Part shown: positions 1 through 64,000 of the stretch, one piece after another
How the letters are laid out: each line of letters starts with the position of its first letter
How positions within the stretch are numbered: position 1 is the first letter of the stretch
NCBI GenBank assembly: GCA_020848275.1
Contig: JADLAK010000024.1
Coordinates: forward strand, 29,858-93,857
Source: Planctomycetota bacterium
Lineage (GTDB): Bacteria; Planctomycetota; UBA8742; UBA2392
Direction: 5' to 3'
Length of the DNA stretch: 64,000 nucleotides
The notes under the pieces: model-generated
Told to the model about the DNA's origin: nothing
The model's database searches: none
The model's input: only the letters and a program-made list of their open reading frames with translations
Made by a program: the position numbers and the translations under genes

Positions 1-9
1 CACGGCTTC

Positions 10-1452
10 ATGGAGCCTGAGCCCTTTGCCGAACCGGAGCCCTTTGCGCAGGAAGAGGCGCCGTCGCTTGACCGTCTCGACTCCAGCCCCAAGCTCAAGA
101 GCCTGGCGGCCGAGCAGTTCGGCTTCGCCTCGCCCGAGTCTGAAGAATTGCCGATGGTCGAAAGCGAGCCCCAGCAGATGCAGCCCATGGGCGGCGGCTT
201 CGACCAGTACGGCCAGCAGCCGATGCAGGAACTGCCGCAGGACCCGGGCTTTGGCTTTGAGCAGCAGGACCAGTTCGGCAACCAGGGCGGCTTTGGCAAC
301 CAGGGCGGTTTCGCGCAGCCGCAAGCCGAGCCGGAACCCTTTGCCGCCGACGCCGGTTTTGGCGGCGGCCAGGATTTCGCCGCCGCCGCGCCCGAGCCGC
401 AGGGCTTCGACGCCTGGGGCGAAGAGCAGCCGCAATCAGCGGGCTTTGACGCCGAGCCGCCCATGGGCGGCGAGCTCAATGCCACCGTGTTCAGCCCGCC
501 GCCGCCCGCGATGCCGCGCGACATCAATGCGACGGTTTTCAGCCCGCCGCCCCCGGGGCTTCGCCCGGGAACGCGCGGCGTGCCTCCGCCGCCTCCGCCG
601 CCCGAGCCGGAACCGCAGGGATTCGACGCGTGGGGCGAGGAAGCTCCAGCCGAGCCCGCAGGTTTCGACGCGCCCGCCTTTGAAGCGCCGGAGCCCGCGC
701 CCGCGGCGGATATCGGCGCGACGCTATACAGCCCGCCGCCTCCGGGCATGAGACGCGGCGCCCCCGAGCCCGCGCCGATGGCCGAGCCCGAACCTGCCGA
801 GGACATGGCTTCGCCCGAGCCCTTTGGCGCCGACGAAGGCTTTGGCGAACGCGAGCCTGAGATGGCCCCGCCAATGGAAGAAGAAGAGCCGGTTGCGGCT
901 GCGGCGCCTATGCCCGCTCCGCCTGCGCCCAAGCGGCCCTCAGAACCGATCAGGAAGGCCGAACCGCCGGCGGCCAAAAAGCCCACGCCGGAAGACGAAG
1001 AGCTTCCGCCCTGGGAACAGGAAGAAGAGCCTGCGCCCGCCAAGGCCAAGACTTCTCCGCCACCCGCGCCTGTCGCAGGCAAGGGCAAACTGCCCGAGCC
1101 GGCCAGGGAGCCCGCGAAGGCCGGCAAGCCGCAACCCGCAGCCAAGGCGCAGCCCGCCAAGGCAGCCACCGCGGTTGCCGAGGCCGAGCCGGAAGGCGAG
1201 CAGCCAAAGAAGAAGAGGACCGCGGCGCGCGTGCTGTTGTGGTTCTCGATCTTGCTGCTGATTGTCGTCGCGCTGCTGGTGTTGCCGGTCGCGCTGCCCG
1301 AGCAGGAGCAGCTCAAGAAGCTGCGCGAAGTGAAGGAGCTGCAGCCGATTTACAAGTACGTCGAGAAGATCTTCGAGCCGATTTTGCCCAAGAAGGTCGT
1401 CCCGATGCAGGAAACGCCGCTGCCCGAGAAGGACAAAGTGAAGGACAAGTAG
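10..1452 (+). CDS. Pro/Glu/Ala/Gln-rich protein with C-terminal TM helix (5' end probably outside the window)
   Basis: Open frame continues to the window start; low-complexity E/P/A/Q/G; repeated (D)xxATxxSPPPP motif; TM segment VLLWFSILLLIVVALLVLPVAL near the C-terminus. Confidence 0.75.
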   Translation: MEPEPFAEPEPFAQEEAPSLDRLDSSPKLKSLAAEQFGFASPESEELPMVESEPQQMQPMGGGFDQYGQQPMQELPQDPGFGFEQQDQFGNQGGFGNQGGFAQPQAEPEPFAADAGFGGGQDFAAAAPEPQGFDAWGEEQPQSAGFDAEPPMGGELNATVFSPPPPAMPRDINATVFSPPPPGLRPGTRGVPPPPPPPEPEPQGFDAWGEEAPAEPAGFDAPAFEAPEPAPAADIGATLYSPPPPGMRRGAPEPAPMAEPEPAEDMASPEPFGADEGFGEREPEMAPPMEEEEPVAAAAPMPAPPAPKRPSEPIRKAEPPAAKKPTPEDEELPPWEQEEEPAPAKAKTSPPPAPVAGKGKLPEPAREPAKAGKPQPAAKAQPAKAATAVAEAEPEGEQPKKKRTAARVLLWFSILLLIVVALLVLPVALPEQEQLKKLREVKELQPIYKYVEKIFEPILPKKVVPMQETPLPEKDKVKDK

Positions 1453-1471
1453 CAACAACCGAAGTTCAACC

Positions 1472-1510
1472 CGGGCCGGCGTGTTTTTTGAAAAGACACT
1501 CCGGCCCGTT
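1472..1510. terminator. Intergenic hairpin, possible terminator
   Basis: CGGGCCGGCGTGT...ACACTCCGGCCCGTTT inverted repeat after the stop at 1452. Confidence 0.5.
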
Positions 1511-1530
1511 TCATTTCAGTGGTTTTGACC

Positions 1531-2937
1531 ATGGCTGACGACCTCAAACGTCTTGACGATTTACTGGCCAAATACGGCCAGCAGCATGTGCTTGCGCACT
1601 GGGGCAAGCTCAATGCCGCGCAGCAGCGTGCGCTGAAGGAGCAAATCGGCCTCGCCGATTTTTCGCGGCTGGATGAGATGCACCGCGCCATCGCTGAATT
1701 GAAAAATCCGCCGCGGCGCGACATCACGCCCGCGCCCGTGGTCGAACTGGATATCCCGAACTTTCCCTATGCACCGGGCAGGGAAGCCGCGGCTGCGGCC
1801 AAAGTCGGCGAGGACGCCCTGCTCGCCGGCGAGGTCGCCTGCCTGCTCGTGGCGGGAGGCCAAGGCACGAGGCTGGGCTTCGACGGGCCCAAGGGTTGCT
1901 ACCCGGTGATGCCGCTTTCAGGCATGACGCTGTTTGAAGTGTTTGCGCGCAAGTTGCTTCGCGTCGGCAAGGTCTATGGCAAGACGCCGCCGCTTTACGT
2001 GATGGTCAGCCGCCAGAACGAACAAGCCACGCGCGCATTTTTCGAGAAGAACAAGTTCTTTGGCCTCAAGGACGCCGACGTTTCGTTTTTCGCACAAGGC
2101 GAAATGCCGGCGCTGGACACCGACGGCAAGCTCATACTTGAGGCTCCCGACCGCCTCTTCCTCGGCCCCGACGGCCACGGCGGCGTATTAAGCGCGCTGC
2201 ACAAGACCGGCATGCTCGCAAACATGCGCAAGCGCGGCGTGGCGCACATCAGTTATTTCCAGGTCGATAATTTGCAAGTCCCCGTCGCCGACACCGCGTT
2301 TCTCGGCCTGCACATCACGCGGCGCGCCGACGTTTCGCTCAAGGTTGTGCGCAAAACCGACCCCGCCGAACGCGTGGGTATCTTCTGCCTCGACCACGGC
2401 AAGCCCAGCGTCGTCGAGTACACCGAGTTCAGCGACGAACAGTCGCGCCAGCGCGCCGCGGGCGGCAGGCTCGCCTTCTGGGCGGGCTCCATCGCCGTGC
2501 ACGCGTTTTCGCTCGCGTTCCTTGAAAGCCTCGCCGGCCGGGGTGCAGACCTGCCCTTGCACGCCGCGTTTAAGAAAGTGCCGTTCATCGACGCGACGGG
2601 CAGGCTCGTCGAGCCCGCGTCGCCCAACGCCTACAAGTTCGAACGTTTCGTTTTCGACACGCTGCCGCTGGCCAAAACCGTTGCCGCGCTCGAGGTCGCG
2701 CGTGACGAACAGTTCCTGCCGCTCAAGAACCCGGACGGGCCCTTTGGCCCTGAAGGCGTGCGCAACAGCTACCAGCGTTACTGGCGCGCCGCCGCAAAAC
2801 TCGCCTGGCGCCTCGATCCGCCCGCCATCGAGGTCGACCCGCTTTGGTGCGAAAACGCACGCGAGTTCATCGCCCTCGATCCCCCGCCGCCGCGCGACGC
2901 GAGCAAGCCGTTGCGGTTGCCCGAGTCCAACAAGTAG
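1531..2937 (+). CDS. UDPGP-family UTP-dependent sugar-1-phosphate uridylyltransferase (UDP-GlcNAc/UDP-glucose pyrophosphorylase-like)
   Basis: LLVAGGQGTRLGFDGPKGCYPV nucleotide-binding motif; family length (start ATG chosen at MADDLKRL). Confidence 0.85.
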   Translation: MADDLKRLDDLLAKYGQQHVLAHWGKLNAAQQRALKEQIGLADFSRLDEMHRAIAELKNPPRRDITPAPVVELDIPNFPYAPGREAAAAAKVGEDALLAGEVACLLVAGGQGTRLGFDGPKGCYPVMPLSGMTLFEVFARKLLRVGKVYGKTPPLYVMVSRQNEQATRAFFEKNKFFGLKDADVSFFAQGEMPALDTDGKLILEAPDRLFLGPDGHGGVLSALHKTGMLANMRKRGVAHISYFQVDNLQVPVADTAFLGLHITRRADVSLKVVRKTDPAERVGIFCLDHGKPSVVEYTEFSDEQSRQRAAGGRLAFWAGSIAVHAFSLAFLESLAGRGADLPLHAAFKKVPFIDATGRLVEPASPNAYKFERFVFDTLPLAKTVAALEVARDEQFLPLKNPDGPFGPEGVRNSYQRYWRAAAKLAWRLDPPAIEVDPLWCENAREFIALDPPPPRDASKPLRLPESNK

Positions 2938-2946
2938 AGTCGCGCA

Positions 2947-3861
2947 ATGGCCAAATCGCAGACAGTTTCGCTCAGCACCGAAGTCCCGCCCATTCCCGCG
3001 CGCAATCCCTGGATGCACAAGGGCGACGCGGGGCGTGTGCTGGTCGTCGCGGGGTCCTCGGGCATGGTTGGCGCGGCGGCGTTGTGTTCGCGCGCGTGCC
3101 TGCGCGCGGGAGCGGGGCTGGTGCGTGTGGGCATGCCCTGGCGCCTGGCGGCGCTGGTGGCGGGCCGCGACCCCGATGTGATGACGCTGGCGCTGCCTGA
3201 AACCGACGACGGCGCCATCAGCGCGATGAGCCCGCCGAAAATCATCGACGCGCTCGAGGGCGTCAACGTGCTCGCCATTGGCCCCGGGCTCGGCACAAAT
3301 CCGCAGACGTCGCAAGCCGTGCGCAACCTGCTGCCCGAGGTCACGTGCCAGCTTGTGATCGACGCGGACGCGCTCAACGCCATTGCGAAAAATCCCGAGG
3401 AAACTTTCTCGAAGTTCAAGAAGGCCCCGCAGCGTCCTGTCATCACGCCCCACCCCGGCGAACTCATGCGCCTGCTTGGCTCTAAACACGAGGGCAAGGA
3501 TCTTGGTCGTGACGAAGAAGCCCGCAAGATCGCGGCGCGCAATTACGCCGCAAGCAATCACCTGGTCTGCGTGCTCAAGGGCCACCGCACCGTCGTCAGC
3601 GACGGCCTGCGCACTTACGTCAACAACACGGGCAACCCCGGCATGGCCAAGGCGGGCATGGGCGACGTGTTGACGGGCGTGATCGCGGCGTTCTGCGCGC
3701 AGGGCTACCCGAGTTTCGAGGCCGCGGTGCTCGGCGTATATATTCATGGCCTTGCGGGCGACAGAGTACGTGACACGCTGGGCGAAATCGGCATGATGGC
3801 GAGCGACGTGGTCGAGCAATTGCCGCTCGCCGCCCGCGCACACCAGTTGGGGAAGAAATGA
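2947..3861 (+). CDS. nnrD: ADP-dependent NAD(P)H-hydrate dehydratase (YjeF C-terminal/carbohydrate-kinase family)
   Basis: GDAGRVLVVAGSSGMVGAAAL, VITPHPGE, GNPGMAKAGMGDVLTG motifs. Confidence 0.88.
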   Translation: MAKSQTVSLSTEVPPIPARNPWMHKGDAGRVLVVAGSSGMVGAAALCSRACLRAGAGLVRVGMPWRLAALVAGRDPDVMTLALPETDDGAISAMSPPKIIDALEGVNVLAIGPGLGTNPQTSQAVRNLLPEVTCQLVIDADALNAIAKNPEETFSKFKKAPQRPVITPHPGELMRLLGSKHEGKDLGRDEEARKIAARNYAASNHLVCVLKGHRTVVSDGLRTYVNNTGNPGMAKAGMGDVLTGVIAAFCAQGYPSFEAAVLGVYIHGLAGDRVRDTLGEIGMMASDVVEQLPLAARAHQLGKK

Positions 3862-5015
3862 GCTACGAAGAACTCGAACAAAAGTATCTGCTGCCGACTT
3901 ATGACAAGTTGCCGCTGGTGCTGGTCCGCGGTGAAGGCGTGCACGTGTACGATGACAAGGGCGCGAAATATCTCGATTTCTACGGCGGCCACGCGGTCGC
4001 CTCGACGGGCCACTGCCACAAAGATGTGGTCAAGGCTATCTCCGACCAGGCCGGCAAGCTCATCTTCTACAGCAACGTTTGCTATAACGACGCACGCGCC
4101 GAGGCCGCCGAACTCGTCGTCAAGAACGCATACGCCGGCAGCCGCAGCGTGTTTTTCTGCAACAGCGGCACCGAAGCCAATGAGGCGGCGCTCAAGATCG
4201 CGCGCCGCGCCACAGGTCGGCCGCGCATCATCGCCACCACCACGGGCTTCCACGGCCGCACAATAGGCAGCCTGTCTGTCACCGGCGGCGCGAAGTACCG
4301 CGACCCCTTTCCCGAAAACCTGGCCAACCTCACCGAGTTCGTTCCGTTTGGCGAATTCGAGGCCGTGGAGCGCGCGCTGAGTCCCGACGTCGCCGCGGTC
4401 ATCATCGAGCCCGTGCAGAGCACCGGCGGCGTACGCGTCGGCAACAAGCGCTACTACGAACGTCTGCGCGAAATGTGCAGCGGCAACGGTTGCGCCCTGA
4501 TTTTCGACGAAGTGCAGACCGCCTTTGGCCGCACCGGGAAGATGATGGCGGGCCAGCACTGGGGCGTTGAACCGGACATCTGCACCACCGCCAAAGCCGC
4601 GGCGGGCGGCGTGCCGATCGGCATGGTGATTTTGAACGAGGCCATTGCGGGCGCGCCCGCGCCCGGCGAACACGCCAGCACATTCGGCGGCGGTCCGCTG
4701 GCGATGGCCGCGCTCAAAGCCAACCTGGGCGTGATCTTGAAGGAAAAGCTCGCCGACAACGCGCGCGAGATGGAAATGGCGATCCGCGATTCACTGGGGG
4801 CCAATCCGCTGATTCGCGCGATCAAGGGTAAGGGCCTGCTGCTGGGCTTGGACCTCAATAAGGATGCGAAAACCGTGGTGGCCGAGCTTCTTAAACGCAA
4901 GATCATCGTGGGTTCCAGCGGCCCGGCGGACCAGATTCGTCTGCTGCCGCCGCTCACGATCCAGCCGGAGCACGTGCGTGAACTGCGCAGTGCGTTGCGC
5001 GAAATCGCCAAGTAA
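3858..5015 (+). CDS. argD: Class III PLP aminotransferase, acetylornithine aminotransferase-like
   Basis: YLDFYGGHAVASTGHCH, FCNSGTEANEAALK, LIFDEVQTAFGRTGKM, TTAKAAAGGVPIGM; 4-nt overlap with the upstream gene. Confidence 0.82.
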   Translation: MSYEELEQKYLLPTYDKLPLVLVRGEGVHVYDDKGAKYLDFYGGHAVASTGHCHKDVVKAISDQAGKLIFYSNVCYNDARAEAAELVVKNAYAGSRSVFFCNSGTEANEAALKIARRATGRPRIIATTTGFHGRTIGSLSVTGGAKYRDPFPENLANLTEFVPFGEFEAVERALSPDVAAVIIEPVQSTGGVRVGNKRYYERLREMCSGNGCALIFDEVQTAFGRTGKMMAGQHWGVEPDICTTAKAAAGGVPIGMVILNEAIAGAPAPGEHASTFGGGPLAMAALKANLGVILKEKLADNAREMEMAIRDSLGANPLIRAIKGKGLLLGLDLNKDAKTVVAELLKRKIIVGSSGPADQIRLLPPLTIQPEHVRELRSALREIAK

Positions 5016-5060
5016 CAGCGCCGCGCGAGCGGAGCGAGCGTTTGCGGCGCGGCATACGAA

Positions 5061-5092
5061 AAACGCCCCGCCATCACCGGCGGGGCTTTTTT
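5061..5092. terminator. Rho-independent terminator between convergent genes
   Basis: AAAAACGCCCCGCCATCACCGGCGGGGCTTTTTT. Confidence 0.85.
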
Positions 5093-6458
5093 ACCGTCCC
5101 CGGTGCGAGGTGATAAACGCCAGCAGCGCGATGCCCAGGAACGCCACAATGATGATTGCGATGATCAGCAGCCAGTTCGCGCCCTTCTTGGGCGGCGGCG
5201 CGTAGCCAGGCGGCGACATGAATCCCTGCGACGGCGTCGGGAATTGCTGGTGCATTGGCAGCGGCGCCATCATCGTCGGTGCGTAGGTCGGCGGAACCGG
5301 CGTGAATCCCGGCGGATGCTGAATCGCAAAGGGCTGCTGTTGCGTTGCGTGGGGCAGACTTCCAGTCTGCCTGTCGTCCGGTGGCAGGCTGGAAGCCTGC
5401 CCCACGAGGGCCTCGAGGCTCGCAAGCTTCACGTCGGCATTGCCGGTCAGGCGACCGAGAATATCGCGCAGACGCTGGCTGACCTGCGCCGCGGTCGGCC
5501 TGCGCGCCGCATCGCGCGCCGTCATTTCGATTAGGAGATACACCGCTTCATCGGGCACGTGGCCGAAACTCTCACGCGTGTAGGGCACGTCGCTGTTGAT
5601 GTGCTGCACCGCGATGCTGACCGGCGTCGTGCCCCTGTAGGGCGGCATGCCGCTGAGCAAGTGATACGCCGTCACGCCCAGGCTGTAGATGTCGCTGCGC
5701 GTGTCGAGTTCGTGGCCGCCCGCTTGCTCGGGGCTCATGTAGTGCGCCGTGCCCATCGCCGCACCGGGCATGGTGAGTTCGGTCGTCTGCTCGACGGCGC
5801 GGGCCAGGCCGAAATCGCCGAGTTTCACGCGGCCCTGCCTGGAGACGAACATGTTGTGCGGCTTGATGTCGCGGTGAATGATTCCTTGCTCGTGGGCATG
5901 GGCGAGCGCGTCAGAAACCTGCGCGATGCTGCGCAAAACGCCGATGGGGTCCAGCCGCCCGTGCTTTTTCACCAGCGCGGCCATGTCCGCGCCGTCGACG
6001 TATTCCATGACGATGAACGGCGCGCCGTCCTGCTCGTCGACCGTCATCACGCGCACGATGTTGGGATGATCGAGGCGTGCGGCGGTGCGCGCCTCACGGA
6101 TGAAACGCTGGCGGCCGGTCTCGTCCTTGGCGACTTCACCGGACATCACTTTGATCGCGACATCGAGGTCGAGACCCTCGTGATGCCCGCGATAAACCTT
6201 GCCCATGCCGCCCGCACCAAGCTGTTGCGTCACCCGCACCGGCCCAAAGCGCAGGCCGCCCTGCGGGCCGACCTGGAGCACCGTGCGCGGATTTGGATCG
6301 ACCGCCGCGTGCCTGTCGCTGGCGAGCGATTGGACGTCGCTCGTCTTGAGCGCGTCCGGCGTCGTCACGCCACGACTGTCCGACCCCACCTCAAGCAGCG
6401 TGTGCTCCTCGCCCTGAGGAACCGGCCTAAACTTGTCGTCGGGATTCTGCGCAGCCAT
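5091..6458 (-). CDS. Serine/threonine protein kinase with C-terminal TM anchor
   Basis: LGAGGMGKVYRG, HRDIKPHN, DFGLAR, GTAHYMSPEQ kinase motifs; C-terminal NWLLIIAIIIVAFLGIALLAF helix. Confidence 0.93.
   Translation of the reverse strand: MAAQNPDDKFRPVPQGEEHTLLEVGSDSRGVTTPDALKTSDVQSLASDRHAAVDPNPRTVLQVGPQGGLRFGPVRVTQQLGAGGMGKVYRGHHEGLDLDVAIKVMSGEVAKDETGRQRFIREARTAARLDHPNIVRVMTVDEQDGAPFIVMEYVDGADMAALVKKHGRLDPIGVLRSIAQVSDALAHAHEQGIIHRDIKPHNMFVSRQGRVKLGDFGLARAVEQTTELTMPGAAMGTAHYMSPEQAGGHELDTRSDIYSLGVTAYHLLSGMPPYRGTTPVSIAVQHINSDVPYTRESFGHVPDEAVYLLIEMTARDAARRPTAAQVSQRLRDILGRLTGNADVKLASLEALVGQASSLPPDDRQTGSLPHATQQQPFAIQHPPGFTPVPPTYAPTMMAPLPMHQQFPTPSQGFMSPPGYAPPPKKGANWLLIIAIIIVAFLGIALLAFITSHRGR
5349..5405. 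repeat. REP-like palindrome inside the kinase gene
   Basis: GTGGGGCAGACTTCCAGTCTGCC...GGCAGGCTGGAAGCCTGCCCCAC. Confidence 0.85.
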
Positions 6459-6495
6459 GCGCCGATTGTAGCTGTATAGCGATCAGCCGATAAGG

Positions 6496-8379
6496 CTACG
6501 AATCGACACGCGAAGCGGCGCTAGCGACGGGTGGTGTCGCCGGCGAAGAAATTGTTGAGTCGGCGAATGTCTTGAAGATAGCAATGATATCTGAGAATGG
6601 GGTGCTTGCAGTTGCGGCCTCACGTAAATAGTGGCTCTTCAGATACCCGACATCAATCTTTGCGCGAGAGCAAAAGGTGGCCAATAGTGGTCGCCCCGGT
6701 ATTTCCTTTTTCCAATCCTGGTTTCCCATGTCGAGGCTCCGTTGGAGCCTATCTACGGTTTCCCTGACGGCTTGTGTTACCGCATGGTCTGAAAGAACTG
6801 AGTCTACCCGAGTTCTTTCGGCGATAGCGCGGGCCAAGATCATCCCCGTAAGCTCTTCGGACGACTTGCCACGACAATCCTTTGGCATCACATCAATGTT
6901 GCCGGCGTATTCTCGCAGTTCAGCCGACACGACTAACGCAGCACAGTACGACACCAATGGTCGAGCTAAGTCGATCAATGTTGCTTCAACTCGCGCTGGG
7001 TCAGAAAAGGGATGGCCCGGGTCTAGGGTGATGGAGCTGATTGCCCGTGCAAGGAGGTCAGAATCCAAGAAGTAGTTTTCCAAATGGTAGCGAGGAAGAA
7101 CCCTTAGCCGACCTTGACCTTTCTTTTCAACTTGGGCTGCGGGTCTGGACAAAGGGACGGCGTCACGGTCACAAAGCAGAAAGAACTCTACACCCCAAAT
7201 GGTTTTGTCGAGAACGTTGCGCTGGAGTGTTTCGAAATGACGGATAGTGTCCTTGCCTCCACTGGGCACCAAGATTAGCGAGGGAAATAGATTCCTAAGA
7301 ATTGACCCATACACTTGTTTATCAAGGCTGGAGTGCTGGCCTTCGATAAGCACAAGGCGCTTGCCTAGCGAGATCAAGCCTATCGTTTGACCTAACAACT
7401 TCAGCGCCTCGTGTGTCTCATCATTTTCGCGAACGTGAATTGCCTGATTGTCCCGGCCAACTTTCGGCGGGGAGACGAAAACAACCGTGTCGTCAAGCGA
7501 GGCCCCAATGATCTCGGGTGAATGAGTGCAGAAAAAGAACTGGTTACGAGCGCCAATCGTTTTCAGAGTTTGAAGGAGGCGATACGTGAGTTCAGGATGT
7601 AGGTGGAGTTCTGGTTCATCAAAAAAGACAATGCAGTCGGTTGGATTCCGTAACAGAAAATCGAACGTGATGTTTACGACCTCCCTTTCGCCTGAAGAGA
7701 GTTGCTCGAATCCAAACGGTTTCCCCTCATGAAGAAAGGATAGTGTTTGCTGCCGGATATTCGGATCAACCATTTCTTTCGGTCCGAGCAGCTGTCGAAA
7801 TGCGTCCTTGAACGGCAGCATGGGGTCGGGGTAATTCAGCGGAAGAGCTGCTTCCCCGCGCTTCATGGCTGCTTGCGCTTCGCTGGCGATTTGCGTTTGC
7901 TGGTTGTAAATCTTTTTGAAAAGAGACTGTCTGGTATCGTTGAAGCGGTCTTTCATGTACCCGAAGGAATAGTTCCACCCCAGTTGCTCATCCCATGGAT
8001 CGGGCATATCCCAACTGAAAGGCAAAGGATCGATTCGTTGTATCGTTCGGTCGCTTTCAAATTGCAAAACGCTACTCGTCCAGTTACTACGCCGTTTGGT
8101 TTTCCTTAGGGTCTTCGAGTAGAGTGCCTGATCCTCGACAGTACCCAGATCAAGTTGGCGTTTTCCCCATTCCTGCTTCTCGGTTTCAGAAGTTGCCACC
8201 ACAACGAGCTTGATGTTCGGATGTTTTGTCGGTGCTTGTAGAGCCCCCAATATCCCTTGGACTAAACGGGTTTTGCCCACTCCATTGGGTCCAGCCAAAA
8301 TGACCGCATCGGAGAGATCCGAGATCGCAAATTTCTTAACTGGAACTACATCTGATGCGTCGAGAGAAACGATTTTCAC
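6496..8379 (-). CDS. AAA ATPase (ABC/SMC-like, AAA_15/21) fused to DUF4435/TOPRIM-like domain; PARIS/OLD-like candidate defence protein
   Basis: Walker A GPNGVGKT, signature LSSGERE, Walker B CIVFFDEPELHLHP, CTHSPEII; then LVLIEGQHSSLDKQVYGSI, LLCDRDAVP and LPRYHLENYFLD typical of DUF4435. Confidence 0.8.
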   Translation of the reverse strand: MKIVSLDASDVVPVKKFAISDLSDAVILAGPNGVGKTRLVQGILGALQAPTKHPNIKLVVVATSETEKQEWGKRQLDLGTVEDQALYSKTLRKTKRRSNWTSSVLQFESDRTIQRIDPLPFSWDMPDPWDEQLGWNYSFGYMKDRFNDTRQSLFKKIYNQQTQIASEAQAAMKRGEAALPLNYPDPMLPFKDAFRQLLGPKEMVDPNIRQQTLSFLHEGKPFGFEQLSSGEREVVNITFDFLLRNPTDCIVFFDEPELHLHPELTYRLLQTLKTIGARNQFFFCTHSPEIIGASLDDTVVFVSPPKVGRDNQAIHVRENDETHEALKLLGQTIGLISLGKRLVLIEGQHSSLDKQVYGSILRNLFPSLILVPSGGKDTIRHFETLQRNVLDKTIWGVEFFLLCDRDAVPLSRPAAQVEKKGQGRLRVLPRYHLENYFLDSDLLARAISSITLDPGHPFSDPARVEATLIDLARPLVSYCAALVVSAELREYAGNIDVMPKDCRGKSSEELTGMILARAIAERTRVDSVLSDHAVTQAVRETVDRLQRSLDMGNQDWKKEIPGRPLLATFCSRAKIDVGYLKSHYLREAATASTPFSDIIAIFKTFADSTISSPATPPVASAASRVDS

Positions 8380-8616
8380 AGATCAGCCTTTCCCAAATTG
8401 GACTAGCCAACAGTACGACGCGTGAGGGATGTCGCAACCAGTGGACAAGATGGGGAGTAGCTAGTTAATATGTCTGCTGCCCAGACGGGTGTGGCCGTCA
8501 GGGTGAATGCGACGGTGGGGGTTTCCACCGCGCGAACATAACCGAGGTTTCGAATCACGTCGCTGCGTGCGACATTTGCAGGCCCACACATCGTAGGGCC
8601 TGTTTCCGTTAACCGA

Positions 8617-8694
8617 ATTTTAGATTTTAGATTGAGCAACGCGATCTCTCGTAGCTCGACCCTAATCCAAAATCGCAAATCCAAAATCGGCGAT
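8617..8694. repeat. Heptad-unit inverted repeat, no ORF inside
   Basis: Left arm ATTTTAG ATTTTAG ATTGAGC; right arm CTAATCC AAAATCG CAAATCC AAAATCG. Confidence 0.85.
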
Positions 8695-8741
8695 CACGGA
8701 CGCACAACGCGCGCGAAATCGACCTCAAAAGGATAAATCCC

Positions 8742-10709
8742 ATGGTCTCCGTAAAGTTGCCGGATGGTTCAAAGCGTGAGCTCAAAGACGGCGCGAATTC
8801 CGCCGATCTCGCCGCCGCGATTGGCGCGGGGCTGGCCAAGGCCGCTGTCGCCGCAAAAGTGAATGGCCAGGTCGTCGATCTCGCGTTGCCGCTGAAGGAA
8901 GGCGCCGACGTCCAGATCCTGACCAAGAAGGACAAGGAAGCCCTCGAAGTGTTGCGACATTCCGCAGCCCATTTAATGGCCGACGCGATCCTGCGTGTGT
9001 TCCCGAAGGTGCAGCTCACCATCGGCCCCGTGGTCGAGGAAGGCTTTTACTACGACCTGTTTTTGCCCGAGGGCAAAATCACCGTCGACGACTTTCCCAA
9101 GATCGAAGCCGAGATGGCCAAGATCGCCAAGGAAGGCGCGCCCTTTGTGCGTTGCGAGGCGAGTATCGACCAGGCCAACGAGCACTATCGCCGCTATCAA
9201 CTCATCGACGGCGGGCACAACAAGTTCAAGCAGGAACTGGTCGCAGGCATCAAGGAGCGCGGCGACCAACTGACCTTCTACAAGCACGGCGATTTCATCG
9301 ACCTGTGCCGCGGCCCGCACGTGCCCAACACCGGCTGGCTCAAGAACGTGAAGCTGACGAAGGTCAGCGGCAGCTACTGGCGTGCCGACGCCAACCGCGA
9401 GCAGCTCACCCGTGTCTACGGCACCGCGTTCTTCGGCAAAGAGGAACTCGACGAATATTTCCGCATCCAGGAAGAGGCCAAGAAGCGCGATCACCGCGTG
9501 CTTGGCGAGCAGCAGGAACTGTTCATGTTCACCGAGGATGCGCCGGGCTTCCCGTTCTATCTGCCCAAGGGTGCGTCGTTGTTCAACACTCTCGCTCAGT
9601 ACGCCCGCAACAAGCTTGTCAAACGCGGCTACAAAGAGGTTAAAGGCCCGATCATTCTCTCGGAGAAGTTGTGGCACACCAGCGGCCACTACCAGAACTA
9701 TCTCGAGAACATGTTCTTCACCAAGATGAAGATGAACGACGAGAAAAACCCGGGCAAGGTGATCGACGTCGATGAAGAGCGGCCGATGGCGGTCAAACCG
9801 ATGAACTGCCCGGGCCACTGCATGATCTTTAAGAACAAGCTGCACTCGCATAACGAGATGCCGCTGCGCTACAGCGAACTCGGGTTAGTTCACAGACGTG
9901 AACTATCGGGCGTGCGGCACGGTTTGTTCCGCGTGCAGGCGTTCACCCAGGATGACGCGCACCACTTCGTGACCCCGGACCAGATCGTGGGCGAAGTGAA
10001 AATGCTGATCGCGTACTTCGAGGAAGTCTACAAGGATTTCAACATCCCCGAGTACCACATGGAGTTGAGCACCCGGCCTGCGAAAAGTATTGGCAGTGAC
10101 GAAATGTGGAACCGCGCGGAAGCGGCGTTGAAGCAGGCGCTGGAGGATGGCGGCTACAAGTACAAGTTGAATCCCGGTGACGGTGCGTTCTACGGGCCGA
10201 AGATCGACTTCCACATCCGCGACAGTTTAAAACGCACCTGGCAGTGCGGCACCATCCAGCTCGATTTCAGCATGCCTGCTCGCTTTGAACTCGAGTACGT
10301 CGGCGCCGACGGCCAGCGGCATACTCCCGTGATGATTCACCGCGCGGGTCTTGGTTCGCTGGAGCGTTTCATGGGCGTGATCATCGAGCACTACGCGGGT
10401 GCGTTCCCGCTGTGGCTGGCGCCGGTGCAGGTGCAGGTGCTGCCGGTCAGCGAAAAGATGTCGGCCTACGCCAAACAGGTGCACGAGAAGCTGCTCGACT
10501 TCGGCCTGCGCGCCGACGTCAATCTGAAGGATGATCGCCTCGGCTACAAGATCCGCGAGGCGTCGCTCCAGAAAATCCCGTACGCACTGGTGATCGGCGA
10601 AGAAGAGATGAACAAGCAGACCGTCAACGTCCGCTCGCGCGACAAGGGCGACCTCGGCGAAATGGATCTGCCGAAGTTCTTCGCCGGTCTGGAAGACTGG
10701 AAAAAATAG
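8742..10709 (+). CDS. thrS: Threonyl-tRNA synthetase
   Basis: TGS domain, HSAAHLMADAI, MNCPGHCMIFK, VRHGLFRVQAFTQDDAH, PVMIHRAGLGSLERFMGVIIEHYAGAFPLWLAP. Confidence 0.97.
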   Translation: MVSVKLPDGSKRELKDGANSADLAAAIGAGLAKAAVAAKVNGQVVDLALPLKEGADVQILTKKDKEALEVLRHSAAHLMADAILRVFPKVQLTIGPVVEEGFYYDLFLPEGKITVDDFPKIEAEMAKIAKEGAPFVRCEASIDQANEHYRRYQLIDGGHNKFKQELVAGIKERGDQLTFYKHGDFIDLCRGPHVPNTGWLKNVKLTKVSGSYWRADANREQLTRVYGTAFFGKEELDEYFRIQEEAKKRDHRVLGEQQELFMFTEDAPGFPFYLPKGASLFNTLAQYARNKLVKRGYKEVKGPIILSEKLWHTSGHYQNYLENMFFTKMKMNDEKNPGKVIDVDEERPMAVKPMNCPGHCMIFKNKLHSHNEMPLRYSELGLVHRRELSGVRHGLFRVQAFTQDDAHHFVTPDQIVGEVKMLIAYFEEVYKDFNIPEYHMELSTRPAKSIGSDEMWNRAEAALKQALEDGGYKYKLNPGDGAFYGPKIDFHIRDSLKRTWQCGTIQLDFSMPARFELEYVGADGQRHTPVMIHRAGLGSLERFMGVIIEHYAGAFPLWLAPVQVQVLPVSEKMSAYAKQVHEKLLDFGLRADVNLKDDRLGYKIREASLQKIPYALVIGEEEMNKQTVNVRSRDKGDLGEMDLPKFFAGLEDWKK

Positions 10710-10720
10710 CTGCGTTGTTT

Positions 10721-10782
10721 AGCCACGAATCCACACGAATTCTCACGAATGAATTTGTGTGGATTCGTGTTTATTCGTGGCT
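10721..10782. repeat. 10-nt-unit inverted repeat (CACGAAT family)
   Basis: AGCCACGAAT CCACACGAAT TCTCACGAAT then GAATTTGTGT GGATTCGTGT TTATTCGTGG CT. Confidence 0.9.
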
Positions 10783-10793
10783 CAATTAAGTAG

Positions 10794-11213
10794 TTAGTCT
10801 TCGACCCTGAACAGGCCTTCGCGCGAGAAATCGCGCTGATAGGTCACCTGGTAGATTCCGGCAGGCATCACGAAATGCGCGTGCTCCGGGTGCGTGATTT
10901 TAAAATTCCTCTTGGCCACAATCAGAGGCCCCGTGAGTTCCGTAGAACCCGGCGTCGGTGAATACAGGGTTAAATCCTCGCCCTCGGCGCAATGCCGCGA
11001 GCCCTGCGAACTCCCCGGCGCAAGCTGCCGTGTCGCCAACGCCTTGCCGCGCTTGGCCGGCAGCTTCTTCAGGCACGTCACGTAGATGTCGCCCTGCCGC
11101 ACCGCCTCGCCTTCCTTCAGCGATTTGATCTCGCGCACGGCGTGCTTTGACGTGCGTGCGGCGTCGGTGATTTTGCGTTGAGCTTCCTGTGCGGCGACTT
11201 GTTTGGGTGCCAT
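10794..11213 (-). CDS. Hypothetical protein (139 aa)
   Basis: Likely start MAPKQVAAQEAQRKI inside the longer ORF 10794..11702; no recognised family. Confidence 0.6.
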   Translation of the reverse strand: MAPKQVAAQEAQRKITDAARTSKHAVREIKSLKEGEAVRQGDIYVTCLKKLPAKRGKALATRQLAPGSSQGSRHCAEGEDLTLYSPTPGSTELTGPLIVAKRNFKITHPEHAHFVMPAGIYQVTYQRDFSREGLFRVED

Positions 11214-11342
11214 GGCGACCTCCGGATGCACATATTCTACGACATGGGATTGGTCGCGTGGGCGACAAATGCGCTTGTTGACGGCCCCCGCGGCCTGATT
11301 TACCCTTAGACTTCCCCAACGGCCCTCTCTCAGGGCGGTTTC

Positions 11343-11747
11343 ATGCGGTCTTTGCTCATTCTTGTGGTGCTGGGCGCGATTTTCGCGGGCGGCTGCTCCA
11401 TGGCCGGGCCCGGCGTGGCTCGCGTGCAGGCGCCGCCGGGACCCAACGCGCCCGTGGCGCCCATCGCACTTTCCGGCGACCCGAGTTGGGCTAACCCGCG
11501 CACGGAGCCCGAGGTGGTCCAGTCCGCCGCCGGCGAAACCGGCTTCGGTACGGACTTTTCCAAGCGCGAACTTGGCGTGCGCTACTTCGACAAAGACCAG
11601 AAAATCGAGCCCGGCAGCAAGGGGCCGCGCTACGCCAATGGCTCCGAGAAACGTCAGGCTGAACGCCGCGAGGCCCGCCGCAAGGCCGCGGAAGAGAAGC
11701 AATCGCTGGCCAATGGCCCGGCGGCCGCGGAACCCAAGACCAAGTAG
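11343..11747 (+). CDS. Putative lipoprotein
   Basis: MRSLLILVVLGAIFAGGCSMAG lipobox. Confidence 0.65.
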   Translation: MRSLLILVVLGAIFAGGCSMAGPGVARVQAPPGPNAPVAPIALSGDPSWANPRTEPEVVQSAAGETGFGTDFSKRELGVRYFDKDQKIEPGSKGPRYANGSEKRQAERREARRKAAEEKQSLANGPAAAEPKTK

Positions 11748-11750
11748 GCC

Positions 11751-11776
11751 AAAACGACCGCATATGCGGTCGTTTT
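11751..11776. terminator. Perfect palindromic terminator
   Basis: AAAACGACCGCATATGCGGTCGTTTT. Confidence 0.85.
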
Positions 11777-11825
11777 CGTTTTAATTCGGCAAGCCTGAAG
11801 GCCCAACACCCGTTTATATAGACGT

Positions 11826-12902
11826 ATGAATTATCGCCCGACGATCCCGCTGGGCCGCTGGTTTGGCGTCGAAATCCGCCTCGACCTGATGCTGGTCGGC
11901 CTTGGCGTTTTGTTGTTTTTCATCAGCCTGCGCGACGCAACCGCCCCGGGCGCCGCACCGGGCGAGGTCTGGTCGGCGTTTGCGCACTTGGCGCTGTTGG
12001 GCTCCATGGCGCTGTGCATGTTCCTGCACGAAATCGGCCACGCCGTTGCGGCGTATTTGCGCGGCCACCGCGCGACGATGATCTTGCTGTCGTTCATCGG
12101 CCTGACGTTTTTCGAGACCAAAAACGCCAAGCCCAGCGACGAAGTCTGGATCGCGCTGGCGGGCCCCGCGGTCAACATCGCTCTTGCGATTGTTTCAGCC
12201 CCCGCGATCCTGGTTGCGGCGGGCCAGCCCCAGCCGATGTTCAGCTTGAATTCGATCGCGACGCCCGCGGGTTTCTTTGCGGCGTTCAGCGTGCTGAATT
12301 TCCTTGTGGGCATGGGCAATCTGATGCCGGTGTGGCCCGCCGACGGCGCACGCGCGGTGCGCGGCTGGCTGGCGCGTTCGCGCGGCTTCGAGCGCGGCAC
12401 GCAGCGCGCGGTCGAGATCAGCCACGGCCTGTGGCTCATTTCAGCGGGCATCGCGACATTTTTGATGACCACGGGAAGCTGGCTGGTCGGGCCGCAGACA
12501 CGTGCGGCGTCGAACAGCCTGTCAATGGTACTGATGTACCAGCTTGTGGTGATGGCGATGGCGTGGATCGGCATTTATTACGGCATGGCCGAACTCAAGC
12601 GCGTGCGTAAACTGGGAGAGAGGCAGGCCGCGGTCGTCGTGGGCCCGCCGCCGGAGTTCATGCCGGCGCGCAAGCATACCGCGATCCTGGATGCGGAAGT
12701 GGTCAGCGGCGGGCGCAGCGAGGAGGAAAAGATGGGATCTCTCGACGACGCAGCCAAGAAGGCCAAGGCCGGGGCGGAAGCCGCCAAGGCCCTGTGGAAA
12801 GTGGCGAAGCTCAGCGGCAAGGGCGCGGGCTGGTTCGTGAAGCAAAGCTGGAAACTCGCCGGCGCCATGATGAAGGAAGACGAGAAGGACAAGAAGAAGT
12901 AG
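11826..12902 (+). CDS. Site-2 protease-like M50 zinc metallopeptidase with Ala/Lys-rich tail
   Basis: FLHEIGHAVAA (HExxH) and NLMPVWPADGARAVR in a multi-TM protein. Confidence 0.8.
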   Translation: MNYRPTIPLGRWFGVEIRLDLMLVGLGVLLFFISLRDATAPGAAPGEVWSAFAHLALLGSMALCMFLHEIGHAVAAYLRGHRATMILLSFIGLTFFETKNAKPSDEVWIALAGPAVNIALAIVSAPAILVAAGQPQPMFSLNSIATPAGFFAAFSVLNFLVGMGNLMPVWPADGARAVRGWLARSRGFERGTQRAVEISHGLWLISAGIATFLMTTGSWLVGPQTRAASNSLSMVLMYQLVVMAMAWIGIYYGMAELKRVRKLGERQAAVVVGPPPEFMPARKHTAILDAEVVSGGRSEEEKMGSLDDAAKKAKAGAEAAKALWKVAKLSGKGAGWFVKQSWKLAGAMMKEDEKDKKK

Positions 12903-12906
12903 TAGT

Positions 12907-12979
12907 GAGCCACGAATGAACACGAATTCTCACGAATTGCGTCATCAGATTCGTGCTCATTCGTGTGGATTCGTGGCTC
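12907..12979. repeat. 10-nt-unit inverted repeat (CACGAAT family)
   Basis: GAGCCACGAATGAACACGAATTCTCACGAAT...ATTCGTGCTCATTCGTGTGGATTCGTGGCTC. Confidence 0.9.
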
Positions 12980-13020
12980 AAACGTAGTTTCTTTTGTCGT
13001 TGGCAGCTAAAAGCGTTCCC

Positions 13021-13257
13021 ATGACATCCAAAGCACTCCGATTTCTGTTTGAAGGCGGCGCGGGGCTCGCCGTCGAGGGCATGAGCGCCCAGAGCGCCGA
13101 CGCCGCCCGCGAAGCCTACGGCCGCTTCATCAAGGGCCAGGGCGAACACATGATGACACTGGTGGTGCCCGGCGATCAGGGCCAGGACGAATTCATCATC
13201 GACCTGCGCAAAGTGGTCGCGCTGCATATCGCGGTGGGGGAGCAAAATGGCCGTTGA
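13021..13257 (+). CDS. Hypothetical small protein
   Basis: MTSKALRFLFEGGAGLAVEG...; overlaps the moaE start. Confidence 0.55.
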   Translation: MTSKALRFLFEGGAGLAVEGMSAQSADAAREAYGRFIKGQGEHMMTLVVPGDQGQDEFIIDLRKVVALHIAVGEQNGR

Positions 13258-13690
13258 GGCCCGCCTGACGGACAAACCTATTGACGCCAATGCACTGTTG
13301 GCGCAATGCGCTGCGCGCGAAAACGGCGCGCAGTTGTTGTTCCTGGGCGTGGTGCGCGAGCAGCACCAGGGCCGCAAAGTCACGCGCATCGACTACGAAG
13401 CCTACGAGGGCATGGCGCTCAAACAGTTGCAGAAGCTGGCGGAGGAAATCGCCGCCGAATTCCAACTCGCCGACGTGCTCGTCGTTCACCGTACAGGCCG
13501 CCACGAAATCGGCGACGCGAGCCTCGCGGTGATCGTCGGGTCGCCGCACCGCGGCGCGGCGTTTGACGCAACGCGCAAGCTGGTGGATCGGCTAAAACAC
13601 GAAGTGCCGATCTGGAAGCGCGAGTATTTCGCCGACGGCAGTGTCGAATGGGTGCTCGCGGACAAACTGGTCAAGGCCGAAAAGGAATAA
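13247..13690 (+). CDS. moaE: Molybdopterin synthase catalytic subunit
   Basis: LLFLGVVREQHQGRKVTRIDYEAYEGMA, HRTGRHEIGDASLAVIVGSPHR, PIWKREYFADG. Confidence 0.93.
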   Translation: MAVEARLTDKPIDANALLAQCAARENGAQLLFLGVVREQHQGRKVTRIDYEAYEGMALKQLQKLAEEIAAEFQLADVLVVHRTGRHEIGDASLAVIVGSPHRGAAFDATRKLVDRLKHEVPIWKREYFADGSVEWVLADKLVKAEKE

Positions 13691-13692
13691 CC

Positions 13693-13908
13693 ATGCCCCT
13701 CAACGCCCGCGACAAAATGTCGGTCAAGACCAAGGCCCGCGCCGCGTTCACGGCCAAGTGGGGCGAATACGGCGACGGCGTAAAGTTGCTCGCGCAAGTG
13801 CTCAAGATGCAGATCAAACATGGCACCGGCGACCTGAACACCGAACTATCGAAGGCGTTCACGCGTCTCGGCCTCGACGTCATCGATTCGATCGTCGACG
13901 AATTATGA
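13693..13908 (+). CDS. Hypothetical small protein
   Basis: MPLNARDKMSVKTKARAAFTAKWGEYGDGVKLL...; ORF directly downstream of moaE. Confidence 0.5.
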   Translation: MPLNARDKMSVKTKARAAFTAKWGEYGDGVKLLAQVLKMQIKHGTGDLNTELSKAFTRLGLDVIDSIVDEL

Positions 13909-13983
13909 TTAGAGCTCTTTCAAGGTTAGTGTGCCGAGTTTATGCGCTGCGCCGAGCGAGCAGATCAAGAAGCGCGAGCGACG

Positions 13984-14221
13984 GCGTGGCTGGAAGCCAC
14001 GCTAAGCGAGCGCGACGCGGAGATGCGATGCTCGCCGCAAGCAGAAACCGGCACGGTAATCTTGAAAATGCTCTAACAGAGCCCGGCGCATGAGCGCCGG
14101 GGTTCCATAGACGGTTGTTCACACAAACCCTGCGGCGCGGGCATTCCTGCCCGCGCGGCCGGGCGCAGTTTCCGGCCGATTTGTCGCGGCTGTCGCCGCG
14201 ACGGCGGACATGAATGTCCGC
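13984..14221. repeat. Cluster of distinct REP-like palindromes
   Basis: GCGTGGCTGGAAGCCACGC; CCCGGCGCATGAGCGCCGGG; GCGCGGGCATTCCTGCCCGCGC; GTCGCGGCTGTCGCCGCGAC; GGCGGACATGAATGTCCGCC. Confidence 0.85.
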
Positions 14222-14228
14222 CCCACAG

Positions 14229-16577
14229 TTATTTCTTGCGCATCGCGTACCCCGCCAGCACGCACGCAACGCCGAATGCGGCGACGAGCCACGTCAGGTT
14301 CACGCTTCCCGTTGCCGCAGGTCGCACGACGCGCGGCTCCCAGCCCTGCAGCGACTTCAAGACACGAAAGCCTCGCGCGGCGGCGCGCGTGAAAAACTCC
14401 TCGTCGTCGCCGGTGAAACGCAATTCCGCGGGCGGGAGTTGCGGCAGCGCGAGCTTTTCAATCAATCGGCCCGTGTCGAACACTGCAAGTTCGTCGGCCT
14501 GCGGCAACTTCGCGACATGCCAGCGACCCGGTCGGGTCAGGCGTAACCGCGTGCTGTCTTCAAGTTCGAGGTCGCGCTCCGGCGCGGCGTTCAGGCCGAC
14601 CCAGGTCAAATCGGCGCTGTCGTCGGCGTTCACGTTCAGCTTCAGGCTCGCGTTGGCGGCGCCCGTGAGCAGGAAATCCGTCGCCCCGCGCACCGCATCG
14701 AGGAACTTCGCGTTGCGCCAGAGTTCGCCGCCCCACGTTTCGCATGTGAGCGCCGCGCTGCGGCCCAGCATTTGCCGCGTCGCAAGCAACGGCCAGTTGC
14801 GCCGATTCTTGTTTGCGGACAGCCGCAAGTCACCGGGCTGCAGGTCAGCGCGCGGCGCGGTGCGGGCCACTGCGGGCACACTTGCGGCGACGCCCGCCAC
14901 CGCAAACGGGCCCGCTTCGATCAGCGACTTATCAGCTCCTGCGGCAATCTGTTCGAGTTTTTCGACCAACTCGCCAAAGCCGCGCTCCCCGACTGTATTG
15001 ACGCTTCCGCCGCCGGCCTTGATCGCGTCCGTCCAGGGTCGCGGTGTGGCTTCCGTCAACAGGACGTCGATCCTGATGCCGTTGTCTGCGGCAAACTTCG
15101 CGAGTTCCGCATAGGACGCGCCTCCCGACCCTTCGCCCTCCTGTCCGTCCGTTACAAGGAAGATGCGCGCCTCGCCATCGCCCGGCGGAAAGGCCCGCAG
15201 CGCGGCTTCCAGCGATGCCCGGATATTCGTGTTGCCCGACGCCGTCAGGTTGTCGAGCCGCGCGCGCAATTCGTTAACCGAGTCCGTGAACTCGAGTGAA
15301 CCGAGCACGTGTCGATTGAAACCGACGACGCTGCCGCGATCGCGCGCGTTGAGTTTGTCCAGCACGCGGCGCGCGCCCTGCCTCATCACGTCCAGCCGTT
15401 TCGCGCCGCCCGCGCTCGCGTTCATGCTGTCGCTGCAATCCAGCAGCAGCAGCCAGCGCCGGCCCGGGTCGTCGTCGGGCCGGAATTTCAGCGGGCTGAC
15501 TTCTTCGAGCGGCGTCCCGCGCCAGCCGCCGGGCCCAAACGCGCCGCCCACGCCCGCCATCAGCACTCGGCCGCCGCCGCGCACCCATGCGGCAATCGCA
15601 GGCAGGCGCGCCGCGTCGAGGCTCGCGACCGGCACGTCGTTGATCACCAGCGCCGCGATGCCGGTGAGTTCTCCCGCCGTGGGCAGGTCGCGACGCACGC
15701 GCACCTCGTTGGCGGCATCGGCGCGAATCAAAGCCAGCAACGCGTCACTCGCTTCGGCGACTTCGGCGGGCAGCGCATAGGCGACCACGCGTTTGCCCGC
15801 GGCGCCGACAGCGACTGACGCTTTGTCATTACGGGGTTCGCGGTCACCGGCGACTTCGACGGTGATCGACAGGCGCATCAGGCCGAAATCCGGCGCGCGA
15901 AACACCTGCGCGATGGCGACGCTTGCGCCAGCGGCGAGGCGCTCATGGCCGTTGCCGATTTCCTTGCCGTCGGCAAAGGCGCGCCAGCGCGCGTCCAGGT
16001 CGCGGTCGCAGGCAATTTCGGCGCGTAACACCGCCGCCGAGCCCGCGGGCAAATTGCCGGGCACGCGCAGGCTGACCACGGCGGCATCGGGTTTCTCCGG
16101 GACGGGCGCGCGTAGCAGGATCACGCGTCCGGGATCCAGAGCCGCCGTCAGTTCGTCGAGGTCGCCGCGTCCGTCGGAAATGAAGATGCATTCACCGAGG
16201 AAATCCGGTCGTGCGCTCAGCGCCGCAAGCGCGCCGTAGTTGGTTTGCCCGCCCGGAGGCGACCCCTCGTCACGCAGGGTGTCTGACAGTTGCTGCTTGA
16301 GCCAGGACTGGCCCGGTGGAAGCGGGATCGCGGTCGTTACCGCCAAACGGCGTGCGCCCTCCAGCCGCGATTCCATCGAGGCCGAGACATCCAGCACCGC
16401 CGCATGCCGCGCTTCGACCGCGCCGCCACCGGCGCTCGGGCCCGCGCCGGCCAGCGCAAACAGCGCCGCCGCAAGCGCGATCAGGCCCGAGGCGACTCCG
16501 CGCCGCCAGAAAAACGCCAGACTGCACAGCGCGATCAGCGCCGCCGTATAGGCCAAAACCGGGTGATTGAAGGTCAA
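14229..16577 (-). CDS. Membrane protein with two VWA domains
   Basis: N-terminal TM helices, AVLDVSASMESR and LLLLDCSDSMNAS MIDAS-like motifs, C-terminal TM (start uncertain; longest ORF runs to 16733). Confidence 0.78.
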   Translation of the reverse strand: MTFNHPVLAYTAALIALCSLAFFWRRGVASGLIALAAALFALAGAGPSAGGGAVEARHAAVLDVSASMESRLEGARRLAVTTAIPLPPGQSWLKQQLSDTLRDEGSPPGGQTNYGALAALSARPDFLGECIFISDGRGDLDELTAALDPGRVILLRAPVPEKPDAAVVSLRVPGNLPAGSAAVLRAEIACDRDLDARWRAFADGKEIGNGHERLAAGASVAIAQVFRAPDFGLMRLSITVEVAGDREPRNDKASVAVGAAGKRVVAYALPAEVAEASDALLALIRADAANEVRVRRDLPTAGELTGIAALVINDVPVASLDAARLPAIAAWVRGGGRVLMAGVGGAFGPGGWRGTPLEEVSPLKFRPDDDPGRRWLLLLDCSDSMNASAGGAKRLDVMRQGARRVLDKLNARDRGSVVGFNRHVLGSLEFTDSVNELRARLDNLTASGNTNIRASLEAALRAFPPGDGEARIFLVTDGQEGEGSGGASYAELAKFAADNGIRIDVLLTEATPRPWTDAIKAGGGSVNTVGERGFGELVEKLEQIAAGADKSLIEAGPFAVAGVAASVPAVARTAPRADLQPGDLRLSANKNRRNWPLLATRQMLGRSAALTCETWGGELWRNAKFLDAVRGATDFLLTGAANASLKLNVNADDSADLTWVGLNAAPERDLELEDSTRLRLTRPGRWHVAKLPQADELAVFDTGRLIEKLALPQLPPAELRFTGDDEEFFTRAAARGFRVLKSLQGWEPRVVRPAATGSVNLTWLVAAFGVACVLAGYAMRKK

Positions 16578-16649
16578 ACTCAAGCGCGACTGCCTCAAAG
16601 GCCGATAACAACGATAGCCGGGTATCCCGGCGGCGAAACGGAGCAACGC

Positions 16650-17858
16650 ATGCGCGGCAAATATCTTCTCAAGACGGCGGTCATTCTCGCGTTGATGTTT
16701 CCACTGCTTGGCAGCTCCTGCCCGCAACAACACGCGCCCGATGGTGCCGACTTGCTGGTCGCATTTCCAGACTACTCCGCCGCGCCGGTGATGCGCGTAA
16801 AGCTTTCGGAGGCCAGCAAGCGTGCGACCCTGAAGGTACTAACGCGCGACGGGCTGCTGCGGCTCGATGGCGCCTCGAGGAAACTGCCGGGCCAGGTGAC
16901 GATCAACCTGGCCGGCGGCTGCGTCAACGTCGGCGACCAGAGCGCCGACAGCGTGGAGATTGAGTCCGCGGTCGCGCCGGAATGTTTCGAGGTCGATGGC
17001 CGCGTATATAGAGGAAAGCTGCGCATTATCGCGAACAAAGACGGCTGGGAAGTCATCAACGTCGTCGACATGGAACAATACATCGCGGGCGTGATCGGCT
17101 GGGAGATGCTGCGCGACTGGCCCGTTGAGGCGCTGATGGCGCAGGCTGTCGCGTCGCGGACTTACGCGCTGTTCACGATGCAAGAGCGCCGCAAATCGGG
17201 CGAGCAATGGGATCTCGACGACAGCACACGCTTCCAGGTCTACGGCGGCGTCGGGCCCGCGGACAACCCGCGGCTGTGGCGCGAATCGGCGCACGTGCTC
17301 GAGGCGCGCAAGGCCACCAGCGGCAAGGTCATGGTCTACAAGGGCAAATGTTTCAAAGCGTTCTTCCACAGCACCAGCGGCGGCAAGACCACGTCGCCGG
17401 ACGTCGCGTTTGGCAATCCCGGCAGCATCGAACCGCTCGGCGGCGCGAATCTGGCCGATTACTGCAAGGACAGCCCGCGTTACAACTGGACCTCGCGGCT
17501 GGGGCGCGGCGAACTCAATGCGCGCTGCATTGAGAACCGGCTGGGCATCAATGAGGCAATGAAGATTGAAACGTTGGAAGCTGCGCCCAGCGGCCACGCG
17601 ATCACGCTGCGAATCTACGAGCCCAGCGGTGCCGCCAAAAATATTTCGGCGATCGAGTTCCGGCGCGTGATGGGGCTGCCAAGCACGATTTTTACCGCGG
17701 CGCGCGAAGGCGACGAATGGGTGTTTAGCGGCCACGGCTACGGCCACGGTTGCGGCATGTGTCAGTGGAGCGCGCGCGGCATGGCGCTGGCGGGCTGGGA
17801 CCACATGCGGATTTTGAAGGCGATGTACCCCGGCAGCGCGGTGCAGACGCTGTATTAG
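16650..17858 (+). CDS. SpoIID/LytB domain-containing protein
   Basis: DMEQYIAGVIGWEMLRDWPVEALMAQAVASRTYAL, HSTSGGKT, GHGCGMCQWSARGMALAG; signal peptide MRGKYLLKTAVILALMFPLLGSSC. Confidence 0.88.
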   Translation: MRGKYLLKTAVILALMFPLLGSSCPQQHAPDGADLLVAFPDYSAAPVMRVKLSEASKRATLKVLTRDGLLRLDGASRKLPGQVTINLAGGCVNVGDQSADSVEIESAVAPECFEVDGRVYRGKLRIIANKDGWEVINVVDMEQYIAGVIGWEMLRDWPVEALMAQAVASRTYALFTMQERRKSGEQWDLDDSTRFQVYGGVGPADNPRLWRESAHVLEARKATSGKVMVYKGKCFKAFFHSTSGGKTTSPDVAFGNPGSIEPLGGANLADYCKDSPRYNWTSRLGRGELNARCIENRLGINEAMKIETLEAAPSGHAITLRIYEPSGAAKNISAIEFRRVMGLPSTIFTAAREGDEWVFSGHGYGHGCGMCQWSARGMALAGWDHMRILKAMYPGSAVQTLY

Positions 17859-17953
17859 GGGTTGGTTCTTAGTGGGTGGTGGTTGGTAAAGGCAACGGCC
17901 CGCAAGCGCGGGCCGTTTTTGCTGTCCACTATCAACTATCCACCAAGAACTAC
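17855..17953. repeat. Heptad-unit inverted repeat enclosing a terminator hairpin
   Basis: TTAGGGG TTGGTTC TTAGTGG GTGGTGG TTGGTAA [ACGGCCCGCAAGCGCGGGCCGTTTTT] TCCACTA TCAACTA TCCACCA AGAACTA CC. Confidence 0.85.
17895..17920 (+). terminator. Rho-independent terminator
   Basis: ACGGCCCGC AAGC GCGGGCCGT TTTT. Confidence 0.85.
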
Positions 17954-19138
17954 CTAGAACTTCAACGCGGCTAACCGTTCGGCGGCTTTTTTGACGTCGT
18001 CCATGCCGGGCACAAAGGCAAAGCGCACGTGGCCCGCGCCGGCGTTCACGCCGTCGACGGTGTCCGATAGCCATTCGCCGGGCGTCGTCACGATGTGCGC
18101 CTTTTCGATCAGGTAGGTCGCGAACTTCTCGCCGCTCCAGCCCTCGGGCGCCGCCTGCCACAGGTACAAGCCCGCGGGATTGGTGCATTTCTTGAGGCCA
18201 GCCGCACGCAGCGCCTTCACGATCAGATTGCGCTTACGTTTGATCATGTTGCGCAGCTTGACCACGTGCTTTTCGTCGGCCAGCGCCGCAATCGCGCCGT
18301 CCTGGACGAACGTGGGCGTGCCGCTGTCGATGTTGGTCTTGACCTTCTTGAAGACGTCGATGATGCGCTTGTCGCCCGCGGCCCAGCCCACGCGCCAGCC
18401 GGTCATGATGCTGCGCTTGGACAGCGAGTGGAACTGAACGATGCCGTCGAAGTTGTTGTCCTTGCCGAGTTCGAGCGCCGAATGCGGCGGCTCGTCGAAC
18501 CAGAGCTCGCTGTAGGCTTCGTCGCTGGCCAGGATAATCCCGTGTTTCTGGCAGAACTCGTACGCCCGCTTCAGGAAGTCGAGCGACGCGACGTAGCCCA
18601 GCGGGCTCGAAGGAGTCGTCACCCACATGATCTTGCTGCGTGAAGCGACTTCCTGCGGGATTTTCGTGAGATCGTACTCGCACTTGTTCTTGTGGTTGAC
18701 GGGCACGAAGAAGGCTTTGCCCTCGGCGAACAGCGCGCCGCGCTTGTATGGCGGATAGCCGGGCGTCGGGCAGATCACGTAGTCGCCGGGGTTTATAAAA
18801 CCTTCGTGGAAGTTGAAGATGCCTTCCTTGCTGCCCGCGGTGCTGGTGATTTGCGTCTTGGCGTCGCAGTTGACGCCAAAGCGGCCCTTCAGCCAGGCGC
18901 TGACGGCTTCGCGGAATTCGGGTGCGCCGATGTAGCTCGGGTAGCCCTCGCTCGCGCGCTTGTCGATGCCCTTCTTGCCGGCGGAACGAACCAGCGACGG
19001 GGTCGGATCAGCGTAGTCGCCGACGCCGAAGTCGATGGGGGTAATGCCCTGCTTTTTCAGTTCGGCAACTTTTTCGTCAACGGCGGCAAAGGCATAAGCG
19101 CCAATCGAGCTTACTCTGCTTGAAGGTGTCACATTCAT
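17954..19138 (-). CDS. Class I/II PLP aminotransferase (diaminopimelate/LL-DAP aminotransferase-like)
   Basis: PSYIGAPEFREAVSAWL, TSTAGSKEGIF, SDEAYSELWF, SLSKRSIMTGWRVGWAAG. Confidence 0.82.
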   Translation of the reverse strand: MNVTPSSRVSSIGAYAFAAVDEKVAELKKQGITPIDFGVGDYADPTPSLVRSAGKKGIDKRASEGYPSYIGAPEFREAVSAWLKGRFGVNCDAKTQITSTAGSKEGIFNFHEGFINPGDYVICPTPGYPPYKRGALFAEGKAFFVPVNHKNKCEYDLTKIPQEVASRSKIMWVTTPSSPLGYVASLDFLKRAYEFCQKHGIILASDEAYSELWFDEPPHSALELGKDNNFDGIVQFHSLSKRSIMTGWRVGWAAGDKRIIDVFKKVKTNIDSGTPTFVQDGAIAALADEKHVVKLRNMIKRKRNLIVKALRAAGLKKCTNPAGLYLWQAAPEGWSGEKFATYLIEKAHIVTTPGEWLSDTVDGVNAGAGHVRFAFVPGMDDVKKAAERLAALKF

Positions 19139-19145
19139 GTGTGTT

Positions 19146-19180
19146 TTAGGGATTAGGGACTAGGGATCAGGGATTAGGCT
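19146..19180. repeat. Left heptad arm flanking four-helix gene 1
   Basis: TTAGGGA TTAGGGA CTAGGGA TCAGGGA TTAGGCT. Confidence 0.9.
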
Positions 19181-19568
19181 TCTTTTTCTTCGTTGGTAAC
19201 TTTCGAGCGATCGAACGAAGGAGTCCGTTTAGCAAACGGCCAACTTCCTGCAATTGCTTCCACATCTCGCGAGCCGTTACCTTTGGGATGTACTCGCGGC
19301 GGGCGGCTAGTTCCAGATAGGTCAACGTCTCGGCCAAAGAACCTCGGGCGATATAGAGGCCCTTCAGGAATTGTTTGGGCGTATGGCCGCCCGAATGGCC
19401 TTCAGCGATGTTGGCCGGGATTGACGCGGAAGCGCGTTGCAGTTGATCAACCAGCCAATATTTGCGAAGCGACAGGATTTCGTCCGTGGTTTCGAGCATC
19501 TTGTCCGCGACATCCATCGACTTCTGCCACACCAGCAAATCGCGGAAACTCTCAATTGGCGTCGCCAT
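19167..19568 (-). CDS. Four-helix-bundle protein (23S rRNA intervening-sequence protein/Avd-like)
   Basis: SFRDLLVWQKSMDVADKM...ASIPANIAEGHSGG...FLKGLYIARGSLAETLTYLELAARREYI family signature. Confidence 0.9.
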   Translation of the reverse strand: MATPIESFRDLLVWQKSMDVADKMLETTDEILSLRKYWLVDQLQRASASIPANIAEGHSGGHTPKQFLKGLYIARGSLAETLTYLELAARREYIPKVTAREMWKQLQEVGRLLNGLLRSIARKLPTKKKKPNP

Positions 19569-19577
19569 GAGTGTATG

Positions 19578-19605
19578 CCCTGATCCCTAATCCCCAGTCC
19601 CTACC
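19578..19605. repeat. Right heptad arm flanking four-helix gene 1
   Basis: CCCTGAT CCCTAAT CCCCAGT CCCTACC, inverse of the left arm units. Confidence 0.9.
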
Positions 19606-19616
19606 CCCCGCCTCGC

Positions 19617-21125
19617 CTACGCCATGCACATCGGGCAATAAAGTTGCGGCTGGGTGGTCGCGCGGACTTCGTCGAGGCGCACCACGGGCATGTTGTGCGG
19701 CGCGTTCTTGAGCAGATCCGGGTTCTCCTTGCACTCGGCGGCGATTTTCTTCATCACGTCGATGAAGAAGTCGAGCGTCTGCTTGGATTCCGTCTCCGTG
19801 GGCTCCACCATCATCGCGCCGTGGCCGCCGGTCACGTTGGCCTGGGGGAAATAAATCGTCATCGGGTGAATGCCGTAATCGATCAGGCGCTTGGCGACGT
19901 CGATGGCGTGCAGGTGCGACTCCGCGTCCTGCTTGGCGTCGGTGAACACCACTTCGTGCGCGCAGGTCTTGTCGTTCTGGATGTGGTAATGCCCGCGCAG
20001 CTTCGCACGGATGTAGTTCGCGGCAAGCACCGCGTACTCCGCGTTGCGGCGCACGCCTTCGCGGCCAAGCTGACTCATGTAGATGTATGCCATCACGAGC
20101 GCGCCGTAGTTGCCAAAGAAGCTGCGTACTTTGCCGATGGTCTTGGGCCGCTTGAACTCGAGAGTGAACGTGCCGTCGGGTTTTTTAATCGGCCGCGGCG
20201 TGGGCAGGTAGGGCTCGAGATCTTCACGCACCGCAATGGGGCCGGCGCCGGGGCCGCCCGAACCGTGCGGCACGGAGTAAGTCTTGTGCAGGTTGAAATG
20301 CATGACGTCGACGCCGTAGTCGCCGGGGCGAACCACGCCCTGGATCGCGTTCATGTTCGCGCCGTCCATGTACAGCTTGGCGCCCGCGGCGTGCAGGATT
20401 TCGGCGATCTGGAGCATGTTCGGCTCGATCAAACCCAGCGTCGTCGGGTTGGTGATCATCATCGCCGCCGTTTGCGGCCCGACCATCGCCTTTAGTGCTT
20501 CCAGGTCACATCCACCGTCCGCATTGCTCTTCAGCGTGACGGTTTTAAAACCCGCCAGCGCCGCGGTTGCGGGGTTGGTGCCGTGGGCGCTGTCGGGAAT
20601 GATGACTTCGGTGCGGGTTTTGCCTTCGCCTTTGTCGCGGAAGAACGCCTGGATGACCATGATGCCGGTCATTTCGCCGTGCGCGCCGGCCGCGGGTTGC
20701 AGCGTGACCGCGGGCAGGCCCGAAATCTCGCGCAGGTAACCTTCGAGGTTGTACATCAACTCGATGTGGCCCTGGATGTCGGCCTCGGGCAGGTGCGGGT
20801 GAGCCTTGGTGAAGCCCGGCTTGCTGAGCAGCGTGACGTTGATTTTCGGGTTGTACTTCATCGTGCATGAACCCAGCGGATAGAAGTTCTTGTCGACGCT
20901 AAAGTTCTTGTCGGCCAGATTTTTGAAGTGGCGGACGACGTCGAGCTCGCTGAGTTCGGGCAGCTTCGCGGGTTGATTGCGCAGTTTCGCGCCCTTGAGC
21001 GCGGTCTTGACGTCGACCTTGGGCACATCGAGTTCCGGCAGCCGCAAACAGCGGCGGCCTTCGACGCTCATTTCGAACAGGAGTTGCTCGGCGGGATTCG
21101 TTACGGCGGTGGTTGCGTTAGTCAT
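19617..21125 (-). CDS. gcvPB: Glycine dehydrogenase (decarboxylating) subunit 2
   Basis: YPLGSCTMKYNPKIN, DSAHGTNPATAALAGF, HFNLHKTYSVPHGSGGPGAGPI. Confidence 0.96.
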   Translation of the reverse strand: MTNATTAVTNPAEQLLFEMSVEGRRCLRLPELDVPKVDVKTALKGAKLRNQPAKLPELSELDVVRHFKNLADKNFSVDKNFYPLGSCTMKYNPKINVTLLSKPGFTKAHPHLPEADIQGHIELMYNLEGYLREISGLPAVTLQPAAGAHGEMTGIMVIQAFFRDKGEGKTRTEVIIPDSAHGTNPATAALAGFKTVTLKSNADGGCDLEALKAMVGPQTAAMMITNPTTLGLIEPNMLQIAEILHAAGAKLYMDGANMNAIQGVVRPGDYGVDVMHFNLHKTYSVPHGSGGPGAGPIAVREDLEPYLPTPRPIKKPDGTFTLEFKRPKTIGKVRSFFGNYGALVMAYIYMSQLGREGVRRNAEYAVLAANYIRAKLRGHYHIQNDKTCAHEVVFTDAKQDAESHLHAIDVAKRLIDYGIHPMTIYFPQANVTGGHGAMMVEPTETESKQTLDFFIDVMKKIAAECKENPDLLKNAPHNMPVVRLDEVRATTQPQLYCPMCMA

Positions 21126-21138
21126 GGGTGTCTCTTTG

Positions 21139-21173
21139 GGTAGGCGTCAGGCGGCAGGCGTCAGGCAGCAGTT
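21139..21173. repeat. Left heptad arm flanking four-helix gene 2
   Basis: GGTAGGC GTCAGGC GGCAGGC GTCAGGC AGCAGTT. Confidence 0.9.
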
Positions 21174-21582
21174 AACTGCGGTCTTCTTCCGGCGGCTTGC
21201 GCTTGTTTTTCTTCATTCCTCTTTCGATCGCTTCAATCAAACCACCAAGCATCGCGCCCACTTCATCAAGCTGCTTCCAAATCGCGCGAGCGTCATCCCT
21301 AGTCACGTATCCAAGCCGAACTGCCAATTCGATCTGCGTCAGCGCTTCACCCTGCGACCCGTTGGCGATAGTCAAGCACCTGATGTAATCCGCCGGATAT
21401 CGCCTTCTCTTGTACCCCTCAGCAATGTTCGAAGGGATCGATTGCGTTGATCGCCTCAATTGACTGGTCAGGCCAAACGTCTCGAACTTCGGAAATCTCA
21501 GCGTATGCCGGTGAGTCAGTTCGACAGCGTCCATCGCCTTTTGCCAGACCTTCAGGTTGCGAAACCCAGCGTCGCTTGGCAT
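21172..21582 (-). CDS. Four-helix-bundle protein (23S rRNA intervening-sequence protein/Avd-like), second copy
   Basis: GFRNLKVWQKAMDAVELTH...QSIPSNIAEGYKRRR...LTIANGSQGEALTQIELAVRLGYV. Confidence 0.92.
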   Translation of the reverse strand: MPSDAGFRNLKVWQKAMDAVELTHRHTLRFPKFETFGLTSQLRRSTQSIPSNIAEGYKRRRYPADYIRCLTIANGSQGEALTQIELAVRLGYVTRDDARAIWKQLDEVGAMLGGLIEAIERGMKKNKRKPPEEDRS

Positions 21583-21605
21583 TGCACGCTCCGACGGATG
21601 CTTTT

Positions 21606-21640
21606 AACTGTCGCCTGCCGCCTGAAGCCTGTCGCCTTAC
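21606..21640. repeat. Right heptad arm flanking four-helix gene 2
   Basis: AACTGTC GCCTGCC GCCTGAA GCCTGTC GCCTTAC. Confidence 0.9.
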
Positions 21641-23043
21641 TTGCTTACCCCCACAGGCTTTCCAGCAAGTGCACCGGCCAATGCGGCGGCGTACTTATCA
21701 ACATCCTCCTTCGTCGTCACTTCCGTGACCGCGACGAGGTACTGGCCCTTGCGGCCCTTGCCGTATTTGTCGAGCGAGAGGCCGCCGACGATGCCCTTCT
21801 TGATCAGCTTGCGATCAAGGCCGGACGCAGCGGCAATCACGAATTCGTTGAAAACCGGCGATTCGCCGTGCAGCACTTTCACGCCTTCGACCGCCGCGAG
21901 CTTCTTCATCGCGTACTGTGTCTTGGCAATCGTGTGCTCGGCGAGTTCCATGAAGCCGTTTTTGCCCCACGCGGCCAGGTGAATCAGGGCGCGCAGCGCG
22001 CACAGCGACTGGTTGGTGCAGATGTTGCTCGTAGCCTTCTCGCGGCGGATATGCTGCTCGCGCGTCGCAAGCGCCAGCGCATAGGCGCGCTTGCCGTTGC
22101 GGTCAACGGTTTCGCTGACGATGCGGCCGGGCATCTTGCGCAGGTGTTCTTTCTTGGCGGCAAAGAAGCCAAACGCCGGGCCGCCCAGGAACTGGTGGTT
22201 GCCCAGCGGCTGGCCTTCACCGACGGCGATGTCAACGCCGGCTTCAGCGGGCGACTGCAAGTACGCAAGGCTCAGCGGTTCCGCAATCGCCTGAATAACG
22301 AGGTTCTCGTTGACCTTCGCTGCCGCGACGACGCCTTCGACGTCTTCGATCACGCCGAGGTAATTCGGTGACTGCACCGCGACGGCGCAGACGTTGCGCG
22401 TCAGCGCGGCCTTGAGCGCGTCCGCGTCAATGCGACCACTGTCTTCCGAGGCCGGGACGATCACGAGTTTGATGCCCGCGGTTTTGGCGTAGGTCTTGCA
22501 TACCGCGACGTACTCGGGGTTCACGTGGCCCGCGATCACAAACGTGCTGCGGTTTTCCTTGCGGAATTTGTCTTCGGCCACGTGCAGGCCCATCATCATG
22601 GCTTCGGCGAGCGCGCTGGCGCCGTCGTACATGCTTGCGTTGGCGACTTCGAGGCCCGTGAGCGCGCAGATTGCGCTCTGGAACTCGAAGATGAAAGTCA
22701 GCGTGCCCTGCGAACACTCGGGCTGGTAGGGCGTGTAGGCGGTGATGAATGAACCGTCATAGAGCGCGATGTGGTCCACCACCGTGCTGACGAAGTGGTT
22801 GTAGATGCCGCCGCCGCGGAAGTAGGCGTAATCGCCGGCGTTTTTTGTCTTCGCAAGCAAGCCCTCGATGTGGCGGATGACTTCGAGTTCGCCCTGGCCC
22901 TTGGGAAGCTTGAGCTTGCTGGAATCCTTCATGTCGATCCGCAGCTTCTGCGGGATGTCGTGAAAGAGTTCCTCGATCGATTTGACGCCGACAGCGGAGA
23001 GCATCTCGGCGGTTTCTTTTTGCGTATGCGGAATAAAAGGCAT
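21637..23043 (-). CDS. gcvPA: Glycine dehydrogenase (decarboxylating) subunit 1
   Basis: MPFIPHTQKETAEML start; YTPYQPECSQGTLTFIFEFQSAICALTGLEVANASMYDGASALAEA. Confidence 0.96.
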   Translation of the reverse strand: MPFIPHTQKETAEMLSAVGVKSIEELFHDIPQKLRIDMKDSSKLKLPKGQGELEVIRHIEGLLAKTKNAGDYAYFRGGGIYNHFVSTVVDHIALYDGSFITAYTPYQPECSQGTLTFIFEFQSAICALTGLEVANASMYDGASALAEAMMMGLHVAEDKFRKENRSTFVIAGHVNPEYVAVCKTYAKTAGIKLVIVPASEDSGRIDADALKAALTRNVCAVAVQSPNYLGVIEDVEGVVAAAKVNENLVIQAIAEPLSLAYLQSPAEAGVDIAVGEGQPLGNHQFLGGPAFGFFAAKKEHLRKMPGRIVSETVDRNGKRAYALALATREQHIRREKATSNICTNQSLCALRALIHLAAWGKNGFMELAEHTIAKTQYAMKKLAAVEGVKVLHGESPVFNEFVIAAASGLDRKLIKKGIVGGLSLDKYGKGRKGQYLVAVTEVTTKEDVDKYAAALAGALAGKPVGVSK

Positions 23044-23111
23044 GGGATTTGACTGCCGTATTTGCCGCGTCGGCATTCCGGGCTCAACTTTGAGTTCCGG
23101 CGTGCCAATGC

Positions 23112-23194
23112 ATGAAGAATTCAAAATTCAAAATTCAAAATTCAAAATGGACGGCCGTCCCATTTTGCATTCTTCATTTTGAATTTTGCATTGC
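23112..23194. repeat. Heptad-unit inverted repeat, no ORF inside
   Basis: ATGAAGA (ATTCAAA)x4 ATGGACG / CCATTTT GCATTCT TCATTTT GAATTTT GCATTGC, centre GGACGGCCGTCC. Confidence 0.92.
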
Positions 23195-23198
23195 TGGA

Positions 23199-23597
23199 TT
23201 AGTGCCCTTCGCTCTTGAGCTGCTGTTCGTAGCTCTCGAGCGACTTGCCCTTGTCGAGTTCCTTGACGTCCTTGGCTTTCACCTTGAGCAGCCAGCCCTT
23301 GCCGAACGCGTCTTTCTTCATGGCCTCGAAGTCGTTGGCGTCGACACCCTTGTTCACGGCGGTCACTTTACCGGTGATCGGGCTGATGAGGTCGGATACC
23401 GCCTTCACGGATTCGATTTCGCCAAACGCCTCGCCGCGCTTGACTTCGTCGCCGACTTCCGGCAGGTCGACAAAGGTCAGGTCGTTGAGCTGTTCGACGG
23501 CGAAGTCAGTGATGCCGACGATCACGGTGCCGTCTTTTTCTGCGCGGCCCCATTCGTGGGTTTCGAGGTAACGGGCGTCTTTGGGTCGGTTGGCCAT
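23199..23597 (-). CDS. gcvH: Glycine cleavage system H protein
   Basis: ETHEWGRAEKDGTVIVGITDFAVEQLNDLTFVDLPEVGDEV...GEIESVKAVSDLISPITG. Confidence 0.96.
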   Translation of the reverse strand: MANRPKDARYLETHEWGRAEKDGTVIVGITDFAVEQLNDLTFVDLPEVGDEVKRGEAFGEIESVKAVSDLISPITGKVTAVNKGVDANDFEAMKKDAFGKGWLLKVKAKDVKELDKGKSLESYEQQLKSEGH

Positions 23598-23642
23598 TTC
23601 TGTTCTCGGTTGGGTGGTTGAGTGGTCGATAGCGTTGACGTG

Positions 23643-23698
23643 GTTCGTGGTTGGCAGTTCGTGGTTCGAACCACGAATCACCAACCACCATCCACGAC
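23643..23698. repeat. Heptad-unit inverted repeat, no ORF inside
   Basis: GTTCGTG GTTGGCA GTTCGTG GTTCGAA | CCACGAA TCACCAA CCACCAT CCACGAC. Confidence 0.9.
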
Positions 23699-24814
23699 TT
23701 ATTTCTTTTTAGGCCTCGTGTAGAATGGCAGCGGGACGACCATCGCATCCAGCATCTGGTCTTCCTTCAGCTTGATCTGGAACTTGTTGCCGACGTTGGC
23801 CTGTGCGGCGGGCACGAAGCCCGTGGCGATCACCGCCTCGACCCAGGGGCCGAGCGTACCGCTGGCGATCTTGCCGACGACCTTGTTGTCCTTGACGATT
23901 TCCTGGCCTTGGCGCGGGATGCGTTTACCGGCGACGTTCAGGCCCACAAGCTTCACCTTGAGGCCGTTTTTCTTTTGCTCGTCCAGTGCGGCCTTGCCGA
24001 TGAACTCGGCCTTGTCCAGCCGCACGCCCCAGTCGAGGCCGGCTTCAAGCGGCGTGATGGTTTCTTCGAGTTCGTGGCCGTAAAGCGGCATGCCGGCCTC
24101 AAGGCGCAGCGTGTCGCGGCAGCCAAGGCCCGCGGGACCGCCGCCAAGGGACGCACTTACGCCCAGGATTTCGCGCCAGAAGTGCGCGGCTTTGTCTTTG
24201 GCCATGATCAATTCGAAGCCGTCTTCGCCGGTGTAGCCGGTGCGGCTGACGATCACGTCGGTCTCGCCGAGTACCGTGCCGCGCGTGAAGCGATAATATT
24301 TGAGGGCCTTGTGGTCGACGTTGCTGATCTTTGCCAGCACCTGCACCGAGGCCGGGCCCTGCATGGCGATCATGGCGAAGTCTTCGCTCATGTCCTTGAT
24401 GTCGAGGACGAAGCCCTTGCGCTCTTTCTCGAACCACTTCCAGATTTTGTCGCGGTTGCCGGCGTTGACGACGAACATTGTCCCTTCGTCGCCCGCCGAA
24501 TAAACCAGCACGTCATCAAGTACGCCGCCCTGGCCGTTGCACACAAGGCTGTAGCGGATGCGGCCGGGTTCCATGTCGGCGCGGCTGTTGGTGATGACCT
24601 TGTCGACGAATTTGAGCTGATCCTTGCCGCTGACCCAGTAACGGCCCATGTGGCTGACGTCGAACAAGCCCATCTTGGTGCGGACGCGGACGTGTTCTTC
24701 TTTGATGTTGGTGTAGGTGACCGGCATGTACCAGCCGGCGAAGTCGACCATTCGGGCGCCGAGCTTTTCGTGTTCGGCCTTCAGGGGTGTTTCACGCACG
24801 GTGCTTCCTTTCAA
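23699..24814 (-). CDS. gcvT: Glycine cleavage system T protein (aminomethyltransferase)
   Basis: ETPLKAEHEKLGARMVDFAGWYMPV, FDVSHMGR, RTGYTGEDGFEL, GLGCRDTLRLEAGMPLYGHEL. Confidence 0.96.
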   Translation of the reverse strand: MKGSTVRETPLKAEHEKLGARMVDFAGWYMPVTYTNIKEEHVRVRTKMGLFDVSHMGRYWVSGKDQLKFVDKVITNSRADMEPGRIRYSLVCNGQGGVLDDVLVYSAGDEGTMFVVNAGNRDKIWKWFEKERKGFVLDIKDMSEDFAMIAMQGPASVQVLAKISNVDHKALKYYRFTRGTVLGETDVIVSRTGYTGEDGFELIMAKDKAAHFWREILGVSASLGGGPAGLGCRDTLRLEAGMPLYGHELEETITPLEAGLDWGVRLDKAEFIGKAALDEQKKNGLKVKLVGLNVAGKRIPRQGQEIVKDNKVVGKIASGTLGPWVEAVIATGFVPAAQANVGNKFQIKLKEDQMLDAMVVPLPFYTRPKKK

Positions 24815-24896
24815 CCAACGGCCAATGGCCTATGCGGGGAGGATTCTTTTGCCTAGTTTTGGGCAGTTCGTCAACGAGTCGTGGCGTGGGCTTGCC

Positions 24897-24922
24897 GTAG
24901 GGACGCGGCTCAGCCGCGTCCG
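24897..24922. repeat. REP palindrome / left TIR of RAYT unit
   Basis: GTAGGGACGCGGCTCAGCCGCGTCCG. Confidence 0.9.
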
Positions 24923-24926
24923 ACGA

Positions 24927-25538
24927 TCAACCCCCCGTGTCGTCGTCCTTACCGAGTGAATCCAACCACCGATAAAAGTCATTTTCACCGGTTCTCGATT
25001 CGTTCTCCCTGTCGCGAGACCAGTTCAACGGGTTGTCGGCGATATACCGGTCTATTCTCGCGAATTCCTCAGACGTGCGAATGACGCGGTCATAGAAGCG
25101 CGGCTGCCACAGTTTCTGCTTTGGCCTAGTAAGGCCTTGTTCGCGTGCCTTGCGCGTCACGACGGACTTGAAGACGCCGACAACTGCCGAAAGAGAACCT
25201 GTTGCCAGCGGCGCGAACTTTCGCGGCTGATCGACGTTGGTACGGTTAGCCTTTTGCCGTTCAGGCAGGCGTACAATGGCGTGAAAATGATTGGGCATCA
25301 CGACATGACAGATTAAAGAGATGCCCGGGCGGTGAGTTGCCACGGCTGCCCATTCGCTGTCAACCAGCTTGCCCAGCGGCGACAGATCGTTTCGCGCCTC
25401 GGTAACGCGGCCGAACAAGCATCGCCGACCCAACACGCAAAGAGTGATGAAGTACGCGCGGGCCGCGGTGTAATCGAAGTACGGAAGTCGGGCTGATTCT
25501 CGTTCGGGATGACCTGAGGGTTGGAAGGGTTTGGGCAT
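24927..25538 (-). mobile_element. REP-associated tyrosine transposase (RAYT, Y1/IS200-like)
   Basis: YFITLCVLGRRCLFG, CHVVMPNHFHAIV (HUH-like motif), SVVTRKAREQG, WQPRFYDRVIRTSEEFARIDRYIADNPLNW. Confidence 0.93.
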
Positions 25539-25546
25539 TTGTGCGG

Positions 25547-25572
25547 CGGACGCGGCAGAGCCGCGTCCCTAC
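25547..25572. repeat. REP palindrome / right TIR of RAYT unit
   Basis: CGGACGCGGCAGAGCCGCGTCCCTAC, reverse complement of 24897-24922 with one mismatch. Confidence 0.9.
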
Positions 25573-25579
25573 GTCGGTG

Positions 25580-27604
25580 TCATTTGATGTCCCGCAGTTC
25601 GAGGATGCGGGTTTTGCCGGTGGGGCCCTGCGGCAGCTTCGAGGCGAAGAGGATGCGCGTCGGGCGTTTGTGCTCGTTGAGGTAACGCGAGAGGTGGTCG
25701 CCCAGCGCTTTTTCCATCGCCGCACGCTGGCCGTCGTCCTTGGGAATGCGGCCGTCTTCTTTGCCCGCGTCGAAAGTTCCCTTGCGCAGGATCACCCAGG
25801 TCGTGACCGATTCATCGCGGTCAGGGCCGGGCGTGCCGACGGTAACGGCGCTTTCGACCGCGGGGTGGCGGAAGAGGGCTTCGTCGACTTCGCGCGGCGC
25901 CATGGTTTTGCCGTTGCGCGTGATCTGGTCTTCTTTGCGGCCAAGCACATAAAGGAAGCCATCGGCGTCCATGCGCCCGAAATCGCCGGTGTGGAACCAG
26001 CCGCCCGCAAACACGCGCGGGTTCTCGGCGGGGCGCTGGTGATATTCCTTCAGCACGTTTTCGCCCCAGACGCAGATTTCGCCGGTCTTGCCGAAATCAG
26101 CGGTCGGGAAAACCGTGGGGTTGGCGCGCGTGAGCGACTTCGGCGTCCAGTCACCCTCCAGCGGGCTGGGCGGCTGCGCGTCGTCCTGGATCGCGACTTT
26201 GTCGCCGCTGGGCATGCCGACCGAGCCGATCTTGCGCGTGCCGTTGACGGGGCTGAGCGCAGCAAAGCATGTCGTCTCCGCCATGCTGTAGCCCTCGATC
26301 ACCGGCTTCAGGAAGGTCTTCTCGAATGCGAGCTGCGTCGCGACGGGAAGGGGCGCCGCGCCGCTGATCACACGGGTGAGGCTGCTCAGGTCGTAGCCGC
26401 GGGCGAGGCCCTGTTCGCGCGCTTCTTTGTCCGACAGCGCGCGCAGGCAGCCGACGCTTTCGCTCGGCGCGGGCCAGGGGCTTTCTTGTTCGGGCTTGGC
26501 GCCTTTGGCCTCGCGCACTTCGCGGTCGGTAAGGATGCCAAGAATCGTCGGCACCGCGGGCAGCAGCGTGACTTTGTAGCGTTCGACGCTCTTCCACAAG
26601 CGCGCGGCGCTGAAGCGGCCGGCAAGCACAACACTCGCGCCCTGCACCAGCGGCGCCAGCAGCGTAGTCACCTGCGCGTTGACGTGGAACAGCGGCAACA
26701 CGCCGATGATGCGCGAGGTTTCGTTGATGCCCATCCAGATCGAGAAGTGCCGCGAATTCGTGATGAACTGCCGCTGCTGCAAGATCGCGCCGCGCAGAAT
26801 GCCCGTGCTGCTGCCGGTATACGCGATCTGCGCTTCGTCCCACATGCGCGGCGGCTGCGTCTTCATCACCGCGTCTTCCGACTTGCGCATCGCCGACGTG
26901 AAGTCAATGGCGCGCGTGCGACCGTCGCCGTCGGCGCTCGCGTCGTGGATGACGCTGATGCCCGCGTCGGCGGGCGCCGGGCCGCTGACAAGAATTTCCT
27001 GCAGGCCCGCGAGCCCGCTGGCCGCCGCAAGGAACGACTTCAGGTGTTTGCCGCCGACGACGGCAATGCTGCTACCGGAATCCTCGAGCGCCGAGTGCAG
27101 TTCGTCCTTGGATGTCTCGGGGTTGATCGGCACAGCGACGAAGCCGCCCTTGAGCACGCCGAGGTAGGCAAAGACGTAGTCGGGGCTGTTGTCCATGACG
27201 AGCGCGATGCGCGCGCCGGGGTTTGCGCCCAGCGCATGGAACAGGTTTGCGGCGCGCGTGGTTTGCTCGTCGACGTCGGCAAACGAGAACTCGCGGCCGT
27301 CGTCCTCGAAGATAAGGAACGTGCGCTTGTCGTGGCGCGCGGCCTGGCCCTGGATGAGGTCGCGAGTGGTCTGAAACTCATTGGCGGCGCGCAGCGGGTC
27401 GGTGTAACGAGCGCGCACTCGGATATGGTCGGTCGGGCGGGCCGTCGGCGCATGGCCGATCATGCGCGGCGACGGCGGCAGATGTCTGGTCGGGCGCGCG
27501 GTTTCGTCGGCCGTCGGCTTGGCGGGCGCAGCTTTAGCTTCCGCCTTGGTGGAAGTCTTGGCCGCCTTGGCGGGCTTGGATGGCTTCTTGTCGCCGCGCT
27601 TCAT
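25580..27604 (-). CDS. AMP-dependent acyl-CoA synthetase/ligase with Lys/Ala/Pro-rich N-terminal extension
   Basis: YTGSSTGILRGAI, GYSMAETTCFAAL, GWFHTGDFGRMDADGFLYVLGRKEDQITRNGKTMAPREVD. Confidence 0.88.
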   Translation of the reverse strand: MKRGDKKPSKPAKAAKTSTKAEAKAAPAKPTADETARPTRHLPPSPRMIGHAPTARPTDHIRVRARYTDPLRAANEFQTTRDLIQGQAARHDKRTFLIFEDDGREFSFADVDEQTTRAANLFHALGANPGARIALVMDNSPDYVFAYLGVLKGGFVAVPINPETSKDELHSALEDSGSSIAVVGGKHLKSFLAAASGLAGLQEILVSGPAPADAGISVIHDASADGDGRTRAIDFTSAMRKSEDAVMKTQPPRMWDEAQIAYTGSSTGILRGAILQQRQFITNSRHFSIWMGINETSRIIGVLPLFHVNAQVTTLLAPLVQGASVVLAGRFSAARLWKSVERYKVTLLPAVPTILGILTDREVREAKGAKPEQESPWPAPSESVGCLRALSDKEAREQGLARGYDLSSLTRVISGAAPLPVATQLAFEKTFLKPVIEGYSMAETTCFAALSPVNGTRKIGSVGMPSGDKVAIQDDAQPPSPLEGDWTPKSLTRANPTVFPTADFGKTGEICVWGENVLKEYHQRPAENPRVFAGGWFHTGDFGRMDADGFLYVLGRKEDQITRNGKTMAPREVDEALFRHPAVESAVTVGTPGPDRDESVTTWVILRKGTFDAGKEDGRIPKDDGQRAAMEKALGDHLSRYLNEHKRPTRILFASKLPQGPTGKTRILELRDIK

Positions 27605-27670
27605 GTCAGTTTCCGTGTGAAGGAAGGAAGCTTAATGAGCCCGGGCGCATAGACAAGGAGGAGAAAGTGT

Positions 27671-27938
27671 GTGTCAGTAACTTTTGGGGTGCTCCACAGA
27701 GATTGTGGGAAAGGTGTCAGTATCGCCTTCTGTGGAATACCTGCTGATAAAGGGTTTGATAACCCCTGCCAAGGTGCCTGTGGGCAAATATTGACACGTC
27801 CAGTTTTGCGCCCGCAAACCCAGTTAACAGGCAGGTTTGCGGGCATCGACCCCGAGATCAAATTGTAAAGTACGACTGGCGGAAACGAACGGTTGATGAA
27901 GAAACGTTTCTCCGCCAGCCTTGAATTTCTGTGGATAA
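27671..27938. promoter_or_regulatory. AT-rich intergenic region with DnaA-box-like 9-mers and hairpins
   Basis: TGTGGATAA (27930), TGTGGAATA (27731), TGTGGGAAA (27704), TGTGGGCAA (27779); direct repeat GTGTCAGTA at 27671 and 27714; hairpin GCCCGCAAACC/GGTTTGCGGGC at 27810-27844. Confidence 0.4.
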
Positions 27939-27969
27939 CTCAGCGGAAAACCCGACTTTCCCGGTCACG

Positions 27970-30900
27970 TTAGCGCGCGGTCAAGGTTATGGCCTGTTCG
28001 CTTACGCCGCCGCGGGCGACCGTCACACTTGCTTCCAACGGACGATAACCCGGCACCGTGACGATCACGCGATAGGTTCCCGCCGCAAGCGGCGTAATCG
28101 TCAGCGTCTTGGACACCGCGTCGTCGGGCAAAGTGCCCAAGGTTGATTGGCCGATCAGCGGCATACGGTGCACCGGTTTGTTGGCGCTGTTGTAGACCTC
28201 GACCGCCGCACGTTGCACTGCCACGGCATCGAGTTCCGTATTCTGAACGGAGAGGCGGATTGTCGCCGCGCGATGCAGAGTGATTGGCAGGTTCGTGACC
28301 TCACCCTCGAGGACAGTGAACTTCCCGGTCCAGGGTTCGGAAAAGAAGCTGACGATCTCAAGCGTGTACTCGCCCGGCGCGAGGCAGGCAATCCTCCGTA
28401 CGCTGCCAGCGGTGATACCCATGATCCGGTTTTCGCCCGGCAGCTGGACGTTCTGGCCCTGGGCGTCGGTGAGCGAGAGCAGCGCGCAATTGGGGGGGAT
28501 GCCGTCCGCAGGCGATTCCGTCGTCGCCAACATTTCACGGACGGTGACTTCGATACGCCCTGCCTTGGTCGCAAGCCGGAAGTTCGTGGTCTGTGCGCCT
28601 TGGACATCGCAAAGCTGCGTCGTGCGTGCCATGCCTGAGCCCCCGGCAGTCACGTTCCAGGCCCCGGCCGGCAGCAAACTGAACTTGAAGTTGCCGGCCT
28701 TGTCGCAAGGGGTCTGAGCCGTAACCATGAGGCCGACGACGTCCAGCCCCGCGTTGTCGTCCTGAACGCAGGCGAGCGACACCGAGACATCCGAGTAATT
28801 GAAATCCGAGGGCGCGTCGGTGATCTGGACGCTGCCCGACAGGCTGGCACTTGGGTAATCGTGCGAGAATTCCACGTCCCGGCCGGCCGTGATGCTGATT
28901 GTTTCGCGGACACGGACTGCGGCGGTGCCACGATCCATGAACCAAACGTAGTAGAGTCCCGGCTCTACGTCCGCGATCAGGTAGTCGCCGTTGGCTTTCA
29001 TCTCCATGCCGCGCATGGATGCAACATCGCCGGGGTGGCCGATGATCACCTGGTTGAACAACGTTTTACCGCCCAGCGTTACGCGGCCGGAAATATTGGC
29101 CCCGGCTTCTGCGGATAAGTCGAGGTTCTTTTCAGTCTGCTGGCCCGCGATGATCTTTACTTGGCGCGACAGAAGCTGGCGCTGACCCAGCAGGGCGCTG
29201 TCCGTGTCAACGCGCAGGTAGTACGTTCCGGCTGAAACGCCTTTGATGTGGAACGCGCCTTGCGAGTCGGTCCTGGCCTGCATCGACTCCCATTCGTTGT
29301 CGTCCGTGTTTGTTTTGCCGCCCATTGCCAGCCGTACAACGCGCTCGGCGTATGGCAGGCCGTCCCGACCGATGATACACCCGCTCACGCCGCCGCCGTC
29401 CTTGATGTCAACGACGACATCGATGCTGCCGCCTGCGACGATCTCCGCGACCGTTTCGCCGGACAGGTTGCCGAGTTCGGCGTGCACTTTGTAGCGGCCG
29501 GGATGTGCCACCACGAATTGCCTGGCGCCGCGGTAATCGGCGAGGGTTGTCTGCAGGAGGCCCAATGCGCCTTTCTTGCGCTCCTTGTTATCGGGGTCGG
29601 GCTCGTCGCTGGAAAGAAAGATCATCACCTTGTCCCCCCTGCCCGTTTGCCCCAGCGCGCTCGCCGGCAAGGGCCCACCATTGAGCGTTGTACGGGCTCG
29701 AATCGTCACGCCCGGTGCGAGTTTCAGCACGGCCTCAGGCCCGCCGCCAACGGCGGCCACCGCGACCGTTTCGCCGATCAAGCCGAACTTCACCGCACGG
29801 ATTTTCTTTTCGCCCGCCGTCTCGAGTTCGTGGCAAAATGTTCCGTCCTCTCGCGTCAAGCCAAGGTTGTTGTCGAGTGTGAATTCGTCTTGGACGACCA
29901 TGACTCCTTCACACGGTCGGCCCTGCGGATCCAAGACCTTGCCACGAATCAGGATACGGGCCGTCAATTCAATCACGCCAAGGTCAATGTCTTCGGCGCC
30001 AGTGTTCACGGCGCGTTCTGCTTTGCCGCCGCGCAAGTTCTGCAGCAGCACCTTGCGCAGGCCCGGACGCAACCCGGCGACGCTGAACACGCCATCGGCG
30101 TCGGGGCGCAGTTTCGTTGCTGCGGAGTTTTCACTCGCGAATTCGAACTCGGCGTTCAGCTCCGCCACCGCAGGCTTGGTGCGAAAGCGAAGCGTGTGGC
30201 CGTGGTATTCCAGCCTCAGAGGCCCGGCGGTCCCGCCTTCCTGCGTGTCGCGACCGGCAATTCCCGGCGTGTCGGCACGCACTGTGACGCTGACCGGGGT
30301 GTACATGCAGTTGGGTAATGGCGTTTCGGGCTCCTGCGACGCCACCGGTTGAATTGCCGCGCCATACTTGCCTGGCTGCAGCCCGTCGAACCTGAAGGCC
30401 CCAGTTGAGTCCGAAACTGTCGTTAGCAGGACGGTCCGTCGCGCGATGCCCCACAGGTGATAGTTGTTGGTCTCGCAGGCCAGCACCACCGGGACGCCCG
30501 CCACACCCTCGTCGCCGCCGGCGCGTACCACATTGCCCACGACGCTGCTGCTGCGCCAGGCCACGATTTCCACACCTTCGGCGCTGCCGCCGCCGTCAAC
30601 CCACAGGTTGTCTGAATAGCTGCGCCCAAAATCCGGCGATGCGTCCGGTCCGGGAACGGCCAGCAGGGCAAACAACACCGGCCCAGAGTCGGCGACACGG
30701 CGCGCATTCAGGTTGATCGTGAATCTACCCTGTGCGTCCGAAGTGCCGGTGCCCTGCGGGACCTTCGCGATCCAGTGGCGCGGCTGCAACTCGTGCATCG
30801 CGTTTTCGTACCACATCATGCGCGTGTCGGGCTCGACAACGCCGACCTGCATGCCGAACACAGGCCTTCCGCGGCTGTCGACGACACGTCCGCTGATCTT

Positions 30901-31875
30901 GGCGCGGACTTCGTTGAGTTTGTCAGCCGCGGCCTCCGGCTGCACCGGCGTCACGGGCGGCTGAACAGGCGGCGCGTCTGTTGACTTGCCCGCGTCGGTG
31001 GGGGTATTGGCCGGGGTTTTTGCGGGCGACGACTTGGTGCGGTCGCCGTCGGACGTTGCCGAGTCCGTGCGCCGGCGTTCATTACCATCATCGGGCGTCG
31101 TCTGCGACACCAGCTGGTTGGCTCGCGATTGCGGCCAGCCGAACACCATGAAGAGCCCAAACCCACCCATCATCAGCAGCAAAAAGATGATGATCGCCGT
31201 CGTTGAGAAAATCGACTTCTGCGCAATTGTCGCCATAACCGCCGTCTCCACGCTTGAGATAAAGGAAGGTGGAGCGGCCACCGGCGCCGCAAAGCCCGTG
31301 TGTTGCCCAAGCAGATCGCCCATCCCCAGAGCTGGAAGCGCCAGGGCTGTCGCCCCGAGCTTCTCGCGCAGGCTGTCCATGGCGCGCTGCAGCCGCGTCT
31401 GGACCGTGCCCTTGGGGATGTCGAGCACCGCGCCCGCCTCGGCCATCGACAGGCCCTGGCCGTGATGCAGCAGCACGACGTCGCGAAGTTCTCCGGGCAG
31501 GTTCAACGCCGCCTGCCAGGCTTCGCGCGCCATCGCCGCACGTTGTGGGTCGCTCGATGCAAGTTCGGGGCGCATGGACGCTGCCTCCCGTTCACGCTCG
31601 CCGCGCAGTGCGGCGTCACGGGCGTTATCGCGCGTCAAATTTTCGACGATGCGATAACAGTAAGCCCGCAACGTGCCCTGCTGGAGGTTGGCGCGCTGAC
31701 GATAGACGCGGATGAACGCCGTCTGCACGACATCCTGCGCCCGCGTGCTGTCGCGCGTGCGCGAGGCGGCAAACGCGAACAGCGGCTCGCCCAGGGCGCG
31801 AACGAGGGAGCGGAAGGCTTCCTCGTCGCCGCGGGCGAGTTGTGGCGTCAGGTGTTCGATGGACGTGTCGGTCAT
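27970..31875 (-). CDS. ECF sigma factor fused via a TM helix to a very large carboxypeptidase-regulatory-like/beta-sandwich region (1301 aa)
   Basis: N-terminus: sigma-70 region 2 (ARAQDVVQTAFIRVYRQ...RAYCYRIVENLTRD) and region 4 (LPGELRDVVLLHHGQGLSMAEAGAVLDIPKGTVQTRLQRAMDSLRE); TM STTAIIIFLLLMMGGFGLFMVFG; then repeated ISGRVxxxxGRPxxG-type modules. Confidence 0.88.
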   Translation of the reverse strand: MTDTSIEHLTPQLARGDEEAFRSLVRALGEPLFAFAASRTRDSTRAQDVVQTAFIRVYRQRANLQQGTLRAYCYRIVENLTRDNARDAALRGEREREAASMRPELASSDPQRAAMAREAWQAALNLPGELRDVVLLHHGQGLSMAEAGAVLDIPKGTVQTRLQRAMDSLREKLGATALALPALGMGDLLGQHTGFAAPVAAPPSFISSVETAVMATIAQKSIFSTTAIIIFLLLMMGGFGLFMVFGWPQSRANQLVSQTTPDDGNERRRTDSATSDGDRTKSSPAKTPANTPTDAGKSTDAPPVQPPVTPVQPEAAADKLNEVRAKISGRVVDSRGRPVFGMQVGVVEPDTRMMWYENAMHELQPRHWIAKVPQGTGTSDAQGRFTINLNARRVADSGPVLFALLAVPGPDASPDFGRSYSDNLWVDGGGSAEGVEIVAWRSSSVVGNVVRAGGDEGVAGVPVVLACETNNYHLWGIARRTVLLTTVSDSTGAFRFDGLQPGKYGAAIQPVASQEPETPLPNCMYTPVSVTVRADTPGIAGRDTQEGGTAGPLRLEYHGHTLRFRTKPAVAELNAEFEFASENSAATKLRPDADGVFSVAGLRPGLRKVLLQNLRGGKAERAVNTGAEDIDLGVIELTARILIRGKVLDPQGRPCEGVMVVQDEFTLDNNLGLTREDGTFCHELETAGEKKIRAVKFGLIGETVAVAAVGGGPEAVLKLAPGVTIRARTTLNGGPLPASALGQTGRGDKVMIFLSSDEPDPDNKERKKGALGLLQTTLADYRGARQFVVAHPGRYKVHAELGNLSGETVAEIVAGGSIDVVVDIKDGGGVSGCIIGRDGLPYAERVVRLAMGGKTNTDDNEWESMQARTDSQGAFHIKGVSAGTYYLRVDTDSALLGQRQLLSRQVKIIAGQQTEKNLDLSAEAGANISGRVTLGGKTLFNQVIIGHPGDVASMRGMEMKANGDYLIADVEPGLYYVWFMDRGTAAVRVRETISITAGRDVEFSHDYPSASLSGSVQITDAPSDFNYSDVSVSLACVQDDNAGLDVVGLMVTAQTPCDKAGNFKFSLLPAGAWNVTAGGSGMARTTQLCDVQGAQTTNFRLATKAGRIEVTVREMLATTESPADGIPPNCALLSLTDAQGQNVQLPGENRIMGITAGSVRRIACLAPGEYTLEIVSFFSEPWTGKFTVLEGEVTNLPITLHRAATIRLSVQNTELDAVAVQRAAVEVYNSANKPVHRMPLIGQSTLGTLPDDAVSKTLTITPLAAGTYRVIVTVPGYRPLEASVTVARGGVSEQAITLTAR

Positions 31876-31974
31876 TGGGACATTTAGGTTGAGAGGCGCC
31901 GGTCGCCGCTCATGTTACCCCCAGTACGCGACACGTCCGGGGTCGTATTTGGGAAAATGAAAGTAGTTAGCGGC

Positions 31975-32061
31975 TGGGGTCTTCAACCCCAGCATCGTGC
32001 GGCGCAGCCGCACGACCGTTGCGACCTTCCGGGCTCGCTACTGCTGCGGTCTGGAGGCCGC
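31975..32061. repeat. REP-like palindrome cluster
   Basis: GCTGGGGTCTTCAACCCCAGC; GTGCGGCGCAGCCGCAC; TGCGGTCTGGAGGCCGCA. Confidence 0.75.
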
Positions 32062-32123
32062 AGTCACTGTCCGTGGACGCTGTCGCAGGGACGGGTATCA
32101 TCCCGGCGCGAGAGGGTACCTCT

Positions 32124-33308
32124 ATGGCCAAATCCAAACCGCTGGGCATGAATACGCGCGTGATCCACGGCGCGAACAAGGCCAATGCCACAAGCGCCGC
32201 CGCACCGCCGATTTTCCAGACCAGCACTTTCCGGCTTGATTCGCCCGAAGAAGGTGCGGCGCTGGCCGCGGAATCCGCGCCCGCCGAGTTCTACAGCCGC
32301 TACGGCACGCCCAACACCAAGCAGGTCGAGGCGATGTGTGCCGAACTCGACGGCGCCGAGGCCGCGCTGGCCGTGGGGTCGGGCATGGCGGCGATCACGC
32401 TCGCGATCATGTCCAACGTGCAGAAGGGTGACCACGTCGTCGCGCAGCACACGCATTACACGTCGTCGCTGACGCTGCTCAACCACACGCTGCCGCAATT
32501 CGGCGTTGAGGTCACGCTGGTGGACCAGCGCGACCCCAGGAACTTCGCGCGCGCGATGCGGCCCAACACGCGCGTCGTCTACACCGAGTCGCCGGTCAAT
32601 CCCACGCAGGTGCTGACGGATCTCGAGGCGGTGGCGGACATCGCACACGCCGGCAAGGCGCTGGCGATCACCGACAACACTTTTGCGTCCTCGTTCAACC
32701 AGCAGCCGCTGGCGCTGGGGTACGATCTGGTCGTCCACAGCGCGACGAAATACCTCGGCGGTCATTCGGACATCATCGCAGGTGTGATCACCGGCTCGCA
32801 AAAACTCATCACGCGCGCGTGGGATATGTTCATCGTCTACGGCGCGGTGCTGCATCCGTTCGAGGCGTGGCTGTTGCGACGCGGCTTGCTCACCTACGGC
32901 GTGCGCATGGCGGCGCACAACGCCAACGCGATGGCCGTCGCGAAGTTCCTCGAGAAACATCCGCGCGTCGAGCGCGTTCACTATCCGGGCCTGCGGTCGC
33001 ACCCGCAGCATGACCTGGCCAAACGCCAGATGCCCGGCGGTTTCTCCGGCATGCTCACGTTCGAGCTCAAGGGCGGCTACGAGGCGGCGTACCGCATGAT
33101 GGGCCGCACGAAGGTCTGTACGCTGGCGGTGAGTTTGGGTGGTGTAGAAACGCTGATTACCCACCCGGCGTCGATGATCAGCGTCCACCAGACTGAGGAA
33201 GAGCGCAAGAAATCGGGCATTACGCCCAGCCTCGTGCGGCTGTCGGTGGGCCTCGAGGACGTCGAGGACATCGTCGACGACCTCGACCGCGCGATGTCCG
33301 GCAAGTGA
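32124..33308 (+). CDS. Cys/Met metabolism PLP-dependent enzyme (O-succinylhomoserine sulfhydrylase/methionine gamma-lyase-like)
   Basis: TRVIHGANKANATSAAAPPIFQTSTF, YSRYGTPNTKQVE, SATKYLGGHSDIIAGV, SLGGVETLITHPASM. Confidence 0.9.
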   Translation: MAKSKPLGMNTRVIHGANKANATSAAAPPIFQTSTFRLDSPEEGAALAAESAPAEFYSRYGTPNTKQVEAMCAELDGAEAALAVGSGMAAITLAIMSNVQKGDHVVAQHTHYTSSLTLLNHTLPQFGVEVTLVDQRDPRNFARAMRPNTRVVYTESPVNPTQVLTDLEAVADIAHAGKALAITDNTFASSFNQQPLALGYDLVVHSATKYLGGHSDIIAGVITGSQKLITRAWDMFIVYGAVLHPFEAWLLRRGLLTYGVRMAAHNANAMAVAKFLEKHPRVERVHYPGLRSHPQHDLAKRQMPGGFSGMLTFELKGGYEAAYRMMGRTKVCTLAVSLGGVETLITHPASMISVHQTEEERKKSGITPSLVRLSVGLEDVEDIVDDLDRAMSGK

Positions 33309-33318
33309 CAGGGCGGCG

Positions 33319-34098
33319 TCAAACGGCCTGCATCACCTTGAATCGGTTGCCGTCGGGATCGGTCACAACGAAGAAAACCGAGCCATCGTCGCCTTTGTGG
33401 AGGTCGCTTGCCGCTTTGGTGTCAGCGGTGCGCACCCTCGCATGAAGCGCCTTGGCATCGGCGACGTTCAGGTGAAAGCCCGCTTCGCCGGCGGGCTTGC
33501 CTTCGCCTCCGCCCATTCCCACGACGTACAGGCACAGCGGCACATTGCCGGTTTTGTACTGAGCCCAGCCGTAAGCCTCGACGGCAAATTCCTCGGTCAG
33601 CCCCAGAGTCTCGCGATAGAACTTTGCCGCACGGTTGAAATTCGTCACCGGCAGTTTCACGAGTCCGATGGACACCTCGGCCGCTTCGGTCTTTCGGGTC
33701 ATGATCCCTCCTTTTCGATAGTCACTGGGTGAACAGCCGAATTCCCGTTTGAACGCCCGCGAAAACGCTTCGAGGCTTTCGTACCCTGCATCCAGGGCCA
33801 AGGCCGTTACCTCTTGTGCGCCCAGGCGCAATTCCAGCGCCGCACGAACCAGGCGCAGGCTGCGCACATGTTCGCCCACGCCGCGTCCCGTCATCTGCCT
33901 GAACACGCGATGAAAGTGATGCGGCGCCAGGCACGCGGCCTCCGCAAGTTGGCTCAACGTCGCGCCACGGTCTGAGCTCTTTATTGCCAGGTTCAAGGCC
34001 CGCAATACTCCTTGGCGATGGGCCGCAAGTGTGGCCTCCTTGACCACGCGACGAACTTTAGCGCGTCTGGCGACAGCCGCTTGACCGTTTTTGCGCAT
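33319..34098 (-). CDS. AraC-type HTH domain fused to glyoxalase/VOC domain
   Basis: LSQLAEAACLAPHHFHRVFRQMTGRGVGEHVR...ALDAGYESLEAFSRAFKREFGCSPSDYRKG then VKLPVTNFNRAAKFYRETLGL...VVTDPDGNRFKVMQ. Confidence 0.85.
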   Translation of the reverse strand: MRKNGQAAVARRAKVRRVVKEATLAAHRQGVLRALNLAIKSSDRGATLSQLAEAACLAPHHFHRVFRQMTGRGVGEHVRSLRLVRAALELRLGAQEVTALALDAGYESLEAFSRAFKREFGCSPSDYRKGGIMTRKTEAAEVSIGLVKLPVTNFNRAAKFYRETLGLTEEFAVEAYGWAQYKTGNVPLCLYVVGMGGGEGKPAGEAGFHLNVADAKALHARVRTADTKAASDLHKGDDGSVFFVVTDPDGNRFKVMQAV

Positions 34099-34106
34099 TT
34101 GCGTGG

Positions 34107-35063
34107 CTACTTGAACAGGTCTGTGCTCAGGTATTTTAAACCGCTGTCGCAGATCACCGTGACGATGACTTCGCCCTTTTTTGCCTTGCGCGCCAGTTGC
34201 AGCGCGGCCGCGACGTTTGCTCCCGACGTGTAGCCGCAAAAGATGCCCTCGCGTTTGGCAAGATTGCGCGCGGTCTCGGTCGCTTCTTTGTCGGTCACCT
34301 GTACAAAGCCATCCACCATGGCGCGGTCCCAGAGTTGCGGGACTTCCGCATAGCCAACACCCTGCAATTTGTGGCGGCCGGGGCTTTTGACCTTGCCCGA
34401 GAGAATTGCGGCGTTTTTGGGCTCGACGGTAAAGGCGCGCAGGTTGCGGTTGCGTTCCTTGAGGTATTTAACCGCGCCGGTGAAGGTGCCCGACGAACCC
34501 GCCACGCCGACGTAAGTATCAATCTTGCCGCCGGTCTGGTCCCAGATTTCCGCGCCCGTGCCTTCGTAGTGCGACTTGACGACGCTGGGGCTGGTGAACT
34601 GGTCGGCGCGAAAGGCCTTGAGCTTGTTTTGCAGCTTGATCGTCTCGCGCTCGACCTTTTGAAGGTCTTTGCTGGTGACTTGCCCCGGTGCACCGTCGAC
34701 CTGCGGCACGCGCACTACCTTGGCGCCCAGTGCCCGCAGCATGCGCACTCGCTCCATGCTGTTGCCCACGGACATCACGACCACCAGCGGATAGCCCAGC
34801 ACCGCGCAGCAGATGGCGAGCCCCGTGCCCATATTGCCGCTGGTGCGCTCGATGACCGTCTGGGCCGGCTTGAGCGCGCCGGACTTGCGCGCGTCTTCGA
34901 TGATGCGCAGCGCAGGGCGATCTTTGACGCTGTGGCCGGGATTGACGTACTCGAGCTTCGCCAGCACGCGGCCGGGCAGGCCCTTGGCAAGCCGATCCAG
35001 CGCCACCAGCGGCGTATTGCCCACGGCCGAAAGCACACTGTCACCAAATTTTTCAGTTCGCAT
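34107..35063 (-). CDS. Cysteine synthase family protein
   Basis: SVLSAVGNTPLVALDRL, GHSVKDRPALRIIEDA, ERTSGNMGTGLAICCAVLGYPLVVVMS, GVAGSSGTFTG. Confidence 0.92.
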   Translation of the reverse strand: MRTEKFGDSVLSAVGNTPLVALDRLAKGLPGRVLAKLEYVNPGHSVKDRPALRIIEDARKSGALKPAQTVIERTSGNMGTGLAICCAVLGYPLVVVMSVGNSMERVRMLRALGAKVVRVPQVDGAPGQVTSKDLQKVERETIKLQNKLKAFRADQFTSPSVVKSHYEGTGAEIWDQTGGKIDTYVGVAGSSGTFTGAVKYLKERNRNLRAFTVEPKNAAILSGKVKSPGRHKLQGVGYAEVPQLWDRAMVDGFVQVTDKEATETARNLAKREGIFCGYTSGANVAAALQLARKAKKGEVIVTVICDSGLKYLSTDLFK

Positions 35064-35074
35064 GGCTAATCTCA

Positions 35075-35187
35075 CCACAGAGAACACGGAGCTCACAAAG
35101 AACTGCAACTGCTTCCCGCAGATGACGCAGATTGGCGCAGATAAAATCAATAGAAACTATCTGCGTTCATCTGCGTAATCTGTGGGC
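35075..35187. repeat. 9-10-nt-unit repeats: CCACAGAGAA-type array next to CGCAGAT-type inverted repeat
   Basis: CCACAGAGAACACGGAGCTCACAAAG; CCGCAGATGACGCAGATTGGCGCAGAT...ATCTGCGTTCATCTGCGTAATCTGTGGG. Confidence 0.85.
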
Positions 35188-35193
35188 AGGCTT

Positions 35194-36585
35194 TTAAGCC
35201 TTTGTTTCTGGCGCGGCGGCGACGGTTTTCCAGCGCGCGACGAATACCAGCGTGCCGATTAAAATCAGCGCCGCACCCGCGCCAAAGGGCCACTGCGGCC
35301 CGAACTTCGCATAAATCACGCCGCCCATCAGCGGCCCGACGATGCGGCCAAGGGTGCCCGCGCTCGCGGTAAATCCCATTGTGCCGCCCTGTGCCGCGCG
35401 CCGCGCGTGGGTGCTGATGATGGCGAGCGTGCTCGGGTTTGTCAGCGAGTTGAAGAATCCGATGCCGATCGAAATCACGATCACCCATAGCACCGGGTGA
35501 AGCCCCGGGTTGAGCTGCACCTGCCAGCCAAACACGATCATCGCCGCCGCCAGCCCCAACTGCCCTGCCAGCAGCACCCGCGGACTCCCGAACCTCTTGG
35601 TGAGCCGTCCGATCAAACCGCCCTGGACCAACGCCAGCGTCACGCCAACGCAGGTGAACACCCACATGTTCGTGCTCTGGGGAAGTCCAAGGTGATCCTT
35701 ATTGAATTCGCTGAACATGGCTTCGAGGTTGGCAAAGCCCGCAATCGCCACGAACTGCACGACCAGCATGGGCCCGATCGCGGGCTGGCGCAACGCCGCG
35801 AAGAGTTCCGCCAGTTGGCCTAGCCGCTGCGCGGGATGCGCACGCTTCTCCGGCGGCAGCGATTCCTTCAACTTGGTGACTGCCAGCAGCAGTGCGGCAA
35901 AGCTCAGGGCGGCCGCAAACAGCGACGGCAGCAGGTGCTGCATTTGCCGGAATTCCGCCGTGCCCGGCGCGCGGCCGAACAGGGCTATCACCGGCTCGCT
36001 TACTAGCACCGCGCCAATGGCCGGTCCGAGAACGAACCCCATGCCAAACGCCATCCCGATCAAACCCATACCCTTGGCGCGTTTGTGCGGCGGGAACACG
36101 TCAGCCATGTACGCCTGCGCCGTAGACAGGTTGGCGCCAAACACGCCGGCCAGCGTGCGCGCCGCCAGCAGGAAAATCAGCGTCGGCGCAAACGCGAACA
36201 GCAGCCATGAAACCACAAAGCCTGCCATACTGACGATCAGCACCGGCTTGCGGCCGACGCGGTCCGACAGGCGGCCCCAGAGCGGCGCGAAGACGAACTG
36301 GCCCAGCGAAAACACCGTTTGCAGCAGGCCGACAAACACGGCCTCGACCTTGGTGAAGCCCAGCGTCGCCGCGCTCTCCATCACGCCCGCGGGCATCTCG
36401 AAGATATCGACGTAGTACGCGAGGCTGGGCAGGATCAGGCCAAAGCCCAGCAGGTCGAGGAAGATCACGAACCAGACCACGAACACGCCGCGCCGAGCCT
36501 CGGGCGATAGCTTGTCCTGTAGCGCAGGCGTCTCGCCTGCTGCAGTTAGTTGCGGATCACTCACGCGGCGAATGCTACGCCGCAA
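35194..36585 (-). CDS. MFS transporter (TetA/Bcr-like)
   Basis: VVWFVIFLDLLGFGLILPSLAYY, PLWGRLSDRVGRKPVL, 12-TM hydropathy pattern. Confidence 0.88.
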   Translation of the reverse strand: MRRSIRRVSDPQLTAAGETPALQDKLSPEARRGVFVVWFVIFLDLLGFGLILPSLAYYVDIFEMPAGVMESAATLGFTKVEAVFVGLLQTVFSLGQFVFAPLWGRLSDRVGRKPVLIVSMAGFVVSWLLFAFAPTLIFLLAARTLAGVFGANLSTAQAYMADVFPPHKRAKGMGLIGMAFGMGFVLGPAIGAVLVSEPVIALFGRAPGTAEFRQMQHLLPSLFAAALSFAALLLAVTKLKESLPPEKRAHPAQRLGQLAELFAALRQPAIGPMLVVQFVAIAGFANLEAMFSEFNKDHLGLPQSTNMWVFTCVGVTLALVQGGLIGRLTKRFGSPRVLLAGQLGLAAAMIVFGWQVQLNPGLHPVLWVIVISIGIGFFNSLTNPSTLAIISTHARRAAQGGTMGFTASAGTLGRIVGPLMGGVIYAKFGPQWPFGAGAALILIGTLVFVARWKTVAAAPETKA

Positions 36586-36600
36586 GGTGACGGATGCAAG

Positions 36601-37437
36601 TTACACGCGCCGCGCGATGGTCTCGAAGTAGTCGCTGTCCAGGATCAAAGTCCCGTCCGTTGCGCGGTTTTGCTTGGTGAAGAACGCGCTGATGTCCGCC
36701 TTCAAGTTAGCCACCGTTGCCGCGTCGGCCGTTTGCGCGATCTTGACCGCCGGGCCAAAGGCGCTGAAGAACACCTCAAGGCCGTGTGGCACTGAACGAT
36801 AGTGCTGGCGGAATGCCCTGGTACGCGCGCTCGCAATCGTCACGCCGGTGCCGAACAACTCAACCAGCCCCAGCAGCGTGCCCCAGCGCGACGCAGGCTT
36901 CAGGCCCGCGGGCGGAGGCGCGTACTTCGACATCAGTTTGAAGAACTCGCCGCCAAAACCCTCGGGCATCCATGCGGCGATGCCGATCTTGCCGCCGGGT
37001 TTAATGACGCGCAGGATTTCCTGCGCGGCCTTTTCCTGGTTGGGCGCGAACATCACGCCGAAGGTCGAGAGCACGACGTCGAAGTGTTTATCCGCAAAGG
37101 GCAGCGCCTGTGCGTCGCCCTCGCGGAATTCGACCGCGACGCCGTCCGCCGCCGCGCGCTGCCTGGCACGGGCGACCAGCGACGGCACGAAGTCCAGCCC
37201 GACCACGTCGCAATGGCGGCGCGCGGATACCAGCGCGTTGTTGCCGCTGCCACAGGCGATGTCGAGCACGCGCTGGCCCGGTCGCGGGTCGGCGGCGTCA
37301 ACGAGGGACTCGGCGGCCTGCATGGTCTGCATAGCCAGCATGTTGAAATCGCCGGCGCCCCAGACCTGCTGCTGGCGCTGCGTGATGGTCGCAAAATCCG
37401 GCGTTGCGTCAGGCATGGGAATCTCCGGAAAACTCAC
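36601..37437 (-). CDS. Class I SAM-dependent methyltransferase (UbiE-like)
   Basis: GQRVLDIACGSGNNAL; FREGDAQALPFADKHFDVVLSTFGVMF. Confidence 0.88.
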   Translation of the reverse strand: MSFPEIPMPDATPDFATITQRQQQVWGAGDFNMLAMQTMQAAESLVDAADPRPGQRVLDIACGSGNNALVSARRHCDVVGLDFVPSLVARARQRAAADGVAVEFREGDAQALPFADKHFDVVLSTFGVMFAPNQEKAAQEILRVIKPGGKIGIAAWMPEGFGGEFFKLMSKYAPPPAGLKPASRWGTLLGLVELFGTGVTIASARTRAFRQHYRSVPHGLEVFFSAFGPAVKIAQTADAATVANLKADISAFFTKQNRATDGTLILDSDYFETIARRV

Positions 37438-37492
37438 ATGGATGGACAGGATAAACAGGATGAAAAACAGCTCTTACATGTCGAAGTGGCTG

Positions 37493-38653
37493 CTACTGGT
37501 AATCGGTCAAGGTGCGTGGATCGTCTAACGGCCCGAACTTGGGTTCCTCGTCGTCACCTTCGACGTATTCGCCGCGCTCGACTGACTTGAGACGCCACTG
37601 TTTTTCGACCTTCGCGAAAGTCATGCGTATAGCGGCGATAAGGCCTTTTAGAGGCTTCTGCTTGACTTGAGGGAAAGTGACCACGGCTGTCGCTTCGGAC
37701 TCCTTGACGGTGGGTTTAAGGCTCTCCAGCCAATTCGCGTCCGCTTTGTAAATAAATTCCCACGTTGAGGCGAAAGTGCGGGCGTTATCGTCGAGGTTCT
37801 TCAGTAGTTCGGGAGATAGAATTCGTCTCATCAACGCACACAGGGCCACTGGTCTTGCGCGAAGATACAGGCGTTCGGTCATTGACGCATAGGTATAGAG
37901 AAGACGGACGCATTTCGCGGCGTGCTCGGGCGTATCGAGCGAATCGTCGGGCTTCTTGCATGTTGCCGCAGATGCGCGGCAAAAAAGGTCGTTCAGATCA
38001 TAGCCTGCAGGTGCGCCATCACCGATCGGAGACCACTCGAGCTTTGTAATGGTGGACGCCCTGGCGTATGAAGGCGTCACCTGCGCTACGCGCCACGAGC
38101 CATCCTTTTGCGCCACGCACTCAAATAACCATCGTTCGCCCCAGAACGGCCTGTCATCGTCCGTCAACTTTCGAACGAGAGTTAGCGACACAGTGACTTG
38201 ATTGGGACTATCCATTTCGCGGGTGAATTCGCATTCAACTTCTTCGCGAGGCGTTTTGGGTTGCGCCTGTTCCTTCGCCAATTGTTCTTTCCATTGGGCT
38301 CTACGCGCGTTGCGCTTTTTAGTTGTTGTATCGAGGTACTCTGCGGCAAACGTGATTGTTTCAAGTGGCTTTATCCAAGCATCGAATAGATCTGTCGTAT
38401 CCCCCATCACATCGAGGCGAAGGATTAGATAGCAAGACTTTGCCACGGCTTCGGGCGATGAGGTTTCAATGAGTTTCTCGCCGTTTACGAGAGTTTCCTT
38501 ATATTCGTCTGGTGTTTTCCCGCTGGCCTTCCAGACGACGTTGCCGGGGACGCGCGGCCACTCGGAAGCTGTCTTTGCATCATCCGAGTGCGTCGTGGAA
38601 ACGCAGAACAATGCGATAAACGAGAGCGCGAATGCCGGTCGGGCCAGATTCAT
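37493..38653 (-). CDS. Hypothetical secreted protein
   Basis: Signal-like N-terminus MNLARPAFALSFIALFCVSTTHS; no recognised family. Confidence 0.65.
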   Translation of the reverse strand: MNLARPAFALSFIALFCVSTTHSDDAKTASEWPRVPGNVVWKASGKTPDEYKETLVNGEKLIETSSPEAVAKSCYLILRLDVMGDTTDLFDAWIKPLETITFAAEYLDTTTKKRNARRAQWKEQLAKEQAQPKTPREEVECEFTREMDSPNQVTVSLTLVRKLTDDDRPFWGERWLFECVAQKDGSWRVAQVTPSYARASTITKLEWSPIGDGAPAGYDLNDLFCRASAATCKKPDDSLDTPEHAAKCVRLLYTYASMTERLYLRARPVALCALMRRILSPELLKNLDDNARTFASTWEFIYKADANWLESLKPTVKESEATAVVTFPQVKQKPLKGLIAAIRMTFAKVEKQWRLKSVERGEYVEGDDEEPKFGPLDDPRTLTDYQ

Positions 38654-38655
38654 AA

Positions 38656-39399
38656 TCAGCTCCAGCGGTATTTTTGTTCCTGTTCGAATTGCTCGTCAGT
38701 CAGCTTCTGCTTGCCCAGCGCGGCTTCGAACGCGGTCTTGGCAGATTTCGGCACGCTGTCGAAGAACTTCGGAATCAGCTCAAGCAGCTTCCACAGTTGT
38801 TCGGGCGTGCTTCCCGTATTCACGGCGCCCTGAACGTGGCCCTTGAGTTGCGGCAGCACGTCCAGCGGGATCAGCGCCGCCACGATGCACAGGCTGCGCA
38901 CCCGCGGTTTTAACACGTCGCGACTGAGCACTCTCCCGTAGCCCTCGACCAGCGCCCAGTCGCCGAGGTCCGGGCTGCCCTGGCGCGCGATCTCGTCGAT
39001 CTTGGGAGCGAGCTTGCCGTAGACCATATTGAAAAGTTTGCTGCCGCGCTGGCGGAACGCCGCCACGTCGTCGCCCTCCAGCGGCGTGTCACGAAGCTTG
39101 ATCTCACTGAGCGGGTTGCTCGCGGCCTTGCAGGCGTCTGCAAAGGCGGCGAGCGCGTTGAGCGCGCGCGGATAGCCGCAAAAAAGGTGCGTCTGCAAGA
39201 TCGCCTCGCGCAGGTGCTCGGCGTCCGGGCGGTCCTTTTCCTTTAACAGGAAGTCAAACACGCGGCGGGTATGCTCAACGTGGCCGTCGGATGTGAGCGC
39301 CGCGCAGATGGCGAGCATCGCCTCTTTGGGGTCAAGCGGCGCCAATCCTGTAAGCAGGAATGACAGCGTCGCGGCTTCGATTCGTTTGGCATTGGGCAT
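38656..39399 (-). CDS. Carboxymuconolactone decarboxylase (AhpD-like) family protein
   Basis: LREAILQTHLFCGYPRALNAL and RSLCIVAALIPLDVLPQLKGHVQGAVNTGSTPEQLWKLL. Confidence 0.75.
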   Translation of the reverse strand: MPNAKRIEAATLSFLLTGLAPLDPKEAMLAICAALTSDGHVEHTRRVFDFLLKEKDRPDAEHLREAILQTHLFCGYPRALNALAAFADACKAASNPLSEIKLRDTPLEGDDVAAFRQRGSKLFNMVYGKLAPKIDEIARQGSPDLGDWALVEGYGRVLSRDVLKPRVRSLCIVAALIPLDVLPQLKGHVQGAVNTGSTPEQLWKLLELIPKFFDSVPKSAKTAFEAALGKQKLTDEQFEQEQKYRWS

Positions 39400-39420
39400 A
39401 GTTACTTTTTAACAACAAAA

Positions 39421-39530
39421 ACGACTGACGCGAAGTCGCGAAGGTCGCAAAGGAAAGCAACTGCAACGGCTTTTTGTATTTCTTCGCGTGCTTCGCGCCT
39501 TCGCGTGCGCCTTTACGAAAAACTATGCGC
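39421..39530. repeat. 8-9-nt-unit inverted repeat (CGCGAAG family)
   Basis: GACGCGAAGTCGCGAAGGTCGCAAAGG...CTTCGCGTGCTTCGCGCCTTCGCGTGCGCC. Confidence 0.8.
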
Positions 39531-41607
39531 GGAGTTCGCCGCCGATGGCCTTGAGTGCCGCGACGACCGCGTCAACCGCCGCCTGCACTTCTTCGGTTGT
39601 CAGCGTGCGCTCGTCGTGCCGGAAGGTCAGCGAGAACGCGAGGCTCTTCTTGCCCGGCGCAATCTGCTTGCCGCGGAATTCGTCGAACAGCGTCGCTTCG
39701 CGCAAGAGCGCGCCGCCGGCTTTCTTCGCGACCACCTCGACCTCCGACCAGGTCTTGCGCGCGTCCAGCACGACCGCGAGGTCGCGCTGCGCGGCGGGGA
39801 AGCGCGCAGGCTCGACGAACTTTGGGGTTTCGACCCACGCCGCCGCGAGCACTTCAAAGTCAAGTTCAGCCAGGCCGCAGGCGCCTTCGCAGCCAAAGTC
39901 CTTCATCAATGACGCCGACGCCTCGCCAATGATGCCGAGCAGGTTGTCGCCCAGTTTCAGCTTCGCGGCGCTCCCCGGCGTGAACGCCGCATGTGTGGCC
40001 GCTTCGACCGCCAACGTGTCCTTGCTCTTGAGCACGCGCAGCAGTGATTCGACCACGCCTTTGACCTCGTGGTAGTCCGCGCCGATCAGCGCGAGCGACT
40101 CGCGCTCGCCGACGCTCGCGCCGTTGTTACTCGGCAAGTACACGTGCGCGAGCTCAAACAGGCGCGGTTGATTGGTCCCGTGGCGCTGGTTGGTCTGTAG
40201 CGCGAGCATCAGGCTTGCCAGCAAGTTGCGGCGCAGCGCGGGAAGTTCCTCGTTGATGGGCTTGCGGGCCTCAAGTCGCACGGCGGCATCGCCGAACGGG
40301 CTGTAATCGGCCAGCGCACCCTTGGCGCTGACGAAGCTGTCCGAAAGCCCCTCGTAAAAACCCATGCCGCAAAGCGTGCGGCGCAGAATGCCGCGCACGT
40401 GCTGGCGGCGCGTCATCGGCGCGCTGTTGACGCGCATCGCCAGGCGCGCGGGAATGTTGTCGAGCCCGTGTACGCGGCCGATTTCCTCCACGAGATCGAC
40501 GGGTTGCTCGAGGTCGCGGCGGAAGCTCGGCACAGTCGCGCTCAGGCTCGTCGCCGCGTTGGTGGTTTGCGGCGAGCCGAACACCACGCCGACCGACGGC
40601 GTGCCCGCGCCGCCGCAGTCCAGCCCGAGCGCGGTCAGGATTTCCGCCGCACGGCGCAGGGAAATGTCCGCGCCCAACACGCGCTTTATCAGCGCGGTCG
40701 TGAGCGGGATTTCGCGTTTGACCCTCTTGGGTTTGACGCCGCCTTCGAGCATGCCCTCGAGCGCATCGCCGCCCGCGTGTTCGAGGATGAGTTCGACGGC
40801 GCGTTTGCCGGCGTGCACGACGTTGTGCGGGTCCACGCCGCGCTCAAAGCGGAAGCTGGAATCGCTGGCGAGTTCGAGCCGGCGCGAAGTCGCACGGATG
40901 CTCGCGGGCTCGAAGTACGCGCTTTCGAGCAGGATCGCGGTCGTTTTCTCGGTCACTTCGCTGTCGCCGCCGCCCATCACGCCGCCTACGGCGTGGGGCC
41001 GCTCGGCATCGCAGATCACGAGTGTTGACGCATCAAGTTCAAGCACGCCGCGATTTTTGCGGTCGGCGATCGGCTTGAAACGTTCCTTGGGCCTGGCCAT
41101 GCGCACGATGATCTTGCGGCCGGAGAGTTTGTTCAGGTCAAAGGCGTGCAGCGGCTGGCCGGTTTCGAACAGCACGAAGTTGGTGACGTCGACGACGTTG
41201 TTGATCGGCTTGAGGCCGATGGCTTCAAGGCGGGCGCGCAACCACGCCGGAGATTGCCGGACCTTGATGCCCTCGATGATGTGCGCGGTGTAGTAGGGGC
41301 AGCCCGCGAGCGCGTCGGATTCGATGTGGACGCTGGAGACAGACGCGGCTTTGCCGTTGGTCGGGTAATTCGGCTGCGGGATTTTAACAGGCTTGCCCGT
41401 CACGGCTGACAACTCGCGCGCAAGGCCGATGGCGCTCAGGCAATCGGTACGGTTGGACGTGACTTCGAGGGTGTAGGCGGTGTCGTCGCCGACGACTTCG
41501 CTGACCTCGACTTCGGTGCCGCTGAGCGTGAGCGCGCTGGCCATCTGCGCGGCGTCGAGGCCCGTTTCGATGTAGCTGGACAGCCACTTGTGCGTGGTCT
41601 TCATCAT
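39523..41607 (-). CDS. pheT: Phenylalanyl-tRNA synthetase beta subunit
   Basis: VTSNRTDCLSAIGLARELSAVTG, GLKPINNVVDVTNFVLFETGQPLHAFD, VDLVEEIGRVHGLDNIP, C-terminal anticodon-binding-like domain. Confidence 0.95.
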   Translation of the reverse strand: MMKTTHKWLSSYIETGLDAAQMASALTLSGTEVEVSEVVGDDTAYTLEVTSNRTDCLSAIGLARELSAVTGKPVKIPQPNYPTNGKAASVSSVHIESDALAGCPYYTAHIIEGIKVRQSPAWLRARLEAIGLKPINNVVDVTNFVLFETGQPLHAFDLNKLSGRKIIVRMARPKERFKPIADRKNRGVLELDASTLVICDAERPHAVGGVMGGGDSEVTEKTTAILLESAYFEPASIRATSRRLELASDSSFRFERGVDPHNVVHAGKRAVELILEHAGGDALEGMLEGGVKPKRVKREIPLTTALIKRVLGADISLRRAAEILTALGLDCGGAGTPSVGVVFGSPQTTNAATSLSATVPSFRRDLEQPVDLVEEIGRVHGLDNIPARLAMRVNSAPMTRRQHVRGILRRTLCGMGFYEGLSDSFVSAKGALADYSPFGDAAVRLEARKPINEELPALRRNLLASLMLALQTNQRHGTNQPRLFELAHVYLPSNNGASVGERESLALIGADYHEVKGVVESLLRVLKSKDTLAVEAATHAAFTPGSAAKLKLGDNLLGIIGEASASLMKDFGCEGACGLAELDFEVLAAAWVETPKFVEPARFPAAQRDLAVVLDARKTWSEVEVVAKKAGGALLREATLFDEFRGKQIAPGKKSLAFSLTFRHDERTLTTEEVQAAVDAVVAALKAIGGELRA

Positions 41608-41654
41608 AGTGGAAGGATACTAAGAACCGTGGGGCAGGCTTCCAGCCTGCCAAT

Positions 41655-41781
41655 CAGAGCCCGCTGCGTTAGCGGCGGGGCCGGTAGATTCGAGCGTCCA
41701 TGATTCCTGCCCCGTCGCTTGCAAAGCAGTGCTTTGCTGCGCGACATCTCGCTTTGCTCGACTCACGCGAACGGGCTCTGA
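41655..41781. repeat. REP-like inverted pair (CAGAGCCCGCTGCGTTAGCGG...GGGCTCTG)
   Basis: Same motif as 54212-54288 and 63817-63839. Confidence 0.7.
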
Positions 41782-42141
41782 TCATCTCGCCTTTGGCACT
41801 GTCTTTGGCGCTTTCGCTTCGGGCTTGGGCGGACGTTGCGCGCCGATCTTGCCGTCGACGACGCCGTCGGCTGCGTCGATATCGTGCAGTATCTGCGCGA
41901 ACTTCTTGCCGTCAAAACCCGGCGAGGTTTCGAGGTAGGTCACCAGCGCCTGGATGACCAGCGCCTGGATGACCAGCGCCTGCGCGGCGACGCGGTCCGT
42001 TAGCGCATCGATGTCTTTCTCGGTGCCGCCCTTGGGTTGCAGCGCGCGCAGCACCGTGTACTGACCTGGTGCGACATTGATCGGTCGCTGGTGCAGGCGC
42101 TTGAAAATGATGTTGCTCAGTTCAACATCGATGAGGCTCAT
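41782..42141 (-). CDS. Small protein, paralogue 1 of 4 (lacks zinc ribbon)
   Basis: Core ALVIQALVIQALVTYLETSPGFDGKKFAQILHDIDAADGVVDGK. Confidence 0.7.
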   Translation of the reverse strand: MSLIDVELSNIIFKRLHQRPINVAPGQYTVLRALQPKGGTEKDIDALTDRVAAQALVIQALVIQALVTYLETSPGFDGKKFAQILHDIDAADGVVDGKIGAQRPPKPEAKAPKTVPKAR

Positions 42142-42152
42142 GGGTTCTCCGT

Positions 42153-42575
42153 CTAGAGCGGGGAGTTCGGTTTCAGCACGCCGCCACAATACATGCAAGT
42201 TGTGGCCGCGTGATTGTTGGGCTTGCCGCAATTGCTGCAAGCTTGCGGCGCCATGCTGCGGGTAAGCTGGCCGTCGCGCTTGCCATCCTCGAGGTCGATG
42301 GCCTGCAACTTGGCCATGAACTCTTCCTTGTTGAAGATGCCCTTTTCCTGGCAGATGCGCAGCAGCGTTTGAATGACAAGCATGCTGCGCCCAAGGTCGT
42401 GTTCGAGACGTTTGATCGCCGATGTTTGCGGCGTCGTTCCGTGCGTCGGTTCGCTCATCACGGGGCCAACGGGCCCGCGGGATGAGACATAACGCGAACC
42501 GCCGCCAACGCCGCCGACCGCTGCTGCTCCAAACGCGATATCGATGATGTCATCCAAGCCGAAGAAGTCGCCCAT
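42153..42575 (-). CDS. Zinc-ribbon small protein, paralogue 2 of 4
   Basis: LVIQTLLRICQEKGIFNKEEFMAKLQAIDLEDGKRDGQ...CSNCGKPNNHAATTCMYCG. Confidence 0.75.
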   Translation of the reverse strand: MGDFFGLDDIIDIAFGAAAVGGVGGGSRYVSSRGPVGPVMSEPTHGTTPQTSAIKRLEHDLGRSMLVIQTLLRICQEKGIFNKEEFMAKLQAIDLEDGKRDGQLTRSMAPQACSNCGKPNNHAATTCMYCGGVLKPNSPL

Positions 42576-42583
42576 GGTTGCTC

Positions 42584-42949
42584 CTAGATCGGGTTCTTGG
42601 TCGGGAATTCCGCGCCGCAATAGATGCAGGTAAGCGCCGTGGCGCGTGCGTTCTTGCCGCATTTGTCGCAGGTTTTTGGCGACTTGCTTTTCTTCTTCTT
42701 GCCGTCGCGCACGCCATCTTCGAGGTCGACTTCCTCAAGCAGCTTGAGGAACTCTGCGTCGGCGAAAAGACCCTTCTTTGCGCAGATGCGCAGCAGCGTC
42801 TGGATCACCAGCGCATGGCGCGCGAGCTCGTCTTCGAACATGCGGACCGTCGTCGCAATCTGGTAGACCTGCGTCTTGGCTTCGGCGGCGGTGGCGGCAG
42901 CTTCACCGATTCTCGTGTGGCTGCTCGATCCGTGCAGTGATAGGTGCAT
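42584..42949 (-). CDS. Zinc-ribbon small protein, paralogue 3 of 4
   Basis: LVIQTLLRICAKKGLFADAEFLKLLEEVDLEDGVRDGK...CDKCGKNARATALTCIYCG. Confidence 0.75.
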   Translation of the reverse strand: MHLSLHGSSSHTRIGEAAATAAEAKTQVYQIATTVRMFEDELARHALVIQTLLRICAKKGLFADAEFLKLLEEVDLEDGVRDGKKKKSKSPKTCDKCGKNARATALTCIYCGAEFPTKNPI

Positions 42950-43031
42950 GTCGTCCTCCTCTATAGTGGAAGACTCTACACCATGACGCGACAGCCGCGA
43001 TGAGAATTGGCCCGGTCGTTTGGAACACGCC

Positions 43032-43430
43032 TTACAACGGCAATCCCACGCCGAGGTCCTTGCCGCAGTACATGCAGGTCGGGATGTCGTTGCGGTTGCG
43101 CCGGCCGCAACGGGCGCACGTCTTGGGCGGCTCCTTGCGCTTGAGCTGGCCGTCGCGGCGGCCGTCGGCCATGTCCAGCGCGTCCATCTCGGCGATCAGT
43201 TCGCTGTCGCTGAACAGGCGCTTCTTCTCAACGAGGCTCAGCAGCGCCTTCATCACGAGGTTGAGGCGGCCGACGTCGGCCTTGATGTCTGTCGGCCGTT
43301 CGGGTGCTTTGGCAATGCGGTCGAACTCGCGCACGCGCTTGAGGTTCGTGACGACGGCGGGTTCGCGGCCCGATTGCGAGGGCTTGGTCTTGACGCGGCT
43401 GACGCGGCGGATGACGACGTGGCGTTGCAT
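43032..43430 (-). CDS. Zinc-ribbon small protein, paralogue 4 of 4
   Basis: LVMKALLSLVEKKRLFSDSELIAEMDALDMADGRRDGQ...CARCGRRNRNDIPTCMYCG. Confidence 0.75.
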   Translation of the reverse strand: MQRHVVIRRVSRVKTKPSQSGREPAVVTNLKRVREFDRIAKAPERPTDIKADVGRLNLVMKALLSLVEKKRLFSDSELIAEMDALDMADGRRDGQLKRKEPPKTCARCGRRNRNDIPTCMYCGKDLGVGLPL

Positions 43431-43588
43431 GGCGGCTCTCCTTCTGCCCCATGCCCGGTACGTACAGGTTACGCCGCGGCTCGCGCGCGGACAACCCCGT
43501 GTTGCCGTTCGGGGCCGGCACGTGCGAGCCGCCTCTGGCGCGCGGGGGCAACGTCCCTAAACTGCCCCGCTGCACCAGGGATACCGCG

Positions 43589-45001
43589 ATGGGGATATTC
43601 AAAGCTTACGACGTGCGAGGCGTCGTCCCGACCGACCTTGACGCCAACACCGCGTTCAAGATCGGCTGGGGTTTCGGCAAGCTGCTGTCCGAGGACCAAA
43701 AGAAGCCCCGCGTCGCCGTCGGCATGGACGCGCGACCGCACAGCCCCTGGATCGCCGCAGGCTTCATGGACGGCCTTGCGGCGGCGGGCGCGGCGCCCGA
43801 GTTCATCGGGCCTTGCAGCACGCCGATGCTGTACTGGGCCGTTGCCGGGCGCGAGCAAAAGTGCCACGGCGGCGCGATGATCACGGCGAGTCATAACCCG
43901 GCCCGGTATAACGGTATTAAATTCTGCCGCGAGGACGCCGTGCCGGTCTCGGCTGAAACGGGCCTGCAGGACATTCACCAGGAAATGGCCGGCGCGCCGC
44001 AACCGCCGGCGTTCTTCTCGAACCTGCCGGTGGTCGCGCTGTATGATCCCGCAATCAACCCAGCCGAGCCCAGGAATCAAACGCCCTTTGGCCTGAACCC
44101 GTCGATTTTCGCGGGCTACAGCGCTCACGTGACGCGCTTTGCCAAGCGCCTGCCCGAGAACTTCACGGTCGCGGTCGACACCGCCAACGGCATGGGCGGT
44201 CTTTACCTGTCAACACTTCGCGCGCTGGGTTTGAAATTGATCGCGATCAACACGGACATGGACGGCACGTTCCCGGTGCACGAGGCCAACCCGAGCAAAC
44301 TCGCGAACCTGAAGCCCCTTTGCGCGCTGGTGAAATCCGAGAAAGCGCGGCTGGGCATCGCCTTTGACGGCGACGCTGACCGCGCGGTGTTCGTCGACGA
44401 GGCCGGCACGCCCGTCGGCCAGGACATGGTCACGGCGCTGCTGGCGCGTGAGTTTTTGGCGCGCGAGAAGAACGCCGCGATCCTGTACGACCTGCGCTCC
44501 AGCCGCGCGGTGCCCGAGATCATCACGGCCGACGGCGGCCGCGCGATCCGCGAGCGCGTCGGCCACAGTTACATGAAGGCGACGATGCGCAAAGTAGGCT
44601 GCGTGTTCGGCGGCGAACTTGCGGGCCACTATTACTTCCGCGACAACTTCTATGCAGACAGCGCGATCATCACGGTGATCGAGGTCTTGAACGCACTCGG
44701 CCGCAAGAACGAGCCGTTGTCCGCCCTGATTAAGCCGCTGCGGCGCTACCAGCAAACGGGCGAGATCAACTTCCGGGTATCCGACAAAGAGGAAGTCTTC
44801 CAGCAGGCCGCCGATAAATACGGCGACGGCAAGATCGACTACGTCGACGGCGTGACGGTGCAGTTCGACGACTGGTGGTTCAACCTGCGCGCCAGCAACA
44901 CCGAGCCCGTGGTGCGGCTGAACCTCGAAGCCCGCACGCGCGAACTGCTGAGCCAGAAGTTCGGCGAACTGCGCGGCCTGCTCGGCGAACCGCTGGAATA
45001 G
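43589..45001 (+). CDS. Phosphomannomutase/phosphoglucomutase
   Basis: FKAYDVRGVVPTDL, GGAMITASHNPARYNGIKF, GIAFDGDADRAVFVDE, FGGELAGHYYF, RASNTEPVVRLNLEA. Confidence 0.93.
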   Translation: MGIFKAYDVRGVVPTDLDANTAFKIGWGFGKLLSEDQKKPRVAVGMDARPHSPWIAAGFMDGLAAAGAAPEFIGPCSTPMLYWAVAGREQKCHGGAMITASHNPARYNGIKFCREDAVPVSAETGLQDIHQEMAGAPQPPAFFSNLPVVALYDPAINPAEPRNQTPFGLNPSIFAGYSAHVTRFAKRLPENFTVAVDTANGMGGLYLSTLRALGLKLIAINTDMDGTFPVHEANPSKLANLKPLCALVKSEKARLGIAFDGDADRAVFVDEAGTPVGQDMVTALLAREFLAREKNAAILYDLRSSRAVPEIITADGGRAIRERVGHSYMKATMRKVGCVFGGELAGHYYFRDNFYADSAIITVIEVLNALGRKNEPLSALIKPLRRYQQTGEINFRVSDKEEVFQQAADKYGDGKIDYVDGVTVQFDDWWFNLRASNTEPVVRLNLEARTRELLSQKFGELRGLLGEPLE

Positions 45002-45007
45002 GGCCGT

Positions 45008-45379
45008 ATGTCGCAACACGCCCAGGAAGTTGTTTGCTTTCTCACTGCCGCAACGGTGCGGGCCAAGCCGAAGTACCGGATGGAAGACATGTTCTTCTCG
45101 CGCGAAGCTGGCCGTACCGTCGCGTTCGGATGCTATGCCGAAATTCGGGTTCGAGAAATTCAGCCGTTCGCGATGAAGATCGTGATCGAAGCTCCCACCG
45201 GTAATCAGGCGACTCTGTGGGAAGATGTAGTCCATCCAACCTCCAACTTGGTACCATTTGTCGCTGAGCGGCTTTGGCATGCACGGCTGGAGGCCGGCAA
45301 CTGGGCCATTCACGTTTTCATCAATGACAGGCTCGAGTTCACACGCGTGATCGAGGTTGTACGAAGGAGCAAAGCATGA
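45008..45379 (+). CDS. Hypothetical protein
   Basis: MSQHAQEVVCFLTAATVRAKPKYRMEDMFFSREAG...; ORF position between pgm/pmm and a short downstream ORF. Confidence 0.6.
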   Translation: MSQHAQEVVCFLTAATVRAKPKYRMEDMFFSREAGRTVAFGCYAEIRVREIQPFAMKIVIEAPTGNQATLWEDVVHPTSNLVPFVAERLWHARLEAGNWAIHVFINDRLEFTRVIEVVRRSKA

Positions 45380-45543
45380 GCCGCAAATTCAAGACGAGGA
45401 TGTGGATTGGACACGTCGGCCCGGACGGGGTTGTAAAGCAGGAATGCCGCATCGTGACCATCGATCCGACTCTTAGACCGGCCAAGACATTGAAGAAGGT
45501 CGCTACCGGCGCCAAGTCCCGCAAAACCCGCACCGCCGCGTGA
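45376..45543 (+). CDS. Hypothetical small basic protein (55 aa)
   Basis: ATGA overlap with the upstream gene; MSRKFKTRMWIGHVGPDGVVKQECRIVTIDPTLRPAKTLKK. Confidence 0.5.
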   Translation: MSRKFKTRMWIGHVGPDGVVKQECRIVTIDPTLRPAKTLKKVATGAKSRKTRTAA

Positions 45544-45549
45544 GCATTG

Positions 45550-46095
45550 ATGCCACTCCTCGTAGAAACCCAGTTCGATGCGCCCGCGACCTTGTTCGTT
45601 GTCGCGCTGATGTTCGCGCCGCTGCTTGTGGCCATGGGCGTCAGCCGTTATGAGAACCGCCTGAGCGTTTACTTCAGCGAGCAAGTTGGCGAGCCGATCA
45701 ACCTCAAGAAAGTGCACCTGATTTTCAGCGTGATTATCAGTTCGTGTGTGCCGGTGTTCGCGATCAGCTTCGGCCTGCTCGTGATCTCCAAGCTGACAAG
45801 CAATATCTGGCCGCCCGCGCCGCCGGGCCAGCCGCCTGAACACAGTTTTGAAAAGCAGCTTGTGTTTTATCTCTTCTCGCTGGTCGTCAGCCTGGTGGGG
45901 GTGCTGGCTTTGAAGAAGCTGCTGTTCCGCAAGCACCTCCGCGACCCCGACGCCGGAGAAGCCCGCGCTTACTTCTTGCGCTGGCAGTTCAATTTAAACG
46001 TCGTCGCGACGCTCCTGAACGTGACGATCTACTGGGGGGCATTCTGGGTCGCGCTTTGGCTCGACCCTGAACTCGTCAACAAGACCCTTTCCTAG
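45550..46095 (+). CDS. Hypothetical membrane protein
   Basis: Four predicted hydrophobic segments, e.g. LFVVALMFAPLLVAMGV, FSVIISSCVPVFAISFGLLVIS. Confidence 0.6.
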   Translation: MPLLVETQFDAPATLFVVALMFAPLLVAMGVSRYENRLSVYFSEQVGEPINLKKVHLIFSVIISSCVPVFAISFGLLVISKLTSNIWPPAPPGQPPEHSFEKQLVFYLFSLVVSLVGVLALKKLLFRKHLRDPDAGEARAYFLRWQFNLNVVATLLNVTIYWGAFWVALWLDPELVNKTLS

Positions 46096-46173
46096 AGTTC
46101 CGTGTGCCCATCTACCATTGGAATATTTGGACACACTTGCCGCGGATTAATCGGGACCCGGCGTCAAAAAACA

Positions 46174-46247
46174 GCCCCGGCCGCAAGGCCGGGGGTTAAA
46201 GAACAATCATTCGGTTGATCCGCTTCCCCCGCCCTGCCGGGCGGGGC
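46174..46247. terminator. Two GC-rich hairpins between convergent genes
   Basis: CCCCGGCCGCAAGGCCGGGG and CCCCGCCCTGCCGGGCGGGG. Confidence 0.65.
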
Positions 46248-46252
46248 TGAAG

Positions 46253-47170
46253 TTACTCCGCCATCAGGTCTTCGTGCAGGCCCTCGAGCTGGCGCTTGAG
46301 GCGATAGACGATGCGGTGGTGGATCTGGCAGACGCGGCTTTCGCTGAGGTTCAGCACCAGCCCGATTTCCTTCATCGTCAGTTCCTCGAGGTAATACAGG
46401 ACGACGATCAGCTTTTCCTTCTTCGACAGGCCGCGCGTCGAGAGCTCGATCAGTTCCTTCTTCTCAAGCCCGGTCATCGGCGAGGTGTTGCGCTTGTCCT
46501 CAATCGTGTCGACCTTGCGCACTTCCTTGCCGTCGTTGTCGGTCTCGGTGCTGGCGCGGTCGAGGCTGACTATGTTGGCCATGCTGATTTCGCGCAACCA
46601 GCGGTCGTAATCGTCCATCGAAATGCCAAGGCGCGCGGCGACTTCACCTTCCTTGGGCGCGGCGCCGGTTTCGGTCTCGATTTCCTTGTAGACGCGCTCG
46701 AGCTTGTGACTGTGGGTGCGCACAAGGCGCGGGGCGAAGTCCTGCTCGCGCAGGTCGTCGAGGATCGCGCCGGTGATGCGCTGCTTGCAATAAGCTTCGA
46801 ACTTCACGCCGCGGCCGGGGTCGAAGCCGTCGATGGCGTCCATCAGGCCGAACACTCCGGCCTGGATGAGTTCGTCGAGGTCGACGTGGCTCGGCAGCTT
46901 GCCGTGCATGCGTTCGGCGGTCGCGCGCACCAGCGGCAGGTAGATCTCGACGAGCTGGTTGCGCAGCCGGTCGCCGCCCTTTTTCTTGTACTCGGACCAA
47001 AGAGCCACGATTTCGGCCTCGGTCATTTCATTGAGCTTGGTTGGCACGACATAGGCCTTGGGAAGCAGCGAAGAGGCCCGCGAAAAACCGTGACGAGGCA
47101 TTACCGGCGAGGGTTGGACCAGTGGCATGGAGGACTCCGGGTGTCGGCCGTGCGTGTAAACACGAACCAA
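46253..47170 (-). CDS. RNA polymerase sigma factor, FliA/WhiG family
   Basis: LWSEYKKKGGDRLRNQLVEIYLPLVRATAERM...DLDELIQAGVFGLMDAIDGFDPGRGVKFEAYCKQRITGAILDDLR; region 4 LYYLEELTMKEIGLVLNLSESRVCQIHHRIVYRL. Confidence 0.93.
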   Translation of the reverse strand: MVRVYTHGRHPESSMPLVQPSPVMPRHGFSRASSLLPKAYVVPTKLNEMTEAEIVALWSEYKKKGGDRLRNQLVEIYLPLVRATAERMHGKLPSHVDLDELIQAGVFGLMDAIDGFDPGRGVKFEAYCKQRITGAILDDLREQDFAPRLVRTHSHKLERVYKEIETETGAAPKEGEVAARLGISMDDYDRWLREISMANIVSLDRASTETDNDGKEVRKVDTIEDKRNTSPMTGLEKKELIELSTRGLSKKEKLIVVLYYLEELTMKEIGLVLNLSESRVCQIHHRIVYRLKRQLEGLHEDLMAE

Positions 47171-47418
47171 AGGGTGTATTTTACGAATTATAAATTACAC
47201 CGCCGTTGCCCCGCCGTCAATTTTTCCGTCAAGATTTCTTCGCAGATTCCTTTCGCCGTTGGATTTGTGGCTTTAATCGTGCGGACGAGACCGCGTTCCC
47301 GCCGCCGCCGTGCGGCCATTTTCGGCGCGCGCGACGTCAAACGTAAAATCTATAAAGCTGCGCCAGCCGGTCAATTGAACTTTAGCTAAATTTGTAAATT
47401 TTATTGTTTCTGCTCTGC

Positions 47419-47447
47419 ATGGCTTGGGTTGCAAACCCAAGCCATGA
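47419..47447. terminator. Palindromic hairpin (terminator or REP)
   Basis: CATGGCTTGGGTTGCAAACCCAAGCCATG. Confidence 0.6.
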
Positions 47448-47448
47448 A

Positions 47449-48282
47449 CTAAGCCGCCGCCGCCGGGGCCCTCGGCTGCGCTTGCGGCGAGACGGGTGCC
47501 GTGGCGGGAGCGGCGTCGTATTGCTCCGGCTTGGTGCCGGGCTCTGTTTTTCGCGGTTCTGCCGGCGCGCGGCGCAGGGCCTCGGCGACTTGCCCCATCG
47601 TCAGTTGCATTTCCTCCGCGACGCGCAGCAACGCCTCTTCCTTCAATTTGTCGCGTTTATCGGTCCAGCGCCGCAACTCGGCCGTGGCGCGGATGAATTC
47701 GCCGGCGGTGACCAGCGGGCGCGGACGCCGCTTGCCGTCGGCGGGCGGCGGCGCGTCGGCCTCCGCTAACAGGCAACGCTGGCCGAGCTTCAGCAGGGAT
47801 TTCATGCCCTCGATGACGCCGTCGACTTCGCTGCCGCCAAGCTCGGCGTAGAGCGCGTCCTGGCGCTCCTTGACCAGTGCCTGGAGCGGGTGCGGCGTGC
47901 GCATGATCTCCCGCATCATCTCGATGTGTTCAGGCGTATACATGGCGGGGCGTTGTGGCGCGGGCCGCCGGCCCGTGGGTGTTGCATTTGCGGCGGACAC
48001 GCGGCCCAACTTCGCCAAGGTTTCGTCGGGTAAACCGCGTGTCCCTACGTTGTTTGGCGCGCCACCCGATGACGCCCCGCCCGCCAATTCCTCCATCATC
48101 GACATCAGGTCTTCCGGGGAGTCCATCCCCTGCAGGAACGACTGGAATTCCGGCGGGACCTGCGGCGCGGTTTTGTCGGGTGGCACGGGCCGCCCGCCTT
48201 CGCCGAGGCTTCGGCGGACATGCTGGCCGGTGGGTGTTGTGGCAAAGGACGCTGCGGGGGTGCGATAGTGCTTGTTGGACAT
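47449..48282 (-). CDS. Hypothetical low-complexity protein (REP-derived segments)
   Basis: Start MSNKHYRTPAASF; contains HVRRSLGEGGRPVPPDKTAP; Ala/Pro-rich C-terminus. Confidence 0.6.
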   Translation of the reverse strand: MSNKHYRTPAASFATTPTGQHVRRSLGEGGRPVPPDKTAPQVPPEFQSFLQGMDSPEDLMSMMEELAGGASSGGAPNNVGTRGLPDETLAKLGRVSAANATPTGRRPAPQRPAMYTPEHIEMMREIMRTPHPLQALVKERQDALYAELGGSEVDGVIEGMKSLLKLGQRCLLAEADAPPPADGKRRPRPLVTAGEFIRATAELRRWTDKRDKLKEEALLRVAEEMQLTMGQVAEALRRAPAEPRKTEPGTKPEQYDAAPATAPVSPQAQPRAPAAAA

Positions 48283-48533
48283 GACGGTCTCCAGAAAAGT
48301 AGTTCCCGGAACCGTACCACGTCGTGCGACATACCTTGGGCTTTCAGGCGCGTGGCGCCGCATTTTCGTTGACCGCGAGAGGCGTCTGCACGCACGTGGC
48401 ACGGGCGTCTCGCCCGCATTGTCGCGGCCTGTGGCCGCGACAATGCGGGTCATGGGCAAGATGCCCATGCCACTGGTGTCCAATCTTCTTCGCTAGGGTC
48501 AACTAAGCCGTAGATCTCTGGGACGAACGAAAA

Positions 48534-48835
48534 CCACGGGCTTTCACCCGTGGCTAAAGAAATGACGGCGCTCCGCGCCTGAAAACGTGGCATCGACCTC
48601 CAGGTCGATGTGCTGTTGCTTCATCGCCGTCGCTCTTTATAGGCGCGAAGCGCCGCAACTTCTTTAGCACCCACCGTCAGGTGGGTGAATTCATGCGATT
48701 GAATGATTCAAGGCGCGTAGCGCCGACACATGTGCCGCCGCTTGCGCGGCTGGCAAATTGACGGATCGCATTGGGCCCACGGGCTTTCACCCGTGGCCAA
48801 ACAAACGACGGCACTCCGCGCCTGACTGGGCTAAA
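48534..48835. repeat. REP-like palindrome cluster with a ~49-nt near-identical direct duplication
   Basis: CCACGGGCTTTCACCCGTGGC(T/C)AAA(G/C)AAA(T/C)GACGGC(G/A)CTCCGCGCCTGA at 48534 and 48777; other palindromes between them. Confidence 0.9.
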
Positions 48836-48885
48836 CGGTCGACCGCGATTTTGGTTGGACACGCCGGCAGGGCTGTTATCAATGG

Positions 48886-50394
48886 TTATTGCGCCGGTGG
48901 CGACCAAACCTGGTGTTTAATATGGTCGTGAACAGCTTTGAGTTTGTCGTTCAGATTGGTGTCGTCAGTCTTTGCAATTGCGGCCTCAAGCTTCGGCAAA
49001 TGCGCAGCCGCCAAGCCGCCTAGCTGGTAGCCCCTGAATCCCCTTACAGCGTCTATGGCGCTTGCAGCGATGTCTTTGGCGTCAGTTGCACCCAATACCA
49101 AGAGCACCGCCGCAAACGCAACCTGAAGTTGAACGGTTGTTGTGGTGTGGTCGCTTCCCGGAACCGGAAGATATTGCCGCGCAATACTCTCCGCTTCGGC
49201 CCAATTGCCAAGTTGCAATTCACATTCGGCAAGTGTGATTAATAAACCGTAACTCATTGTTAGGAAGTGCTGCTTTTGGGGATCGCTTTGGCGAAGCTGC
49301 ATTGCCCGTAACAGCTGTTGCCGCGCTTCCTTGAGCTTGCCCACACCCATCAACGCTTTGCCGTAATATTCAATGTAAAGCGCATCTATCGGATTCTGGG
49401 CGCCGCCCAACGCGCGTGTTATCGCATTGGGTTGGCCGGAAATTTCGACTGCCTTCCGGAGGTGTTCGACGGCAAGGTCCTTGTCGCCGGCGTCCGCGCG
49501 CGCCTGCCCTGCCATCATGTGATAAAGCGGCAAAGACATCTTGCTCGTTGGATCTAGCAAGGTGCCAATGAGCGATTCGTAGGTTTCCGCCGCGGTCCGG
49601 TGCTGCTTGGACATCTGCAGCAGCTCGGCAACCTGCGCCTGCGCCAGATGGACGGCAGGTTCCCAATTCTTGCGCTTTTCATTTTGCTCCCGCGCTTTGG
49701 AGTAAGCCGCGAGTTTTCGGGAAAATTCCTGTAACCCCTCGGCCGTTGTTGGCATGTTTCCAAAGTCGATTTCAGGTTCGTCGACCTTCGGGTGAAGCGC
49801 ATCCTCTTCTGCCATCAGATGCCTATAGATATCGAGGACTTGATGCGCGATCGGTATTCCCAGATGTGGCCGGCCGGAGCCCATTCGATGATACTGGATC
49901 ATCAACTTTAGATCCTCGGCGAGTTCCGCCGATCTCGGCTGATGCGCTTTGTGCGCGACAACAAGCAGTTGGGCGTAAAGTTTCTCCACACGTTCATAGA
50001 GCGGCTGGATAGCTTTGCAGATGTCGTCGCACGAGAAGCCGCGGTAACAGGCGTGGTAAAACCGCCGCTCGATAAGAACGAACAGCTCTTTCAGCGGAGC
50101 GAGAAGACGACCAGATTCTACCCCAAAGCGTTTTTCGCGACGCGCCACGATGTCGCTCAGCATTTGCTCGCGTATTGCAGAAAGGTTGCTGTGAAACGCC
50201 CGGTATTGCCGGGCTTGCTCTTCGGTGCGTTTTGCCCGAAGCTTCTCTCCGACTGCGACAAGCCAGCGGCCGCAGCGCAACCATGTCACGTCGGCTTTGG
50301 TGTACTTGGCCAACGCAACCCCAAACGCCTTGGCGGCGTCGGGGTATTGGCCCGCCGCAAACGCGCGGTGCCCCTCGGCGATCAGTTGCTTCAA
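48886..50394 (-). CDS. Hypothetical TPR-like helical protein
   Basis: Helical repeats such as LIAEGHRAFAAGQYPDAAKAFGVALAKY and EARQQLLRAMQLRQSD. Confidence 0.6.
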   Translation of the reverse strand: MKQLIAEGHRAFAAGQYPDAAKAFGVALAKYTKADVTWLRCGRWLVAVGEKLRAKRTEEQARQYRAFHSNLSAIREQMLSDIVARREKRFGVESGRLLAPLKELFVLIERRFYHACYRGFSCDDICKAIQPLYERVEKLYAQLLVVAHKAHQPRSAELAEDLKLMIQYHRMGSGRPHLGIPIAHQVLDIYRHLMAEEDALHPKVDEPEIDFGNMPTTAEGLQEFSRKLAAYSKAREQNEKRKNWEPAVHLAQAQVAELLQMSKQHRTAAETYESLIGTLLDPTSKMSLPLYHMMAGQARADAGDKDLAVEHLRKAVEISGQPNAITRALGGAQNPIDALYIEYYGKALMGVGKLKEARQQLLRAMQLRQSDPQKQHFLTMSYGLLITLAECELQLGNWAEAESIARQYLPVPGSDHTTTTVQLQVAFAAVLLVLGATDAKDIAASAIDAVRGFRGYQLGGLAAAHLPKLEAAIAKTDDTNLNDKLKAVHDHIKHQVWSPPAQ

Positions 50395-50453
50395 GTCGTC
50401 GATGGCGCACCTCGTTATCGGCGTTCATCCGTTTTGATCGGCGGTTGAAAGCC

Positions 50454-50900
50454 TTATTCGCTTTCGTCGGAGTCGATGAGGCCGCGGATTTCATGCATGA
50501 TGCTGCGGCGGACGGCGAGGCTGCCGAAATCTTCGAACGTCATGCCCGCCTTGGGGTCGTAATCTTTCATCGCTTCGAAGAATCCCACCACGCCGGCCTG
50601 GTAGAGGTCGTTTTCTTCAATCGCGCGCGCCAGAACCTCGCTGATGTTCTCGGCGTTGGCGCGCACCAGGTCGAAATAAAACTCTGCCAGCGCGTTGCGC
50701 GCCTCGGTGTCGCCCGTGGCCTTGTAGGTCGTCCAGAGTTCCTTGACGTTGCGGCCATGCAGGGCTTCGTCGACGGGATCGCGCTCGGCGTCGGCGGCCT
50801 TTGCGGCCAGGCGTTTTTGCTCGGCCTCGCGTGTGCCGTGCACGGGTTTTTCGGCGGCATGAGTGCGGCGGGGCAACGATGACTTCGATGGTTTGCTCAC
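50454..50900 (-). CDS. Sigma-70 region-2-only protein (FliA/WhiG-like, no regions 3/4)
   Basis: LWTTYKATGDTEARNALAEFYFDLVRANAENISEVLARAIEENDLYQAGVVGFFEAMKDYDPKAGMTFEDFGSLAVRRSIMHEIRGL then stop. Confidence 0.78.
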   Translation of the reverse strand: MSKPSKSSLPRRTHAAEKPVHGTREAEQKRLAAKAADAERDPVDEALHGRNVKELWTTYKATGDTEARNALAEFYFDLVRANAENISEVLARAIEENDLYQAGVVGFFEAMKDYDPKAGMTFEDFGSLAVRRSIMHEIRGLIDSDESE

Positions 50901-51121
50901 GTCCTGGTTCCCGGTTGAGTGTCCGCCCCGGTGTTAGCTGAAACGCTACTTGCCTGCCAGTCTCCGATTGCGCCCGCGACACGTCCGACCACGATGCCGC
51001 CCAGCAGCGCCGCCATCGCGCCAATGGCCGTCGCCGCAAAATCCCAGTGGCCCTGCAAGCCGGCGAAAATGACGACCGACGCGCAGATGAAGGCAAAGGC
51101 TGTCGAGAAGCGTTCGGCCAT
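50897..51121 (-). CDS. Small membrane protein, translationally coupled to the sigma-like gene
   Basis: Two TM helices (AFICASVVIFAGLQG; ATAIGAMAALLGGIVVGRVAG); 4-nt overlap. Confidence 0.6.
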   Translation of the reverse strand: MAERFSTAFAFICASVVIFAGLQGHWDFAATAIGAMAALLGGIVVGRVAGAIGDWQASSVSANTGADTQPGTRT

Positions 51122-51176
51122 ACTGGGATGGTAGCAAGGTTGGAAATCAATCGCCGCCTTGAGCGGCTAAAAATCT

Positions 51177-51311
51177 CACCGCGGAGGCGCATAGACGCGG
51201 AGACATTTGCGAAATTGTTTGCCTGAACGAGTTTTGTTCTGTACCAGCGATCGAATTTGGCGGCAAGCCTCAGTTATCACGGTTTCTCTGCGCCTCCGCG
51301 TCTTTGCGGTT
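51177..51311. repeat. 9-10-nt-unit inverted repeat (CGCGGAG family)
   Basis: CACCGCGGAGGCGCATAGACGCGGAGA...TCTCTGCGCCTCCGCGTCTTTGCGG. Confidence 0.75.
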
Positions 51312-51333
51312 TGCTTTTGCAGTTCAAAGCATC

Positions 51334-51377
51334 TTCTTGAAATCGGCTTCGGTGATGATTTTGACGCCAAGCTCGCG
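51334..51377. repeat. Direct repeat, duplicated ligA 3' end (left copy)
   Basis: TTCTTGAAATCGGCTTCGGTGATGATTTTGACGCCAAGCTCGCG, identical to 52156-52199; encodes ..[17 protein letters not shown]. Confidence 0.95.
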
Positions 51378-51420
51378 TGCCGGGCTGTAACGGTCCGCTG
51401 TACGACGCTAAATTCCCTTC

Positions 51421-51942
51421 ATGGCGCAAAAGAAGATCATCATCATCGCTGGGCCCAACGGCGCCGGCAAAACGACCTTTGCCGCGCAATTTCTCGTCCG
51501 TGAAGCCGATTGCCCGGAATTCATCAACGCCGACCTGATCGCGCGCGGCATTTCACCCTTTGACGCCGAGGGCGCGGCATACGAGGCCGGGCGCATCATG
51601 TTGCGGCAGATTGCGTCGCGAATTGCGGCTGGCCGCAGCTTTGCGTTTGAGACGACCTTGAGCGGACACAGTTACGCGCGGCACATCCCGCGCTGGCGTG
51701 CGGCGGGCTATCACGTGAAGCTGGTGTTTCTAAGTTTGCCGACGCCGGAACTTGCGATTGCACGTGTAAAAGGGCGCGTCGCCCAAGGCGGCCACGGAAT
51801 TCCCGAGTACGTGATCAGGCGGCGCTTTGACCGGGGGTTCCAAAATTTTGATAAGCTTTATCGTGGGCTGGTGGATAGCTGGGGGCTCTATGACAACTCC
51901 GGCCCAGTGCCTTTGCTGATCAAGCGCGGCGGTGAAGAATGA
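51421..51942 (+). CDS. Zeta-toxin-like P-loop kinase
   Basis: IIIIAGPNGAGKTTFAAQFL, FINADLIARGISPF, GRSFAFETTLSG. Confidence 0.85.
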   Translation: MAQKKIIIIAGPNGAGKTTFAAQFLVREADCPEFINADLIARGISPFDAEGAAYEAGRIMLRQIASRIAAGRSFAFETTLSGHSYARHIPRWRAAGYHVKLVFLSLPTPELAIARVKGRVAQGGHGIPEYVIRRRFDRGFQNFDKLYRGLVDSWGLYDNSGPVPLLIKRGGEE

Positions 51943-52109
51943 GCACCCAAACAAACTTTGCCAAGGACGCCCTCGCTGCATTAAAACGCGCCGCCAAAGC
52001 CGCGCGCAAGCTGTCAATTGAAACCGGAACGCCGTTCTGGGTGATGAAGGACGGCAAGATCGTTGACCTGAACGCCAAGCCAAAGCGCAAGCTGAAGAAG
52101 TCGGCGTAA
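51939..52109 (+). CDS. Small basic protein, candidate partner of the zeta-like kinase
   Basis: ATGA overlap; MSTQTNFAKDALAALKRAAKAARKLSIETGTPFWVMKDGKIVDLNAKPKRKLKKSA. Confidence 0.65.
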   Translation: MSTQTNFAKDALAALKRAAKAARKLSIETGTPFWVMKDGKIVDLNAKPKRKLKKSA

Positions 52110-52145
52110 TCGATCAGTGCTGCGGTTCGGAATCCGCAGCCACAG

Positions 52146-54636
<2,491 letters not shown>

Positions 54637-54653
54637 TTCTGATCCAACCATTG

Positions 54654-54683
54654 CACCGCCGGCTAAAGCCGGCGGTGTTTTTG
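54654..54683 (+). terminator. Rho-independent terminator
   Basis: CACCGCCGGCTAAAGCCGGCGGTGTTTTTG. Confidence 0.85.
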
Positions 54684-54765
54684 TTTACTGACATTTCCGC
54701 TAACGCATGGCGGCTTCAAGCGTTAGAATGCCAGACTTCCCTGAGTACCCCGTTGGTGTCGCCTT

Positions 54766-55665
54766 ATGCGCTATGGCTGGATAGTTGTTGTGCTGCTCGC
54801 CCTCTGCACCGTGCTCGGCGAGAACCTGCAAGCTGAACCGATGCACTACCTGCCGCGCTTGCGGCAAATTCAAGATCTCGTAAAGCGCGCCACCGGAAGC
54901 CGTTACAACGACAAGCGCGGCGCGCTTGGCAATTCCGAATTTTCCGCCGGTCTCGCCCTGGGCTACACCAGCGATTACTACTGGCGCGGCTTCCAGTTGT
55001 TCGACAGCGACCTGCTGATGTACGGCGACGGTTACGTCAACATCTATGGAGTCGAGGCCAGCGTCTATGGCTTGATGGATTTCGGCAGCGAGCGGCAGCG
55101 CCCCAAGGAGATGGATTATCGCCTGCGCTACCAGTTTGAAATCGAGGGCACGATCGTTTCGGTCGGGTATTGCTTCTACGATTTCTCGGGTTCCGACGGC
55201 GGGCTGGGCAAGAAGGACCAGGGCTTTGGCAACCAGGGCAAGGAAGTTTTCCCGGACAACCGCTTCCCATCGGGCATCCAGGAAGTCCAGTTGCACATGA
55301 CGTACTTCACGTCGGTGCTGCAGCAGCAGGGCGTGAACCTCCAGTTCGCCGCCAATATTTTCCAGCGCATCGATGACGAAGGCACGCGCATCGAGACCTC
55401 GGTTACGCTGTTCGTTGACAACCCGACGTTCACGATTTTCGGCGATTATTTTTCGCTGACGACCACCGACGTTTACCAGCACCGTTACCTTACCAATCGT
55501 TCGGGCTTCCAGGGCCAGACCACGCACGCGCGCATCGTCTACAACCTTGAGAAATACCGCATGGCGCCTTTGTTCATCGTGCTTGAGGCGATCTATTACG
55601 CGGGTTTCCACAAGGACCTTGTCGACGGGTTTTATTTCGGGGTAAACGTCAACCTCCGATTCTAG
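54766..55665 (+). CDS. Predicted outer-membrane beta-barrel protein (TorF/Gcw_chp-like)
   Basis: Signal-like N-terminus; SAGLALGYTSDYYWRGFQLFDSD; alternating aromatic strands; terminal VNVNLRF. Confidence 0.65.
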   Translation: MRYGWIVVVLLALCTVLGENLQAEPMHYLPRLRQIQDLVKRATGSRYNDKRGALGNSEFSAGLALGYTSDYYWRGFQLFDSDLLMYGDGYVNIYGVEASVYGLMDFGSERQRPKEMDYRLRYQFEIEGTIVSVGYCFYDFSGSDGGLGKKDQGFGNQGKEVFPDNRFPSGIQEVQLHMTYFTSVLQQQGVNLQFAANIFQRIDDEGTRIETSVTLFVDNPTFTIFGDYFSLTTTDVYQHRYLTNRSGFQGQTTHARIVYNLEKYRMAPLFIVLEAIYYAGFHKDLVDGFYFGVNVNLRF

Positions 55666-55690
55666 CGCGCAGTGGGTACACTCTCACCGC

Positions 55691-58600
55691 ATGGCTGAAG
55701 AACGTCGAGTAGCCCAGAGCTGGTTTTCCCGCGTCCGATCCTGGATCGGCGGGCTGCTCAGTCGCATCATCCGGCGCGGATTCTTCCGTATCGTGTTTGC
55801 GCTGTTTTTGCTGCTCGTGGTTGCGCCGCTGGTCATCATCAACATCGCCGCCAACCGCGACACGTCTAACTGGATTCTCGACAGCGCGATCTCGCAGGTC
55901 TTCGACAACCAGCTTTGCGACGTGAGCTGGGACCGCGGCCGCACTGAAATCCGCGGGCCCGGCGTTGTGTTCGCGGGCTCGGTGACCTACCACGACTTCA
56001 CCGTCAAGCGGCGCACGCCGCTGACGCATTCCAGCGGCAAGAAGCTCGAGTATGAATTCGTGCGCGTGCCGAAGTTCGTCGTCAACTACGACTTCAAGCG
56101 CCTGCCGCGCATGCCCGTCACCAGCGTCGAGTTGCCTGAGCGCGTGCAGTTGTACTTCAACATCGACGGCGGACGGTGGATGGACGCTGATCTCTTCAAG
56201 GCCGCGCCGGAGGGCGGCGAATCGCCGCAACTGCCCCAGATCATCGTGCGCGAGGCGATGGTGAGGCTGCGCGCCGATGGCGTGCTGGCTTCGCCCGAAG
56301 ACGTGGCGTCGTTGCGCCGCGGCGGTGAGCCGAAATTGTGGTACGAGGTGCACCTGGCGGAACTTGCGATGCTTCCCAACCGCCTGAACCCGGACAATCT
56401 TGACCTGTCGGGCACCGCGCGTGCGGCGCCCTTTGGCACCTGGCAGATGGGCGGGAGTATCGTGCGTGACACCGGCGGCACGGACGTGCTGTTCGCGCAG
56501 CGCGGGCTGAAGCTGGATCGCGCGTTCGTGTCGGCGCTGGGCGCGGAAGTTCGCAGCGTCTACGACCAGTTCCAGATCCAGGGCCGCGCCGACCTGAGCT
56601 GCCGCCTCTCGATCGAGCGCAGCAAGCCGCTGCAGTTCACCTCGGAGATTTCGATCTACGAGGGCTCGATGTGTTACGTGGGCTTCCCGGCGGTCGTGTC
56701 GCCGGCGATGGGCAAACTGCGCAGCGTCAACAACAACGTGTACATCGAAGAAATTCGCGGCATGCGCGGCTCGGCCGAAGTGATCGTGGACGGCAGTGTG
56801 ACGGACATCGGCGTGGTCGGGCGCGAGACCGTGAGCGTCAACGTGCGCATCGCGGATTTGCTGGTGGATGAAAACTTCCGCCTCGCGCTGCTTGAGGAGC
56901 GCCTGCAGCCCGAAAACGCCAACCCGGAAACGGGCGAGCCCTACACGGTCGAGGAATGGAAGCCTGAAATACACCGCGTGGTGCCGGGGTATCCCGAATG
57001 GCCGGGCGCCAGGAACGCCCCGGTTTATCCCAACCTGCCGGACATTCTCCCGTTCGTCTGCCGCGGCTTCACGCCCGCGGGCCTGTGTAACTTCGACCTC
57101 AGCACCGTGCAGGTCTACAAGGGAATGCTTGACGAGAAGGAACGCCGCGTTGACAAGGACATGCACTGGCGCGTGTTTGCGCGCGACGCCGCCGCCTGCT
57201 TCACGGGCCCGCCGGAATGGAAGGACGGCGGTTTCCCCGTGCCGCTTTACCGCTGTTACGGCGTGGTCGAGGGCATCCTGAAAACGGGATCCGCCGGCAA
57301 GTTCATCGTGCGCGGCTACACCGACCCGGAGCTCGCCAACGTGCCAGATGCCGAGCGCCAGGCCATGCTCGCGCGGCCGGGGCTTGTTGGCGAACGCGGT
57401 GTTGCGGGCGGCCAACTGGTGTTCGTGCGCGCGACTTACACGCAATCCCTCGAAGGCCGCCCGCCGGAACTTGTCTTGAACGTCACCACCGACGGCCTTG
57501 TCTTCGACGACGAAATCGAAAACCTGCTGCCGGCTGACGTGCGCGCCGCGGTTGAGGACTTCACGCCGCGCGGCCGCGTCGATGTCGAGCGAGCGACCGT
57601 GACTGTGCGCCCGGGCATGGACCACACCGATTACGACTTCGACATCAAGGCCAAGGACGTCGTCGCGAAGTACCAGCTTGAGGGCGCGCAGGCGCCGGTG
57701 GAAATGTCGCAGATCTCCGGCAACTTCCGCGTCGAACGCCGCAGCAGGGCCGTGCGGCTGACCAACGTGACGGGCCAGGTCAACGGCAGCCCGATTGCCA
57801 TCAACCTGAGTTTCCGACGCGAGCGCGAAGCCCCGGAAATAGAGTTCGAGGTCAAATCATCGGACTTCAACCTGACCCATAACCTGCGGCAGATGCTGAC
57901 GCCCACGCTTGCGGCGCTCTTTGACACTTTCCAGCCGCAGGGGCAACTCGCGCTGAAGGTCACGGGCAGCCGCGGCTTCCCCGGCAAGACCGACATCACC
58001 GAGGCCGACGTCAGCGTCAACGCCGCCAGCATCCTTTACGAACGTTTCCCCTACCCGATGAAAAACATCGCGGGCCGCGTGTTTGTTACGGTGCGCGAGG
58101 ACAGCGTCGAGGTCGCCCTGCGCCGCATCACCGCCACGGGCTCTGAAAAAGACACGCAGATCGGCCTTACCGGCCACACGCTGGTCGCGCTGGACCCGCC
58201 CAACGGCGGCAGCCGCATCGAGGGCAACACCACGCGCTTTGACTTTGCGATCACCGCCACGCACGTGCGGCCCGACGCGACGCTGGTTGCGGCGTTGACG
58301 CCGATCCTTTCGCAGACCGAGACCGGCACGCCCGCGGGCGAAAAACCGGCTGCGCTGAAGTTCATGGAGAACCTGCGCATCGACGGCACCGTCGGCCTGA
58401 ATGGCCGCCTGACATGTAATGCGCGCGGCGAGATCGACTGGAACTTCGAGGTGCTGCTCGAGGGTTGCGGGATCAACTTCACGGGCTTTCCCTACCCGAT
58501 CAAGGACCTCAGTGGCTCGCTGATCATTGAGGGCAAGAAGGTGTCGCTGCGCAACTGCCGGGGCAAGGCCGAGGGCGGCGACGTGCTGATCAGCGAGGCG

Positions 58601-59644
58601 AACTACGACGAGGAAACCGGCTGGATGCTCACGTTGTCAGCCGTGAACATGCCGTTTTCGCGCCCGCTGCGCGACGCCCTGCCCGAGACGCTGAGGCGGC
58701 AGTTCGACCGCCTCCAGCCCAAGGGCACCTACGACATCCAGATCGAACTCGCGGGCAAGGACAACGCGATTTACTACGTGGTCTCCCACGACCTGAAGCA
58801 GACGGACCTCGACCTGGGCCTGCACTTCGACGACGTGACGGCGCGCGTGGACGCCGAGGGCTCGGTGATCGGCGACCGCAGCAGCGTCAACGCCGAGATC
58901 TATATCCAGGAAGCGTTCTTCAAGAAGGCGCGCTTCAACGACATCACGTCGCGCGCGCAGATGTTCGACGAGCGCCTGTCGCTGCCGAACCTGCGCGGCA
59001 AGTTTTACGGCGGCACGGTCGAAGCCAGCTTCACGCTGGTGAAAGAAACCTACAACGGCGCGATTGTGGTGCGCGGAGCGGACGTCAAGGAGCTCGGCAA
59101 GACGGCTTTCCCCGAGGCGGGCGACCTCGCGGGCGCGCTTGACGCCGAGGTCAAGTTCTACAGCAACGCTGACAAGGACGGCCAGATCGGCCGCGGGCGC
59201 ATCGACGTTGGCAACAAAGCCGACGGCGCCAAGGCGCGCCTGGCGTCGGTGCCGCTGTTCAGCACGATCTTCGATACCACCGGCAACAAGCAGGAATTTG
59301 ACGAGGGCCATGTGTTCTTCTGGCTCGGGCAGGACCGCATCACCATCCGCGAGATGGACTTCGTGTCCGACGCCGCGCGCGTCGAGACCTTTGGGCCCAG
59401 CGAAGAGAACTACGTCATGTACGGGACGACGGAAATGCGCCTGAAGTTGTTCTTCACGCTGGCGCCGCGCGCGCCGCTGGCCTTCCCGGTGCTGCAGCAG
59501 GTGTTTGACCTGCTGAAGCAGATCCTGTTCCCGCTCTATGTCACGGGCAGCCTGAACGCGCCGAAGGTCGAGGCTTTCAGCCTTGGCGCCGACGAGCTTG
59601 AGCGCCAGCGCGACGTTTTTCCCAAGCCGCCGCGGGAGTCCTGA
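55691..59644 (+). CDS. AsmA/YhdP-like giant protein (1317 aa)
   Basis: N-terminal TM FRIVFALFLLLVVAPLVIINIAANR; beta-rich repeats; C-terminal ...GRGRIDVGNKADGAKARLASVPLFSTIFDTT. Confidence 0.75.
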   Translation: MAEERRVAQSWFSRVRSWIGGLLSRIIRRGFFRIVFALFLLLVVAPLVIINIAANRDTSNWILDSAISQVFDNQLCDVSWDRGRTEIRGPGVVFAGSVTYHDFTVKRRTPLTHSSGKKLEYEFVRVPKFVVNYDFKRLPRMPVTSVELPERVQLYFNIDGGRWMDADLFKAAPEGGESPQLPQIIVREAMVRLRADGVLASPEDVASLRRGGEPKLWYEVHLAELAMLPNRLNPDNLDLSGTARAAPFGTWQMGGSIVRDTGGTDVLFAQRGLKLDRAFVSALGAEVRSVYDQFQIQGRADLSCRLSIERSKPLQFTSEISIYEGSMCYVGFPAVVSPAMGKLRSVNNNVYIEEIRGMRGSAEVIVDGSVTDIGVVGRETVSVNVRIADLLVDENFRLALLEERLQPENANPETGEPYTVEEWKPEIHRVVPGYPEWPGARNAPVYPNLPDILPFVCRGFTPAGLCNFDLSTVQVYKGMLDEKERRVDKDMHWRVFARDAAACFTGPPEWKDGGFPVPLYRCYGVVEGILKTGSAGKFIVRGYTDPELANVPDAERQAMLARPGLVGERGVAGGQLVFVRATYTQSLEGRPPELVLNVTTDGLVFDDEIENLLPADVRAAVEDFTPRGRVDVERATVTVRPGMDHTDYDFDIKAKDVVAKYQLEGAQAPVEMSQISGNFRVERRSRAVRLTNVTGQVNGSPIAINLSFRREREAPEIEFEVKSSDFNLTHNLRQMLTPTLAALFDTFQPQGQLALKVTGSRGFPGKTDITEADVSVNAASILYERFPYPMKNIAGRVFVTVREDSVEVALRRITATGSEKDTQIGLTGHTLVALDPPNGGSRIEGNTTRFDFAITATHVRPDATLVAALTPILSQTETGTPAGEKPAALKFMENLRIDGTVGLNGRLTCNARGEIDWNFEVLLEGCGINFTGFPYPIKDLSGSLIIEGKKVSLRNCRGKAEGGDVLISEANYDEETGWMLTLSAVNMPFSRPLRDALPETLRRQFDRLQPKGTYDIQIELAGKDNAIYYVVSHDLKQTDLDLGLHFDDVTARVDAEGSVIGDRSSVNAEIYIQEAFFKKARFNDITSRAQMFDERLSLPNLRGKFYGGTVEASFTLVKETYNGAIVVRGADVKELGKTAFPEAGDLAGALDAEVKFYSNADKDGQIGRGRIDVGNKADGAKARLASVPLFSTIFDTTGNKQEFDEGHVFFWLGQDRITIREMDFVSDAARVETFGPSEENYVMYGTTEMRLKLFFTLAPRAPLAFPVLQQVFDLLKQILFPLYVTGSLNAPKVEAFSLGADELERQRDVFPKPPRES

Positions 59645-60312
59645 TGCGCCGCTCAAGCCGCGAATTCCACGAGCCGCCTCGCGCCAAACACGACGCCCAC
59701 TCCGACCCGTCGGGCGTGCGCATCACCGCGGGCACGTGGCGGACGCGGCCTCTGATTGTCCCGCAAACCGGCGGCGTGCGGCCGATGTTGTCCAAGACGC
59801 GCCAGGCGCTCTTCAACGTGCTGGCTGACGACATCAAGGGTGCGGTGGTGTGGGATTGCTTTGCGGGCACGGGGCTGCTTGGCTTTGAGGCGTTGTCGCG
59901 CGGTGCAAAGACCTGCGTTTTCATCGAGGCCGACCGCCGTCACGCCGACGCCGTTGCGGAAAACATCAAGCTGCTGAAGTGCGAAACACGTGCACTGCTG
60001 ATGCGCGGCGATGCCTTTCGCATCGTCACGGCGGGCGCGACGTTGAGAAACACGCCGGCGGATTTCGTCTTTCTCGACCCGCCGCACGCGATGATCGAGG
60101 ACCTCGAGGCGGGGAAATTCTGGCCCTGGGTGATGAACCTGCACAAGACGCCGCTGGTCAATGACTACACGGTGCTGGTAATCGGCCACCACGCGCGGCT
60201 GGTCGTGCCGGCGGAAATCGGCGACTTCATGGTTGCGGACACGCGTACCTATGGCGCGGTGGGTTTCACGATTTTGGTGCGCACCGGCCAGCCCGACGAC
60301 GAAGACGGCTGA
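59644..60312 (+). CDS. rsmD: 16S rRNA (guanine(966)-N2)-methyltransferase-like
   Basis: RITAGTWRTRPL...VRPMLSKTRQALFNVL, VWDCFAGTGLLGFEALSRGA, FVFLDPPHA. Confidence 0.9.
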   Translation: MRRSSREFHEPPRAKHDAHSDPSGVRITAGTWRTRPLIVPQTGGVRPMLSKTRQALFNVLADDIKGAVVWDCFAGTGLLGFEALSRGAKTCVFIEADRRHADAVAENIKLLKCETRALLMRGDAFRIVTAGATLRNTPADFVFLDPPHAMIEDLEAGKFWPWVMNLHKTPLVNDYTVLVIGHHARLVVPAEIGDFMVADTRTYGAVGFTILVRTGQPDDEDG

Positions 60313-60330
60313 TGAACTGCAAAAGCGCCA

Positions 60331-60398
60331 ACCACAGATGACGCAGATGGGCGCAGATTTTGTTTAATTCATCTGTGAAATCTGTGCCATCTGTGGAT
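60331..60398. repeat. 9-10-nt-unit inverted repeat (CACAGAT family)
   Basis: CCACAGATGACGCAGATGGGCGCAGATTTT...AATTCATCTGTGAAATCTGTGCCATCTGTGG. Confidence 0.9.
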
Positions 60399-60432
60399 TG
60401 CTTTGACAGTTGTCTTTGGTGAATGCTGTTCA

Positions 60433-61506
60433 ATGGCTGCTTCCTCGACATCAGTCAAACCATCCCTGATCGGGATGAATCCCGACGAACTCGGCAAGGC
60501 CGTGACTTCGGCGGGCGGCAAGCCCTTTGTCGCCAGGCAGCTCGCGCAGTGGCTCTATAAGAAGCGCGAAAGCGATTTTGCGGCGATGACGAATCTGCCC
60601 AAGGCGCTTCGCGAGAAGCTGGCGCAGAACTACAGTTTGATTACGTCGAGCGTCGTGACTAGCGAAGACTCCGGCGAGGGCACGATTAAACTCGGCATCC
60701 GCCTCCAGGACGGTTTGATCATCGAAGCGGTTCTGATGAGGGAAGAGGATCGGCTGACGGCGTGCATCTCGACGCAGGCGGGCTGCGCGATGGGCTGCCG
60801 CTTCTGCGCCTCGGGCCTGCTGGGGTTGAAGCGCCACCTGACGCCGGGCGAAATTCTCGAACAGTTCTTCCACATCGCGGCGATCCTCAAGAAGGAATCG
60901 CCCGACGCCTGGCTGACGAACGTTGTTGTGATGGGCATGGGTGAGCCGCTGCATAATTTCGACGGCCTGATGAACGCGCTGGCCGTGCTTAACGCCGAGT
61001 GGGGATTTCACTTCGGCGCGCGGCGCATCACCGTCAGCACCGTCGGCCTGCCGGACAAAATTCGCGACCTCGCCAACCAGGGCTTTCAGTTCAATCTTGC
61101 GGTGAGCCTGCACGCGACGACCGACGAACAACGCACGCGGCTGATCCCCACCAACATCAGCACCGGCCTGATCAACATCATCCGCGCGTCGGCCGACTAC
61201 TACCACGCCACGCGCCGCGAAGTGACCTTCGAATACACGCTTGTCGGCGGCGAAAACGACACGCCCGATGACGCGATGCGCTTGGCGCGCCTGCTCGAGG
61301 ATTTCCCGCGCGCCAACGTCAACTTGATACCGATGAACCCGGTCGAGGGCACGGGTTTAAGAGCCCCCACGACGGAAGCCGTAGAAGAGTTTACTGACGC
61401 GCTGACGCAGGCGGGCATCAACGTGCACGTTCGGCGCAAGCGTGGCCGCGCGGTGCAGGCGGCCTGCGGGCAACTGCGCCTGAAACTCGAAAAGGCAAAC
61501 GGCTAA
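60433..61506 (+). CDS. rlmN: 23S rRNA (adenine(2503)-C2)-methyltransferase, radical SAM
   Basis: CISTQAGCAMGCRFCASGLLGLKRHLTPGEI, MGMGEPLHNFD, ITVSTVGLPDKI. Confidence 0.96.
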   Translation: MAASSTSVKPSLIGMNPDELGKAVTSAGGKPFVARQLAQWLYKKRESDFAAMTNLPKALREKLAQNYSLITSSVVTSEDSGEGTIKLGIRLQDGLIIEAVLMREEDRLTACISTQAGCAMGCRFCASGLLGLKRHLTPGEILEQFFHIAAILKKESPDAWLTNVVVMGMGEPLHNFDGLMNALAVLNAEWGFHFGARRITVSTVGLPDKIRDLANQGFQFNLAVSLHATTDEQRTRLIPTNISTGLINIIRASADYYHATRREVTFEYTLVGGENDTPDDAMRLARLLEDFPRANVNLIPMNPVEGTGLRAPTTEAVEEFTDALTQAGINVHVRRKRGRAVQAACGQLRLKLEKANG

Positions 61507-61514
61507 CTACTTTT

Positions 61515-61587
61515 AGCCACGAATGGACACGAATTCCCACTAATGGCCCGTCTGTAATTCGTGAAAATTCGTGAGGATTCGTGGCTT
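61515..61587. repeat. 10-nt-unit inverted repeat (CACGAAT family)
   Basis: TAGCCACGAATGGACACGAATTCCCACTAAT...AATTCGTGAAAATTCGTGAGGATTCGTGGCTTA. Confidence 0.9.
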
Positions 61588-61605
61588 ACCCGTTTTGGAG
61601 CCGCT

Positions 61606-62499
61606 GTGGCTGAGCACGAACTGGTTTCCGACGCCTTTGACGGCGCGTTGCTCGAGGCGCTTGCGCACTTCGAGCTCAACCTGCGCACGTTGACGAGTTC
61701 GGGCGTGCGCGGCGAGCGCCGCTCGCGCCGGCGCGGCGGCGGCACGGAATACGCCGACCATCGCCAGTACGCCCACGGCGACGACCTGCGGCGGCTGGAC
61801 TGGCACGCGCTCGCGCGGCTGGACCAGATGTTGATCCGCCTTTACGCCGCCGACGAAGCGCTTCCGCTCGAAGTCGTGATGGACGCATCGGCGAGTATGG
61901 ATTTCGGCGCGCCTACGAAGTTCGTCACGGGCGCGCGCGTCGGCGCGTGCCTGACGCAGATGGCGCTGTCGCACAACACGCCCGCGCGCTGGCGCATTGC
62001 GCTGGGCAAGACGCACGAGCCGCTCTCGCTCAAGGGCCGCGGCGAACTGCCGAAACTCCTGCGCGCGCTCGACGAAACCGTGCCTGACGGCAAAGGCGCG
62101 ATGGAACATGCTTTGCGCGACAGCGTGCTGCAGGGACCGCGCAAACGCGCGCTGATCGCGATCACCGACGGCTACGACGCGCAGCCGCTACAACACGCGC
62201 TGCGCGCGGTGCGGGGCGGCGGCGCGGAAGTAGGCCTGGTGCTCGTGCTTGCGCCCGAAGAAACCAACCCGCAGGAGCGCGGCGAATACACGCTGATTGA
62301 CTCCGAAAGCGAAGCCGCATCGCGCATGACCATCGACGGCGCAGCTATCAAACGCTACCGCCGCATGTTGGCGAGCTTCCGCGAGGGCTGGACCGATTTC
62401 TGCCGTACGCACGGCCTGATGTTTGTCGAGATTTCGAGCGACACGCCGATCGATGCGGCGCTGTTCAGGACACTGGCGAGCTCGGGAATGATCGGGTAG
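61606..62499 (+). CDS. DUF58 domain-containing protein
   Basis: GTEYADHRQYAHGDDLRRLDWHALARLDQMLIRLY...LEVVMDASASMDFG. Confidence 0.9.
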   Translation: MAEHELVSDAFDGALLEALAHFELNLRTLTSSGVRGERRSRRRGGGTEYADHRQYAHGDDLRRLDWHALARLDQMLIRLYAADEALPLEVVMDASASMDFGAPTKFVTGARVGACLTQMALSHNTPARWRIALGKTHEPLSLKGRGELPKLLRALDETVPDGKGAMEHALRDSVLQGPRKRALIAITDGYDAQPLQHALRAVRGGGAEVGLVLVLAPEETNPQERGEYTLIDSESEAASRMTIDGAAIKRYRRMLASFREGWTDFCRTHGLMFVEISSDTPIDAALFRTLASSGMIG

Positions 62500-62572
62500 T
62501 GGGGCGGGCCTCTGGCCTGCCGCGCTTATGGCGCCGCGAAAAACGAGGCAGGCTGGAAGCCCGCTCCACGCG

Positions 62573-63772
62573 CTAAACCTTTGGTTTTTGCCGGAACGCG
62601 CGGGTGGTCTGCGCGATGCGGCGCAGGTCGAGATAACCCTGGATCGAGTTGTCCGGCAGGCCGCCCGAGCGGCGGATGTTGGCGCTTTCGCGGTCGTAGA
62701 TGCTGTAGGGGCTTTCGCGGCCGATCACGCGCGCGCTGCCCTTGTACAACTCGACTTTCACGCTGCCGCTCACGAATTTCTGGCTCTCGCGGAAAAACGA
62801 GTCCATGCTCTCGCGCAGCGTCGAGAACCACTGGCTGTCGTAGACGGCGCGCGCGTAACGCTGTGACGCCACCTGCTTGAAGGCGACCATCTCGTGGTCC
62901 AGCGTCAGTTGTTCCAGCGAATCATGCGCGGCGTGCAGCACCGTCGCCGCCGGCGCCTCGTAAATTTCGCGGCTTTTGAAACCAAGGATGCGGTTTTCCA
63001 TGGTATCCGCGCGGCCAACGCCGTGGCGGCCCGCGATGGTCTGCAACTTTTCGACCAGCTCTTCCGGGTGCAGCTTCTGGCCGTCGACGGACACGGGCTC
63101 GCCTTGCTCGAACTCGACGGTGACAAATTCCGGCTCGTTGGGCGCGTTGCGCGGATTGACCGTGATCTGGAAGGCCGATTCCGGCGGCTCGACGTTCGGG
63201 TCGTCCAGCACGCCGCCGCCCGTGCGCGCGCCCCAGAGGTTGCGGTCGGTCGAGAAACTCAGGTCCGAAAACGGGCCGACCGACAGGCGGTTGCGCTTGG
63301 CGTATTCGATAATTTCTTCGCGCGTGTGCATTTCCCATTCGCGCAGCGGCGCAATCGTCTGCAATTGCGGGTCGAGCGCGGCGACGCTGCACTCGAAACG
63401 GAACTGGTCGTTGCCCTTGGGCGGCGCACCGTGGGCGACAAAGCGCGCGCCCTCTTCGCGCGCCAGCCGCACGAGTTCGGTTGCGATCAGCGGGCGAGAA
63501 AGCGCCGCCGAAAGCAGGTAGGCGTTTTCGTAGCGCGCGCCCGCGCGTAAGGCCTTGAAGCAGAATTGCTTGACGAAGGTGCGGCGGTTGTCGACCACAT
63601 GGACGGCGTCGGCGCCGGCCTCAATGGCGCGCTGGCCGACTTCGTCGAGGTCGGCGCCCTGGCCGATGTTGAGCGCCAGCGCCGTGACCTTGAAGCCGCG
63701 CACGCGCTTGAGCCAGTGCAGCGCGGCGGTCGTGTCGAGCCCGCCGGAATATGCGAGGACTACTTTCTCCAT
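62573..63772 (-). CDS. argG: Argininosuccinate synthase
   Basis: EKVVLAYSGGLDTTAALHWL start; GNDQFRFECSVAALDPQL; GVGRADTMENRILGFKSREIYEAPAATVL. Confidence 0.96.
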   Translation of the reverse strand: MEKVVLAYSGGLDTTAALHWLKRVRGFKVTALALNIGQGADLDEVGQRAIEAGADAVHVVDNRRTFVKQFCFKALRAGARYENAYLLSAALSRPLIATELVRLAREEGARFVAHGAPPKGNDQFRFECSVAALDPQLQTIAPLREWEMHTREEIIEYAKRNRLSVGPFSDLSFSTDRNLWGARTGGGVLDDPNVEPPESAFQITVNPRNAPNEPEFVTVEFEQGEPVSVDGQKLHPEELVEKLQTIAGRHGVGRADTMENRILGFKSREIYEAPAATVLHAAHDSLEQLTLDHEMVAFKQVASQRYARAVYDSQWFSTLRESMDSFFRESQKFVSGSVKVELYKGSARVIGRESPYSIYDRESANIRRSGGLPDNSIQGYLDLRRIAQTTRAFRQKPKV

Positions 63773-63816
63773 GGGCGGGAGATTACCAAAGCCATTGCGG
63801 ATTGAATGCTGAAAAC

Positions 63817-63839
63817 CAGAGCCCGCTGCGTAAGCGGCT
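63817..63839. repeat. REP-like half-palindrome
   Basis: CAGAGCCCGCTGCGTAAGCGGCTG. Confidence 0.7.
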
Positions 63840-63894
63840 GGTGTTGTTGCATTCACCAAAACGCCCATCGCTCACGCGCTTGTCTTTACACACA

Positions 63895-64000
63895 TCATGC
63901 CAGGAGGGTCTCGGCGGTTTCGATGCGGCCTTTGAGATCGTTGAAGCCGCGCCAGATGTTCATCCAGCCCGGGTCGCCGTCGCCCTTGCGCGCCAGAAAA
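63895..64000 (-). CDS. 3' end of a gene truncated by the window edge
   Basis: Open minus frame ...GDGDPGWMNIWRGFNDLKGRIETAETLLA* to the end of the window. Confidence 0.6.
   Translation of the reverse strand, partial: FLARKGDGDPGWMNIWRGFNDLKGRIETAETLLA

Follow-up and report, generated by a model that had tools for sequence, protein, structure and literature searches.

Genes of the S23/IVP family are known from the intervening sequences (IVS) that interrupt 23S rRNA in Coxiella and Leptospira. The Coxiella IVS, 428 nt long, encodes S23p between terminal inverted repeats of 28 bp and is cleaved by RNase III; what S23/IVP intervening sequences do and where they come from has been described as unclear (PMC4990558). 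Short tandem repeats of seven nucleotides form another set of described systems. The heptads GGGAATC of Xanthomonas and GGGGAYT of Nostoc come in arrays of preferably about four 7-nt units, in convergent pairs and near stop codons, and the four-unit preference has been put down to G-quadruplex (G4) formation, in a text that does not mention IVP genes (Rehm et al., PMC4692102). The H4 and I-class repeats of Geobacter and the TAACTGA repeats of Beggiatoaceae are also tandem 7- or 8-nt repeats, in Geobacter mostly as opposite-strand pairs; in the accessible parts of these reports they are taken as regulator sites, and no IVP gene is reported alongside (PMC2700814, PMC4679880). A link between IVP genes and heptad arms was not found in the open-licence literature, where absence proves little.

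The data presented here tie the S23/IVP sequences to the heptads known from Xanthomonas, Nostoc and other bacteria, for which there is no agreed origin. In a window of 64,000 nt from a Planctomycetota bacterium (the whole stretch of DNA that was analyzed), an IVP gene separates gcvPA from gcvPB and has inverted heptad arms on either side (Table 1). Read from 21139, the left arm is GGTAGGC, GTCAGGC, GGCAGGC, GTCAGGC, AGCAGTT; read from 21606, the right arm is AACTGTC, GCCTGCC, GCCTGAA, GCCTGTC, GCCTTAC. The repeat finder reports the inverted pair 21142-21164 / 21608-21630 with 91% complementarity, TRF finds period 7 in both arms, and together with the PF05635 match these agree with the arrangement that the initial annotation had described. 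The element resembles the 23S rRNA IVS in having an S23/IVP gene of similar length, a similar size and complementary ends (PMC4990558). It differs from it in residing in a protein operon and not in rRNA, in that its arms are tandem heptads, and in that copies lacking the gene occur dispersed through the genome.

Table 1. Features of the two IVP elements, their gcv neighbors and gene-less hairpins (window coordinates)
Feature	Position	Strand	Basis or remark
Gene-less heptad hairpin, weak	8617..8688	.	unit ATTTTAG; loose threshold
Left heptad arm, second IVP element	19146..19178	+	unit AGGGATT; repeat finder, TRF
Second IVP gene, 133 aa	19167..19568	-	41% identical to the gcvPA|gcvPB IVP
Inverted right heptad arm, second IVP element	19578..19608	-	repeat finder, TRF
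gcvPB	19617-21125	-	
Outer (left) heptad arm, gcvPA|gcvPB IVP element	21139..21175	+	unit AGGCGNC; inspection, repeat finder, TRF
IVP gene, four-helix bundle protein, 136 aa	21172..21582	-	PF05635, TIGR02436, AlphaFold model vs 2gsc/2rld
Inverted right heptad arm, gcvPA|gcvPB IVP element	21604..21642	-	outer end abuts gcvPA stop codon; repeat finder, TRF
gcvPA	21637-23124	-	
Gene-less heptad hairpin, gcvPA/gcvH gap	23118..23192	.	unit AATTCAA, 12-nt loop; repeat finder, TRF
Gene-less heptad palindrome, gcvH/gcvT gap	23639..23697	.	unit CGTGGTT; repeat finder, TRF

The protein encoded between the arms belongs to the IVP family (PF05635, E=4.4e-33), with scores above the curated cut-offs of both PF05635 (114.1 vs 33.8 bits) and TIGR02436 (110.3 vs 24 bits). 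Its AlphaFold model (pLDDT 95) matches 2gsc, which is XCC0516 of Xanthomonas campestris, with a TM score of 0.93-0.95, and 2rld with 0.79-0.86, depending on the target length; both structures contain five chains. The model also shares its four-helix fold with the Avd structure 4dwl (TM about 0.7). IVP and Avd are cyclic pentamers, and the window protein is probably a ring of five subunits, each an Avd-like four-helix bundle. Like in fold, it is nevertheless unlike the accessory protein Avd of diversity-generating retroelements in that it scores well under the cut-offs of the Avd models (bAvd 21.1 vs 40, NF033474 33.5 vs 80), and we reject that assignment. A profile search of the element's ORF found no transposase and the IVP family as its sole domain match, and we know of no catalytic domain in IVP.

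About 2 kb away, a sister element has the same architecture and the same 7-nt unit length with another unit sequence, AGGGATT vs AGGCGNC. The two IVP proteins are diverged paralogues, as the initial annotation had it, and it was also right that the arms are closer within an element (identity 0.82 and 0.89) than across the two (0.56-0.61). We attribute the difference in unit to the proteins being only 41% identical. The genome has four PF05635 loci, all four with heptad arms (AGGCGNC, AGGGATT, AGGTTYT, CGTGTYA). The 1.49 of its 4.41 Mb that were examined, in stretches, contain 103 period-7 arrays and 40 inverted pairs, vs no heptad inverted pair in two dinucleotide shuffles, and thus inverted heptad arrays are far above chance. 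A single ancestral arm consensus, which would have made these ordinary diverged copies, was not found; the genome holds many unlike units. In the fourth copy (at the C77 site, L003:1471-1881) the IVP gene has a frameshift towards its 3′ end and the arms are well preserved. The AGGTTYT element (L081:9996-10480) has an orthologous site in another genome (G009, L253:4995-5333) with octad arms, GAGAGATG, and a protein 55% identical; either a replacement insertion or a switch in unit length could account for the difference.

We then ask how general this arrangement is. Two sources, genomes from the bacterium's own family and phylum and a scan through GTDB genomes, supplied IVP genes of Planctomycetes, Chloroflexi, Bacteroidetes, Cyanobacteria, Acidobacteria, Proteobacteria, Clostridia, CPR and others, a sample skewed towards IVPs that resemble the query. 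Inverted arms above the score threshold are present at 149 of the 180 IVP genes with sufficient flank (83%) vs 1 of 170 random positions, and arm autocorrelation peaks at shift 7 (0.68) and shift 14 (0.675), with controls at 0.26. The period is 7 in 124 of the 180, 8 in 13, 9 in one and 6 in one, and none of the 170 control positions has periodic arms. In 93% of the elements the G-rich arm comes first, and some arms extend into long arrays of the kind that slippage produces (L116, L169). The 31 IVP genes at which clear arms are absent, distant subfamilies included (L103, L107, L109, L110), count against the explanation that we favor below.

Across this sample the architecture is conserved and the arm sequence is not, as the initial annotation had proposed. 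Mean arm identity is 0.52 between elements vs 0.87 within them, a within value inflated by the arms having been found by their mutual similarity. The annotation's further claim, that the unit sequence is locus-specific, has to be replaced. For pairs of elements at different sites with IVP identity of at least 60%, arm similarity is 0.77, compared with 0.56 for all different-site pairs, and the highest of 10,000 resampled means is 0.62; pairs with IVP identity below 60% show no excess. Sharing extends across phyla (L143/L167, Atribacterota and Omnitrophota; L129/L165, Chitinophaga and Betaproteobacteria), and AGGCG-type units recur in one of this genome's gene-less hairpins (L006) and next to related IVPs elsewhere in sister genomes (L244, L262, L282). 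Since IVPs at least 60% identical share arms at different sites, the unit goes with the lineage of the IVP, and a strictly locus-specific unit is rejected.

The annotation had also held that the ends are unlike those of a normal element with terminal inverted repeats, and that this suggests local templated copying. Lineage-specific ends are normal for mobile elements; what is unusual is that these ends are tandem arrays, with a near-constant copy number and units that change together. At one orthologous site (C77) the arms read CGTGTTA, CGTGTTT, CGTGGTT and GTGTCTG in different genomes, a drift which shows concerted change of all units in both arms. Some homogenizing process is still required: it may be slippage, correction of one arm by the other, or selection exerted by the protein. 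Templated copying is not needed to explain how the two window elements differ, and it stays a possible part of that process. Pairing arm units in order as opposed to shuffled order gives a weak test, with a mean z of 1.1 and only 11% of elements at or below 0.05, where the ends had been set on the observed alignment.

The number of units per arm was taken as the number of copies, one directly after another, of its best conserved 4-base core, a procedure whose thresholds limit the lower end of the count and not the upper. Among 248 period-7 IVP arms, 90 have four cores and 103 have five (78% with four or five), arms with more than five are uncommon, and five is also the mode in period-8 IVP arms and in gene-less heptad hairpins. 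We infer that five cores are matched to five subunits. Unit length fails as a marker of IVP clades: the 13 octads require 12 changes on the IVP tree, and as switching between 7 and 8 is thus about as frequent as possible, spacing is not rigidly fixed by protein clade, which weighs against the explanation favored below.

Another small gene in the same genomes, GxxExxY (PDDEXK_3, PF13366/TIGR04256), lies inside octad or decad hairpins. Its arms are periodic in 18 of 35 genes, always at 8, 9 or 10 nt and never at 7; of the remainder, ten have arms of mixed spacing and seven have none. The periodic GxxExxY arms have three cores, of CACAGAG or CACGAAG type, and their spacing differs from that of IVP arms (p=3e-15). 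Examples are L047:16384-16857, L261:8073-8535, L265:360-783, L228:6125-7050, L277:6884-7305 and L304-L333. In the accessible parts of the open-licence literature we found no tie between GxxExxY and repeats. That two gene families follow two rules of spacing and number is the strongest argument for the protein, and not slippage alone, setting the repeat.

In three pairs of elements at different sites (L260/L282, L152/L169, L143/L167) DNA homology stops at the outer arm ends (for L260/L282, homology covers 1446-1921 and the arms 1446-1918). Like an IS element or MITE, these are homologous units bounded by terminal inverted repeats; unlike one, the window element carries no transposase. The element edge lies a median of 3-4 nt from the adjacent stop codon, and within 15 nt in 72-74% of cases; the IVP gene is codirectional with both neighbors in 49 cases and opposed to both in 10, counts which rest on simple longest-ORF calls.

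The gcvPA|gcvPB junction shows several states. It has no insert in two genomes of species of one family (in G002 the genes abut, and in G013), a gene-less hairpin in five (heptad in G005 and G009, 10-mer in G004 and G008, 8-mer in G006), and an IVP element with differing arms in the window's own genome and in G001, G007, G010, G011, G012 and G014. Within one genus, gcvPA ends about ten codons earlier in filled than in empty genomes, with its stop at the element edge. Empty and filled junctions were compared for a target-site duplication and are too diverged, the 3′ end of gcvPA being different. The IVPs at this junction are mostly nearest relatives of one another, at 50-60% identity, and for that reason old insertion and vertical descent explain much there; the likely history adds loss or replacement.

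Gene-less versions of the arms are frequent. The examined 1.49 Mb contain 45 short-loop heptad hairpins, with arms of 31 nt and mostly with the G-rich arm first. Of the genome's own gene-less hairpins, 60% match arms of family IVPs at 0.8 or above, vs 28% for other IVP arms (p=0.003). In 160 kb from two genomes of the phylum that lack IVP we found no convincing heptad hairpin and one doubtful GC-rich pair; the density in this genome (~30 per Mb) predicts about five, in what is a small sample. We read gene-less heptad hairpins as non-autonomous derivatives, or relics, of IVP elements. They are like REP/RAYT systems and MITEs in being short palindromes spread over a genome and presumably mobilized in trans by a protein that only a few copies encode, and unlike them in that the IVP element has no HUH/Y1 transposase and its ends are tandem arrays.

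The comparison with the Xanthomonas and Nostoc heptads can be taken further. The heptads here share their tandem 7-nt units, the preference for about four of them, the proximity to stop codons and the frequent arrangement as convergent pairs. A Luteimonas IVP (L140) has arms of GGGAATC, the Xanthomonas unit, and IVPs of Nostoc and Anabaena have arms of GGGAATA, GGGTGTA or TGGGGAG, so that Luteimonas and Nostocaceae IVPs bear arms of the described type. In 120 genomes of the L140 family, IVP is present in 28 of 36 with GGGAATC arrays (at least 5 matches) and in 27 of 84 others (odds ratio 7.4, p=6e-6, with kinship among the genomes ignored). Eight genomes rich in such arrays, in which IVP was undetected, count against our favored explanation. 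What differs here is that there are many units per genome, mostly not G4-capable and tied to IVP genes.

That there is an IVS-like family in which gene and tandem-repeat arms form a unit, boundaries included, is well supported. We consider it rather likely, in addition, that the element is an IVS-like mobile element whose IVP pentamer reads its own repeated arms, with the hairpins as non-autonomous forms; we infer the binding of protein to repeat, the mobilization of hairpins in trans and the chemistry of transfer. The data themselves show the anatomy and how general it is, the regular copy number and spacing, the boundaries, presence and absence at one site, and the link between unit sequence and IVP lineage. 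A single IVP gene occupies the loop between two inverted arms, and either arm is a tandem array of about five cores spaced 7 (sometimes 8) nt, with a fixed polarity, G-rich first. Gene and arms would travel jointly, as ~450-500 bp, settling just past stop codons and usually leaving the gene oriented along the operon, and the element at 21139-21642 would be such an insertion between gcvPA and gcvPB. Most likely, the pentamer would bind its own arms with each subunit on one core, and bound IVP would mark the element, together with gene-less hairpins of matching unit, so that host or borrowed enzymes copy them, which we propose because IVP has no known catalytic domain.

Three other explanations have to be weighed. 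A purely mutational origin, in which slippage makes and homogenizes heptads, quasipalindrome correction or template switching aligns the arms, and IVP is a bystander or occasional passenger, would account for the majority of heptad hairpins having no gene, for units changing in concert within one element, and for the slippage-like arrays in some arms; heptads are moreover the commonest long simple-repeat class in many genomes, according to work cited in PMC4679880. We judge it unlikely, as slippage alone predicts neither the 83% association with one gene family, nor the cap near five cores, nor the fixed polarity, nor the sharing of units across phyla by IVP lineage, nor the other spacing and number of GxxExxY. 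It is quite unlikely that the arms are instead the stem of an operon transcript excised by RNase III, where selection would act on the RNA stem and excision would confer tolerance. The Coxiella IVS resembles IVP elements in size and layout (PMC4990558) and IVP genes are codirectional within operons, but a plain stem has no need of tandem units, and in protein operons excision would split the message. Furthermore, arm mismatches are not biased towards G-U pairs on the sense RNA strand (123 sense vs 144 antisense, p=0.22), so we reject the idea that selection maintains a stem in the sense RNA and lean to recognition of DNA or of a single-stranded repeat. An IVS-like RNA element can coexist with the mobile element read by its own pentamer.

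The arms as G4-forming regulatory repeats, the proposal made for the Xanthomonas and Nostoc heptads, which form G4 in vitro, favor arrays of four units and adjoin stop codons (PMC4692102), would fit the G-rich-first order. As the general explanation this is highly improbable and we reject it: four GGG tracts per arm are found in 20 of 137 IVP elements (15%) and 4 of 47 of the genome's own gene-less hairpins, and AATTCAA-like units hold the same copy number with no G tract. For GGG units it could still hold.

IVP elements share one design across bacterial phyla, look like a hitherto unrecognized family of small mobile elements, and may explain the puzzling heptanucleotide repeats of Xanthomonas and Nostoc. 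They offer a testable rule, that the gene family sets repeat spacing and number. Should five repeats indeed be read by a pentamer, the result would be a simple code for recognizing nucleic acids that exists in many natural specificities; the ring protein TRAP follows a comparable logic. More tentatively, and with doubts that outweigh our confidence, we suggest a new class of bacterial mobile element. Its ends would be defined by a small oligomeric protein, rather than a transposase, that reads a tandem repeat subunit by subunit (IVP about five cores at 7-8 nt, GxxExxY three at 8-10 nt); protein and unit would change together by lineage, and much of the heptanucleotide repeat content dispersed in bacterial genomes would stem from the non-autonomous hairpins.

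Other small repeats were observed in the same genome. Hairpins with a 6-nt period (CAGGTT type, G-rich arm first) number 13 in 1.49 Mb and include L030, L036, L061, L066, L069, L075 and L083; no gene was found with them. Downstream of gcvT, an ORF at 24927-25538 is related to Y1/IS200-like transposases (22.5 vs a 23-bit Pfam cut-off) and is possibly RAYT-like. Gene-less hairpins with a 10-nt period, of CACGAATNNN and GCAGATNNNN types, form a class separate from the heptads, with about 10 in 1.49 Mb and, in the window, copies at 12911-12975, 61518-61583 and 35123-35176.
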